From contig JAPPBY010000016.1 in NCBI GenBank assembly GCA_026702615.1, positions 1-42,279 on the forward strand: a DNA stretch of 42,279 nucleotides, in the 5' to 3' direction. The translations under genes and the position numbers were made by a program. Under the pieces are notes generated by a model that was not told where the DNA came from, made no database searches, and saw only the letters and a program-made list of their open reading frames with translations. Shown in pieces: positions 1-42,279 of the stretch. How positions within the stretch are numbered: position 1 is the first letter of the stretch; each line of letters starts with the position of its first letter. Source of the DNA: Chloroflexota bacterium (GTDB taxonomy: Bacteria > Chloroflexota > Dehalococcoidia > Tepidiformales > Tepidiformaceae).

Positions 1-558
1 GATACCGCGCTTCTCGACCTCGCGCTCGAAGAGCTTGCGGATGACGAAGAGTCGGCGCTCGAAGTCGTCCTCGGTCTCGACCCAGGTGCCGCGCCCGATA
101 AAGACCTGGTGGACGGAGGGTTCGGCGAGGAGGGAGGTCTCGCCGAGCATGGAATTGTCGGTGGGAACCTCGCGCCACCCGAGGAGGTGCTGACCCTCGC
201 CCCGGACCAGCTCCGCGAGCAGGTTCATGGCGAGGCGGCGGGCGTCCTCATCGCCGTGGCAGAAGAGCATCCCGACGCCGTACTGGCCCCGCTGAGGGAG
301 CTGGATGCCGAGCTGGGCGCACTCGTGATGGAAGAACTCGTCGGGGGTCTGGATAAGGAGGCCGGCGCCGTCGCCAGTGTTGACCTCGGCGCCGCTGGCA
401 CCACGGTGGTTGAGGTTGGCGAGCGCCTCGATCGCCTTCTCGACGATGGTGTGGGAGCGCTGTCCCTTGAGATGCACGAGGAAGCCGACGCCGCACGAGT
501 CGTGCTCGAGGCGGGGATCGTAGAGTCCCTGCTTCGGGGGCCGGGTATGCGCGGGCAT
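1..558 (-). CDS. gltB: Glutamate synthase (GOGAT) large subunit, N-terminal part
   Basis: This is the first 186 residues of the large subunit of glutamate synthase, which makes glutamate from glutamine and 2-oxoglutarate; the gene runs off the left edge. The visible part is the class II glutamine amidotransferase domain. Cys22 in the motif HDSCGVGF is the expected N-terminal nucleophile after removal of a short propeptide, and NLNHRGASGAEVNTGDGAG (about residues 50-70) is the typical GltB loop. The ATG follows GGAGG with a 7-nt gap. The gene reads leftward, divergent from the aminotransferase gene. The family assignment is firm; the ferredoxin or NADPH dependence cannot be told from this fragment. 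Confidence 0.95.
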   Translation of the reverse strand, partial: MPAHTRPPKQGLYDPRLEHDSCGVGFLVHLKGQRSHTIVEKAIEALANLNHRGASGAEVNTGDGAGLLIQTPDEFFHHECAQLGIQLPQRGQYGVGMLFCHGDEDARRLAMNLLAELVRGEGQHLLGWREVPTDNSMLGETSLLAEPSVHQVFIGRGTWVETEDDFERRLFVIRKLFEREVEKRGI

Positions 559-689
559 CAGGCAGCCTCCCTCGTTCGCTTCGCCCGGTGTGGAACCGCT
601 CGAAAGGGCGGCCCGTGCGCGGGGTAATACCTTCCCGCGCCTCGCCTCGCGAGGCTCACGCCTCCCAACGCACACACAGGTGAACGATA

Positions 690-695
690 AGTATA
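690..695 (-). promoter_or_regulatory. Possible -10 element for gltB; 559-807 otherwise non-coding
   Basis: The 249-nt gap between the divergent gltB and aminotransferase genes has a TATACT hexamer on the minus strand that could start a leader of roughly 125 nt for gltB. No good -35 box stands 17 nt upstream. The leader contains the palindrome GCCTCGCGAGGC near 644-655 but no terminator or recognisable riboswitch. No coding gene is visible in the gap. Confidence 0.3.
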
Positions 696-795
696 GCCAG
701 ATCAAGCAGCGGAGATCGCCCCCGGCCGTTACACGCGTGTTAACGGAGCGTCCCCGGAGGGTGCGCTCCTGCTCGCCTCTGAGAGGCGCCGCCGC

Positions 796-801
796 CATAC
801 T
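796..801 (+). promoter_or_regulatory. -10 hexamer, probable leaderless start
   Basis: CATACT lies exactly 6 nt before the aminotransferase ATG, which would place transcription start at or next to the A of ATG. No convincing -35 box is visible. It is supported mainly by the same spacing at yifB, prfA, parD and the transposase gene. Confidence 0.4.
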
Positions 802-807
802 GAGGCC

Positions 808-2046
808 ATGCCCGAATCCCCCTTCTGGACCCAGGACTCCCTCGAAGACCTCGTGAGCGCGCGCTCGAAGATCATGGGCGCCGGCGTGTGGGCCGCGGCC
901 CGGCCCGACGACCGTCCCGTCATCTCGTTCGCGGGCGGTCTGCCGGACGTTCCCTCGCTACCCGATGAAGAGTTGCTACGCGCCACGCGCGCGGTGCTCG
1001 ACACCGAGCGTCGCGAGGCGCTGCAGTATGGGGGCACCTTCGGCCCGCAGCCGCTGCGCGAAGCGATTGCCGAGCGTTCCTCCGGCATCGAGGGCATCCC
1101 CCTGACGGCCGAGCACGTGACCGTGACGTCGGGGGCCGCGCACGGCATTGGCATCGCCTGCGAGGCGCTGATCGACCCGGGCGACACGGTGCTCGTCGAG
1201 AGCCCGACCTTCCCCGGCAGTCTGCGCACCTTCGTTTCGTTCGGCGCGCAGATCGAGGCCCTGCCGATGGACGACGAAGGGTTGCTTGTCGACCCCGCCG
1301 AGGAGGCACTGAAGCGCCTGGCGGACGAGGGGCGGCGGGTGAAGCTCCTCTACCTGATCCCCACGCACCAGAATCCGGTCGGTTCGACCCTCCCGCTGGC
1401 GCGTCGCGACCAGCTGCTCGAGCTGGCGCGCGACCACCGCGTGTTGCTCATGGAGGACGACGCCTACGGCGAGCTCTGGTTCGGCGACGAGCCTCCGCCT
1501 CCCTCGCTCTTCTCGCTCTCAGGCGGCGAACTGGCGATCAAGGTGGCGAGCTTCTCGAAGATCATCGCGACGGGGCTGCGGCTGGGGTGGAACCTGGCGC
1601 CGCCCACGCTCATCACGCGCATGGCCGCGCTCCGCTACGACATGGGGTCGAGCCCCTACCTGGGGCGCACGGTGGCGGAGATGATCCGCAACGGCGACCT
1701 CGACCGGCACGTGGAGCGGCTGCGCGCCATCTACCGGCGCAAGCTCGACCGCCTTTGCGAAGCGATCGACGAACACTGCGGCGACTACGTGACCTACCAG
1801 CGACCGGGCGGGGGCTTCTTCGTCTGGCTGGGGCTTCACCAGGGGCTTTCGGCCATCGAGGTGCAACGGGTGGCGAACGAGAAGGGCGTCCTGATTGGCG
1901 CGGGACCGCATTTCTTCGCCGACGGCAATGCCACGCAGCACCTGCGGCTCGCGTTCAGCTACACGCCCGTCGAGGAGATCGAGGAGGGCGTCCACCGGCT
2001 GGGCGAGGCGCTGCGCGAGGTAGCGGCCAGCTCCGCGGTCAAGTAG
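808..2046 (+). CDS. PLP-dependent aminotransferase, class I/II (LysN/MocR-like fold)
   Basis: The 412-residue product is a fold type I aminotransferase of the 2-aminoadipate/aromatic transaminase group. Lys251 in KVASFSKIIATGLRLGW is the Schiff-base lysine, with the phosphate-binding arginine a few residues later. YLIPTHQNPVGSTL (about 190-203) and MEDDAYGELW (about 215-224) are the cofactor-binding Asn and Asp/Tyr motifs. There is no N-terminal GntR domain, so it is an enzyme rather than a MocR regulator. Substrate cannot be fixed; 2-aminoadipate, branched-chain or aromatic amino acids are all possible, and the adjacent ilvD makes a branched-chain role plausible but unproven. The ATG has no Shine-Dalgarno and stands 6 nt after a CATACT hexamer, so the transcript may be leaderless. 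Confidence 0.9.
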   Translation: MPESPFWTQDSLEDLVSARSKIMGAGVWAAARPDDRPVISFAGGLPDVPSLPDEELLRATRAVLDTERREALQYGGTFGPQPLREAIAERSSGIEGIPLTAEHVTVTSGAAHGIGIACEALIDPGDTVLVESPTFPGSLRTFVSFGAQIEALPMDDEGLLVDPAEEALKRLADEGRRVKLLYLIPTHQNPVGSTLPLARRDQLLELARDHRVLLMEDDAYGELWFGDEPPPPSLFSLSGGELAIKVASFSKIIATGLRLGWNLAPPTLITRMAALRYDMGSSPYLGRTVAEMIRNGDLDRHVERLRAIYRRKLDRLCEAIDEHCGDYVTYQRPGGGFFVWLGLHQGLSAIEVQRVANEKGVLIGAGPHFFADGNATQHLRLAFSYTPVEEIEEGVHRLGEALREVAASSAVK

Positions 2047-2130
2047 CCCCCCTCCCTGCGCGGTTCTGGCTCGGGACACGGGCAGCGCGTAGGCTCGATT
2101 TCCCAGATTTCGACCCACCTGGAGTACCCC

Positions 2131-3804
2131 ATGTCGCTTGATCCACGCCACCGCAGCCGCACGCTCGTCGACGGACCGGACCGGGCGCCAGCACGGGCGA
2201 TGCTGAAGTCCGTCGGCTACGACTCGGAGTCGCTGAAGCGTCCGCTCGTGATGGTCGCGCACAGCTGGATCGGGACGATGCCGTGCAACTACAACCAGCG
2301 GGAGCTGGCGGCGGAGGTCATGCGGGGCATCCGCGAGGCGGGCGGCACTCCCATGGAGATCAACACCGTCTCCATCAGCGACGGCATCGCGATGGGCACG
2401 GAAGGGATGAAGGCGTCGCTGATCAGCCGCGAGGTTGTGGCGGACAGCATCGAGCTGTGCGGGCGGGGCTACCTGTTCGACGCGGCCGTCGTCATCGTCG
2501 GCTGCGACAAGACGATCCCGGGCGGCGTGATGGGGCTCTCGCGGCTGGGAGTCCCGGGGCTCGTGCTCTACAGCGGATCGATCGCGCCGGGGAACTACGA
2601 GGGCCGCGACGTGACCATCCAGGACGTGTTCGAAGCCGTCGGGAGCCACGCGGCGGGCGGCATGACGGACGCGGAGCTGACAGCGCTCGAGGACGTCGCC
2701 TGCCCAGGCGCCGGAGCCTGCGGCGCGCAGTACACCGCTAACACCATGGCGACCGCGATCGAGTTCCTCGGCATCTCGCCGATGGGGAGCGGCTCGGCGG
2801 GAGCGACCGACCCGCGCAAGAACAGCGCCGGTTACGAAGCCGGGCAGCTCGTGATGGACGTGCTCGCCCGGGGCCAGCTGCCGGAAGACGTGATGACGCG
2901 CAAGGCGTTCGAGAACGCCATCGCCTGCGTGGCCTCGACGGGAGGCTCGACGAACGCGGTTCTGCACTTGCTGGCGATGGCGCGGGAGGTAGGGGTCTCG
3001 CTCGACATCGACGACTTCGACGACATCAGTGAGCGCACGCCGATCATCGGGGACCTGCGGCCGGGAGGTCGTTATGTCGCCCTGGATATGGACCGGGCGG
3101 GAGGCACGCGTCTGCTCGCGCAGCGCCTGCTGGAGGGGGAGAAGGTCCACGGCGACCAGCCCACGGTGACGGGCCGAACGCTCGAGGAAGAGGCGGCGGA
3201 CGCACAGGAAGCGCCGGGCCAGGACGTGATCGTGTCGCTGGACGAGCCCCTGAAAGAGACAGGCGGGCTCGTCATCCTGAAGGGAAACCTTGCGCCCGAG
3301 GGGTGCGTCATCAAGGTCGCGGGGCAAGAGATCATGCAGCACCGCGGGCCGGCCCGCGTGTTCAACCGGGAAGAGGATGCCTTTGCGGCCGTGTCGGAGC
3401 GGCGCATCTCGCCGGGCGACGTGGTCGTGATCCGCTACGAGGGGCCGAGGGGCGGCCCCGGCATGCGCGAGATGCTGGGCGTGACGGCCGCGCTCGTGGG
3501 CGAGGGGCTGGGCGACTCAGTGGCGCTACTCACGGACGGTCGCTTCAGCGGCGCGACGCACGGCCTGATGGCCGGGCATGTCGCGCCGGAGGCGGCGGCG
3601 GGCGGCCCCATCGCGGCGATCGAGGAGGGCGACATCGTCTCCTTCGACATCGACGCGCGGCGGCTGGACGTAGAGCTCGACGAGGCGGAGCTGGAGCGTC
3701 GCCTGGCGGCCTGGACGCCGCCGGCGCCGCGCTACGAGCGGGGCGTGTTCGCCAAGTACGCGAACGGCGTCTCGAGCGCCTCGCAGGGCGCTGTCACGAG
3801 CTAA
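2131..3804 (+). CDS. ilvD: Dihydroxy-acid dehydratase
   Basis: IlvD dehydrates 2,3-dihydroxy-isovalerate and 2,3-dihydroxy-3-methylvalerate to the 2-keto acids of valine and isoleucine synthesis. The 557-residue length is typical. The iron-sulfur ligands are visible as Cys52 (TMPCNYNQ), Cys125 (GCDKTIPG) and Cys197 (CPGAGACG), and the C-terminal GRFSGATHG motif is present. The ATG has GGAG about 8 nt upstream, and TAGGCT near 2091 is a candidate -10. It follows the aminotransferase gene by 84 nt on the same strand. The stop codon overlaps the stop of the small convergent gene on the other strand. No T-box or leader peptide is seen upstream. Confidence 0.97.
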
Positions 3805-3971
3805 CGGCGGCGGCGCGGCCGGCCCTGGGGAGGGCGGTAGCGGGGGGTGCCAGTGGTGAAGAACAAGCGGGCCATGACGTCCTGCCGGCGCCGCCAGGGG
3901 CGGGCGACGCTCTCGAAGACACCGTCGACAAAGTGAAGGAGGGCGACCGTGGCTTCCAGCAGGGCCTTCAC
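3801..3971 (-). CDS. Small basic protein, member B of a local three-gene family
   Basis: This 56-codon frame starts with GTG, or with an in-frame TTG two codons earlier. It is homologous to the 53-codon gene just upstream: over the first 24 residues both share the pattern K-x-L-L-x-x-x-V-x-x-L-x-F-x-D-x-x-x-E-S-V-x-R-P, with 12 identities. The first 22 residues form a hydrophobic or amphipathic segment and the tail is rich in proline and arginine ([12 protein letters not shown]). It begins 41 nt after the stop of member A, so the two probably share a transcript. The ribosome site is weak (GGGAAG). No known family is recognised; a small membrane-associated or nucleic-acid-binding peptide is possible. 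Paralogy with its neighbours is the main evidence that it is real. Confidence 0.5.
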
Positions 3972-4012
3972 GAGCAACTTCCCGGCCTGTGTCCGGCCAA
4001 ACTGAGCCCGAG

Positions 4013-4174
4013 CTAGCGCCGGGGCGGGCGACGGTTGGGGTCGGGGCTCGACCCTTCGGTGACTTCCATGCGATTGATGACGCGGCGGCGCATCTGCTCG
4101 GGACGGACGACGCTCTCGACGATGCTGTCGATGAATGCGAGCACTGTTACAAAGGGCTTCAGGAGCGTTTTCAT
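4013..4174 (-). CDS. Small basic protein, member A of a local three-gene family
   Basis: This 53-residue protein starts with ATG behind GGAGG at a 9-nt gap. Residues 2-22 (beginning MKTLLKPFVTVLAFIDS) are hydrophobic with an ESVVRP end, then comes a charged stretch (EQMRRRVINRME), and the tail is SPDPNRRPPRR. The N-terminus matches member B and the PxRRPP(R/K)R tail matches member C, which links the three. It lies downstream of tRNA-Asp on the same strand, with a hairpin between them. The function is unknown and no signal peptidase or lipobox site is seen. The strong ribosome site and paralogous neighbours support expression. Confidence 0.55.
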   Translation of the reverse strand: MKTLLKPFVTVLAFIDSIVESVVRPEQMRRRVINRMEVTEGSSPDPNRRPPRR

Positions 4175-4216
4175 GGCTGCCGGCCTCCAGGAAGATCCAG
4201 CGTAGCAGCAATGCCA

Positions 4217-4242
4217 AGGCCCCTGCCGTCTGGCAGGGGCCT
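4217..4242 (-). terminator. 11-bp perfect hairpin after tRNA-Asp
   Basis: AGGCCCCTGCC pairs with GGCAGGGGCCT across a 4-nt loop. It stands 15 nt past the tRNA-Asp 3' end and before small gene A, so it probably ends the tRNA transcript. The T-tract after it is poor in either direction, so strict Rho-independent activity is uncertain. Confidence 0.5.
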
Positions 4243-4256
4243 CACTAGGACTTTTC

Positions 4257-4333
4257 TGGCGACCCCGATCGGATTTGAACCGACGATCTCCACCTTGACA
4301 GGGTGGCGTGTTAGGCCGCTACACCACGGGGCC
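4257..4333 (-). tRNA. tRNA-Asp (anticodon GTC)
   Basis: A full cloverleaf can be folded on the minus strand. The acceptor is GGCCCCG with CGGGGTC (one G-U pair), the anticodon stem CCACC/GGTGG encloses the loop CTGTCAA (anticodon GTC), and the T arm contains GGTTCAAATCC. The discriminator is G, as in bacterial tRNA-Asp, and CCA is encoded. Confidence 0.95.
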
Positions 4334-4481
4334 GCGGCGCGTCTGATCGTAGCGGCTCGCCGCGGCCCAGCCAACCTGTCGGGAACTTTCTGCTTCGCGC
4401 GTCGGTGCGTCTCACCGGGCAGCCGGCACGGCGTATGCTGGTCGGGCAGGAGTTTGAGGGAGTGCCTTCGAAGGGGTCAAG

Positions 4482-4637
4482 ATGAGAAATAACCCACTTG
4501 TGAAGGCCATTCTGGCCCTGCTCCACCTCGCCGACAGCGCAGTTACCAGCGAGGCCGCTGCCAGCAACGTAAGGGGCCGCATCGACGCCCCGAAGGGCAT
4601 CCCGCACGACCCTGGACGCCGGCCACCGAAGCGGTAA
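4482..4637 (+). CDS. Small protein, member C of a local three-gene family
   Basis: This 51-residue protein starts at an ATG preceded by AGGGG at a 5-nt gap. Its N-terminus PLVKAILALLHLADSAVTSE resembles member B (LVKALL...ALLHFVD, including the same GTG AAG GCC codons), and its tail DPGRRPPKR resembles member A (DPNRRPPRR). It is on the opposite strand from A and B, with tRNA-Asp between. The middle is more polar than in A and B. TATGCT near 4433 could be a -10. The function is unknown; its reality rests on the ribosome site and the shared ends with A and B. Confidence 0.5.
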   Translation: MRNNPLVKAILALLHLADSAVTSEAAASNVRGRIDAPKGIPHDPGRRPPKR

Positions 4638-4663
4638 ACGCCCGCTGCTAGCCGGCTTAGGAC

Positions 4664-4969
4664 CTAAGCCAGGAGCGGCTTGCCATCCTTGATGATCGAC
4701 CAGCCGCCGCTGTCGCGTTCGAGGTCGTACAGGACCACATGGCAGTTGCCACAGATGGGCCCCGTCACCTCACGCTCGCCATTCGAGACGGTGTGCTCGT
4801 CGCACACGCCGCCATAGCGCTCGACGCCGTCGAGGTTGCAGAAGACGCACGTCAGGTGGGGCGTGTTCTCCTTCGGGCAGTCGGGGCAGGTCGATCCGGC
4901 GGAAAAGTCGCAACCCCCGGGGCCGCACGGGTACTTCTCCAGGCTCTCAAGCACGATGTTACTGGCCAT
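4664..4969 (-). CDS. Cysteine-rich zinc-ribbon-like protein, unknown function
   Basis: The 101-residue product has nine cysteines, several as CxxC knuckles: Cys28-Cys31, Cys41-Cys44 and Cys73-Cys76, plus Cys15, Cys20 and Cys56. This suggests one or two structural zinc sites or an iron-sulfur site. No known family is recognised. The ATG behind GGGAGGG was chosen; the longer frame that starts at 5050 runs back into thuA and is not credible. It follows the ThuA-like gene by 17 nt on the same strand, so the two are probably one operon. There is no signal peptide or membrane segment, so it should be cytoplasmic. Confidence 0.75.
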   Translation of the reverse strand: MASNIVLESLEKYPCGPGGCDFSAGSTCPDCPKENTPHLTCVFCNLDGVERYGGVCDEHTVSNGEREVTGPICGNCHVVLYDLERDSGGWSIIKDGKPLLA

Positions 4970-4986
4970 GGTTTCGCTTCCCTCCC

Positions 4987-5820
4987 CTAGGAGACCGCGG
5001 CGGCGTTGCGCGCGCGTGCCCACTCGTGGGCCTCGTCGGAGGCAACCCACTTGATGGCGTTGGCGAGCAGCCGGCGGTAGTTCGGGTTGTTATAGGAGGT
5101 GGGCACGTCGCCCGCCTGCACGTAAACGATGGGGCTGTTGCGGTAGTTCTTCGCCCAGACCACCAGGTTCGGGGTCGGCGGGTGGGTCCAGTCGCCGCGC
5201 TCGTACATGCGGCCGTTGTTCACGACGAGGGAGGGCGAGAAGAAGTTCCTGTACGTGAAGTCGAAGTCGCTGCGGACGAGCGGCACGAGGCTGTCTTCGT
5301 GGTAGGGGGCGAGGTAAATCTCGTCCTGCAGCTCGAAGGAGAGGTCGACGCCCTCCACGACGGGGTGGTCCGCCTCTTCCTCGACCACCATGCAGGTGTG
5401 GTTCGCGGCGAGCAGGTAGCCCGAGTCGGGGTAGTCGACACCGCGCAGGCTGCCGGGGTTGTAGAAGAAGCGGCCACCGATGATCTCGGCGTACTCCTCC
5501 CAGCCGGGCCAGGAGCAGATGTTGTGATGGATCATCACGAGGCCCTTGCCCTCTTCGGTAAGGCGCATGTAGCCGTCCTTCAGCGCCTCTGGGGGATCGG
5601 GCGGGCCGCCAACGCCGAAGACTCCCGGCATCGAGTAATCGACGATGCAGTCGTAGTCACGGGAGTTCTCGGGCTGGAAGAAGAGCTGGGCGGCCGGCTG
5701 CTCGACGTGGGTCCAGGCCGAGATCTCGCCCTCCTGCTGGAAGGCGTCGAACATCTGGAAGAAGGGTTCGCGCTGGAAGGGGTGGCCCTTCGAGGCAAGC
5801 AGGACATTGGGGGCGCTCAT
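4987..5820 (-). CDS. ThuA-like domain protein (trehalose utilisation family fold)
   Basis: The 277-residue product has a ThuA/glutamine-amidotransferase-like fold. Supporting stretches are the N-terminal VLLASKGHPFQREPFFQMF, the central KGLVMIHHNICSWPGW with its His pair, and FYNPGSLRGVDYPDSGY. Near the C-terminus are VVWAKNYRNSPIVYVQAGD and an AIKWVAS helix, common in this group. ThuA proteins are linked to sugar or sugar-acid catabolism, but their chemistry is poorly known, so no reaction is assigned. The ATG follows GGAGGAG at a good gap. A TAGAAT -10 lies about 36 nt upstream. It leads a two-gene unit with the Cys-rich protein gene. Confidence 0.8.
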   Translation of the reverse strand: MSAPNVLLASKGHPFQREPFFQMFDAFQQEGEISAWTHVEQPAAQLFFQPENSRDYDCIVDYSMPGVFGVGGPPDPPEALKDGYMRLTEEGKGLVMIHHNICSWPGWEEYAEIIGGRFFYNPGSLRGVDYPDSGYLLAANHTCMVVEEEADHPVVEGVDLSFELQDEIYLAPYHEDSLVPLVRSDFDFTYRNFFSPSLVVNNGRMYERGDWTHPPTPNLVVWAKNYRNSPIVYVQAGDVPTSYNNPNYRRLLANAIKWVASDEAHEWARARNAAAVS

Positions 5821-5855
5821 GGCTATCTCCTCCGACTGACCTAAGAGTGGGCGGC

Positions 5856-5861
5856 ATTCTA
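5856..5861 (-). promoter_or_regulatory. -10 element for the thuA-like operon
   Basis: TAGAAT on the minus strand lies about 35 nt before the thuA-like ATG and leaves room for the GGAGGAG ribosome site. The -35 region is not clear. Confidence 0.4.
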
Positions 5862-5894
5862 CGAGGTTCGGAGGGCGAACCTCTACAGCCGCGA

Positions 5895-5904
5895 CCCCCC
5901 CCCC
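5895..5904. repeat. Homopolymeric tract of 10 cytosines
   Basis: Ten consecutive C (G on the other strand) lie in the gap between the divergent thuA-like and yifB genes. Such tracts are prone to slippage in vivo and to length errors in sequencing. It lies outside both likely core promoters. Confidence 0.9.
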
Positions 5905-5957
5905 GCTTCTCTGTTGCAAGGGACGACAGCGGCGTCGGAATTCGCAACCTTTTAAAG

Positions 5958-5986
5958 TTGCTACCTTTGCCATCGAACGTCAGACT
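5958..5986 (+). promoter_or_regulatory. yifB promoter, probably leaderless
   Basis: TTGCTA and CAGACT are spaced by 17 nt, and the -10 ends 6 nt before the yifB ATG. Transcription would start at or next to the ATG, and no Shine-Dalgarno precedes it. Confidence 0.5.
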
Positions 5987-5992
5987 GCGCCA

Positions 5993-7516
5993 ATGCTTGC
6001 ACGGGTACAGTCGAGCGCGGTCGTCGGCCTGGATGGGGTCATGGTCGATGTCGAGGTCGACATTTCGCGCGCCCAGAATCCGACCACGGCGATCGTGGGG
6101 CTTCCCGACGCGGCCGTACAGGAATCGAAGGAGCGGGTGCGGGCGGCGATCCGCAACAGCGCGCTCACGTGGCCGTTCAACAGCCGCATCGTCGTGAACC
6201 TGGCGCCCGCCGACCTGCGCAAGGAGGGCCCGGCCTACGACCTGCCCATCGCCGCCGGCGTGATGGTGGCGAGCGGGCAGGTGGAGGCGGAGCTCGCGGA
6301 CGCGGTGTTCGTGGGGGAACTGGCGCTCGACGGGGAGGTGCGAGCGGTGCGCGGAGCGCTGCCGATGGTGGCGGTCGCGCACGACCGGGGGGCGCGGCGG
6401 GCCTTCGTGCCCGTGCCGAACGCGCCCGAGGCGGCGCTTGTCGAGGGGCTCGAGGTGTTGCCGGTGGAGTCGCTGACGCAGCTCGCAGCGCACCTGCTCG
6501 GGAAGGCGCCGATCGCGCCGTATTCGCCGCCGGACAACACGGAGGGCGAGGAGCCGGTCGGTCCGGACCTTGCCGATGTCATCGGGCAGGAGCACGCGAA
6601 GCGAGCGCTGGCGATGGCGGCTGCAGGCGGTCACAACCTCCTGATGCGCGGTCCGCCGGGGAGCGGCAAGACGCTGCTGGCGCGGGCGATCCCCTCGATC
6701 CTGCCGCCAATGACGAACGACGAGGCGCTGGAGGTCACGCGCATCTACAGCGTGGCGGGGCTACTGCCGTCGGGGACAGGGCTCTTGCGCCAGCGGCCGT
6801 TTCGCGCGCCCCACCACACCATCTCGCACGCGGGACTGGTGGGTGGCGGCTCGGTGCCGCGTCCGGGCGAGATCACGCTGAGCCACCACGGTGTGCTCTT
6901 CCTCGACGAGCTGCCGGAGTTCGGCACGCAGGTGCTGGAGGTGCTGCGCCAGCCGCTGGAAGACCGCATCGTCACGATCAGCCGGGCGCGGCAGTCCGCG
7001 ACGTTCCCGGCGAGCTTCGCGCTGGTGGCGGCGCAGAATCCGTGTCCCTGCGGCTACCTCGGCGACCCGATACGGGAGTGTCGCTGCCCGGCGAACGCGG
7101 CCGCGCGCTACCAGCGGCGCGTCTCCGGGCCGGTGCTGGACCGCATCGACATCTTCATCGACGTGCCCCGCGTCGACTACGAGAAGCTGGCGGCGGGCAC
7201 GCGGGGGGAGCCGTCATCGGTGGTGGCGGAGCGAGTGCGGGCGGTGCGCGCGATCCAGCAGGAGCGGTTCGCCGGGACGGGCACGCGACTGAATGCGGAG
7301 ATGGGACCGACGGAGGTGCGGGAGCACGCCCAGTGGAAGCTGGACGAGCAGGCGCAGCGCATCCTGAGCCAGGCGACGGCGCAGATGGCGCTCTCGGCCC
7401 GGGCCTTCCACCGCGTCCTCAAGGTCGCGCGCACGGTTGCGGACTTCGAGGCCAGCGACGCAATCGGCACCACGCACGTGGCGGAGGCGCTGCAGTACCG
7501 GGAGCGGGCGGAGTAG
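5993..7516 (+). CDS. YifB/ComM-type Mg-chelatase-like AAA+ ATPase
   Basis: The 507-residue product matches the YifB/ComM family. An N-terminal Lon-protease-like fold domain (about 1-165, with AIVGLPDAAVQESKERVRAA) is followed by an Mg-chelatase-type AAA+ domain: Walker A GPPGSGKT at 220-227, Walker B LFLDELPEF near 303, and AQNPCPCGY with the CRC of a small Cys cluster. A C-terminal winged-helix-like segment ends it. ComM is a hexameric helicase that promotes branch migration in natural transformation; the role in this organism is inferred. The ATG has no ribosome site and sits 6 nt after a -10, so a leaderless mRNA is likely. Length is normal for the family. Confidence 0.93.
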   Translation: MLARVQSSAVVGLDGVMVDVEVDISRAQNPTTAIVGLPDAAVQESKERVRAAIRNSALTWPFNSRIVVNLAPADLRKEGPAYDLPIAAGVMVASGQVEAELADAVFVGELALDGEVRAVRGALPMVAVAHDRGARRAFVPVPNAPEAALVEGLEVLPVESLTQLAAHLLGKAPIAPYSPPDNTEGEEPVGPDLADVIGQEHAKRALAMAAAGGHNLLMRGPPGSGKTLLARAIPSILPPMTNDEALEVTRIYSVAGLLPSGTGLLRQRPFRAPHHTISHAGLVGGGSVPRPGEITLSHHGVLFLDELPEFGTQVLEVLRQPLEDRIVTISRARQSATFPASFALVAAQNPCPCGYLGDPIRECRCPANAAARYQRRVSGPVLDRIDIFIDVPRVDYEKLAAGTRGEPSSVVAERVRAVRAIQQERFAGTGTRLNAEMGPTEVREHAQWKLDEQAQRILSQATAQMALSARAFHRVLKVARTVADFEASDAIGTTHVAEALQYRERAE

Positions 7517-7521
7517 GCAGG

Positions 7522-7746
7522 CTAGAGGCGTTCGAACTCGTCTCGCGAGAGTCCGGCCTGACGAAGGATGCTCCGCAATGTGCCGGTCTGCACTTCGCGA
7601 TGCCGGGGAACAATCACCCGCCTGTCGCCGACGACGGTCGTCTTGGCGAACTTCACATGACTGCCACGCTGGTCGACGGGAAAGAAGCCAGCGGCCATCA
7701 GCTTGCGGGCAACTCGCCTGTAGGTAAGTGGCCTAAGTGGCGGCAA
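7522..7746 (-). CDS. hicA: HicA-type mRNA interferase toxin
   Basis: The product has the double-stranded-RNA-binding-like HicA (YcfA) fold: a start PLTYRRVARKLMAAGF, the catalytic GSHVKF with the conserved histidine, VIVPRH, and the end TGTLRSILRQAGLSRDEF. HicA cleaves mRNA unless bound by HicB. I chose the TTG (residue 1 of a 74-residue protein) that overlaps the end of hicB by 14 nt and has GAGG 6 nt before it; an upstream in-frame ATG at 7791 would add 15 residues inside hicB. It is the second gene of hicBA. All key residues are present, so it looks active. Confidence 0.85.
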   Translation of the reverse strand: MPPLRPLTYRRVARKLMAAGFFPVDQRGSHVKFAKTTVVGDRRVIVPRHREVQTGTLRSILRQAGLSRDEFERL

Positions 7747-7972
7747 CCGAGACCTCAATCTCCGGAATATCGCCAGGAGATTTAGGTCCATCGGCCATGA
7801 AATAGAGTTCCAGGGCTTCTCGGAGATTCGCTATCGCTTCACCCTCCGACTCTCCCTGGCTTGCGATGTCGATCTCGATCGCTTGAGCGACAAACCACAC
7901 GCCTTCCCGATGCACGCTTGCTGTGAAGCGCGACGGTGGTTGTTCGCTGCCCTGAGTTGCCTTGCCTGCCAC
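7733..7972 (-). CDS. hicB: HicB-type antitoxin
   Basis: The 79-residue product has the partly degraded RNase H fold of HicB: FTASVHREGVWFVAQAIEIDIASQGESEGEAIANLREALELYF is the standard pattern. It has no C-terminal helix-turn-helix or ribbon-helix-helix domain, as in the short HicB subgroup. It starts with GTG behind GGGGAC and comes before the toxin gene, which its end overlaps. An inverted repeat at the -35 box upstream is a likely autoregulatory site. The IS1595-family transposon ends only 87 bp upstream of its start codon and leaves that operator intact. Confidence 0.85.
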   Translation of the reverse strand: MAGKATQGSEQPPSRFTASVHREGVWFVAQAIEIDIASQGESEGEAIANLREALELYFMADGPKSPGDIPEIEVSVAAT

Positions 7973-7993
7973 CAGAAGTCCCCGTCCGGACCC

Positions 7994-8031
7994 ATGCTAC
8001 CGGCACCCTATGCCCTTGTAAACCACAAGGG
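7994..8031 (-). promoter_or_regulatory. hicBA promoter with operator-like inverted repeat
   Basis: On the minus strand TTTACA and TAGCAT are spaced by 17 nt. The -35 box lies inside a perfect 7-bp inverted repeat, CCCTTGT-N5-ACAAGGG (8013-8031). The position suggests autorepression by the HicB or HicAB complex. Confidence 0.6.
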
Positions 8032-8051
8032 CTCATCCCGTCTCTAGAACA

Positions 8052-8059
8052 TCTGTGTT
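8052..8059 (+). repeat. Target site duplication, left copy
   Basis: TCTGTGTT directly abuts the left terminal repeat and is repeated at 11777-11784. Eight base pairs is the duplication size known for the IS1595 family. Confidence 0.93.
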
Positions 8060-8078
8060 GGGGCTTATATCCCTAACT
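8060..8078 (+). repeat. Left terminal inverted repeat of the transposon
   Basis: GGGGCTTATATCCCTAACT matches the complement of 11758-11776 in all 19 positions. It continues with TGAC on this side only; a partial copy of the inner part is found at 11004-11015. Confidence 0.93.
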
Positions 8079-8171
8079 TGACGCCGCCCATGACTTGACT
8101 CGCGTATCACCTTTTCGGATTCGTCCCTCTCCCTCTTGAATCCGCGACGGGACTCTGGCTACTCTCGTAGT

Positions 8172-8293
8172 TGCGAACAAGCGACTTGGAAAGTGGGCCT
8201 TAGTGACGGTGCCAGGGGGCATAGGCACCACGCCCCCTTCGAGGCTCACCTTCCGGGAAGCTTGTTCGCACCTGTGACCTGGGCACCAGTCAC
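8172..8293 (+). ncRNA. Candidate structured leader RNA with a possible pseudoknot
   Basis: Nested pairing is visible by eye. An outer 11-bp perfect stem joins 8172-8182 and 8260-8270 (TGCGAACAAGC with its complement). An inner 13-position stem joins 8188-8200 and 8242-8254 with one mismatch and one G-T pair. Within it, GGTGCC (8208-8213) pairs with GGCACC (8224-8229) while GGGGGC (8215-8220) pairs with GCCCCC (8232-8237), which is the order of an H-type pseudoknot. A further hairpin at 8274-8293 ends at the ribosome site GGAGGGGG of the secreted protein gene. It matches no riboswitch class that I recognise. It could be a cis-regulatory leader or an independent RNA carried by the transposon. 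Confidence 0.5.
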
Positions 8294-8307
8294 GGAGGGG
8301 GCTCCCT

Positions 8308-9549
8308 GTGTGCCTGCCCAAGCTGGGGCTGGTCGGGTTGCTTCTGGGAACGCTCGTCGGCATGACTGCGGCCAGCGCCCAGGAGCCAGAGACAGACACC
8401 ATCGAGGTCTGCGTCGCTGTCGAGCAGGGATACGCAACGGGCCAGTGGCAGGGTCACGGCTACGTACGCGAGCCGCTCTTCGTCAACGTCGGCTCCGGGC
8501 CGCGCTGCGAGCGCTACGAGGCCCACTACGAGGTGACGATGCGCCCGCTTGAGAGCGTCGCTCCCGGACGCTGGTCAGTGGGCCAGTACCAGAGGGACCT
8601 CTACGGCCGGCGCGAGACCATCACGGTAAGCCTGTATCAGAACCTCGACGATCCGTCGTTGCTCTACGTCGCGGCCAACGAGACACCGGGCCGGCGCATT
8701 GTGCTTGCCGGTCCCCGCCACGAAAGGCGTGCGCACATGGCCTTCGACGTGTGGTCGGAGTACCTGTCCACAGTTCGAAGGCTCGCGGAAGAGAGGCGTG
8801 CGGCGGCAGAAGAGGCGAAGGCTGAGCCGGAGCCTACGCCTGCTCCCACTCCTGCTCCCGAGCCCGTAATTCTGGTCAGGCTCCAGACTTCCAGCACATC
8901 AGCGCCAGTCCTTGAGATAGTCGTGGAGGCCAACCACCACATCGGTCGCTACGACCTCTATCTCGCCGTGGATGTGGCGGGGTTCGTCCATCCCGACTTC
9001 AACGGCAAGGCAGTTGTTCCCGGCGAGCCCAACAGCAGCTTCTTTGGCATCGGCGACAGGACGTGGGAGGAAGTGGACAACGCCTACGTCAAGACCAAGC
9101 ATGGTTCGTTCTACCGCTACTGGCAGTGCGACCAGCTTGAAGACGTTCATGCCCTTGATGCCCGCTTCGATTGCTCTGTCACAAGCGAGAGGGAACTGCC
9201 CGACTTGACCGACGCCGAGGACCCTGCGCTCTGGGTCTACCTGGTGAACGAGCCAGCAGCGGGGCACGACTTTCAGGTCCATGTGCGCGCCGGAAAAGAC
9301 GATCTGGGCCGCGTACAGGTTTTCCTGAACGGCGACTACTCGTGCTCGATGTTCACCACGGCAAGGAGTCTGACCGAAGCAGACGAGACCCAGCGTCTGG
9401 GCTGTCGGGCTACCAGTGCAACCAGGTGGACCGAGGGGATGGTCGATACACTCTTCGTCCTTGCCACGAACGTTCCCCACCCGATCTACTGCCAGCAGCA
9501 CAACGCCTCGAACGAGCAACGAGAGGTCTGGGCCTGCGATCCTTGGTAG
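8308..9549 (+). CDS. Secreted protein of unknown function, transposon passenger
   Basis: The 413-residue product starts with GTG behind GGAGGGGG. Residues 1-24 are a signal peptide (LGLVGLLLGTLVGMTAASAQ, cleavage probably after ASA). Residues 25-150 form one domain of unknown type. A charged helix rich in E, R and A (about 152-172) and a PEPTPAPTPAPEP linker lead to a second domain (about 190-413) with many aromatic residues and five or six cysteines (YWQCD, FDCS, YSCSMF, LGCRA, YCQQH, WACD), which suggests disulfides outside the cell. I do not recognise either domain. It lies at the left end of the transposon, oriented inward, behind a structured leader. Confidence 0.75.
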   Translation: MCLPKLGLVGLLLGTLVGMTAASAQEPETDTIEVCVAVEQGYATGQWQGHGYVREPLFVNVGSGPRCERYEAHYEVTMRPLESVAPGRWSVGQYQRDLYGRRETITVSLYQNLDDPSLLYVAANETPGRRIVLAGPRHERRAHMAFDVWSEYLSTVRRLAEERRAAAEEAKAEPEPTPAPTPAPEPVILVRLQTSSTSAPVLEIVVEANHHIGRYDLYLAVDVAGFVHPDFNGKAVVPGEPNSSFFGIGDRTWEEVDNAYVKTKHGSFYRYWQCDQLEDVHALDARFDCSVTSERELPDLTDAEDPALWVYLVNEPAAGHDFQVHVRAGKDDLGRVQVFLNGDYSCSMFTTARSLTEADETQRLGCRATSATRWTEGMVDTLFVLATNVPHPIYCQQHNASNEQREVWACDPW

Positions 9550-9658
9550 GTCGCAAGCAGCCATCTATCGGTGTCAAGCCCCTAACGTGCTAGAGTGACC
9601 AAGTGGCACGAGAAGAACGCGCGTTGAGCGGCTTGACTATGCCCTGTACGCTTGAAAG

Positions 9659-9701
9659 CGAAAGCCCCGCTGACCAACTAGCAACACAGCGATGGCTTTC
9701 G
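9659..9701. repeat. Inverted repeat between the secreted-protein gene and tRNA
   Basis: CGAAAGCC and GGCTTTCG form an 8-bp stem around a 27-nt loop. It may act in ending the transcript of the secreted protein gene, but there is no T-tract directly after it. The rest of the 188-nt gap shows no gene. Confidence 0.3.
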
Positions 9702-9720
9702 GGGCCGCTGAGAAGTGGCG

Positions 9721-9732
9721 AAAAAAGACCGC
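9721..9732 (-). terminator. T-tract terminator after the transposon tRNA
   Basis: On the minus strand the tRNA is followed by GCGGTC and six T. GCGGTCTTT also pairs perfectly with AAAGACCGC (complement of 9829-9837) just before the tRNA 5' end, so the precursor can close into a stem around the tRNA. This points to a defined, expressed small transcript. Confidence 0.55.
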
Positions 9733-9737
9733 GTCTG

Positions 9738-9823
9738 CGGGGAGGGTGGGATTCGAACCCACGAACCCGATTGGGTTTACCCGCTTATCAGGCGGGCTCT
9801 TTAGGCCTCTCGGACACCTCCCC
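9738..9823 (-). tRNA. Type II (serine-like) tRNA with anticodon GAT (Ile)
   Basis: The minus strand folds into a cloverleaf with a 7-bp acceptor (GGGGAGG/CCTCCCC), discriminator G, an anticodon stem CCCGC/GCGGG with loop CTGATAA, a long variable arm with a 5-bp stem (AACCC/GGGTT), and a T arm GTGGG/CCCAC with TTCGAAT. The long variable arm, G73 and the TCCGAG D-arm are typical of tRNA-Ser, while anticodon GAT reads isoleucine codons ATT and ATC. A Ser(GCT) loop CTGCTAA differs from it by one base. CCA is not encoded and position 12-23 of the D stem is a C-A mismatch. SerRS does not read the anticodon, so charging with serine is expected if it is functional. It could instead be a decayed tRNA. 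Confidence 0.88.
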
Positions 9824-9986
9824 GAGATGCGGTCTTTATGTTACTACGAAAAAATGTTCTAGTGAGAACTCTCCTTAGCAGTTCAAGGGAGCGGTGACGA
9901 TGCCTGACCCGATCCAGCCGGTGAGCCAGAACCCCCGCTACCAAGGCGCGAAGCCCGAGGATGTAGCGAGGGCGCTCCTGCGCCCG

Positions 9987-10973
9987 CTACGAGCTACGAG
10001 CCCCGGAGGGCAGGCCGTTGTCGGCGATGAGGTCACGGTAGAGAAGCCGCTTGCCGACGAGGCCGGCGACGACGTTCGTCATCTGAGCTAGCGTGTCCGC
10101 GTTGCGGAGGTTGTGCTTCCCCGCGAACTGACGCACGTACCGATCAAGATGCTTCGGGCTAATCTTGTGGTACGTGCCCTGATAGGACTTCTTCAGCATC
10201 GCCCAGAACGACTCGATGCCATTCGTGTGGGCCTGTTCGATGACGTAGGTTCCGGCGCTGTGCTGGACCGCGTTGTGCCTGAACTCGCCTTCGAGGCCCG
10301 TGTAGGCCTTGTGGCCGTCTGAGTAGACCTGAGCGCCCTGCTCGGTGTGCTCCCTGACGAATCCCCGCAGCGTCTCGGCTTCGAGATCGGTGATGGCCTT
10401 GGCCCGCACCTGGCCGGTCCCCCGATCCTTCACGCCAACGACGGGAGCCTTGTCGGGAATGCCGCCACGGGCGCGGGCGCGCTGGCTCTCGTGCTTGTTG
10501 GCTTCCTTGCCGCCCACGAACGTCTCATCGACCTCGACCGGGCCGGAGAACTTGCCCGCTTCCGGGGCAGCCCATGACTCGCGGATGCGATGGAGCATGA
10601 ACCACGCGGCCTTCTGGCTCACGTCAATATCACGATGGAGCTTCATCGAGGAAATACCCTTGAGGCTGGTCAGTTCTAGGTAGATCGCGATGGCCCACTT
10701 CCGCAGGGGAATCTTGGAGTGGGAGATGGCGGTGCCCGTGCGGACGCTGAAGTAGGAGCGGCAGTCGGAGCACCAGTAGGGCATCGGCTTCTTGTTCGGA
10801 ACCTCGCGCGTCTTGGTGCTACCGCAATGCCCGCAGCCACGCACGTCAGGCCAGACCAGCGACTCAAACCACTCGGTCGCTGCTTCCTCGGTGGGGAACA
10901 TCTCGGTCAACTGGACGAGCGATATACCCTCACGGTGGGCCTTGCCTGGTGCGGTGCTCCTGGGCTTTGGCAT
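9987..10973 (-). CDS. IS1595-family (ISXO2-like) transposase
   Basis: The 328-residue product has an N-terminal zinc ribbon (Cys47, Cys50, Cys68, Cys71) followed by a DDE-type catalytic domain. Asp149 lies in VEVDETFVGGKE, Asp219 in YSDGHKAY, and the third site in HTNGIESFWAMLKK (Asn251/Glu254 and Lys261). All motifs of the ISXO2-like transposase family are intact, so it is probably active. The ATG has no Shine-Dalgarno; the -10 of a good promoter ends 6 nt before it, so the mRNA should be leaderless. It is the only transposase in the 3.7-kb element and reads opposite to its two protein cargo genes. The 163 nt between it and the tRNA hold no recognised gene. Confidence 0.95.
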   Translation of the reverse strand: MPKPRSTAPGKAHREGISLVQLTEMFPTEEAATEWFESLVWPDVRGCGHCGSTKTREVPNKKPMPYWCSDCRSYFSVRTGTAISHSKIPLRKWAIAIYLELTSLKGISSMKLHRDIDVSQKAAWFMLHRIRESWAAPEAGKFSGPVEVDETFVGGKEANKHESQRARARGGIPDKAPVVGVKDRGTGQVRAKAITDLEAETLRGFVREHTEQGAQVYSDGHKAYTGLEGEFRHNAVQHSAGTYVIEQAHTNGIESFWAMLKKSYQGTYHKISPKHLDRYVRQFAGKHNLRNADTLAQMTNVVAGLVGKRLLYRDLIADNGLPSGARSS

Positions 10974-10979
10974 AGAACA

Positions 10980-11015
10980 ACCGTACCAGAAAGCAGCTAG
11001 CTTGTCAAGTTAGGG
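10980..11015 (-). promoter_or_regulatory. Transposase promoter inside an internal partial end-repeat
   Basis: TTGACA and TACGGT are spaced by 17 nt on the minus strand, and the -10 stands 6 nt before the transposase ATG. The -35 box lies in CCCTAACTTGAC (complement of 11004-11015), the same 12 bases as the inner part of the left terminal repeat. Transposase binding to this partial end could repress its own gene. Confidence 0.6.
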
Positions 11016-11141
11016 TAATAGATAGGGCTTGACCCGAACCCACAGGCCCCTCACAATGGCTCCTGCCTCTCAGAGGCCAATGCTCCCCGTCGTCCTCCAC
11101 CTTTGGTGGCGAATTGGCGGGGTTTTTTCTTGGAGTCGCGA

Positions 11142-11750
11142 GTGAATCGCGTTGCCGTATTCATTGACGCTCAGAACGTCTTTCGCGGCGCGTTAGATTG
11201 CTTTGTCCCCGAGGGTAAGCCCGACTTCTTGGGGCAGAGCGATCCGCTCCAAATTGGGGAACTGCTCGCGAGCCGAGACAATCCACGGCAGGACTCTTCT
11301 GCGCCACGCTCCCTCGAACAAGTCCGGGTATACACAGGCCGACCGTCGAGCGAGAGCAGATCATACGGTGCGCACATGCGCCAGTGCGCTGCATGGGAGT
11401 CAACAGGGGTGTTGGTCGTGCATCGCCCTCTCAAGTATTCGCCTGACGGCCCTGCTCAGGAGAAGGGGATCGATGTGCAACTCGCCATTGACTTTGTGCA
11501 AGGCGCATTCGATGACACGTACGACACCGGCATCATCTTCTCTACTGACACTGACCTTCGCCCCGCGCTGGAGTTTGTCGCGACCCGGTACGAATCCAAG
11601 ACTGTTGAGACAGCCGCCTGGCTGCCCGTAGAGGGTGGCCAAGGAGTCGGGCTTCGCTTGCAGACGCCAGCCACATGGTGCCACCGTCTTACTCGTGACG
11701 ACTTCGTGGCAGTTCGCGATCTCAGGGACTACACGTCCCGGACCAAGTAG
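11142..11750 (+). CDS. NYN-domain (PIN-like) protein, putative RNase, transposon passenger
   Basis: The 202-residue product carries the NYN/LabA-type PIN-like nuclease core. VAVFIDAQNV gives the first acid (Asp9) and Asn12, EKGIDVQLAIDFV gives Asp111 and Asp117, and FSTDTDLRPAL gives Asp136 and Asp138, so the four-acid metal site is complete. NYN proteins are metal-dependent RNases or their relatives; substrates are mostly unknown and some act on tRNA or mRNA. I chose GTG with GGAG 6 nt upstream rather than the TTG 13 codons earlier. It lies at the right end of the transposon, 7 nt from the terminal repeat. A role with the nearby tRNA is only inference. Confidence 0.85.
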   Translation: MNRVAVFIDAQNVFRGALDCFVPEGKPDFLGQSDPLQIGELLASRDNPRQDSSAPRSLEQVRVYTGRPSSESRSYGAHMRQCAAWESTGVLVVHRPLKYSPDGPAQEKGIDVQLAIDFVQGAFDDTYDTGIIFSTDTDLRPALEFVATRYESKTVETAAWLPVEGGQGVGLRLQTPATWCHRLTRDDFVAVRDLRDYTSRTK

Positions 11751-11757
11751 CCTGCCT

Positions 11758-11776
11758 AGTTAGGGATATAAGCCCC
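11758..11776 (-). repeat. Right terminal inverted repeat of the transposon
   Basis: It is the exact complement of the left end and begins 8 nt after the stop codon of the NYN gene. Confidence 0.93.
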
Positions 11777-11784
11777 TCTGTGTT
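11777..11784 (+). repeat. Target site duplication, right copy
   Basis: This second TCTGTGTT directly follows the right terminal repeat. Its last two bases form the first two of a -35 box (TTGACA at 11783) for the next gene. Confidence 0.93.
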
Positions 11785-11811
11785 GACAGGCGAACGGGTG
11801 TTCGCTATGGT
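11783..11811 (+). promoter_or_regulatory. Promoter of the small membrane-protein gene, abutting the transposon
   Basis: TTGACA and TATGGT are spaced by exactly 17 nt. The first two bases of the -35 box lie in the right target duplication, so the insertion kept this promoter whole. Confidence 0.7.
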
Positions 11812-11841
11812 GTGCGGACCCTGCGAACGGATGTGCTAGCC

Positions 11842-12096
11842 ATGGTGAACACCATCCCCACCATCATCTTCGACGTATTGCTCGCCGGCGCCGCGGTGGC
11901 GCTCCTTGGGGCGACGCTTCGCTCCATGCTTCCGCGGCGGGGAGCAACGCGTCGGGGTGGGCTGCGCCATGAGAGTGGCGCGCGCGTGACCCTGTGGCAG
12001 CCACGGGAGCCCGTTCGAGGAGAGTTGCGTCCGGCCCTGGGCCGCGTGGAACCCCTCGCCACGCGGCGCCAGGAGCTGGCGCGGCGCGCCTCCTAG
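11842..12096 (+). CDS. Small single-pass membrane protein, unknown function
   Basis: The 84-residue frame starts at the first ATG after the strong promoter; the in-frame GTG 30 nt earlier would lie at the transcription start and is less likely. Residues 4-26 (IPTIIFDVLLAGAAVALLGATL) form one membrane segment, followed by a very basic, arginine-rich tail. The ribosome site is weak (GGATG). The end overlaps the end of the convergent spoT/relA gene by 4 nt. No family is recognised. The promoter is the best argument for expression; the low-complexity tail leaves doubt that the frame is conserved. Confidence 0.5.
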   Translation: MVNTIPTIIFDVLLAGAAVALLGATLRSMLPRRGATRRGGLRHESGARVTLWQPREPVRGELRPALGRVEPLATRRQELARRAS

Positions 12097-14291
12097 CTGG
12101 ACTTGCGCGCGCAGTTGCGCACGCCGCGAATCGTCTCGATGCGCGTGAGCAGCCGCGAAATCTGCGAGAGCCCGCTCGTCTCCAGGGTCGCAAGCACCGA
12201 AACCGTGCCGTTGCCGTTCTTGGTCGTGTTGACGTTGACCATGTTCACGTCCTCGGCGGCGACGACAGTGCTGATGTCGCGCAGGAGGCCCACCCGGTCC
12301 CAGGCGTCGATCTGGACGGTGGCGGGGTAGCGCTGCTCGTCCGTCCGTCCCCAGTCGACATCGATGAGGCGGTCGCGCTCGCGTTCGTTGAGGACGTTGT
12401 GGCAGTCGGAGCGATGGACGGTGACGCCACGGCTGCGGGTTACGTAGCCGCGGACGCTGTCCCCGGGAACGGGATTGCAGCAGCGCGCGAGGGTCGTCTC
12501 GAGACCTCCGGCGCCAAGGGCGCGCAGCCCGGGACCAGCCCCGTGGCGGGCTGAGGGCCGCCCGACGGGAATCTCGTCGATCTCGTCGGGCTCCTGGTGC
12601 TTCTGGAGCAGCGTGCTCGCCTTCCGGACGACCGACTCCACGCTGATGTCGCCATAGCCGATGTTGGCCATGAGCTCGTTCCAGGTCTTGCCGGGGAAGA
12701 GGGCGAGCACCTCGTCCTGGTGGTCGGCAAGGTCGAATGCGAGGCGACGGAGCTCGCGCTCGAGCATCTCGCGGCCCCGTTCGATGCTCTCCGCGCGGCG
12801 CTGCTTGCGGAACCACTGGCGCACCTTCTGGCGGCCGGTGGTGGTCTGGAGGTAGCCGAGGTTCTCGCTGAGCCAGTCTCGCGAGGGGCCGCTGCGCGAG
12901 CGGCTGCGCATGATCTCGACGACGTCGCCGTTCTGGAGGGAGGAGTTGAGCGCCGTCATCTTGCCGTTGACCTTGGCCCCGATGGTCTGGTGGCCGAGGT
13001 CGGTGTGGATGCGGTAGGCGAAGTCGAGGGGGGTGGCGCCAGTGGGGAGGTCGAGCACGTCGCCCCTGGGCGAGAGCACGAACACCTGGTCGTCGAACAC
13101 GTCGGTCTTGACGCTCTCGACGAACTCCTCGGCGCCGGAGAGCTCCCGCTGCCACTCAAGGAGCTGGCGCAGCCAGGCGATGCGCTCCTCGTCCTGGGCG
13201 GAGCGGTCGCTGGAGCCCTTGTAGCGCCAGTGGGCGGCGACGCCGTACTCGGCCACGCGGTGCATGTCGTAGGTGCGGATCTGCACTTCCAGGGGGCGAG
13301 CGCCGGGGCCGATCACCGTGGTGTGCAGCGACTGGTACATGCTCGCCTTGGGGCTGGCGATGTAGTCGTCGAACTGGCCGGGGAGGGGGCGCCAGGTGGC
13401 GTGCACGACGCCAAGAGCGGCGTAGCAGCCCGCCAAGTCCTTCACGAGGATGCGGAGGGCGAGGAGGTCATAAATCTGGTCGAACGACTTGGCCTCGCGG
13501 CCGTAGCGGCGGGCCTTTTGGTGGATCGAGTAGATGTGCTTGGCGCGACCCGTGACCTCCGCGTCGATGCGGGCGTCGTCGAGCTGGACGCGGAGGCCGG
13601 CGGCTACGTCCTCGATGTAGCGCTCGCGAGCGAGGCGGGTGGCGTCGAGGCGGGTCGCGATCTCCTGGTACCGCTCGGGCTCGAGGTAACGGAAGGCGAG
13701 GTCCTCGAGTTCCCACTTGATCTGCCAGATGCCGAGGCGCGTGGCGAGGGGAGCGAAGATCTCCATCGTCTCGCGCGCGATGCGGCGCTGCTTGTCGTCG
13801 GAGAGGGCGTAGAGCGTGCGCATGTTGTGGAGGCGGTCGCAGAGCTTGATGAGCACGACCCGCACGTCGGCGGCCATGGCCAGCAGCATCTTGCGCAGGT
13901 TCTGGGCCTGGACCCCGCCTCCCTCTTCTTCGGTGACGCGCAGGGGGAGGCTGCCAAGCTTGGTCAGTCCCTCGACGAGCTCGGCGGCTTCCTTGCCGAA
14001 GCGCTCGGCGATCTCCTCGTTGGGGACATCGCAGTCCTCCTGCACATCGTGGAGCAGCGCAGCGATGAGGGAGGGCTGGTCGAGCTCAAGCCCCGCGACG
14101 AGCTTGGTGACTTCGAGCGGGTGGGAGATGTAGGGATCGCCAGTGCGGCGCATCTGGCCGTCGTGGCTGGACTTGGCGAACTCGTATGCGTCGGCGATTA
14201 GCTCGATGCGGTCCTCGGGGAGGTAGGTGCGGACACGCTCAAGCAGGTCGGCGACGGCCGGGGATTCCGGAGAACGCTCCAGGACGCTCAC
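12093..14291 (-). CDS. Bifunctional (p)ppGpp synthetase/hydrolase, RelA/SpoT family
   Basis: The 732-residue product is a long RSH enzyme that makes and degrades (p)ppGpp in the stringent response. The HD hydrolase domain is intact (SHDGQMRRTGDPYISHP and ALLHDVQED, His81-Asp82). The synthetase domain spans about 215-370 (SIHQKARRYGREAKSFDQIYD, MYQSLHTTV). TGS follows (about 395-455, VFVLSPRGDVLDLPTGATPLDFAYRIH), and an ACT domain ends the protein (about 655-730). With both catalytic motifs present it is probably bifunctional. It starts with GTG and is divergent from hisS across 69 nt, where -10-like hexamers of both directions overlap (TATCTT/AAGATA). Confidence 0.95.
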   Translation of the reverse strand: MSVLERSPESPAVADLLERVRTYLPEDRIELIADAYEFAKSSHDGQMRRTGDPYISHPLEVTKLVAGLELDQPSLIAALLHDVQEDCDVPNEEIAERFGKEAAELVEGLTKLGSLPLRVTEEEGGGVQAQNLRKMLLAMAADVRVVLIKLCDRLHNMRTLYALSDDKQRRIARETMEIFAPLATRLGIWQIKWELEDLAFRYLEPERYQEIATRLDATRLARERYIEDVAAGLRVQLDDARIDAEVTGRAKHIYSIHQKARRYGREAKSFDQIYDLLALRILVKDLAGCYAALGVVHATWRPLPGQFDDYIASPKASMYQSLHTTVIGPGARPLEVQIRTYDMHRVAEYGVAAHWRYKGSSDRSAQDEERIAWLRQLLEWQRELSGAEEFVESVKTDVFDDQVFVLSPRGDVLDLPTGATPLDFAYRIHTDLGHQTIGAKVNGKMTALNSSLQNGDVVEIMRSRSRSGPSRDWLSENLGYLQTTTGRQKVRQWFRKQRRAESIERGREMLERELRRLAFDLADHQDEVLALFPGKTWNELMANIGYGDISVESVVRKASTLLQKHQEPDEIDEIPVGRPSARHGAGPGLRALGAGGLETTLARCCNPVPGDSVRGYVTRSRGVTVHRSDCHNVLNERERDRLIDVDWGRTDEQRYPATVQIDAWDRVGLLRDISTVVAAEDVNMVNVNTTKNGNGTVSVLATLETSGLSQISRLLTRIETIRGVRNCARKSS

Positions 14292-14360
14292 ACGCTTTCT
14301 CGTTGCCCCGTTTCTGCCAGTATCTTAGCAGGCAACCCCACCAGAACTGACGGGACGGGC

Positions 14361-15635
14361 ATGAGCGGACGCTTCCAGACGCCGCGAGGGACCGAGGACA
14401 TCCTCCCCGAGGAGCAGCCGTACTGGCGCGCGATTCACGACGCCGCCGAAGAGGTAACGCGGCTGTTCGGCTACGAACGCCTCGACACGCCCACCTTCGA
14501 AGACGCTGCCCTGTTCGAGAAGGGCACGGGCGACACGACGGACATCGTCGAGAAGGAGATGTACAGCTTCCAGGACCAGGGGGGTGAGGCGCTTTCGCTC
14601 ATCCCGGAGGCGACGCCGGCGATCTGCCGGGCGTACCTGGAGCACGGTCTGGCGAGCCGGCCGCAGCCCGTCCGCCTGTTCACGATCGCGCGCATGTTCC
14701 GCTACAACCGCCCGCAGCTCGGCAGGCTGCGCCAATTCCACCAGTTCGACTGCGAGGTGCTCGGCTCGGGCACGGCGCTGGTCGATGCGGAGTTGATCGA
14801 GCTGCACTGGCGGTTCTACCAACATCTCGGGCTGCAGGACCTGGAGATACGGCTGGGGAGCATCGACGACCTTCAGGCGCGGCGCGCCTACCTCGATCGG
14901 CTGCGGGAGTACTACCTGCCCCTGCGCGAGCAGCTCTCCGAGGACAGCCAACGGCGCCTCGACCGGAATCCGCTGCGGCTGCTGGACAGCAACGACCCGC
15001 GCGACCAGGAGCTGCGCGAGGGCGCCCCGACGATGATCGACGACCTGAGCGCGGAGGCGGCGGAGCACTTCGAGGGTGTGAAGGACGGCCTCACGGCCGC
15101 GGGCGTGCCCTTCACCGTCGACCCGCTGCTGGTTCGCGGGCTCGACTACTACAACCGCACGGTCTGGGAGATCGTCCCGAAGGGCGACGGGCGCCAGCAG
15201 AGCTCGATCGGGGCAGGCGGGCGGTACGACGGGCTGATCGAGACGATCGGCGGGAAGCCGACGCCGGCGAGCGGGTTCGCAACGGGTCTGGAGCGGGTGA
15301 TCATCGAGATGAAGCGGCAGGAGCTGCCCCTGGGGGATGCCAGCGCGCCCGACGCCTTCGTCGTCCATGCGGGGGCGGAAGGGGGGCGGGCTGCGGTGCG
15401 CGCGGGGGCGGAGTTGCGAGGGGCGGGGTTCGTCACCCTGCTGGGGGAGTCGGGGCGGTCGTTCAAGGCGCAGATGCGCCGGGCGAACGGGAGCGGGGCG
15501 CGATTCGCCGTGATCATCGGGGAGGATGAGGCGGCGCGGGGTGTGGCGGCGCTGAAAGACCTGCGGGAGCAGGGTGACCAGGTGGACGTGCCGCTCGGGG
15601 AGATCGCCGCCCGGCTCGGGCAAGACCTGCGCTAA
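14361..15635 (+). CDS. hisS: Histidyl-tRNA synthetase
   Basis: This class II synthetase of 424 residues charges tRNA-His. Motif 1 includes [15 protein letters not shown] at the N-terminus, motif 2 is seen in [29 protein letters not shown], the histidine A loop in [14 protein letters not shown], and motif 3 in [32 protein letters not shown]. The C-terminal anticodon-binding domain follows. Length is normal. It heads a rightward series hisS-prfA-prmC-HAD with short gaps. No T-box is seen in the 69-nt upstream gap. Confidence 0.97.
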
Positions 15636-15660
15636 CCGAGCGCGAAGCTCGTTCCCCCCG

Positions 15661-15666
15661 CAGAAT
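15661..15666 (+). promoter_or_regulatory. Possible -10 for a leaderless prfA transcript
   Basis: CAGAAT lies 6 nt before the prfA ATG, which has no Shine-Dalgarno. No -35 box is clear, so it may add to read-through from hisS. Confidence 0.35.
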
Positions 15667-15672
15667 AGAACG

Positions 15673-16749
15673 ATGGACGACGCCGTTCGGCAGAGGCTCA
15701 ACGAGATCCGGGTCCGCTTCGACGCGGTTACGGACGAGATGGGACAGCCCGAGGTCGCGGCAGATTATGACAAGGTGGCCCAGCTTAACCGTGAGCGCAC
15801 CGAGTTCGCACCGGTCGTCCAGCTCCTCGCCGATTACACCGAGGCCGAGACGGCCCGGACGGACGCCCAGGAGCTGCTGGACGAAGGCGACGACGAGTTG
15901 CGGGAGCTGGCCGAGGCGGAGCTGCGCGAGGCCGAGGAGCGCCTTGCGGCGCTCGACGAGGCGATCCTGCGGGCGCTCCTGCCCAAGGACGAGCGCGACA
16001 GCCGCAACGTCATCATGGAGATCCGCGCGGGCGCCGGGGGCGAGGAAGCGGCGCTCTTCGCCCAGGAGCTGTACCGCGCCTACTACCGCTACGGCGAGCG
16101 TCGCGGCTGGCGCACGCAGATGCTCAGCCTCTCGGAGACGGGCATCGGCGGGTACAAGGAAGCCATCTTCAGCGTGACGGGCGAGGGCGCTTTCTCGCGG
16201 CTGAAGTACGAGAGCGGCGTCCACCGCGTGCAGCGTGTTCCCGAGACGGAGGCGCAAGGGCGCATCCACACGTCGACCGCCACCGTCGCCGTCCTGCCCG
16301 AAGCGGAAGACGTCGACGTCGAGGTCAACGACAAGGACCTGCGGGTCGACATCTTCCATGCCTCCGGCGCGGGCGGTCAGAACGTGAACAAGGTGGCGAC
16401 GGCCGTCCGGCTGACGCACCTCCCGACGGGACAGGTTGTGGTCTGCCAGGACGAGCGTTCCCAGCTGAAGAACCGGGCGAAGGCGATGACAGTCTTGCGC
16501 TCGCGACTGCTGGCGATGGAGCAGGAGAAGCAGGAGGCGGAGCTGGCAGCCGACCGCCGCACCCAGGTGGGGAGCGGCGACCGCAGCGAGAAGATCCGGA
16601 CCTACAACTTCCCGCAGGACCGCATCACCGACCACCGCATCGGGCTGACGGTTCACAACATCCCGGACCGGCTCGACGGCAACATCGACGACATCATCGA
16701 CGCGGTGGCGGCGGCGGAAGAGGCGGCGAAGCTGCAGGCCACAGCGTGA
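15673..16749 (+). CDS. prfA: Peptide chain release factor 1
   Basis: The 358-residue product ends translation at UAA and UAG. GGQ (residues 234-236) in [10 protein letters not shown] is the peptidyl-tRNA hydrolysis motif whose glutamine is methylated by PrmC, encoded directly downstream. The long coiled-coil N-terminal domain and the RF1-type decoding domain around position 185 are present, although the PxT-like tripeptide was not pinned down. Release factor 1 rather than 2 is favoured by the lack of the RF2 programmed frameshift and by the prmC linkage. The stop overlaps the prmC start (GTGA). Confidence 0.95.
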
Positions 16750-17567
16750 AGGCGCGGGCGGTCGCAGCCCGCGTCCGCGCCGAGCTGGAAGCCGCGGGCA
16801 TCCCCGACGCCGCGCTGGAGGCGGAGGTGCTCACCCGCCACGCGAGCGGCCTCAGCCGCGGCGCGTTCTTCGCCGACGAACCCGTCCCGGAGGGGTCCTG
16901 CGCGGAGCTCGACGCACTGGTGGCGCGGCGCCTGCGCCGGGAGCCAGCCCCGTACCTGACGGGCATTCGCGAGTTTCATGGGCTGGAGTTCCTGGTGGGG
17001 CCGGGCACGCTCATCCCCCGGCCCGAGACGGAGTTGCTGGTCGAGATCGGCGTCGCGGAGCTTGCGCGCTGTCCCGATGCGACCGTGCTGGACGTGGGCA
17101 CCGGCTGTGGGGCGATCGCGATCGCCGTGGCGAGCGGTTCCCCGGGAGCGAATGTCATCGCAGCGGACGTGAGCGTGGACGCGCTACGGATCGCGGCGCT
17201 GAACATCGAGCGACACGACGCGGCTGTCTCGCTCGTGCAGAGCGACCTGGCCAGCAGCGTTACCGCCGCCGACATCGTCCTCGCGAACCTCCCGTACGTA
17301 CCGGAAGGCGACATCGAGGGGCTGCAGCCGGAGGTGCGGCAGTGGGAGCCGCGGGTTGCGCTAGACGGGGGAGCAGACGGACTCGACCTCGTGCGGGCGC
17401 TGCTCGCCGACTGCGGGTCGCGGCTGCGGCCGCGACTCGCGGCGTTCGAGGTGGGGATGGGGCAGGCGGGGCGCGTGGCGGAGGAGGCGGAGCGGCTTGG
17501 CGCGAGCGCCAGCATCGAGCACGACCTGGCGGGCTGGGAACGGGTGGTCACCGCGCGGTGGGAGTGA
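16746..17567 (+). CDS. prmC: Release factor glutamine N5-methyltransferase
   Basis: PrmC (HemK) methylates the glutamine of the GGQ motif of release factors using S-adenosylmethionine. The 273-residue protein has an N-terminal helical domain (1-75), [32 protein letters not shown], and the SAM motif [16 protein letters not shown]. The usual NPPY catalytic motif reads NLPY here ([12 protein letters not shown]); Asn and Tyr are kept and this variant occurs in other NxPY enzymes, so activity is expected. Its GTG start overlaps the prfA stop, and its own stop overlaps the next gene, so the three are translationally coupled. Confidence 0.94.
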
Positions 17568-18349
17568 GGCTGATCGCGCTCGACATCGACGGCACCCTTC
17601 TGCCGTACGAAGGCACGTACAAGGGCGAGCTTTCGCCGCGCGTGCGGACGGCGGTCAGGGCGCTGGTCGAGGACGGACGGACGGTGGTGCTGGCCAGCGG
17701 ACGGATGCGGGAGGGGGTGATGAGCATCGCGAAGGAGCTGGGGCTCGACACGCCGTTCATCGCACAGGAAGGCTGCCTGATCGCGAACGCGGACGGGTCG
17801 CTGCTGCGCGAGATCAAGCTGGACCGGGACCTGGCGCTGGCCGTCACGGCCTATGCCCGCGAGGCCGGCTACGAGTACGAATGGTTCAGCGCGGAACGGT
17901 ACGCGGCCACGGAGCAGTCACCCGCCACGGACTACTACGCCAGCCTCGGCAACATCACGGCCGAGTACCACCCTGAGCCGGAGACGCTCGGCATCGACCC
18001 GAGCGGCGTCGGCATCCTGAGCGATCGCGAGGCATCGTCGGAGGTACACGATGAGCTGGTCGAACACTTCGGGGATACGCTTCACGTGCTCGACTTCCCG
18101 TTCGTGACGGTAGCGCTGGCGCCGGAGGCCACCAAGGCGAAGGGGGTCGCACTGGTCGCACAGCGCTTCGGCATTTCGCGTGCCGAGACACTGGCCATCG
18201 GGGACAGCGTGAACGACGCCTCGATGCTGGCGTGGGCGGGACGAGGAATCGCGACAGCGAAGGCCGACCGCTACGCGCGGGAGGCCGCCGACGAGTCGCT
18301 GCCGGACGAGGAATACTCGGTGGCGCGGGTGCTGGAGGAGCTGCTCTAG
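17564..18349 (+). CDS. HAD superfamily phosphatase, Cof type (IIB)
   Basis: The 261-residue product has all HAD motifs: LIALDIDGTLL (Asp7 nucleophile, Asp9), VLASGR (motif II), a lysine in the EATKAKGVAL segment, and IGDSVNDASMLAWAG (motif IV acids). The IIB cap lies between motifs II and III. Such enzymes dephosphorylate sugar phosphates, FMN-like or pyridoxal phosphates; the substrate is unknown. I chose the GTG that overlaps the prmC stop; another GTG 6 nt earlier is possible. It ends a tightly coupled prfA-prmC-HAD set and overlaps the end of the convergent membrane protein gene by 4 nt. Confidence 0.88.
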   Translation: MRLIALDIDGTLLPYEGTYKGELSPRVRTAVRALVEDGRTVVLASGRMREGVMSIAKELGLDTPFIAQEGCLIANADGSLLREIKLDRDLALAVTAYAREAGYEYEWFSAERYAATEQSPATDYYASLGNITAEYHPEPETLGIDPSGVGILSDREASSEVHDELVEHFGDTLHVLDFPFVTVALAPEATKAKGVALVAQRFGISRAETLAIGDSVNDASMLAWAGRGIATAKADRYAREAADESLPDEEYSVARVLEELL

Positions 18350-18939
18350 CCCTCCGGATCTATCCGGTGCCAGATGCGCAACAGCACGAGCGCGATCGCG
18401 AGGATGATGATCGCGGCGAGCGTGACGGGAAGGACTACCCGCAGCCAGTCGATGGAGGCTCCCTCGGACTCGTCGGTGGCAAGCACGGCGTACTGGCCCG
18501 AGACCTCGCGGATGCGCGTCACAAGGTCGTCCTCGGAGAGGGAGACGGGGTTGTCGCCGCTGTTCGACCCGACGCCGCTCTCTATCACGAAGAAGGCAGC
18601 CGGGACGGGCCACTGGAAGCCGCCACCTTCGCGGCGAAGCGCCACAAGCACGCGCGAGCCCTCGGCCGCGAGGACGGCGCGCTCGCAGTCGGTCGGGCTG
18701 TCGGACAGGGGGAGCGCCTCGGCGATGGCCGGGCCCTTCAGGTAGGCCTCGGGGTCGATCGCGGGCGCCCCCGCCTCGGTCACGAGTTCGCCAACGACGA
18801 TGACGTCGACGTCCTCGATCGAGGCGAACAGGTCGTCGAGGTCGAAGTGGGGGCAATCCTCGTGGGCGCTAGCGGTTTCACCGATGCCCAGGAAGGGCAG
18901 CCACGCAAGCGTTCCCAGCGCGAAGAGCGCCGCGAGCAC
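18346..18939 (-). CDS. Membrane-anchored extracellular protein, unknown function
   Basis: The 197-residue product has an N-terminal hydrophobic segment (LAALFALGTLAWLPFLGI, then ASAHE, a likely signal peptide) and a C-terminal membrane helix (VVLPVTLAAIIILAIALVLL) with a short basic end, RIWHRIDPEG. The acidic domain between (about 25-165) should be outside the membrane. The topology resembles TPM-type proteins, but the family motifs are not convincing, so no function is given. It starts with GTG, has a poor ribosome site, and follows guaB3 by 35 nt on the same strand, so it is probably co-transcribed. Confidence 0.7.
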   Translation of the reverse strand: MLAALFALGTLAWLPFLGIGETASAHEDCPHFDLDDLFASIEDVDVIVVGELVTEAGAPAIDPEAYLKGPAIAEALPLSDSPTDCERAVLAAEGSRVLVALRREGGGFQWPVPAAFFVIESGVGSNSGDNPVSLSEDDLVTRIREVSGQYAVLATDESEGASIDWLRVVLPVTLAAIIILAIALVLLRIWHRIDPEG

Positions 18940-18974
18940 AACCCGGGGGCGAACGAACGGCCGCGTCGGGTGGC

Positions 18975-20120
18975 CTACGATTCGGCCTGCGCGAACTGGT
19001 AGATCTTGCCCTCGGTCTTGATGGAGGGCGCGATCACCATCTCGGCATCCTGGAACTCACGGATGGTGTGCGCGCCGCACATGCCCATCGCGGTCTTGAG
19101 GGCGCCGGCCAGGTTCTCCGTGCCGTCGGTGCGGCTGGTGGGGCCGAAGAGGGTCTTCTGGAGCGTCGTGTTGACGCCGACGAAGACGCGCGTGCCGCGG
19201 GGGAGGTCGGCGTGGGAGGTGGCCATGCCCCAGTGGTAGCCGCGACCGGGCGCTTCGGTGGTGGCGGCGAAGGGCGAGCCCATCATGACGCCGTCGGCGC
19301 CGGCGGCGAAGCACTTGCAGACATCGCCACCCGTGCGGATGCCGCCGTCGGTGATGATGGGCACGTAGTTGCCGGTCTCGGCGAGGTAGGCCTCGCGGGC
19401 GGCGGCGCAGTCGATGGTGGCGGTGACCTGCGGGACGCCGATGCCGAGGACCTCGCGGCTGGTGCAGCCGGCGCCCGGCCCCACGCCCACGAGGACGCCG
19501 GCGACGCCGGAGCGCATCACCTCGAGGGTGGCGCTGAAGCCGACCGTGTTCCCGACGACGACGGGGATGTGGATGTGCTCGAAGAGCTTCTCGAAGCGCA
19601 AACCCTCGATGCTGCTGGACTCGTGCCGGGCCGTGGTGACGGTGCTCTGGACGACAAGGATGTCGGCGCCGGCTTCCTGCACGAGGGGCGCGTACTGCTT
19701 GGTGCTCTTGGGGGTGACGGAGACGGAGGAAACGGCGCCACCCGCCTTCATCTCCTTGACGCGCTGGGCGATGAGGTCGTCGCGAATGGGCTGCTGGAAG
19801 GCGGACTGAAGGATGGCCGTGGCCTCGTCACGGTTGACGGAAGCGACCTCGTCGAGAATGGGGCGGGGGTCGTCGTAGCGGGTCCAGATGCCCTCGAGGT
19901 TGAGGACGCCAAGGCCACCCGCCTCGTGCATGAGCAGGGCGAAGTCGGGGTCGACGACCGCGTCCATGGCGGAGGCGATGAAGGGGAGCCCGAAGTGATA
20001 GGGGCCGATGTCCAGGCCGATCTCGACGAGCTCGGGGTTGATCGTGACTTCGCCGGGAACGATGGCGACATCGTCGAACCCGTAGGCGTGCTTGAGCTGC
20101 TTGAAACGTGGTGCGGGCAC
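18975..20120 (-). CDS. guaB3: GuaB3-type IMP dehydrogenase family protein
   Basis: The 381-residue TIM-barrel protein belongs to the IMP dehydrogenase/GMP reductase family. It has the flap and catalytic loop GPGAGCTSREV with Cys219, the barrel start FDDVAIVPGE, and IITDGGIRTGGDVCKCFAAGADGVMMGS for phosphate binding. There are no CBS domains between the first barrel elements, and the length fits the actinobacterial-type GuaB3 group. The exact reaction of that group is debated; IMP oxidation or GMP reduction are the options. The GTG start has AGGAGG upstream; longer in-frame starts would cover a leader that holds a hairpin with a T-tract. It is divergent from rsmI. Confidence 0.9.
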   Translation of the reverse strand: MPAPRFKQLKHAYGFDDVAIVPGEVTINPELVEIGLDIGPYHFGLPFIASAMDAVVDPDFALLMHEAGGLGVLNLEGIWTRYDDPRPILDEVASVNRDEATAILQSAFQQPIRDDLIAQRVKEMKAGGAVSSVSVTPKSTKQYAPLVQEAGADILVVQSTVTTARHESSSIEGLRFEKLFEHIHIPVVVGNTVGFSATLEVMRSGVAGVLVGVGPGAGCTSREVLGIGVPQVTATIDCAAAREAYLAETGNYVPIITDGGIRTGGDVCKCFAAGADGVMMGSPFAATTEAPGRGYHWGMATSHADLPRGTRVFVGVNTTLQKTLFGPTSRTDGTENLAGALKTAMGMCGAHTIREFQDAEMVIAPSIKTEGKIYQFAQAES

Positions 20121-20145
20121 GGACGAACCCTCCTCCTGGGTATGC

Positions 20146-20228
20146 AAAACGCCGCGCTCTGGCGAATCAGGCGCGGCGAGTGTTGCGGATGCGGCGTCGG
20201 GGCTCACCGAAGCAACTTCCCTTCGGTG
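20146..20228 (-). promoter_or_regulatory. Candidate transcription attenuator in the guaB3 leader
   Basis: On the minus strand an 8-bp perfect hairpin (CACCGAAG/CTTCGGTG, 20228-20205) comes first. A GC-rich terminator-like hairpin follows (CGCCGCGC/GCGCGGCG, 20178-20150) with TTTT directly after it. ACGCCGC (20198-20192) can also pair with GCGGCGT of the terminator arm, so mutually exclusive folds are possible. It stands between a promoter-like pair (TTGACC-N18-TACGCT, 20306-20277) and the guaB3 ribosome site. It matches no riboswitch class I know. Control by purine level is inference only. Confidence 0.45.
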
Positions 20229-20352
20229 GTGGATGACTCGAATGGGAGTGTCACGGCTATGCAGAGAGCGTATCGCGAGGGCCCGCATAGGGTCAATGAA
20301 ACGGACACCAGAATTCGCGCTCTCCGCACGGTTCTGTGAAGCTGACCGAAGC

Positions 20353-21180
20353 ATGAATGAACCTGCGCCAGGCCTCTATGTGGTCGCCACGCCCATCGGG
20401 AACCTGGGCGACCTGAGCGAGCGCGCGGCAGCGGTCCTGCAGGCGGCCTCGCTCATCGCGGCGGAGGACACGCGCGTGCTGCGGACGCTCGCGACGCGCG
20501 TCGAGACGCATGCGACCGCTTTGAGCCTGACCGAGCACAACGTCGAGGGCCGCATCCCGCGGCTGCTCGATGCGGCGCGCGAAGGCGTCGTGGCGTTGAC
20601 CTCGGACGCGGGAACACCACTGATCGCGGACCCGGGCGCACGGGTGGTGGAAGCGGCGCACGACGCCGGCATCCCCGTCTTCGCCGTGCCGGGACCATCG
20701 GCGCTGGCAGCGGCAGTATCGGTGGCGGGATTCGCGGGAAGCGACGTGCACTTCCTCGGTTTCTTGCCCCGGGGGCAGGGGGAGCGGCGGAGGCGGCTGG
20801 CGGGGGCGGCCGAGGCTTCGGAGACGCTCGTGTTCTTCGAGAGCCCGCGACGGCTCGCGGCGGCACTGGCGGACGTGGCCGATGCGCTCGACGACCCCAC
20901 CGTGGTCGTCTGCCGCGAGTTGACGAAGGTCCACGAGGAGGCAGTGCGGGGAGCGGCTTCGGCGATGGCGGAGCGGTTCCGGGAGACACGGGGGGAGTGC
21001 ACGGTGGTGGTCGACGTGCGGGGCTGGGCGGCGGGGAGCGACGAGCGCGAGCTGCGCGCCTACCTGTCGGAGATGCGGGAGGCGGGGGCCCAGCGCAGCG
21101 CGGCCGCGAGCGCAGCGGCACGACGGTTCGGCGTGTCGCGGGCTGAGGCGTACGAGGCCTGGCCGGACGACAAGGAATAG
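20353..21180 (+). CDS. rsmI: 16S rRNA (cytidine1402-2'-O)-methyltransferase
   Basis: RsmI methylates the 2'-OH of C1402 in the decoding centre of 16S rRNA. The 275-residue protein begins PGLYVVATPIGNLGDLS, followed by LIAAEDTR, LTSDAGTPLIADPG and VFAVPGPSALAAAVSVAGF, all diagnostic of this tetrapyrrole-methylase-fold family. FFESPRRLAAAL and VCRELTKVHEE come later. The ATG was chosen because the family starts here; the longer frame that begins at 20092 overlaps the divergent guaB3 gene. Upstream is the shared intergenic region with guaB3. Confidence 0.95.
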   Translation: MNEPAPGLYVVATPIGNLGDLSERAAAVLQAASLIAAEDTRVLRTLATRVETHATALSLTEHNVEGRIPRLLDAAREGVVALTSDAGTPLIADPGARVVEAAHDAGIPVFAVPGPSALAAAVSVAGFAGSDVHFLGFLPRGQGERRRRLAGAAEASETLVFFESPRRLAAALADVADALDDPTVVVCRELTKVHEEAVRGAASAMAERFRETRGECTVVVDVRGWAAGSDERELRAYLSEMREAGAQRSAAASAAARRFGVSRAEAYEAWPDDKE

Positions 21181-21257
21181 GAAGGGGCTCCTTTACCCGC
21201 CCTAAGCCCTAAAGCGACACGGTGCTAGACTCGCGTGAGCGCTCCAGAGGGGAACCC

Positions 21258-22907
21258 ATGGCCGAACGCATCTTCGTGGCGGTGGCTTGGCCGTACGCGA
21301 ACTACCTGTTGCACGCCGGCCAGGCGGCAGGAGCCTACCTCCCCGCCGATGTCTTCGCCCGCTACCACCGCATGCGCGGCAACGACGTGCTCATGGTGTC
21401 GGGCTCCGACTGTCACGGAACGCCCATCACCGTGGCTGCCGACAGCGAGGGCATCACCCCGCAAGAGGTGATCGATCGCTACCACCCGAAGATCCTCGAG
21501 GCGTGGGAGCGCTTCGGCATCTCGTTCGACCTGTTCACGACGACCCTGACCGACAACCACTACGAGACGACGCAGGACCTCTTCACGCGACTGCTGGAGA
21601 AGGACCTGCTCTATACGGGAACCCAGGACCAGCTCTACGACCCGGAGGCCAGGCGCTTCCTGCCCGACCGCTACGTGGAGGGCACCTGCCCGCTCTGTGG
21701 CTACAAGGAGGCGCGCGGCGACCAGTGCGACCAGTGCGGCTCGCAGCTCGACGCGATCGATCTGGTCGAGCCACGCAGCAAGGTGAGCGGGGCGACGCCC
21801 GAGGTTCGCGAGTCGGAGCACTTCATGCTGCGGCTCTCGGCGTTTAACGAGCAGCTGCGGGAGTGGGTGAGCGCGCAGCCGCACTGGCGGCGGAACGTCG
21901 CCAACTTCACCCTCGGCATCCTCGAGGAGGGGCTGAAGGACCGCGCGATCACGCGGGACATCAACTGGGGCGTGCCCCTGCCGGTCGAGGGGTACGAGGA
22001 CAAGCGCATTTATGTCTGGTTCGACGCCGTCATCGGGTATCTCTCGGCGGCGAAGGAGTGGGCCAGGCAGAGCGGCGACCCCGAGGCCTGGCGCCTCTAC
22101 TGGGAAGACGAGAACACAAAGGCCTACTACTTCATCGGCAAGGACAACATCGTCTTCCACACGCTCATCTGGCCGGCGATGCTGCTGGGGTACGGCGGCC
22201 TGAACCTGCCGCACGACGTTCCCGCGAACCAGTACGTGAACTTCTCGGCGGGGCAGAAACAGAGCAAGTCGAAGGGCACGGCTACGTGGCTGCTGGACCT
22301 GCTCGATACGTACGACGCCGACGTCGTGCGCTTCTACCTGACGCAGATCATGCCGGAGACGAGCGACTCCGAGTTCCGCGAGGAAGAGCTGATCCGCGCG
22401 AACAACGAGGTCCTGATCGCGACCTGGGGGAACCTGGCGAACCGCGTGCTCGCCATGATCCGGCGCAACTTCGACGGTGTCGTGCCCGACCCGGGGACGC
22501 CGGGAGCGGAGAGCGAAGCGCTGCTGGCGACCGTTCGCGAGGGGTTCGAACGGGCGGGCCACGAGTATGCCGCCTGCCAGTTCCGGGGGGCGCTGCGAGA
22601 GGCGCTGGCCGTGGCCCAGGCCGCCAACAAGTACCTGGACGAGCGCGCTCCCTGGCGGGCAGTGAAGGAAGACCGCGAGCACGCCGCCGAGACCCTCTAC
22701 ACGGCGCTGCAGGCCATCTCCGGCCTGACGGCGCTGCTGCACCCCATCCTCCCGTTCTCCACGAGCAAGCTGCACGCCACGCTCGGGCACGAGGGCACGC
22801 CCGAGTCGGCCGGCTGGATGCTCACGGGTGTGCCGGCCGGGCGCTCGCTGGGCGAGGGGGGTGCGCTCTACCGCAAGCTGGACGTGCCCGAACCGGTCGC
22901 AACCTGA
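21258..22907 (+). CDS. metG: Methionyl-tRNA synthetase
   Basis: The 549-residue class I synthetase charges tRNA-Met. The HIGH-type motif reads HAGQ (residues 19-22 in NYLLHAGQAAGAY) and the KMSKS-type loop reads KQSKSKG. The connective domain has one zinc knuckle pair, CPLCG and CDQCG. The C-terminal helical anticodon domain is present, but there is no extra tRNA-binding EMAP domain. The ATG has GAGGGG upstream; an in-frame upstream GTG is less likely. TAGACT near 21226 is a possible -10. The stop overlaps the tatD start, so metG-tatD-polyprenyl synthase form one operon. Confidence 0.96.
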   Translation: MAERIFVAVAWPYANYLLHAGQAAGAYLPADVFARYHRMRGNDVLMVSGSDCHGTPITVAADSEGITPQEVIDRYHPKILEAWERFGISFDLFTTTLTDNHYETTQDLFTRLLEKDLLYTGTQDQLYDPEARRFLPDRYVEGTCPLCGYKEARGDQCDQCGSQLDAIDLVEPRSKVSGATPEVRESEHFMLRLSAFNEQLREWVSAQPHWRRNVANFTLGILEEGLKDRAITRDINWGVPLPVEGYEDKRIYVWFDAVIGYLSAAKEWARQSGDPEAWRLYWEDENTKAYYFIGKDNIVFHTLIWPAMLLGYGGLNLPHDVPANQYVNFSAGQKQSKSKGTATWLLDLLDTYDADVVRFYLTQIMPETSDSEFREEELIRANNEVLIATWGNLANRVLAMIRRNFDGVVPDPGTPGAESEALLATVREGFERAGHEYAACQFRGALREALAVAQAANKYLDERAPWRAVKEDREHAAETLYTALQAISGLTALLHPILPFSTSKLHATLGHEGTPESAGWMLTGVPAGRSLGEGGALYRKLDVPEPVAT

Positions 22908-23725
22908 TGCGCCTCTTCGACTCCCACAGCCACCTCCAGGACGAACGCTTTGACGAGGACCGCGAGTCCGTGCTCGAACGGGCGGCGGCGGCGGGTGTGG
23001 CCACCGTCGTCGTGTGCGGCGAGGACGTGGCCTCCAGCGAGGCGGCGATTGCGCTCGCGGCGGGCGGCGAGTCTCCGCGGCTGCTCGCGACCGCGGGTTT
23101 CCACCCGCACGAGGCCTCGCAGGCCAGCGAGGATGCGCTCAACCGCATCGAGGAGCTGGCCGCCGATGGGAACGTAGCCGCCATCGGCGAGATCGGGCTC
23201 GACTTCTACCGAGACCTGTCTCCGCGCGACGTGCAGCGCCGCGTCTTCGACGCGCAGCTCGCGATCGCGGCCCGGCTGGGCTTGCCGGTGTCCATACACT
23301 CCCGCGACGCGGAGGAGGATCTGGCGCCGCACCTCGCGCGCTACGCCGCGGAGTCGACGCTGGCGTCCCAGGGACGGCCGCCGGGCGTGCTGCACGCATT
23401 CGGCGGGACGCTGGTGCAGGCACGTCGGTACGCAGACATGGGTTTCCTGGTCTCGCTGACCTGCTCGGCGGGCTACCCTCGCAACGACGAGGCCCGCAAC
23501 GTGGCGGCAGGGCTGCCGCTGGCGTCGCTCCTGATCGAGACGGACAGTCCCGCGCTCCCGCCACAGTCGCGGCGGGGCACGCGCAACGAGCCGGCGAACG
23601 TGCGGGTGACCGCCGAGATCGTGGCGGAAGCACGCGGCATGAGTGTCGAGGCCGTGGCCGAGGCCACGGCGGCCAACGCGGAAGCGCTCTTCGGCGTGGC
23701 GGCGGCAGTGGAGGCGCGCGCATGA
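22907..23725 (+). CDS. TatD family metal-dependent hydrolase
   Basis: The 272-residue TIM-barrel protein is of the TatD/YcfH type, thought to be a metal-dependent DNase. The metal site is seen in DSHSHLQDE (His7, His9), GEIGLDFYRD (Glu), SIHSRDA, LHAFGG and LIETDSPALPP. The order metG-tatD is common in bacteria and supports the call. The start overlaps the metG stop (TGATG) and the end overlaps the next gene by 4 nt (ATGA), so translation is coupled on both sides. All ligands are present. Confidence 0.93.
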   Translation: MRLFDSHSHLQDERFDEDRESVLERAAAAGVATVVVCGEDVASSEAAIALAAGGESPRLLATAGFHPHEASQASEDALNRIEELAADGNVAAIGEIGLDFYRDLSPRDVQRRVFDAQLAIAARLGLPVSIHSRDAEEDLAPHLARYAAESTLASQGRPPGVLHAFGGTLVQARRYADMGFLVSLTCSAGYPRNDEARNVAAGLPLASLLIETDSPALPPQSRRGTRNEPANVRVTAEIVAEARGMSVEAVAEATAANAEALFGVAAAVEARA

Positions 23726-24699
23726 CGCAGACGCAGCCACAGGCGCTCTACGGCCCGGTCGCCGAGGACCTGATCCTCGTCGAGGACCTGCTGGAATCGG
23801 TGAAGCGAGTCGACCTGGCGCCCCTGCGGCTGATGCTGGACCACGCCCTCGCGCCCAGAGGCAAGCGGCTGCGACCAGCGCTGGTGCTGCTGGCGGGCAC
23901 GTTCGGAGACTACAACCTGAACCGGCTCGTGCCGCTGGGTACGGCCATCGAACTGCTGCACACGGCCAGCCTCGTCCACGACGACGTGGTCGACGGGGCA
24001 ACGAGCCGCCGCGGCCGTCCTACCGCCAACGCGGTCTTCGACAACGCCCTGACCGTGCTGCTCGGCGACTTCATGTTCGCCAACGCCGCGGAGATGGTGA
24101 CGCGCACGGGCAGCCTGCCCGTCACGCGGCTGTTCGCGCTGGCGCTGATGAAGATGACTAACGGGGAGCTCGACCAGGACTCCGCCGCTTTCGACGTGGG
24201 CCGCGACGTGCAGCACTACCTGTGGCGCATCGGCGGCAAGACGGCGGCGCTGTTCGGGCACTCGACGCAGGGCGGCGCCTTGCTGGCGGGGTGCAGCGAG
24301 GGACAGGTGGAGGCGCTGCGAAGCTACGGCTACAACCTTGGCATGGCCTTCCAGATCGTCGACGACATTCTCGACTTCACGGGGGACGAGGCGGAGATGG
24401 GGAAGCCGGCGGGGGGCGACCTTCTCGAAGGCACGATCACGTTGCCGGCGCTGTTCTACCTGGAAACCGCGCCCGGCGAGAACCCTGTGCGGAGCTTCCT
24501 CTCAGCGGACGGTGACCGGGCCGTGTTCCTGCCGGAGGCGCTGGCGGCTGTGGTCGCGTCGGACGCGATCGGACGCGCGCAGGGAATGGCGCAGGAGTTC
24601 GTGGACCGCGCACTCGAGGGCCTCTCGACCCTGGAGGCAACCGACGCGTGCCGCACGCTTGAAGAGCTGAGCAGCTACGTGCTGACCCGCCGCAGCTAG
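23722..24699 (+). CDS. Polyprenyl (trans-isoprenyl) diphosphate synthase
   Basis: The 325-residue protein elongates allylic diphosphates with isopentenyl diphosphate. The first aspartate-rich motif is HDDVVDGATSRRG (Asp87, Asp88, Asp91) and the second is FQIVDDILDFTGD, with GKRLRPAL for substrate binding. The presence of a small residue pattern ahead of the first motif fits medium or long chain products such as those for menaquinone or ubiquinone side chains, but chain length cannot be fixed by eye. It ends the metG-tatD operon and overlaps the convergent fmdB-like gene by 4 nt. Confidence 0.92.
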   Translation: MTQTQPQALYGPVAEDLILVEDLLESVKRVDLAPLRLMLDHALAPRGKRLRPALVLLAGTFGDYNLNRLVPLGTAIELLHTASLVHDDVVDGATSRRGRPTANAVFDNALTVLLGDFMFANAAEMVTRTGSLPVTRLFALALMKMTNGELDQDSAAFDVGRDVQHYLWRIGGKTAALFGHSTQGGALLAGCSEGQVEALRSYGYNLGMAFQIVDDILDFTGDEAEMGKPAGGDLLEGTITLPALFYLETAPGENPVRSFLSADGDRAVFLPEALAAVVASDAIGRAQGMAQEFVDRALEGLSTLEATDACRTLEELSSYVLTRRS

Positions 24700-25163
24700 C
24701 GGAACTTCTTCTTCATGTCCTTGTGGATGCGCGTGGGCACACCCTTCTTGATGACGTCGCGCCGGTCGTAGGCCTGCTTCACCTCCCTGGGGGAGATGGG
24801 GTTGTTGTACAGGTCGACGAGATCGCCCTTGGCGGCGACTTCGCGCATGTCGTTGAGAGCAGCGCGCTCGCCACGGGTGAGGCGGGGCTTCGGCTTGGGC
24901 TTGTTGATCTCGGGGTGCTCGTTCGGGCGGCCGCCGGTGACGCGCTTGCTGACCTTCTGACCCAGGTGCCAGTAGGTGCCGTCATCGGGAATCTTGCGGG
25001 GATAGCCATCGCGGAAGGTGAACGCCGCGAAGGAGGTGGGCATGATGCGGTCCGCGTCTTCGTAGCACTCGGGGCAGGGAACGGCCTCGCCGGCCTCCCG
25101 CATCGGGCGCAGCTCTTCGAAGACCCCATGACAGGCCTGGCAGTAGTACTCGTAGAGGGGCAT
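24696..25163 (-). CDS. FmdB family zinc-ribbon protein
   Basis: The 155-residue product starts with the FmdB signature MPLYEYYCQACHGVFEEL followed by CPEC, a CxxC...CxxC zinc ribbon over residues 1-37. The remaining two thirds are basic and not conserved to my eye (KPKPKPRLTRGERAALN and a lysine-rich end). FmdB proteins are small putative regulators of unknown target. The ATG has GGAGG at a normal gap, and TAGAAT near 25208 is a possible -10. It is convergent with the prenyl synthase gene. Confidence 0.88.
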   Translation of the reverse strand: MPLYEYYCQACHGVFEELRPMREAGEAVPCPECYEDADRIMPTSFAAFTFRDGYPRKIPDDGTYWHLGQKVSKRVTGGRPNEHPEINKPKPKPRLTRGERAALNDMREVAAKGDLVDLYNNPISPREVKQAYDRRDVIKKGVPTRIHKDMKKKFR

Positions 25164-25244
25164 GGAGAACCTCCGCTCGCTTGTGGAGCGACTCTTCGTA
25201 CCGAAGATTCTACCGCGTTCGTCAAAGCAGGGAACGCTTCCCTG

Positions 25245-26015
25245 CTAATCCTTCGGGTGAAGTGCGCTTACGCCCTCGACGAAACGGCGCGCGTTGGGGT
25301 CACGGTCGAGGTGGTAGCGGACCAGCTCGGCGACGGCGCCGCGAAGCTCCTGCTCGATCTCGGTCGGGGCCTCAAGAGCAACGAACTCTGCCATCGTTGC
25401 GCGCCTCGCGAAGCGCATCAGCTTGACCACCGGCACCGACACGATGCGTCCCCCACCCGTCTCGGCCCGGCACCCGCGGCAGACGAGCCCGCCGGCGCCG
25501 GGCGAGAGCAGCGTCTCCTCCTCTGGCAGGCGATCGCCGCAGAGGACGCAGCCATCGATGTGGGGCTCGTAACCGAGGAGGGCGAGTAGGCGCAGCTCGA
25601 AGTGACGGGTCACGGCCGGGCCGTTCCCCTCTTCCAGCAGACTCAGCGCCTCCAGAAGGAGGGCGTACAGCTCGGGGAGCGGCTCGCGCTCCTCGGTGAA
25701 ACGGTCGACGAGCTCGAGGCAGTAGAGGGCCTCGGCGCTCGCGTCGAGGTCCTCGCGCAGGCGGCGGTAGGCGTCCACCGTCTCGGCCTGGGTGAACACG
25801 TCGAGGCTGCGGCCGTGGGCGACGAGCACGCGGCTGCGGGTCAACGGTTCGAGGTGGCCGCGCATGCGGCTGCGGGCCTTGCGAACGCCTTTCGCGATCG
25901 CCTCGAACTTGCCTTCGCCGCCGCTGAAGACGGTGAGGATGCTGTCGGCCTCACCCAGGTTGCGGCGGCGCAGGATGACCCCTTCGGCGCGGTAGACGCG
26001 GGGCCGCGCGGCCAC
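25245..26015 (-). CDS. recO: DNA repair protein RecO
   Basis: RecO anneals DNA and, with RecR, loads RecA at gaps covered by SSB. The 256-residue protein has the N-terminal OB fold (VYRAEGVILRRRNLGEADSILTVFS, GVRKARSRMRGHLEPL) and a C-terminal helical domain with a four-Cys zinc site (CVLCG and CRGC). It starts with GTG right after the recR stop. It is the last gene of dnaX-ybaB-recR-recO. About 80 nt without a gene separate it from fmdB. Confidence 0.93.
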   Translation of the reverse strand: MAARPRVYRAEGVILRRRNLGEADSILTVFSGGEGKFEAIAKGVRKARSRMRGHLEPLTRSRVLVAHGRSLDVFTQAETVDAYRRLREDLDASAEALYCLELVDRFTEEREPLPELYALLLEALSLLEEGNGPAVTRHFELRLLALLGYEPHIDGCVLCGDRLPEEETLLSPGAGGLVCRGCRAETGGGRIVSVPVVKLMRFARRATMAEFVALEAPTEIEQELRGAVAELVRYHLDRDPNARRFVEGVSALHPKD

Positions 26016-26016
26016 G

Positions 26017-26622
26017 CTACAGCTCCTGCCGCCCCTCGAGCGCGCGAGAGAGGGTCAGGTCGTCCATGTACTCGATGTCGGCGCCGCTGGGCAGGCCGCG
26101 GGCGAGTCGGGTGACGCGAATCCCAAGGGGCTGGAGGAGGCGCTGGACGTACATCGAGGTGGCCTCGCCTTCGAGGCTGGGGTTCGTCGCCATGATCACC
26201 TCGACGACCTGGCCCGCCTCGACGCGCCTGAGCAGCTCCTGGATGCGCAGCTGCTCGGGGCCGACGCCGTCTATCGGGTTCAGCGACCCGTGGAGCACGT
26301 GGTAGAGGCCGCGGAACCCGCCCGTACGCTCGACGACGAGCACGTCGAGGGGCTGCTCGACGACGCAGACGAGGGTGGGGTCGCGCTGTTCCTCGTCGCA
26401 GAGGGCGCAGGGGTCGCTCACGGTGATGTAGAAGCAGGTTTCGCAGAGGACGACGCGCTCCTTCACGTCGGCGAGCGCCTGGGCGAGGGCGCGGGCGTCG
26501 TCCTCGGGGGCCTTGAGCACATGGTAGGCGAGTCGCTGGGCGGACTTGGGGCCGATCCCGGGGAGCTTCGAGAACTCCTGGATCAGGCGGGCGATCGGCT
26601 CGGGCGCGCCGGCCTCGGGCAC
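26017..26622 (-). CDS. recR: Recombination mediator RecR
   Basis: RecR is the ring-forming partner of RecO. The 201-residue protein has the helix-hairpin-helix start (FSKLPGIGPKSAQRLAYHVL), a zinc finger with Cys60, Cys63, Cys72 and Cys75, and the Toprim domain (VCVVEQPLDVLVVERTG, MATNPSLEGEATSMYV). Length is exactly typical. It lies 6 nt after ybaB and is followed at once by recO. Confidence 0.97.
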   Translation of the reverse strand: MPEAGAPEPIARLIQEFSKLPGIGPKSAQRLAYHVLKAPEDDARALAQALADVKERVVLCETCFYITVSDPCALCDEEQRDPTLVCVVEQPLDVLVVERTGGFRGLYHVLHGSLNPIDGVGPEQLRIQELLRRVEAGQVVEVIMATNPSLEGEATSMYVQRLLQPLGIRVTRLARGLPSGADIEYMDDLTLSRALEGRQEL

Positions 26623-26628
26623 GCCGCC

Positions 26629-27000
26629 TCAGCCGCCCAGTCCCGGCAGGTCGAGCCCGCCGGTGAGTGCCCCGAGGGAGTCGGCCTGGAGGGCGTTGGC
26701 GCGCTCGGAGGCGTCGTGGATGGCGGCCAGCACGAGGTCTTCCAGCATCTCCACGTCCTCGGCGTCGACGACGTCGGGCTCGATGGCGATGGCCTGGACC
26801 TTCTGCTCGCCGTTCATGGTGACGCGCACGGCGCCACCGCCGGAAGTCCCCTCGACGGTCTTGGCGGCAAGCTCCTCCTGGGCGCGCTGGAGCATCGCTT
26901 GGGCCTCGGCAAGCTGGCCAGACTGGGCAGCGCCACGGCCACGCTGCCCGCCGCCTCCACCACGACGCATGTAGCGGTTGCGACCGCTGCTCTTGGCCAT
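26629..27000 (-). CDS. YbaB/EbfC nucleoid-associated protein
   Basis: The 123-residue protein has the YbaB core: helix MLQRAQEELAAKTVEG, strand VRVTMNGEQKVQAIAIEPDVV, and a C-terminal helix LVLAAIHDASERAN. It binds DNA as a dimer. An unusual glycine/arginine-rich N-terminus (MRRGGGGGQRGRGAAQS) precedes the core and may add non-specific nucleic acid binding. The dnaX-ybaB-recR order is strongly conserved in bacteria. The start codon overlaps the dnaX stop. Confidence 0.93.
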   Translation of the reverse strand: MAKSSGRNRYMRRGGGGGQRGRGAAQSGQLAEAQAMLQRAQEELAAKTVEGTSGGGAVRVTMNGEQKVQAIAIEPDVVDAEDVEMLEDLVLAAIHDASERANALQADSLGALTGGLDLPGLGG

Positions 27001-28490
27001 CAGAACTCCTCCTCGGGGGGGCGCGGCCGCGGAGGCGGCCCGGACTCGACGGGCTTCGCGCCCATTTCGCGCGCGGCCGCCGCCAGGTGTCCGCCCCTGG
27101 CGGGACGCTGCGCGGGAGCGCTTCGTTCGATGCGTTCGACCGCAAGCGACACGGGGCGCTGCAACAGCTCCTCCGCCTTCTGCTCCACGAGGGTACGGCC
27201 GTCGTTCGCGATCTTCTGCATGTGAATGGGATGGTAGAAGCCGAGCTTGAGCTCGTCACCATCCATGGCGAGCACCTCGCAGGAGCCGTTGAGCCAGGCG
27301 GCAAGCGCCGGCTGCGTCATCCTGCAGCGCTCGTAGAGCTCGCGGAGGAAGCGCTCTTCGCGGCTCTCCTCGCGGGCGTCGCGGCGGCGACCCTGGGGGC
27401 GGCGCTGGGGGCGCTGGCCGCCGCGCGCGGGTTGTCCGTTCGCGCCGGCAGCGGCGCCCGCGGGAGCGGCGGCGGGCTGGGCGGGGCCGAGCACCGCGGC
27501 GGCGCAGGCGACCTCGAGGGGGACGGGGCTGCCGGGGTCGCGGCGGAAGTCTGCGCCGGCGAGCTCGGCGACGGCGGTCGTCAGGACGCCGACGTCGGGG
27601 GTGCGGTCGCGCGCGGCGACGAGCAGGCGCTCGCGCAGGGTGTCGATGGTCTCACGGGTGAAGCGGGCGATATCGAGTCCGTCGCCGGCCACTTCGCGGG
27701 CGATCTCAAGGGCGGCGCCGAGGTCGCGTTCGGCGAGGGCGCCGGCGAGCTTCTCCGTGCGCTCGTCGCGCACGAGGCCGAGCGACTCGAGCACGTCGTC
27801 GGTACTCGGGGAGGGCCCATACATCGAGGCGATTTGCTCCAGGAGGGTGATGGCGTCGCGGAGGGCGCCGCGGGCCTCCCGCGCGATGGCCAGCAGCCCC
27901 TCGTCGGGGACGCTGAACCCCTCCTGTTCGGCGACAAACCGCAGACGCTCGACCATCGCCTCGATGGGGATGCGGCGGAAGTCGAAGCGCTGGCAGCGCG
28001 ACGTGATGGTCGCCGGAATCTCGTGGAGCTCGGTGGTGGCGAGGATGAAGATGGCGTGCGGTGGCGGCTCTTCGAGGGTCTTGAGGAGGGCATTGAAAGC
28101 GCCCGTCGTGAGCATGTGGACCTCGTCGAGGAGGTACACCTTCCGCTCAAGGTCGCTGGGGGCGAAGGCGATCTTGTCGCGCAACTCGCGGACGTCGTCG
28201 ATGCCGCGGTTGCTGGCGGCGTCCATCTCGATGAGGTCGAGGGCGGCGCCGCGGTCGATAGCGTCGCAGGGACCGCAGTCATTGCAGGGCTCGCCTCGGG
28301 CGAGTTCGGGGCAGTTGACGGCCTTGGCGAGGATACGGGCCGTCGTGGTCTTGCCGGTGCCACGGGGCCCGGCGAAGAGGTAGGCGTGGGCGACCTTGTC
28401 GGTTGCGAGGGCGTTGCGAAGCGTCTCGACGACGTGGTCTTGCCCGACCACCTCCTCGAAGCCACGTGGGCGCCACTTCCCGTAGAGCAC
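27000..28490 (-). CDS. dnaX: DNA polymerase III subunits gamma/tau
   Basis: The 496-residue protein is the clamp-loader ATPase. Walker A is GPRGTGKT (41-48), the zinc site has Cys60, Cys69, Cys72 and Cys75, and Walker B with sensor residues is seen in VYLLDEVHMLTTGAFNALLKTLEEPP. An alanine/proline-rich linker (about 340-385) leads to a tau-like C-terminal domain. No slippery A-tract for a frameshifted gamma form is seen. The GTG start has GGGAGGG upstream, and TATACT at 28529-28524 is a likely -10. It heads the dnaX-ybaB-recR-recO operon. Confidence 0.96.
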   Translation of the reverse strand: MLYGKWRPRGFEEVVGQDHVVETLRNALATDKVAHAYLFAGPRGTGKTTTARILAKAVNCPELARGEPCNDCGPCDAIDRGAALDLIEMDAASNRGIDDVRELRDKIAFAPSDLERKVYLLDEVHMLTTGAFNALLKTLEEPPPHAIFILATTELHEIPATITSRCQRFDFRRIPIEAMVERLRFVAEQEGFSVPDEGLLAIAREARGALRDAITLLEQIASMYGPSPSTDDVLESLGLVRDERTEKLAGALAERDLGAALEIAREVAGDGLDIARFTRETIDTLRERLLVAARDRTPDVGVLTTAVAELAGADFRRDPGSPVPLEVACAAAVLGPAQPAAAPAGAAAGANGQPARGGQRPQRRPQGRRRDAREESREERFLRELYERCRMTQPALAAWLNGSCEVLAMDGDELKLGFYHPIHMQKIANDGRTLVEQKAEELLQRPVSLAVERIERSAPAQRPARGGHLAAAAREMGAKPVESGPPPRPRPPEEEF

Positions 28491-28557
28491 CGTCCCTCCC
28501 GGACCACGGATCGGGTGTCCGCAAGTATAGAACGGATTTTCGCCCGCGGGATCACGA

Positions 28558-28583
28558 AGGCGGGAGCCATTCGGCTCCCGCCT
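28558..28583. terminator. 11-bp perfect hairpin upstream of dnaX
   Basis: AGGCGGGAGCC pairs with GGCTCCCGCCT across the loop ATTC. It stands between the small gene at 28640 and dnaX and may insulate the two. The T-content after it is low in both directions. Confidence 0.45.
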
Positions 28584-28605
28584 TGCGTTTCTACCCAGAC
28601 CGAAG

Positions 28606-28623
28606 CCCCGCCCTCAGGCGGGG
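28606..28623 (-). terminator. Hairpin after the 62-codon gene
   Basis: CCCCGCC pairs with GGCGGGG across a 4-nt loop, 16 nt after the stop codon of the small gene on the same strand. A T-poor sequence follows, so it is a possible rather than certain terminator. Confidence 0.45.
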
Positions 28624-28639
28624 TCCCGCAGAGAGGCGG

Positions 28640-28828
28640 TTAAGCCGCCCGCTCGAGCTCCTTCCCCTTGAGGAAGACGTCGACGGGATGCTCGCCCGCT
28701 TCGACGTCGCGGTCGCGCGCCTCATCGGCGCGCAGGGCCTGCCACTCCTTGCGGAAGCGTGCCTCGGGCGAGTTTGCCTTGATGACGCGCTCCAGAAGGA
28801 CCGACCGAACCAGTTCATGCTCAATCAC
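28640..28828 (-). CDS. 62-residue protein downstream of a c-di-AMP riboswitch, unknown function
   Basis: I chose the GTG that follows GGAGGTG at 6 nt; an in-frame GTG at 28903 would add 25 proline/threonine-rich residues and has no ribosome site. The product is helical and charged (MIEHELVRSVLLERV..., ARFRKEWQALRADEARDRD, DVFLKGKELERAA), with no membrane segment, cysteine or known motif. It is the first gene after the riboswitch on that strand, so c-di-AMP probably controls it. Genes of this class of switch usually serve cell wall or ion and osmolyte balance, but nothing in this protein shows such a role. Confidence 0.6.
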   Translation of the reverse strand: MIEHELVRSVLLERVIKANSPEARFRKEWQALRADEARDRDVEAGEHPVDVFLKGKELERAA

Positions 28829-28924
28829 AGAAACACCTCCGATGAGCAATGGCGGCGGCGTTCCCGCCACGGGAACATCGCCAGGTGTCGTCGTCGGGGT
28901 CACACGACTGCTTACGGTCGTTTC

Positions 28925-28972
28925 GGGTCTGGGCGCTTCGCTACGAACCGAGTCGAAGCGATCGAGAGACCC
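28925..28972 (-). promoter_or_regulatory. Long hairpin after the riboswitch, possible expression platform
   Basis: GGGTCT pairs with AGACCC at the base, and CGCTTCG pairs with CGAAGCG above it. The hairpin begins about 10 nt past the aptamer end, where an expression platform would lie. There is no T-tract, so it may act through Rho or RNA stability rather than as a simple terminator. Confidence 0.4.
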
Positions 28973-28980
28973 CCACGTGA

Positions 28981-29100
28981 GGTCCCTCCTACGCCGGCGG
29001 GGTTAGCTGTCGGGCTACGACTGGAGGTGCCGTCCGCTTTCGCGGTACGCCCCATATGTGGCGGTTCCCCCGCTCCCCCGGAGGGGATTTGGCGACAGCA
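28981..29100 (-). ncRNA. c-di-AMP riboswitch (ydaO/yuaA class)
   Basis: The minus strand holds the conserved pieces of the ydaO aptamer in the right order: GCC near the start, GGGGGAGCGGGGGAACC, GGGGCGTACC, a short GC hairpin (CCGCGAAAGCGG), then GACGGCACC, and finally CCCGACAGCTAACCCCG with CCGGCGTAGGAGGG. The last block is the most diagnostic. The class senses cyclic di-AMP and mostly switches expression off. It lies after the cupin gene and before the 62-codon gene, both on the same strand. Confidence 0.85.
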
Positions 29101-29163
29101 GAAGCTGTACATCCAGCGTTTCAGGCTACCGCCCAACAGGCAAGGGGCCGGCGGCACAGAGGG

Positions 29164-29481
29164 TCAGAAGTGGATGGCGAGCCAGATGGTGGGCTCGTCC
29201 GGGGAGGTCCAGGCGACGCGGTGGCGGCGATGGGCGGGGATGTCGGCCCAGCCGCCCGGTTCCAACTCCAGCGACTCGCCGTCGTCAAACTCGAGGCGGG
29301 CACGTCCCTTCGCGACCAGGACGAACTCGCGGTCGGGCTGGTCGTACCAGAAGCCCTCGGGGGACGCGTGGCCGGTCGAGACAATGCGTTCGATGCGGAC
29401 AGAGCCGCTCTCCGCGAGCGTTTCGACGAGCTCTTCGGGAAGATCGTCGGGGAGGTCCCGGAGGAGGTTGTCGCCGGTCAT
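29164..29481 (-). CDS. Small cupin-domain protein
   Basis: The 105-residue product is a single cupin barrel. The first motif region reads EGFWYDQPDREFVLVAKGRARLEFDD, and the second ELEPGGWADIPAHRRHRVAWTSPDEPTIWLAIHF with PAHRRHRV in the metal-binding position. The usual first-motif HxH is replaced (FWYDQPDREF), so the metal site may be partial. The start overlaps the end of the isomerase gene. It is third in a methyltransferase-isomerase-cupin unit. The reaction is unknown; small cupins of this type often act on sugars. Confidence 0.85.
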   Translation of the reverse strand: MTGDNLLRDLPDDLPEELVETLAESGSVRIERIVSTGHASPEGFWYDQPDREFVLVAKGRARLEFDDGESLELEPGGWADIPAHRRHRVAWTSPDEPTIWLAIHF

Positions 29482-30302
29482 CGGGCGGAGGCGAGCACGG
29501 AGCGTGCGGCCTCGGAGGCAAGGCGGGCGCCCTCGTCGATGGGGTGGCTGCGCAGCCAGTCGCTGAAGACCTCTACGGCGGTGGGGCCCTGCCTGCCGAT
29601 GTCATCGAGGATGCGGAGAAGGCCGGGCAGGTCGATGTCGCCGTGACCGGGGAGGAGGCGGTGGCCGATCGTCTCCGCAACGACGTCCGGGGCAGGGTCG
29701 GCGGGGGCGTCGCTGATCTGGAGGTGGATGACCTTCTCGCCGGGGATGGTGCGGAGCAAGTCGGGGTCGGGGCCGGAGCGGAACCAGTGCCAGGCATCGA
29801 GCACGAGGCCAGCGTTGGCGCGATCAGCGTCGCGGACGATGGGCCAGGCGGTGGCGAGGTTGGGGATGCCGGTCCAGGGCAGGAACTCGACGCCGAGGCA
29901 CTGTCCGTGGCGGGCGGCCACGTCGCAGGCGATGGCGAGCCCGTCCGCAGCTGCGGCGATATCGGTGGACGGCTCCATCGTGACCGCCAGCACCGTGTCC
30001 GACCCAAGCTCCTCGGCGATGCCGCAGATCCGCGTCGTCTCCTCTTCGATGGCGTCGCGGTTCGCCGGGCCTTCGGCCCAGGCGGTGATGTACTCCAGCA
30101 TGGCCAGGACCACACCCTCGCGGTCGAAGATAGCGCGCATCTCCGCGTTCGAGAGGCCCTCGGCGCGGGCCTCGTCGTAGTGCGACATCCACATGGAGAG
30201 GCCAGCGAAACCGTTCTTCCGCGCCGCCTGGACGCGCTCCGCGAAGGTCGCCGTTCCCACCGCGCCGAGGCAGAGGACGAGGTCAGCGGGCGTCAGCACC
30301 AC
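29478..30302 (-). CDS. Sugar phosphate isomerase/epimerase-like TIM-barrel protein
   Basis: The 274-residue product belongs to the xylose-isomerase-like/AP endonuclease 2 superfamily. Supporting features are the N-terminal LVLCLGAVGTATFAERVQAARKNGFAGLSMW, the metal glutamate in CLGVEFLPW, VLDAWHWFRSG, IHLQISDAP, HGDIDLPGLLRILDDIG and AVEVFSDWL. No exact substrate can be named. I chose the first of two adjacent GTG codons that follow GGGAGA; longer frames run into the methyltransferase gene. The start lies inside the end of the methyltransferase gene by 20 nt, and its end overlaps the cupin start, so the three are coupled. Confidence 0.85.
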   Translation of the reverse strand: MVLTPADLVLCLGAVGTATFAERVQAARKNGFAGLSMWMSHYDEARAEGLSNAEMRAIFDREGVVLAMLEYITAWAEGPANRDAIEEETTRICGIAEELGSDTVLAVTMEPSTDIAAAADGLAIACDVAARHGQCLGVEFLPWTGIPNLATAWPIVRDADRANAGLVLDAWHWFRSGPDPDLLRTIPGEKVIHLQISDAPADPAPDVVAETIGHRLLPGHGDIDLPGLLRILDDIGRQGPTAVEVFSDWLRSHPIDEGARLASEAARSVLASAR

Positions 30303-31125
30303 CGGTCTCCCAGGTGATGAGCAGTCCCTGCAGGGGCGGGCGCCAGTTCGGGCGCCACTCGTCTCCATCGCGCTCAAACAGTTCATCGAGGTGGCCGGAA
30401 ACGCGATCCGCGGCTCCCTGCACGTCGGTCGCCTCGACGTCTCCCAGGGCAAACGCGACTGCATCCTCCTCGGTCGTGGGGAACTCCGCGCGCTCGGGCC
30501 ACGTGAACGGCTCCGGCAGGAGGCGCACCTCGGGCAGGAGACCGGCCTCCCACATCACGGGCAGGAGCTCGCGATGGTCGGGAGCGCGCTCCAGCGGGAC
30601 TCCGTGGGCGATCTCGAAGAGGCGGGCGTTGCGGGCGGGGGGCGTGGGGCTCCAGATCCAGATGGAGGCGCGCCTGGAGGCGGCCCGGTCGAGCTTCAGG
30701 ACGAACTCGTCGATCTCGCGCACGAAGTAGACGACATCGACGCTGAGAACGAAGTCACCCTCGGCCTCGGCATCGAGCCAGGAGGCGCGTTCAAGCGTGG
30801 CGTTCGTGATGCCAGCTTCGCTGGCGGAGGCGAGGAACTCATCGCCCATGCCGGGGGAGGGCTCGGCGTTCGTGAGGGTGCGGCAGCGGAGCGCGAGCGG
30901 CAGTCCCACACGTCCGGCGCCGCCTCCGACATCGACGACGTGGTCGTCGGGGCGGACGAGGGCGGCTATTTCCGCTTCGTTCGCGTCCAGCTCGCGACGG
31001 GGATCGAAGCGGAATGCCTCCGCCCACTTGCTCCAGCGGTCGGAGTCGTTGGCGACCAGTTCGAGGTCGCGGCGCTGGGCATTCACTGCGTCGATGCGAG
31101 CCTGGTAGGCGTCGAGGGCGGTCAT
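30283..31125 (-). CDS. SAM-dependent methyltransferase, class I
   Basis: The 280-residue product has the class I methyltransferase fold with the SAM motif DHVVDVGGGAGRVGLPLALR (about 59-78). The acidic loop after strand 2 is NAEPSPGM, and the later strand is FVLSVDVVYFV. The substrate is unknown. The ATG has no Shine-Dalgarno and is 7 nt after TATCCT, so a leaderless transcript is likely. It leads a three-gene unit with the isomerase-like and cupin genes. Confidence 0.85.
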   Translation of the reverse strand: MTALDAYQARIDAVNAQRRDLELVANDSDRWSKWAEAFRFDPRRELDANEAEIAALVRPDDHVVDVGGGAGRVGLPLALRCRTLTNAEPSPGMGDEFLASASEAGITNATLERASWLDAEAEGDFVLSVDVVYFVREIDEFVLKLDRAASRRASIWIWSPTPPARNARLFEIAHGVPLERAPDHRELLPVMWEAGLLPEVRLLPEPFTWPERAEFPTTEEDAVAFALGDVEATDVQGAADRVSGHLDELFERDGDEWRPNWRPPLQGLLITWETGGADAR

Positions 31126-31132
31126 GGGGCGC

Positions 31133-31138
31133 AGGATA
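31133..31138 (-). promoter_or_regulatory. -10 hexamer of the methyltransferase operon
   Basis: TATCCT on the minus strand ends 7 nt before the ATG. The same GCTATCCT string stands before the HAD gene start (34058), which suggests a shared promoter type. Confidence 0.4.
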
Positions 31139-31164
31139 GCCGTTCGGGTGGCATACGGTGGGCG

Positions 31165-31923
31165 TTATGACGAGTCGACGTCCGGGGAGCGGCGGGCCCG
31201 CAAGAGGGCGTAGATGAGGACGGCGAGGATCGAGCCGGCGATGGGTCCGACCCAGTAGATCCAGTGGGCGTTCCACTCGCTTCCGAAGATGGCGGGGCCG
31301 AGGGAGCGGGCCGGGTTCATGGAGGCGTTCCCGATGGGTCCCCAGGCGAGGATGGCAAGTCCCACGTAGGAGCCGACGGCGATGGCGGCGAAGCTGCCCT
31401 GGGCTCGCTCGTCGGTGGCGACGCCCATGAGGACGAGGACAAGGAAGAACGCGAGGATGATCTCGGCGAGGAACGCTGCCTCCACGCCGCCGATGCGGGG
31501 GGCGGTGGCGCCGGCATCGCCCGCGTCCCCGACGATCGCGACGATGGCGAGCCCCGCGAGCACGCTGCCGGCAAGCTGCGCGATCACATAGACGAGCGCC
31601 CGCAGCGAGCCGATGCGGCCCGAGAGGCGGAAGGCGAGGGTCACGACGGGGTTGATGTGGGCGCCCGAGACGTGCCCAAGACCGAAGATGACGGCGACCA
31701 CAACCAGCCCGGCCGCGAGGCCCATCCCGACGGGGGTGACGGCGCCGTCGCTGGCGGCGTCAACCGCCACCGCGCCCGCGCTGAAGAAGACGAGGGCAAA
31801 GGTTCCGAGCACCTCGGAGATGCAGGTCGCGGCGATGCTCCGGCGGTCGGCGAGCCAGGCGGCGTCGATGTCGGAGCCCGTCACGGTTTGCCAGAGCGGG
31901 TTCTCGGCCCGGGTCACGATCAC
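31165..31923 (-). CDS. Aquaporin/glycerol facilitator family (MIP) channel
   Basis: The 252-residue product has six membrane segments. The two pore motifs are SGAHINPVVTLAF and NASMNPARSLGP. The first is NPV rather than NPA, which may change pore selectivity; the second is canonical. An N-terminal stretch of about 35 residues precedes the first helix (SEVLGTFALVFFSAGAVAV). The start is GTG; a second GTG two codons later has the better gap to GGAGGT, so the protein may be two residues shorter. TATACT near 31951 on the minus strand may be its -10. Water or small-solute transport is expected. Confidence 0.92.
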   Translation of the reverse strand: MIVTRAENPLWQTVTGSDIDAAWLADRRSIAATCISEVLGTFALVFFSAGAVAVDAASDGAVTPVGMGLAAGLVVVAVIFGLGHVSGAHINPVVTLAFRLSGRIGSLRALVYVIAQLAGSVLAGLAIVAIVGDAGDAGATAPRIGGVEAAFLAEIILAFFLVLVLMGVATDERAQGSFAAIAVGSYVGLAILAWGPIGNASMNPARSLGPAIFGSEWNAHWIYWVGPIAGSILAVLIYALLRARRSPDVDSS

Positions 31924-31980
31924 GCACCTCCACCGCGGCGGCGGAGTATACGGGCGGGATGTGATCGCGCGGGTGGAGGG

Positions 31981-33312
31981 TCAGCGAACGGACTGGTCGT
32001 ACTCGGTGGCAATGTGGCCCTCGGCGACGAGGCGGTCGTACTCCTCGTCGGAGACACCCAGCACCTCCCGGTAGACGTAGTCGTTGTCCTGGCCCAGGGC
32101 GACGGGCGGGCGGCGGATGCCGCCCTCGGAGGCGGGCAGCGCATAGAGCGGTCCGGGATAGACGTACACGCCGATGTCGTCCTCGATCTCGCAGGGCTCA
32201 TAGAGGCCGTGAGCGCGCACGTGGGGGTCATCGAGCACGCGCCAGGAGTGGAGGACGGGAGCGGCGGGGACGCCAGCCGCCTGCAGTCGGTGGAAGAGCG
32301 CCTCGTCCTCGAAGCCGGACGCCCAGCGGGCGATGTTTTCGTCGAGGAAGTCCTGCCTGGCGGCGCGGCCCTTGCCCGTTGCGAGCTCGGGGTCCGCCGC
32401 CCAGTCGGGGTCGCCCATGACGGTGCGGAGGGCCTCCCACTCCTCGTCCGTGGTGACGGTTATGGCGATCCAGCAGTCGTCGCCTTCGCCATCGCCGTCG
32501 GCGGGGAGGCAGGGATAGACACCACACGGGGCGACACCGTCGGCGGCGTACACCGATCGGTTGCCGATGGCCCCCTGCACGTTGCCGGTGAGGGAGTAGT
32601 CAAGGTACGCATGGGAGAACATGGCGACGGCGTTTTCGGACTGGGCAAGCTCGATGAGCTGGCCCTCACCCGTGTTGTTCCGGTGCCACAGGGCGAAGAG
32701 GACGGAGAGCGCGATCTGGGTGCCGCTCACGTAGTCGGCGGCGAAGACGCCGATGATGGGGTCGTCGCCTTCGTAGCCACGCAGCAGCTGGTGCCCCATG
32801 ACGCTCTCGAGGTGAATGCCGAGGACGCGGGCATCGGCGTAGTCGCCGCTCAGACCGTAGCCCGAGGCCCGCACGAAGATGATGTCGTCGCGCTGTTCAC
32901 GTAGCCACTCGTAGGTGATGCCGAGCTTCTCCATCGTGCCGGCGAGGCTGTTCTCGATGACCACATCCGACTGGGCGATGACGCGCCCAAGGATCTCGCG
33001 GCCCTCGGGCCGGCGCAGGTCGACGGTGAAGCTGCGCTTGTTGCGGAACATGCCAACGAAGAGGGAGCAGTAGTTCCAGGAGCGTTCGCCGGGGTCGTTG
33101 TTGGGAAAGCAAATCGTGCTGGGGTAGGCCTTCGCCTCGGCCCGACTGGGGCGCGCACGCGACCCGCGCGTGAGCGGCTGCCAGACGTACTGGTTCTCGG
33201 CCTTGAGCACTTCGGCGCCGAGGTCGCCGAGGATGGCGGTCGAGAACGACCCGGCCCACACGCCGGTGAGGTCGATGACGCGCACGCCTTCAAGCGGCAG
33301 GGGAACGCTCAC
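31981..33312 (-). CDS. CaiB/BaiF (class III) CoA-transferase family protein
   Basis: The roughly 443-residue product transfers CoA between carboxylic acids. It begins PLEGVRVIDLTGVWAGSFST with LGDLGAEVLKAEN, then RNKRSFTVDLRRPEGREI, SDVVIENSLAGTMEKLGI, VRASGYGLSG and LFALWHRNNTGEGQLIELAQSENA, all typical. Substrates cannot be read from sequence. I chose the GTG that stands 7 nt after TACGGT; the GTG three codons earlier would overlap that -10. There is no Shine-Dalgarno. It lies between an aquaporin and a haloacid dehalogenase gene on the same strand. Confidence 0.92.
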   Translation of the reverse strand: MSVPLPLEGVRVIDLTGVWAGSFSTAILGDLGAEVLKAENQYVWQPLTRGSRARPSRAEAKAYPSTICFPNNDPGERSWNYCSLFVGMFRNKRSFTVDLRRPEGREILGRVIAQSDVVIENSLAGTMEKLGITYEWLREQRDDIIFVRASGYGLSGDYADARVLGIHLESVMGHQLLRGYEGDDPIIGVFAADYVSGTQIALSVLFALWHRNNTGEGQLIELAQSENAVAMFSHAYLDYSLTGNVQGAIGNRSVYAADGVAPCGVYPCLPADGDGEGDDCWIAITVTTDEEWEALRTVMGDPDWAADPELATGKGRAARQDFLDENIARWASGFEDEALFHRLQAAGVPAAPVLHSWRVLDDPHVRAHGLYEPCEIEDDIGVYVYPGPLYALPASEGGIRRPPVALGQDNDYVYREVLGVSDEEYDRLVAEGHIATEYDQSVR

Positions 33313-33319
33313 GGCGCGC

Positions 33320-33325
33320 ACCGTA
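33320..33325 (-). promoter_or_regulatory. -10 hexamer before the CoA-transferase gene
   Basis: TACGGT on the minus strand ends 7 nt before the chosen GTG start, which fits a leaderless transcript. The -35 box is unclear. Confidence 0.35.
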
Positions 33326-33362
33326 CGCGACGGACGCTGGATCCGCGAGCCCCGGCCCGGTG

Positions 33363-34058
33363 TCAGAGGAGGGCGTCAGCGAGCTCGGTGAAGCCGGGGA
33401 CGGTGAGGTCGGGCTGGAGGGGGGAGTCCTCGTAGGGAAGGTCCTGGCGGTTGACGAAGGCGGCGCGGAAGCCGCAGGCGCGGGCGCCGAGGACATCGAA
33501 GGAGTTGGCGGAGACCATGAGGCACTGGGACGGCTCGAGCCCCAGCCTCGTGGCAGCGTGGCGGTAGACGCCGGGATGGGGCTTGAACGCGCCCACCTCG
33601 GCAACCGAGATGATGGCGTCGAAGTCCCAGCCGATACGGTTCGTGGCGAGGTGCTCGAGGAAGTGCGGTTCGCCGTTTGAGAGGGCGACAAGGTCGTAGC
33701 GATGCTTGAGCCGATGGAGCGCGGGAAGCACTTCCGGGTACGGGTTCAGGTTCTGCCAGAAGGCCATGATCTCGTCGTCCGCACCATCGTCGAAATTGAT
33801 GCGGTTGAGGCGGAGGACGTAGCGGAGAGCGCGGCGGCACGTTTCGAGGTAGCCGCTGTGGCCCAGCAGCAGGATGTTGTCCTGGTACTGCTCGATGCGC
33901 TGGCGGGCTCGCCACTGCGCCCAGAACTCCGCGGGATCGGCGTCGAGGCCGCGTTCGGCGAACCAGCGTCCCAGCGGCGGCTCGAGGCTGCCGCCGAGGT
34001 CGAGCACCGTACCGAACAGGTCGAAGGTGAGGGCACGGACGCCGTCGAAACCGGACAT
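33363..34058 (-). CDS. Haloacid dehalogenase, type II (HAD superfamily)
   Basis: The 231-residue product matches L-2-haloacid dehalogenases: LTFDLFGTVLD with nucleophile Asp13, a small helical cap (about 25-110), LVALSNGEPHFLEH, then FKPHPGVYRHA with the lysine, and SANSFDVLGARACGFRAAFVNR. The SxNxxD pattern near the end is typical of type II dehalogenases rather than phosphatases. It probably hydrolyses 2-haloalkanoic acids to hydroxy acids in the cytoplasm. The ATG has no Shine-Dalgarno and lies 8 nt after TATCCT. It is divergent from the LLM oxidoreductase gene. A phosphatase activity remains possible. Confidence 0.88.
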   Translation of the reverse strand: MSGFDGVRALTFDLFGTVLDLGGSLEPPLGRWFAERGLDADPAEFWAQWRARQRIEQYQDNILLLGHSGYLETCRRALRYVLRLNRINFDDGADDEIMAFWQNLNPYPEVLPALHRLKHRYDLVALSNGEPHFLEHLATNRIGWDFDAIISVAEVGAFKPHPGVYRHAATRLGLEPSQCLMVSANSFDVLGARACGFRAAFVNRQDLPYEDSPLQPDLTVPGFTELADALL

Positions 34059-34165
34059 GGGGCGGGAGGATAGCGGGTCGGGCCGCGCGGGTTCGACAAG
34101 AACGCCGAAAACGCCCACGATTGCCCGTGACCCGCGACCAGCCGGTCGACCGGGGGGAGCTACGT

Positions 34166-35284
34166 ATGAAGTTCGGCGTCTTCTTCGAGATATCGGTGCC
34201 GCGTCCGTGGGGCCCGGAGACCGAATACACGGTCTACCAGAATTGCCTGGAGCAGGCCCGGCTCGCGGACGAGCTCGGGTTCGACCAGGCGTGGGCGGTG
34301 GAGCACCACTTCCTCGAGGAGTACTCGCACTGCTCGGCGCCGGAGATCTTCCTGACCGCGATCGCGATGCAGACGAAGCAGATCCGGGTGGGGCACGGCA
34401 TCGTGACGTGCGTCCCGGAGCTGAACAACCCGATCCGCTCGGCTGAGCGGGCCGCCGTGCTCGACCTCGTGTCGGGCGGGCGCCTGGAGTTCGGCACGGG
34501 GCGCTCGGCGACGTGGACCGAGCTCGGCGGCTTCGGCGCGAATCCCGACGAGACGAAGAAGACGTGGGACGAGTACGTGCGCGTCATCCCGAAGATGTGG
34601 ACGCAGGAGCGCTTCAGCTGGCAGGGCCGGGCGTTCTCGATGCCGGAGCGCAGCATCCTGCCGAAGCCCTACCAGAAGCCGCACCCGCCGATGTGGGTCG
34701 CGGTAACGAGCGTGGGCACGGAGATCGACGCGGCGCAGCGTGGCCTCGGGAGCCTCGGGCTCTCCTTCGGGGGCGTGGGCGAGCAGGCACAGAAGATCGC
34801 GGGCTACCGCAAGCGCATCCAGTCGTGCGACCCCGTGGGCGATTTCGTGAACGAGCAGGTGAACACGGTCAGCTTCCTCTACTGCCACGAGGACGACGAG
34901 AAGGGGATCACAACGGGCCAGCGCATGGCGGGCACGTTCAACTACCTCTCGGAGCAGACGCTGGCGACGCGGCAGGCGTACCCGACGCCCTCGTACCTGT
35001 CGCCGGGGCTGCTCTACCAGCTGCGGCAGGAATCGACGAGCGGACCCGAGGGTCGCGTCCCAGAAGGACTCACGATCGGCGACCCGCACCGGGTGGCGCA
35101 GGCCGTGGCACGCTGGGAGGAGGCGGGGGTGGACCGCATCAACTTCCTGCTGAACGTCCACGAGATGGTTCCGCAGGAGGACGTGCTCGCCTCGATGCGG
35201 CTGTTCGCGAAGGAAGTGATGCCGCAGTTCCAGCAGGACGAGGCGCCCGAGCCGGCTGGCGCGACGGCGGCGGGTGGCGCCTGA
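34166..35284 (+). CDS. LLM-class flavin-dependent oxidoreductase (luciferase-like)
   Basis: The 372-residue TIM-barrel protein is a bacterial-luciferase-type enzyme that uses FMNH2 or F420. Markers are MKFGVFFEISVPRPWG, EQARLADELGFDQAWAVEHHFLEEYSHCSAPEIFL, IRVGHGIVTCVPELNNPIRSAERAAVLD and the RLEFGTGRS motif. The long GxGxS-like loop is in order. The reaction is unknown; such enzymes often oxidise or split organic substrates. The ATG has GGGGGGAG upstream. The stop overlaps the start of the acetoacetate-decarboxylase-like gene, so the two are coupled and probably act on the same compound. Confidence 0.92.
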   Translation: MKFGVFFEISVPRPWGPETEYTVYQNCLEQARLADELGFDQAWAVEHHFLEEYSHCSAPEIFLTAIAMQTKQIRVGHGIVTCVPELNNPIRSAERAAVLDLVSGGRLEFGTGRSATWTELGGFGANPDETKKTWDEYVRVIPKMWTQERFSWQGRAFSMPERSILPKPYQKPHPPMWVAVTSVGTEIDAAQRGLGSLGLSFGGVGEQAQKIAGYRKRIQSCDPVGDFVNEQVNTVSFLYCHEDDEKGITTGQRMAGTFNYLSEQTLATRQAYPTPSYLSPGLLYQLRQESTSGPEGRVPEGLTIGDPHRVAQAVARWEEAGVDRINFLLNVHEMVPQEDVLASMRLFAKEVMPQFQQDEAPEPAGATAAGGA

Positions 35285-36045
35285 TGCCACTGACGGGAAC
35301 ACGCGACCTCTCGACCATCGCCGACACCGCTCCGCTCCTGACCAGCCTCGAGACCGAGCCCTGGGAGCTGAAGGGGGCGCAGCACCTGCAGCTCCACTAC
35401 GAGCTCGGCGGCGACCGGCAGGCGCTGCTGCCACCCGCCCTGCACCCCAGCATCCCCCCGACGCTGCTGGTCAACGTGACGCGCGTGCCGGACAGCGAGG
35501 TGGGGGCTTTCACGCTGGCGACGGTGCGGGTCGGGTGCCGTGCGGGCGCGCGCCCGCGCGGCCTGCTCGTGCGGGGCTACTGCGACTCCGCGGCGGCGGC
35601 GAGCGTCCTGCGCGAGCGCTGGGGCTTTCCCGTCGACCTGGCGGACGTGCACCTCGATCCGAGCTACGCGCGGGCCACGACGAGCGTGACGCTCGACGGC
35701 GCCACGATCCTCGCAGGCGAGCTCGTCGACCCCCAGCCGATCACGGGCGCGGACGTGCAGTACATGGCGACCCTCGCCCTCGCCCGCGTGGCTCGGGACG
35801 GCGAGGAGACGCTGCTGACCCAGGTCGATCCGGACTACACCTTCGACCGGGCGCAGCGGGGCGTCCCGCGTCTGACCGCGTTCGAAGCGGGGGCGTGGAA
35901 CCTTCCCGGCGCGAGCGCTGCCCACCCCATCTCCGCCTCGCTGACCACGGTCGACATGACGCTGCCGCGCCTTCGCTACCTCGTCCACCCGGACCGGGAT
36001 CCGCTAAAGGCAGTCGAGCGGCTGCCCCAGCCACAGCCAGCCTGA
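35284..36045 (+). CDS. Acetoacetate decarboxylase-like domain protein
   Basis: The 253-residue product looks like the acetoacetate decarboxylase (ADC) superfamily: LHYELGGDRQALLPPALHPSIPPTLLVNVTRVPDSEVGAFTLATVRVGCRAGARPRG gives the family order of strands with the RxxGxxRG-like turn, and RGLLVRGYCDSAAAASVLRERWGFPVDLADV follows. The lysine that forms the Schiff base in true ADC is not evident where expected, so a different reaction is likely. It overlaps the LLM gene by 1 nt (TGATG), a coupling that suggests one pathway. The family call is moderate; the function is unknown. Confidence 0.65.
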   Translation: MPLTGTRDLSTIADTAPLLTSLETEPWELKGAQHLQLHYELGGDRQALLPPALHPSIPPTLLVNVTRVPDSEVGAFTLATVRVGCRAGARPRGLLVRGYCDSAAAASVLRERWGFPVDLADVHLDPSYARATTSVTLDGATILAGELVDPQPITGADVQYMATLALARVARDGEETLLTQVDPDYTFDRAQRGVPRLTAFEAGAWNLPGASAAHPISASLTTVDMTLPRLRYLVHPDRDPLKAVERLPQPQPA

Positions 36046-36090
36046 GGCCTCGGGGCCGGGAACGCTTGCACAGCCCTACTCTTGCTGAGC

Positions 36091-36096
36091 TATACT
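36091..36096 (+). promoter_or_regulatory. -10 hexamer of the 36124-36589 gene pair
   Basis: TATACT is a near-consensus -10 located 27 nt before the first GTG. The best -35 (TTGCAC at 36066) is 19 nt away, which is long. GGAAGG before the GTG is the ribosome site. Confidence 0.45.
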
Positions 36097-36123
36097 GATG
36101 GCACAACGCCGTGAGGAAGGGCC

Positions 36124-36336
36124 GTGACGACTGAAAAGGCGAAGGTTGAGCCCGAGGATCTGCTCGATCGCGACCCTCAGGATCTCGTCGAAGTCGGGCC
36201 CGACGGCGTTGAGCGCCTCTTCGGGATGACGCTGGAAGAGCACAAGGCCCTAAAGCGGCCAGCGACGCCTGAGCTCATCGATTGGGCCGAAAAGAAGGCT
36301 GCCGAGCACGACGCGCGCCACCGCGATGGCGCCTAG
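36124..36336 (+). CDS. Small acidic protein, candidate antitoxin
   Basis: The 70-residue product is charged and helical (VEPEDLLDRDPQDLVEVGPDGVERLFGMTLEEHKALKRPATPELIDWAEKKAAEHDARH), with no known DNA-binding domain. It starts with GTG behind GGAAGG and overlaps the next gene by 11 nt. The next gene looks RelE-like, and an acidic protein directly upstream of such a toxin is the classic type II antitoxin place. That role is inference from size, charge and context. Confidence 0.6.
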   Translation: MTTEKAKVEPEDLLDRDPQDLVEVGPDGVERLFGMTLEEHKALKRPATPELIDWAEKKAAEHDARHRDGA

Positions 36337-36589
36337 GGCGACCGTCACCCGCACTGACGAAGCACGGGTACAGGCGCGGAGGCTCCAGCTAGAGTCTCCG
36401 ACTTTCTCGGAAGCGCTACTGTCGATCGAGTGGGCACTGGCCCAGAATCCGCTGCTGGGGGACAGGACGAGCGAGGCGGGATTGTACGCCTATGAGCGGG
36501 GACCGGCGGCCGGTAGCCCCGGAATCCGTGCGACCTACCGGTACCGGCCCGGCGAGGTCTTGATCGTCGCGGTCGAACTGGTCGACTAG
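36326..36589 (+). CDS. RelE/ParE-like toxin candidate
   Basis: The 87-residue product ends with the strand pattern IRATYRYRPGEVLIVAVEL, which resembles the last two strands of RelE/ParE-fold toxins, and begins with a helix rich in arginine (DEARVQARRLQ). The middle (WALAQNPLLGDRTSEAGLYAYERG) fits the RelE-like pattern of helix, NP and the loop before the strands. No catalytic residues can be assigned with confidence. It overlaps its partner gene by 11 nt and the convergent sdhB gene by 4 nt. It could be an active RNase-type toxin, or a gyrase-targeting one. Confidence 0.6.
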   Translation: MAPRATVTRTDEARVQARRLQLESPTFSEALLSIEWALAQNPLLGDRTSEAGLYAYERGPAAGSPGIRATYRYRPGEVLIVAVELVD

Positions 36590-37335
36590 CCCCGGCCGAA
36601 GAGCTTGGAGCCGAGCCAGCGGATGGGGTCGAAGTAGCGGTCGGCGACGCGCTCCTTCAGGGGGATGATGGCGTTGTCCGTGATGTGGATCTCTTCCGGA
36701 CAGACCTCGGTGCAGCACTTGGTGATGTTGCAGTAGCCAACGCCGGCGTCCTTGCGGGCGAGCTCGAGCCGGTCCTCGGTGTCGAGGGGGTGCATCTCGA
36801 GCTCGGCGAGGCGGACGAAGAAGCGCGGTCCGGCAAACTCGGGCTTGTTCTCGGGATGGTCGCGGATGACGTGGCAGACGTCCTGGCAGAGGAAGCACTC
36901 GATGCACTTGCGGAACTCCTGCCCGCGCTCGATGTCCTCCTGCATCATCCGGTAGGTGCCGTCGGCCTCGGGGGCGCGCGGCTTGAAGGCCGGGATTGTC
37001 TTGGCCACTTCGTAGTTGAACGAGACGTCGGTGACGAGGTCGCGGATGAGGGGCCACGTCTTCATGGGGGCGACGGTAATCTGCTCGCCGGGCTCGAACA
37101 GGTTCATGCGCGTCATGCACATGAGGCGGGGTTCGCCGTTGATCTCGGCGCTGCAGGAACCACACTTGCCGGCCTTGCAGTTCCAGCGGACGGCAAGGTC
37201 GGGGGCCTGCGTGGCCTGAATGCGATGAATGACGTCGAGGACGACCTGGCCTTCCTCGACCTCGACCGAGTAGTCCTGCCAGTCGCCGCTCTCGGCATCG
37301 CCACGGAACACGCGCATGTTCGCTGTTTCGCTCAT
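36586..37335 (-). CDS. sdhB: Succinate dehydrogenase/fumarate reductase iron-sulfur subunit
   Basis: The 249-residue product carries the electron-transfer clusters. A plant-type [2Fe-2S] domain has CKAGKCGSC and a later Cys (RLMCMTRMN). Two ferredoxin-type cysteine groups follow (CIECFLCQDVC, and CNITKCCTEVCPE) for the [4Fe-4S] and [3Fe-4S] clusters. It is third in the sdhCAB order with 2-nt and 3-nt gaps. Together with the long membrane subunit, the set resembles mycobacterial Sdh1. The direction of catalysis (succinate oxidation or fumarate reduction) cannot be told from sequence. Confidence 0.95.
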   Translation of the reverse strand: MSETANMRVFRGDAESGDWQDYSVEVEEGQVVLDVIHRIQATQAPDLAVRWNCKAGKCGSCSAEINGEPRLMCMTRMNLFEPGEQITVAPMKTWPLIRDLVTDVSFNYEVAKTIPAFKPRAPEADGTYRMMQEDIERGQEFRKCIECFLCQDVCHVIRDHPENKPEFAGPRFFVRLAELEMHPLDTEDRLELARKDAGVGYCNITKCCTEVCPEEIHITDNAIIPLKERVADRYFDPIRWLGSKLFGRG

Positions 37336-37337
37336 GG

Positions 37338-39134
37338 TTACTCCTCGAACAGCTCCTGCAGTTCGGCGGGCATCTCGGGAAGGGGCGAGGTCGTGACCTC
37401 CATCTCCCCATCGGAGCCCTGGCGGATGACGACGTTCTTGTTGCCCCACTCGGCATCGTTCGGACCGGGATAGTCGTCGCGAGTGTGACCGCCGCGGCTC
37501 TCCTGGCGAACGTTGGCGGCACGGGCCGTGGCCTCGGAGACGGTCAGAAGCGCCTGCAGGTCCATGGCCAGGTGCCAGCCGGGGTTGTACTGCTGGTGCC
37601 CGTAGACGCCCACGTTGGCGGCACGGCCCTTGTAGCCGTCGATGCGCTCGCGCGCCTCGAGCAGCTCCGACTCGGTGCGGATGATGCCGACGAGGCTGTG
37701 CATCGTCTCCTGGAGGTCGCGCTGGATGTCGTACGGCCCCTCGGCGCCGTCGCGCTCGAAGGGGGCGCGCATTTCCGCGACGATCTCCTCGACCTGCGCG
37801 TCGTCGGTTTCGGGGGCGGATGTCTGGGCGGCGGCGTCCTCGGCGGCGCCGAGACCGGCGCGGCGTCCGAAGACGACGAGGTCGGAGAGGGAGTTGCCGC
37901 CGAGACGGTTGGCGCCGTGCATGCCGCCGGCGCACTCGCCCGCGGCGTAGAGCCCGGCGACGGTGGTGGCGGCGGTGTCCGCATCGACGCGGATACCACC
38001 CATGATGTAGTGCATCGTGGGGCCGACTTCCATCGGCTGGGCGGTGATGTCGACGTCGGCGAGCTGCTTGAACTGGTGGTACATGCTCGGCAGGCGGCGT
38101 CGGATGTACTCGGTGGACCGCCGCGTGGCGATATCGAGGAAGACCCCGCCGTGGGGGCTGCCACGGCCGGCCTTCACCTCGGAGTTGATGGCGCGGGCCA
38201 CCTCGTCGCGGGGGAGGAGGTCGGGGGTGCGGCGGTTGTTCTCCTTGTCCTCGTACCAGGCGTCCGCTTCGTCGATCGTGTCGGCTGTCTCGGCCGCGAA
38301 GAAGTCTGGGATGTAGTTGAACATGAAGCGTTCGCCGTCGCTGTTGCGCAGCGTGCCGCCGTCGCCGCGGACGCCCTCGGTCACGAGGATGCCGCGCACA
38401 CTGGGGGGCCAGACCATGCCAGTGGGGTGGAACTGGACGCACTCCATATCGATCAGCTCGGCGCCCGCCCAGTAGGCGAGAGCGTGCCCATCGCCGGTGT
38501 ACTCCCACGAGTTGGAGGTGACGGCGAAGGCCTTACCCGTGCCACCCGTGGCGAGAACGGTGGACTTGGCGTTGAAGACGAGCAGGTTGCCGCTCTCGCG
38601 CCAGTAGGCGACGGCGCCGGAGACGCGGTCGCCGTCCTTCAGGAGGCGGGAGACGGTGCACTCCATGAACACGTCGATGCCGTTGTGGACGGCGTGCTGC
38701 TGGAGCGTGCGGATGAGCTCGAGGCCCGTGCGGTCGCCGACGTGGGCGAGGCGGGCATAGCGATGGCCGCCGAAGTCGCGCTGGAGGATGCGGCCGTCGT
38801 CGGTGCGGTCGAAGAGGGCGCCCCACTGCTCGAGTTCGTTCACGCGGTCGGGGGCTTCCTGGGCGTGGAGCTGGGCCATGCGCCAGTTGTTGAGCATCTT
38901 GCCGCCGCGCATGGTGTCGCGGAAGTGGACGCGCCAGTTGTCCTGGGGCCAGACGTTGCCGAGCGCAGCGGCGATGCCGCCCTCGGCCATGACCGTGTGG
39001 GCCTTGCCCAGGAGCGACTTGCAGATGAGGGCGGTGCGGGCGCCCTGGGCGGACGCCTCGATGGCGGCGCGCAGGCCGGCCCCGCCGGCCCCGATGACGA
39101 TGACGTCGTAGTCGTGGCGCTCGTACTCAACCAT
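37338..39134 (-). CDS. sdhA: Succinate dehydrogenase/fumarate reductase flavoprotein subunit
   Basis: The 598-residue product binds FAD and the substrate. The dinucleotide fold is VIVIGAGGAGLRAAIEA, and His46 in GKAHTVMAEGG is the covalent FAD site. Active-site features include QFHPTGM, EGVRGDGG, and PRDEVARAI with the catalytic arginine, followed by GGIRVDADTAATTVAGLYAAGE and GANRLGGNSL. Length is normal. It lies between the membrane subunit and SdhB genes with 2-3 nt gaps, so it is clearly in one operon. Confidence 0.96.
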   Translation of the reverse strand: MVEYERHDYDVIVIGAGGAGLRAAIEASAQGARTALICKSLLGKAHTVMAEGGIAAALGNVWPQDNWRVHFRDTMRGGKMLNNWRMAQLHAQEAPDRVNELEQWGALFDRTDDGRILQRDFGGHRYARLAHVGDRTGLELIRTLQQHAVHNGIDVFMECTVSRLLKDGDRVSGAVAYWRESGNLLVFNAKSTVLATGGTGKAFAVTSNSWEYTGDGHALAYWAGAELIDMECVQFHPTGMVWPPSVRGILVTEGVRGDGGTLRNSDGERFMFNYIPDFFAAETADTIDEADAWYEDKENNRRTPDLLPRDEVARAINSEVKAGRGSPHGGVFLDIATRRSTEYIRRRLPSMYHQFKQLADVDITAQPMEVGPTMHYIMGGIRVDADTAATTVAGLYAAGECAGGMHGANRLGGNSLSDLVVFGRRAGLGAAEDAAAQTSAPETDDAQVEEIVAEMRAPFERDGAEGPYDIQRDLQETMHSLVGIIRTESELLEARERIDGYKGRAANVGVYGHQQYNPGWHLAMDLQALLTVSEATARAANVRQESRGGHTRDDYPGPNDAEWGNKNVVIRQGSDGEMEVTTSPLPEMPAELQELFEE

Positions 39135-39137
39135 CGG

Positions 39138-39938
39138 CTAGAAGTGGCTCCAGGTGTTGGGGTCGGTCATGTGCCCGCTCGCCACAAGCCGGATGTAGAC
39201 ATCGACGAGGACGATGACGAGGAGGCTCGACCAGGCCCAGAAGCGGTGGTTTTCGTTCCAGATCGTGACGTAGTCCCAGACGCGCTTGCGGGCGCGGGTG
39301 AAGGCGGAGCAGCTGAAGCAGTTGAGGCCACCGCCCACGAAGTGGCGCAGCGAGTGGCAGGAGAAGGTGTACATCATGAGGAGGAAGGCGTTGAGGATGA
39401 GGAGAGCCGAGCCGACCCCGATGCCCCAGCCCTCGCCGGAGACGTAGAGGCTGCGGATGGCGCCGATCCAGAGGAGCGGCACGAACACGAGGGCCACGTA
39501 CATCACGTAGCGGTGCACGTTCTGCATGATGAGGGGGAAGGTGGACTCACCCTTGTAACTCGGTCCCACGTCGCCGACGGCGCAGGCGGGCGGGCTGAGG
39601 AAATAGGAGCGGTAGTAGGCGCGCCGATAGTAGTAGCAGGTGGCGCGGAAGGGGACGGGCCCGATGAGCACGATGAAGGCCGGCGAGAGGTACCAGGCGC
39701 CCTCCCAGTCGGCGTTGATCATGGTGAGCCAGGTGGGTTCGAAGACAGGGCTGAGGAGGTGGGTGCCCTCGACCTCGTAGTGCCCGATGGGGCCGAAATC
39801 CATGATGATGGAGACGGTGAGCCAGCCGAAGAAGAGTGAGAGGCTGGCGAATACGAGTGCCGGTTCGACCCACCATCGGTCTTCCCGGAGCGTGGTCAGA
39901 AATCCGCGTCGAAGGGGCGCGGCGACAGCCTGAGCCAT
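39138..39938 (-). CDS. sdhC: Succinate dehydrogenase membrane subunit, Sdh1-like long form
   Basis: The 266-residue product has five or six hydrophobic segments: about 24-46, a Cys/Tyr-rich region near 95-110 (FRATCYYYRRAYYRSYFLSPP), 145-165, 172-192 and 236-254. Histidines in VHRYVMY, CHSLRHFVGG and NENHRFW could hold heme. Its large size and single-gene form differ from short SdhC/SdhD pairs and match the anchor of mycobacterial Sdh1 (Rv0249c type). CFSCS at about 210 is an unusual extra CxxC. The promoter lies directly upstream, and sdhAB follow. Confidence 0.85.
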   Translation of the reverse strand: MAQAVAAPLRRGFLTTLREDRWWVEPALVFASLSLFFGWLTVSIIMDFGPIGHYEVEGTHLLSPVFEPTWLTMINADWEGAWYLSPAFIVLIGPVPFRATCYYYRRAYYRSYFLSPPACAVGDVGPSYKGESTFPLIMQNVHRYVMYVALVFVPLLWIGAIRSLYVSGEGWGIGVGSALLILNAFLLMMYTFSCHSLRHFVGGGLNCFSCSAFTRARKRVWDYVTIWNENHRFWAWSSLLVIVLVDVYIRLVASGHMTDPNTWSHF

Positions 39939-39982
39939 GGTTACCCTCGGAAGTATCAGGCCTGCGGAACAGGGCCTCCGGC

Positions 39983-40011
39983 ATCCTACCGCCGGCCCCT
40001 ATAGCGGGCAA
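39983..40011 (-). promoter_or_regulatory. sdhCAB promoter
   Basis: On the minus strand TTGCCC and TAGGAT are spaced by 17 nt. Transcription would start about 38 nt before the sdhC ATG. Confidence 0.55.
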
Positions 40012-40063
40012 TTGTCGGGTGGTGGTTGGTGATCGGCGGTCGGGGGGTGGTGGCCGGGGCGCG

Positions 40064-40093
40064 TTGACGGTGCTTGTGATGGCGTGCTACCAA
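40064..40093 (+). promoter_or_regulatory. Promoter of the VOC-P450 operon
   Basis: TTGACG and TACCAA are spaced by 18 nt and lie about 20 nt before the GTG start of the VOC gene, with AGGAG between. Confidence 0.5.
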
Positions 40094-40112
40094 GCCGCGG
40101 CAGGAGTGGCTT

Positions 40113-40490
40113 GTGCTTGGATCGAGTGACCTGACCGTGCTCGTGGGAACCGCCCGCTTCGACGAGGCCCGCGCCTTCTATCGGGAGGCACTCGGGCTCA
40201 CGCTGGTTTCCGAGGACCCCTTTGCCGCCGTCTTCGATGCGCACGGAACGACGCTGCGCCTCTCGAAGGTCGAGGAGCTGACGCCGCAGCCGTTCGCCGT
40301 GCTCGGCTGGTCGGTGGCCGACATCGAGGGCGCCGTCGACGCGCTCCGCGAGCGAGGCGTTGCGTTCGAGCGGTATCCGGGGATGGAGCAGGACGACCGC
40401 GGCCTCTGGCAGGCGCCCGGCGGGCCCCGCATCGCCTGGTTCCGGGACCCCGACGGGAACACGCTCTCCCTCACCGAGGCTTTCGCATGA
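40113..40490 (+). CDS. VOC-family protein (glyoxalase/dioxygenase fold)
   Basis: The 125-residue product has two beta-alpha-beta-beta-beta units: TVLVGTARFDEARAFYREALGLTLVSED and VLGWSVADIEGAVDALRERGVAFERY, ending IAWFRDPDGNTLSLTE, which carries the usual metal-ligand glutamate. Possible metal ligands are few, so its reaction is unknown; glyoxalase, dioxygenase or resistance-protein roles all occur in the fold. The GTG start has AGGAG at 6 nt. It overlaps the P450 gene by 4 nt (ATGA), so the two are coupled. Confidence 0.87.
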   Translation: MLGSSDLTVLVGTARFDEARAFYREALGLTLVSEDPFAAVFDAHGTTLRLSKVEELTPQPFAVLGWSVADIEGAVDALRERGVAFERYPGMEQDDRGLWQAPGGPRIAWFRDPDGNTLSLTEAFA

Positions 40491-41713
40491 CCGCAACCGC
40501 CGACCTCAATCCCTACAACGCCGACGTGATCGAGTGTCCGTACCCAATGTACGAACGCATGCGCGAGCAGGGGGTGTACTACCTCGAATCGGCCGACGCC
40601 TGGATCGTGACGCGCTGGGAGGACGTGCAGTTTGTCCTGAAGCGGTCGGACCTGTTCTCGAACCTGCCGCAGGTGGATCCGCACACACTTTCCGCCGGGC
40701 AAGCGCAACTGGCGCGCGAGACGGGGGCGCTCCCCGGCAGCGATCCACCGGAGCACACGCACTACCGCCGCCTCGCCGGCCCGTGGCTCTCGAAGCGCGG
40801 CATCGAGTCGTTCGAGCCGAACGTGTACCGGGTGATCGACGAGCTCATCGACCGCTTCGTCGACGACGGGGAGGTCGAGCTGGCCAGCCAGTTCTCGACT
40901 CCGCTGACGGTGCTCGTATTCGTCGAACTGATGGGCATCCTCGACGAGGACATTCCCCGGGTGACGAGCTGGGTGAACGACACGATCGAGGCGATGGGCG
41001 CGGGCTTCGGGCTTGTCGAGCGCGAGCGGCTGGCGGAGCTGATGGCGAGTGGCGCGGAGTTCCGCCGCTACCTGCTGGACCTCGCCGAGGAGCGCCGCCA
41101 GAACCCCCGCGGCGACATGCTTACGGACCTCGTGACCGGCCCCATGAAGGGGTTCGGCGGACGCACGCTCCATGAGCAGGAGCTGCAGGGGATGCTGGTG
41201 ACGCTGCTGATGGGCGGCACCGAGACAACCCTGAACATGGTCGACAGCGGCATGTGGCTGCTGCTGGAGCACCCCGAGACGCTGGCGGAGCTCCGCGCCG
41301 ACTACTCCCTCATTCCCAACTTCGTCGAGGAAGCGCTGCGGATCGAGTCGCCGGTGCAGCAACTGGGGCGGCACGCGATCGTCGATACCGAGATCGGGGG
41401 CGTGGCCGTACCGGCGGGCGCGCGTATCTCCATCTTCTACGCAGCCGCCAACCGCGACCCCGAGCACTGGGACGACCCTGAAGCCTTCGACATCCGCCGG
41501 GAGGAGGCAAAGCGGCACCTCGGCTTCGGAGCGGGGGTGCACTACTGCATCGGGGCGCCGCTGGCGCGGATGGAGGGTCGCATCGCCTTCGAGCGCCTGC
41601 TGACGCGCCTCGACAACATCCGCTACAGCCCGGGCAAGAACGACTTCCGGCACGGCCCCAATCACGTCCTGCGCGGCTTCCGGGAGCTCTGGCTGGAGTT
41701 CGACAAGGCGTAG
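40487..41713 (+). CDS. Cytochrome P450
   Basis: The 408-residue product is a soluble bacterial P450. The heme cysteine is Cys354 in FGAGVHYCIGAPLARMEGR. The I-helix reads LLMGGTETTLN (Glu-Thr instead of the usual Asp/Glu-Thr pair, which is accepted), and the K-helix ExxR is seen in EEALRIES. There is no membrane anchor. The redox partner is not encoded nearby. It follows the VOC gene with a 4-nt overlap. The substrate is unknown; terpenoid, fatty-acid or xenobiotic oxidation is possible. Confidence 0.95.
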   Translation: MTATADLNPYNADVIECPYPMYERMREQGVYYLESADAWIVTRWEDVQFVLKRSDLFSNLPQVDPHTLSAGQAQLARETGALPGSDPPEHTHYRRLAGPWLSKRGIESFEPNVYRVIDELIDRFVDDGEVELASQFSTPLTVLVFVELMGILDEDIPRVTSWVNDTIEAMGAGFGLVERERLAELMASGAEFRRYLLDLAEERRQNPRGDMLTDLVTGPMKGFGGRTLHEQELQGMLVTLLMGGTETTLNMVDSGMWLLLEHPETLAELRADYSLIPNFVEEALRIESPVQQLGRHAIVDTEIGGVAVPAGARISIFYAAANRDPEHWDDPEAFDIRREEAKRHLGFGAGVHYCIGAPLARMEGRIAFERLLTRLDNIRYSPGKNDFRHGPNHVLRGFRELWLEFDKA

Positions 41714-41745
41714 GGAGCGAAGTGGTTCGCACAACCTCATCGACA

Positions 41746-41774
41746 TTGCCAAAGTTTGCCAAACGGGCTAGCGT
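41746..41774 (+). promoter_or_regulatory. parDE promoter, leaderless, with direct repeats
   Basis: TTGCCA and TAGCGT are spaced by 17 nt, and the -10 ends 6 nt before the ATG. TTGCCAAA occurs twice in 15 nt (41746-41753 as ATTGCCAAA and 41756-41763 as TTGCCAAA), overlapping the -35 and spacer, which suits ParD binding and autorepression. Confidence 0.6.
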
Positions 41775-41780
41775 TGCGGC

Positions 41781-42020
41781 ATGAGCACGATGAACATCTC
41801 GCTGCCCGAGGCCCTGAAGTCCTTCGTAGACCGACAAGTCAGGACCCGTGGCTACGGCTCGTCGAGCGAGTACGTACGCGAGTTGATCCGGAAAGAACAA
41901 GACATCCAGCGCCTGCGCGACCTGCTCCTTGAGGGGGCCGCGTCGCCGGTGGCGGGTGTCGCCGATGCAGACTTCTTCGAGGGGCTCCGCGCACGGGCTC
42001 GTGACGATAGCCAGGAGTGA
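41781..42020 (+). CDS. parD: ParD-type ribbon-helix-helix antitoxin
   Basis: The 79-residue product starts MNISLPEALKSFVDRQVRTRGYGSSSEYVRELIRKE, the N-terminal ribbon-helix-helix of CC2985/ParD antitoxins. The acidic tail (DADFFEGLRARARDDSQE) would wrap the toxin. There is no Shine-Dalgarno, and the -10 is 6 nt upstream, so it should be translated from a leaderless mRNA. The stop overlaps the parE start. It neutralises ParE and probably represses its own promoter through the repeats. Confidence 0.92.
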   Translation: MSTMNISLPEALKSFVDRQVRTRGYGSSSEYVRELIRKEQDIQRLRDLLLEGAASPVAGVADADFFEGLRARARDDSQE

Positions 42021-42279
42021 CCCCCAAACCGATCGTTCTCCGGGAGCGGGCGCAGCGGGACATCGACGAGGCCGTCGAGCACTATCTGTCCGAGTCGCGA
42101 GCAGCTGTCGCGCTTGCATTCATCGCCGCGCTGGAAGAAGCCTTCCGCCAGATAGGGTTCCACCCGGGGAGCGGTTCGCCCCGATATGCGCGTGAACTGG
42201 ACCTCCCGGGCTTGCGCTCGTGGATGGTGACCGGGTTTCCGTACATGGTGTTCTACGTCGAGCGGGAGGCGGACGTTGA
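42017..42279 (+). CDS. parE: ParE/RelE-type toxin, cut by window end
   Basis: The 87 visible residues begin MTPKPIVLRERAQRDIDEAVEHYLSES, the standard ParE helix pair, followed by FIAALEEAFRQIGFHPGSGSPRYARELDLPGLRSWMVTGFPYMVFYVERE, which gives the last strands of the RelE/ParE fold. ParE toxins poison DNA gyrase. The GTG start overlaps the parD stop (GTGA). The frame is still open at the window edge, so about 10-15 residues are missing. Confidence 0.9.
   Translation, partial: MTPKPIVLRERAQRDIDEAVEHYLSESRAAVALAFIAALEEAFRQIGFHPGSGSPRYARELDLPGLRSWMVTGFPYMVFYVEREADV

Follow-up and report, generated by a model that had tools for sequence, protein, structure and literature searches.

IS1595-family transposons carry tRNA-like genes whose anticodons do not fit their bodies

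The window analysed here, a whole stretch of 42,279 nucleotides from a Chloroflexota bacterium (contig JAPPBY010000016.1), contains a complete IS1595 transposon of 3717 bp at positions 8060-11776. Its terminal inverted repeats are perfect over 19 bp, the flanking target duplications of 8 bp match exactly (8/8, checked by script), and its transposase has the DDE_Tnp_IS1595 domain. About 160 bp downstream of the transposase stop codon, and on the same strand, lies a tRNA gene (Table 1), which a preliminary description of the sequence had correctly placed inside such an element. The internal partial copy of the terminal repeat is possibly an older element end. Neither the list of open reading frames nor the Pfam matches revealed a synthetase ORF in the element. 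Outside it, a HicA-type toxin gene lies about 270 bp to the left of the transposon end, and the contig also bears a c-di-AMP riboswitch. The reading frame antisense to the tRNA is spurious; false proteins from tRNAs read backwards are a well-known kind of artefact.

Table 1. Features of the transposon and of its surroundings in the window
Feature	Position	Strand	Evidence or remark
HicA-type toxin gene	7522..7791	-	PF07927
Left target-site duplication, TCTGTGTT	8052..8059	.	sequence and script
Left terminal inverted repeat, GGGGCTTATATCCCTAACT	8060..8078	.	100% complementary to 11758-11776
Passenger ORF, 413 aa	8308..9549	+	signal-peptide-like N terminus; without confident Pfam family
Spurious ORF antisense to the tRNA, 91 aa	9603..9878	+	begins GGWDSNPRTRLGLPAYQAG
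Trailer arm of the clamp enclosing the tRNA	9724..9732	-	GCGGTCTTT in transcript
Type II Ser-like tRNA, anticodon GAT	9738..9823	-	ARAGORN, Rfam, structure checks
Leader arm of the clamp	9829..9837	-	AAAGACCGC in transcript
IS1595-family transposase, 328 aa	9987..10973	-	PF12762, E 8e-40
Internal partial copy of terminal repeat	11004..11020	.	15/17
Passenger gene, NYN-domain (PIN-like) protein, 215 aa	11103..11750	+	PF01936, E 2e-13
Right terminal inverted repeat	11758..11776	.	
Right target-site duplication, TCTGTGTT	11777..11784	.	
c-di-AMP riboswitch	28977..29104	-	RF00379, 64.8 bits

ARAGORN calls a tRNA with anticodon GAT at 9737-9823 (minus strand), and the Rfam model RF00005 scores 51.5 bits at 9738-9823, above its gathering score of 29. 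The body is that of a type II tRNA-Ser, with a long variable arm (5 bp), G73 and a Ser-type D arm, and its acceptor and T stems are free of mispairs; the closest host tRNAs are those for serine, and the closest in E. coli is tRNA-Ser(GGA), at 76.7%. The anticodon loop is CTGATAA, whereas serine anticodons are NGA or GCT, and the molecule is therefore a Ser-like tRNA but no Ser isoacceptor. Nor does it correspond to tRNA-Ile(GAT), with its type I body and Ile identity elements, since it has the long variable arm and a C-A mismatch at D-stem pair 12-23. CCA is not encoded. Serine-type body, isoleucine anticodon, mismatched D-stem pair and absent CCA had all been described beforehand and are all there. 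A defined transcript had also been proposed, from a flanking stem and a T6 tract. Leader and trailer form a perfect 9-bp clamp, and the precursor as a whole has a folding energy of -60.3 kcal/mol (z = -6.1 versus shuffles); three of the six T lie within the stem, which leaves three free, and a terminator scan called no terminator at this tract.

The host genome (2.87 Mb, 46 tRNA matches) has a full tRNA set. A comparison with this set, as suggested in the preliminary description, places the mismatched window tRNA beside a normal tRNA-Ile(GAT) (locus L017) and four normal tRNA-Ser (GGA, TGA, CGA and GCT); the other host tRNAs are all normal as well. Because these normal tRNAs are present, the element tRNA is dispensable for decoding, and supplementation of the host set is ruled out. 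A second IS1595 element in the same genome (L180) bears an Ala-type tRNA-like gene with a 9-bp clamp. Recent capture from the host or from 60 relatives was likewise rejected, the best full-length matches among the relatives being ordinary tRNA-Ser at 71-75% identity. No near-identical copy was found in phages, and plasmids gave only three partial matches over the tRNA, all to ordinary chromosomal-type tRNA-Ser (GCT, GGA). The transposase has its close relatives in metagenome-assembled genomes of Chloroflexota, Proteobacteria, Acidobacteria and others, many from a series named SB06xx that we take to be sponge-associated.

To survey the related elements, we collected 80 genome loci, 3 viral-contig loci and 37 Chloroflexota genome regions with a related transposase, mostly from metagenome assemblies, delimited the elements by inverted repeats and duplication, and ran a tRNA covariance model built from the host tRNAs over all collected loci. 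Among 78 non-redundant delimited elements (242 kb), 17 contain a total of 24 tRNA-like genes, against 3.9 expected from host density (P = 5e-12; by elements, 7e-7). These counts cover elements with recognisable ends, and five loci with tRNA-like genes near the transposase (L069, L088, L112, L195 and L202) are excluded from the statistics; L069 is undelimited because its contig begins there. Carriers thus make up about one in five related elements, those outside Chloroflexota being known from a single scan of genome contigs, and most related elements have no tRNA at all. The density is 9.9 per 100 kb inside the elements versus 1.4 outside (9 in the surrounding 638 kb). A strict, model-free scan for acceptor/T-arm structures returned 18 inside elements, 5 outside and 0 in shuffles; density and shuffles together reject plain chance. 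As a control, 37 matches to transposases of other families in the same genomes yielded 2 tRNAs by ARAGORN, both ordinary (His and Gly); DDE_Tnp_1 was added to this control because IS256-type loci were too few.

Several other features of the loci deserve mention. DNA methyltransferase-like passengers, read from sequence, occur in the odd-tRNA elements L098, L199, L186 and L193, where some adjoin restriction-endonuclease-like genes. Locus L087 has nested inverted-repeat pairs (3590-8452 and 4253-7522), each with a perfect 8-bp duplication, and is one IS1595 element within another. At L077, a degenerate Ala-type tRNA-like structure (G3:U70, A73) at 5735-5806 (minus strand) sits 112 bp outside the delimited element and is possibly a relic of another copy.

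Inside the elements, the anticodon disagrees with the nearest reference body in every tRNA, and normal tRNAs were never found there. Outside, each clear tRNA has an anticodon that fits its body, except at the viral-contig locus L143, where a Tyr tRNA is Trp-like; two weak matches from outside the elements were left unclassified. The idea of a mismatched tRNA as transposon cargo, first drawn from the window copy, is much stronger than a reader of that sequence could have known, because related elements repeatedly carry such tRNAs. Since they do so with other bodies and other anticodons, the cargo type would be a chargeable tRNA with a non-cognate anticodon loop. Ser-type bodies with G73 occur in the window (GAT), L083 (GTT), L193 (TGG), L210 (CAA) and L211 (TAT), and Leu-type bodies with A73 in L100 (TGG), L117 (ACC), L131 (AGG), L199 (CGC) and L203 (CGC). 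Ala-type genes, with G3:U70 and A73, number two each in L117 and L190 and one each in L199 and L180. There are also Cys-like bodies with U73, for instance in L185 and L186, and an Arg-like one in L081; others are unclear, and L069, L195 and L202, whose element ends are undelimited, add further Cys- and Arg-like cases. Ser-, Leu- or Ala-type bodies account for 16 of 25 element tRNAs versus 12 of 45 host tRNAs (P = 0.003), a count made by reading the discriminator, the variable arm and pair 3-70, with type I body classes approximated by nearest neighbours among the 45 host tRNAs. Three bacterial synthetases ignore the anticodon, and they are the seryl-, leucyl- and alanyl-tRNA synthetases.

The upper halves of these molecules are well kept. 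Almost without exception, the element tRNAs have acceptor and T stems that are paired throughout, as found with a model biased towards intact T arms. U33 is present in every well-formed 7-nt anticodon loop, and A37 in all but one weak case (tallied by eye). In about one third of the genes, the anticodon loop measures 6, 8 or 20-30 nt or the lower half is damaged; these genes have intact acceptor and T stems but would be unfit for normal decoding. The degenerate genes often combine A73 with G3:U70, a pair that in the host is confined to the three tRNA-Ala. Leader-trailer clamps of at least 6 bp enclose 12 of 31 element tRNAs versus 2 of 45 host tRNAs (P = 2e-4), and are missing in over half of the element cases. 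Some genes are of unusual architecture. L117 has four tRNA-like genes in tandem (3099-3544), three with 20-30-nt anticodon loops and the fourth combining a giant variable arm and anticodon ACC with a body of Leu type; in the Leu-type genes of L203 (7825-7934), L117 (3433-3544) and L100 (6980-7079), variable arms are about 2-3 times the usual size.

Two pairs of elements allow change to be followed. L210 and L211 are orthologues: their transposase proteins share 95% identity, and the DNA adjacent to their tRNAs is 90-98% identical. The tRNAs themselves, the T arm excepted, have diverged along most of their sequence; their stems are paired in both, and the clamp arms CACCGGG/CCCGGTG mark the limits of the divergent part. 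As the two anticodons differ (CAA and TAT), no particular misreading has been kept between these orthologues. Elsewhere in the same pair, near alignment column 1620, a short hairpin, its arms (CCTGCCGC/GCGGCAG) near-identical, encloses CCCTGACA in one element and TGTTAGGG in its counterpart. These two loops are almost reverse complements of each other, which looks like a flip of the loop. In L069 and L081, whose transposases are 71% identical, an Arg-like type I tRNA with anticodon GCT lies downstream of each transposase on the same strand; these tRNAs are 74% identical, acceptor pairs 3 and 4 have changed on both sides, and the clamp is kept. Across the transposase tree the carriers are scattered: the 21 of them require 17 changes, which means that gains, losses or exchanges are frequent.

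The closest known kind of molecule is the allo-tRNA (Mukai et al. 2017, reviewed in PMC7609411), and the element tRNAs are related to it in kind. According to that review, an 8/4 or 9/3 acceptor branch is what defines allo-tRNAs; they have Ser and in some cases Ala identity with highly varied non-Ser anticodons (35 of 64 codons), and in E. coli they placed Ser at Leu codons. The window tRNA resembles them, by structure, in its Ser identity and non-Ser anticodon. In contrast to them, it is a 7/5 tRNA like nearly all element tRNAs, L193 alone appearing as 8/4 by ARAGORN; Leu-, Ala-, Cys- and Arg-like bodies also occur among the element tRNAs, and these lie in delimited IS1595 elements. Another bacterial mismatch of body and anticodon is tRNA-ProX of Streptomyces and Kitasatospora (PMC11415595), which joins one amino acid's body to another's anticodon, having a Pro body, A33 and a dedicated synthetase, ProRSx, with mistranslation shown in E. 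coli. Unlike it, the element tRNAs have U33, several kinds of body and no synthetase in the element, and the window tRNA has a Ser body with no linked ProRSx gene. In transposase, inverted repeats, 8-bp duplication and methyltransferase or restriction-enzyme passengers, the elements described here resemble the IS1595 family as known, from which their tRNA cargo sets them apart; a search of mostly non-subscription literature returned no report of tRNA cargo in IS1595 elements, which is weak evidence.

We tentatively propose, with confidence just short of an even bet, that the window tRNA is IS1595 cargo chargeable by a synthetase blind to the anticodon, with its anticodon replaced: a missense tRNA. 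Its body would be charged with serine by the host SerRS, which ignores the anticodon, and with GAT in place of a serine anticodon the tRNA, if expressed, would carry serine to the isoleucine codons AUU and AUC, giving low-level missense incorporation. Transcription, charging and decoding are steps that we infer, as is any benefit, which might lie in host stress tolerance or in interference with competing genetic elements. A missense tRNA is the simplest account because it unites recurrence, mismatch, chargeable bodies and decoding-ready loops; the Cys-like bodies fit it poorly, as those with U73 and UGC or GCU anticodons would be poor CysRS substrates. One use of such a tRNA, to serve a changed code private to the genes of the element, would account for the linkage of one odd tRNA to one element, but has next to no likelihood. 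Recoding was tested on 16 carriers: at transposase columns holding codons of the odd tRNA, in 15 elements, the standard amino acid is frequent (0.32-0.64) and the amino acid of the tRNA body near-absent (0-0.05, with one single-column exception); for transposases, recoding is rejected by this test.

The main rival to a missense tRNA, somewhat unlikely in our judgement, is a tRNA-like RNA with a role other than decoding, for instance in the processing or stabilisation of element transcripts, in the control of transposition or as a dedicated donor of aminoacyl groups, in which the acceptor/T-arm half and the clamp are conserved and the anticodon domain is free to vary. Acceptor and T stems remain paired even where the D and anticodon arms are wrecked, as in L180, and clamps are enriched, so this half and the clamp alone may matter; the G3:U70 and A73 of the degenerate genes are enough for AlaRS on a minihelix, and anticodons differ even between orthologous elements. 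Yet U33 and A37 are kept in 7-nt loops, which a non-decoding RNA would not need, clamps are lacking in over half of the cases, and a partner protein common to the carriers was not seen among their passenger ORFs. Less probable still is a decaying passenger, a tRNA gene captured by chance whose redundant copy drifts and whose odd anticodon is a functionless mutation. The C12-A23 mismatch and unencoded CCA of the window copy suit it, as do variable anticodons, damaged lower halves in some genes and the many tRNA-free relatives; it leaves unexplained the absence of normal tRNAs inside elements, a rate about sevenfold above the surroundings, stem pairing maintained through two-sided changes (L210/L211 and L069/L081) and the persistence of U33. 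The preliminary description had taken random anticodons or broken stems in other copies as marks of a pseudogene: anticodons do vary among related elements, but acceptor and T stems stay intact despite this, and the data therefore do not indicate simple decay. We consider it very improbable that the tRNA protects against anticodon nucleases (VapC, PrrC, colicin-type or other tRNases) as a decoy or immunity RNA, its body being bound and its changed loop left uncut. VapC targets include Ser, Leu and Cys tRNAs, a HicA-type toxin gene adjoins the insertion and the window element has a NYN nuclease-like gene, but no anticodon nuclease common to the carrier elements was found among their passenger ORFs, and if such a decoy were charged and its wrong anticodon worked, mistranslation would follow all the same.

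Allo-tRNAs and tRNA-ProX are known examples of mismatched tRNAs; the recurrence of mismatched tRNAs as cargo of one transposon family supplies a vehicle by which they could spread, and points to these elements as probable carriers of RNAs that can misread the genetic code. The bias of the bodies towards synthetases blind to the anticodon yields a rule, open to test, for the choice of tRNAs, and about two dozen natural sequences are now at hand for testing programmed mistranslation or a tRNA-like regulatory RNA of transposons. For the family as a whole, we advance as a possibility, and with more reserve than for the window tRNA, that IS1595 transposons of marine symbionts may be a mobile source of missense tRNAs, repeatedly capturing tRNAs that suit synthetases blind to the anticodon and giving them foreign anticodons or enlarged loops, and that these may form a selectable cargo which crosses phyla and would perturb translation of the host or of competing elements.
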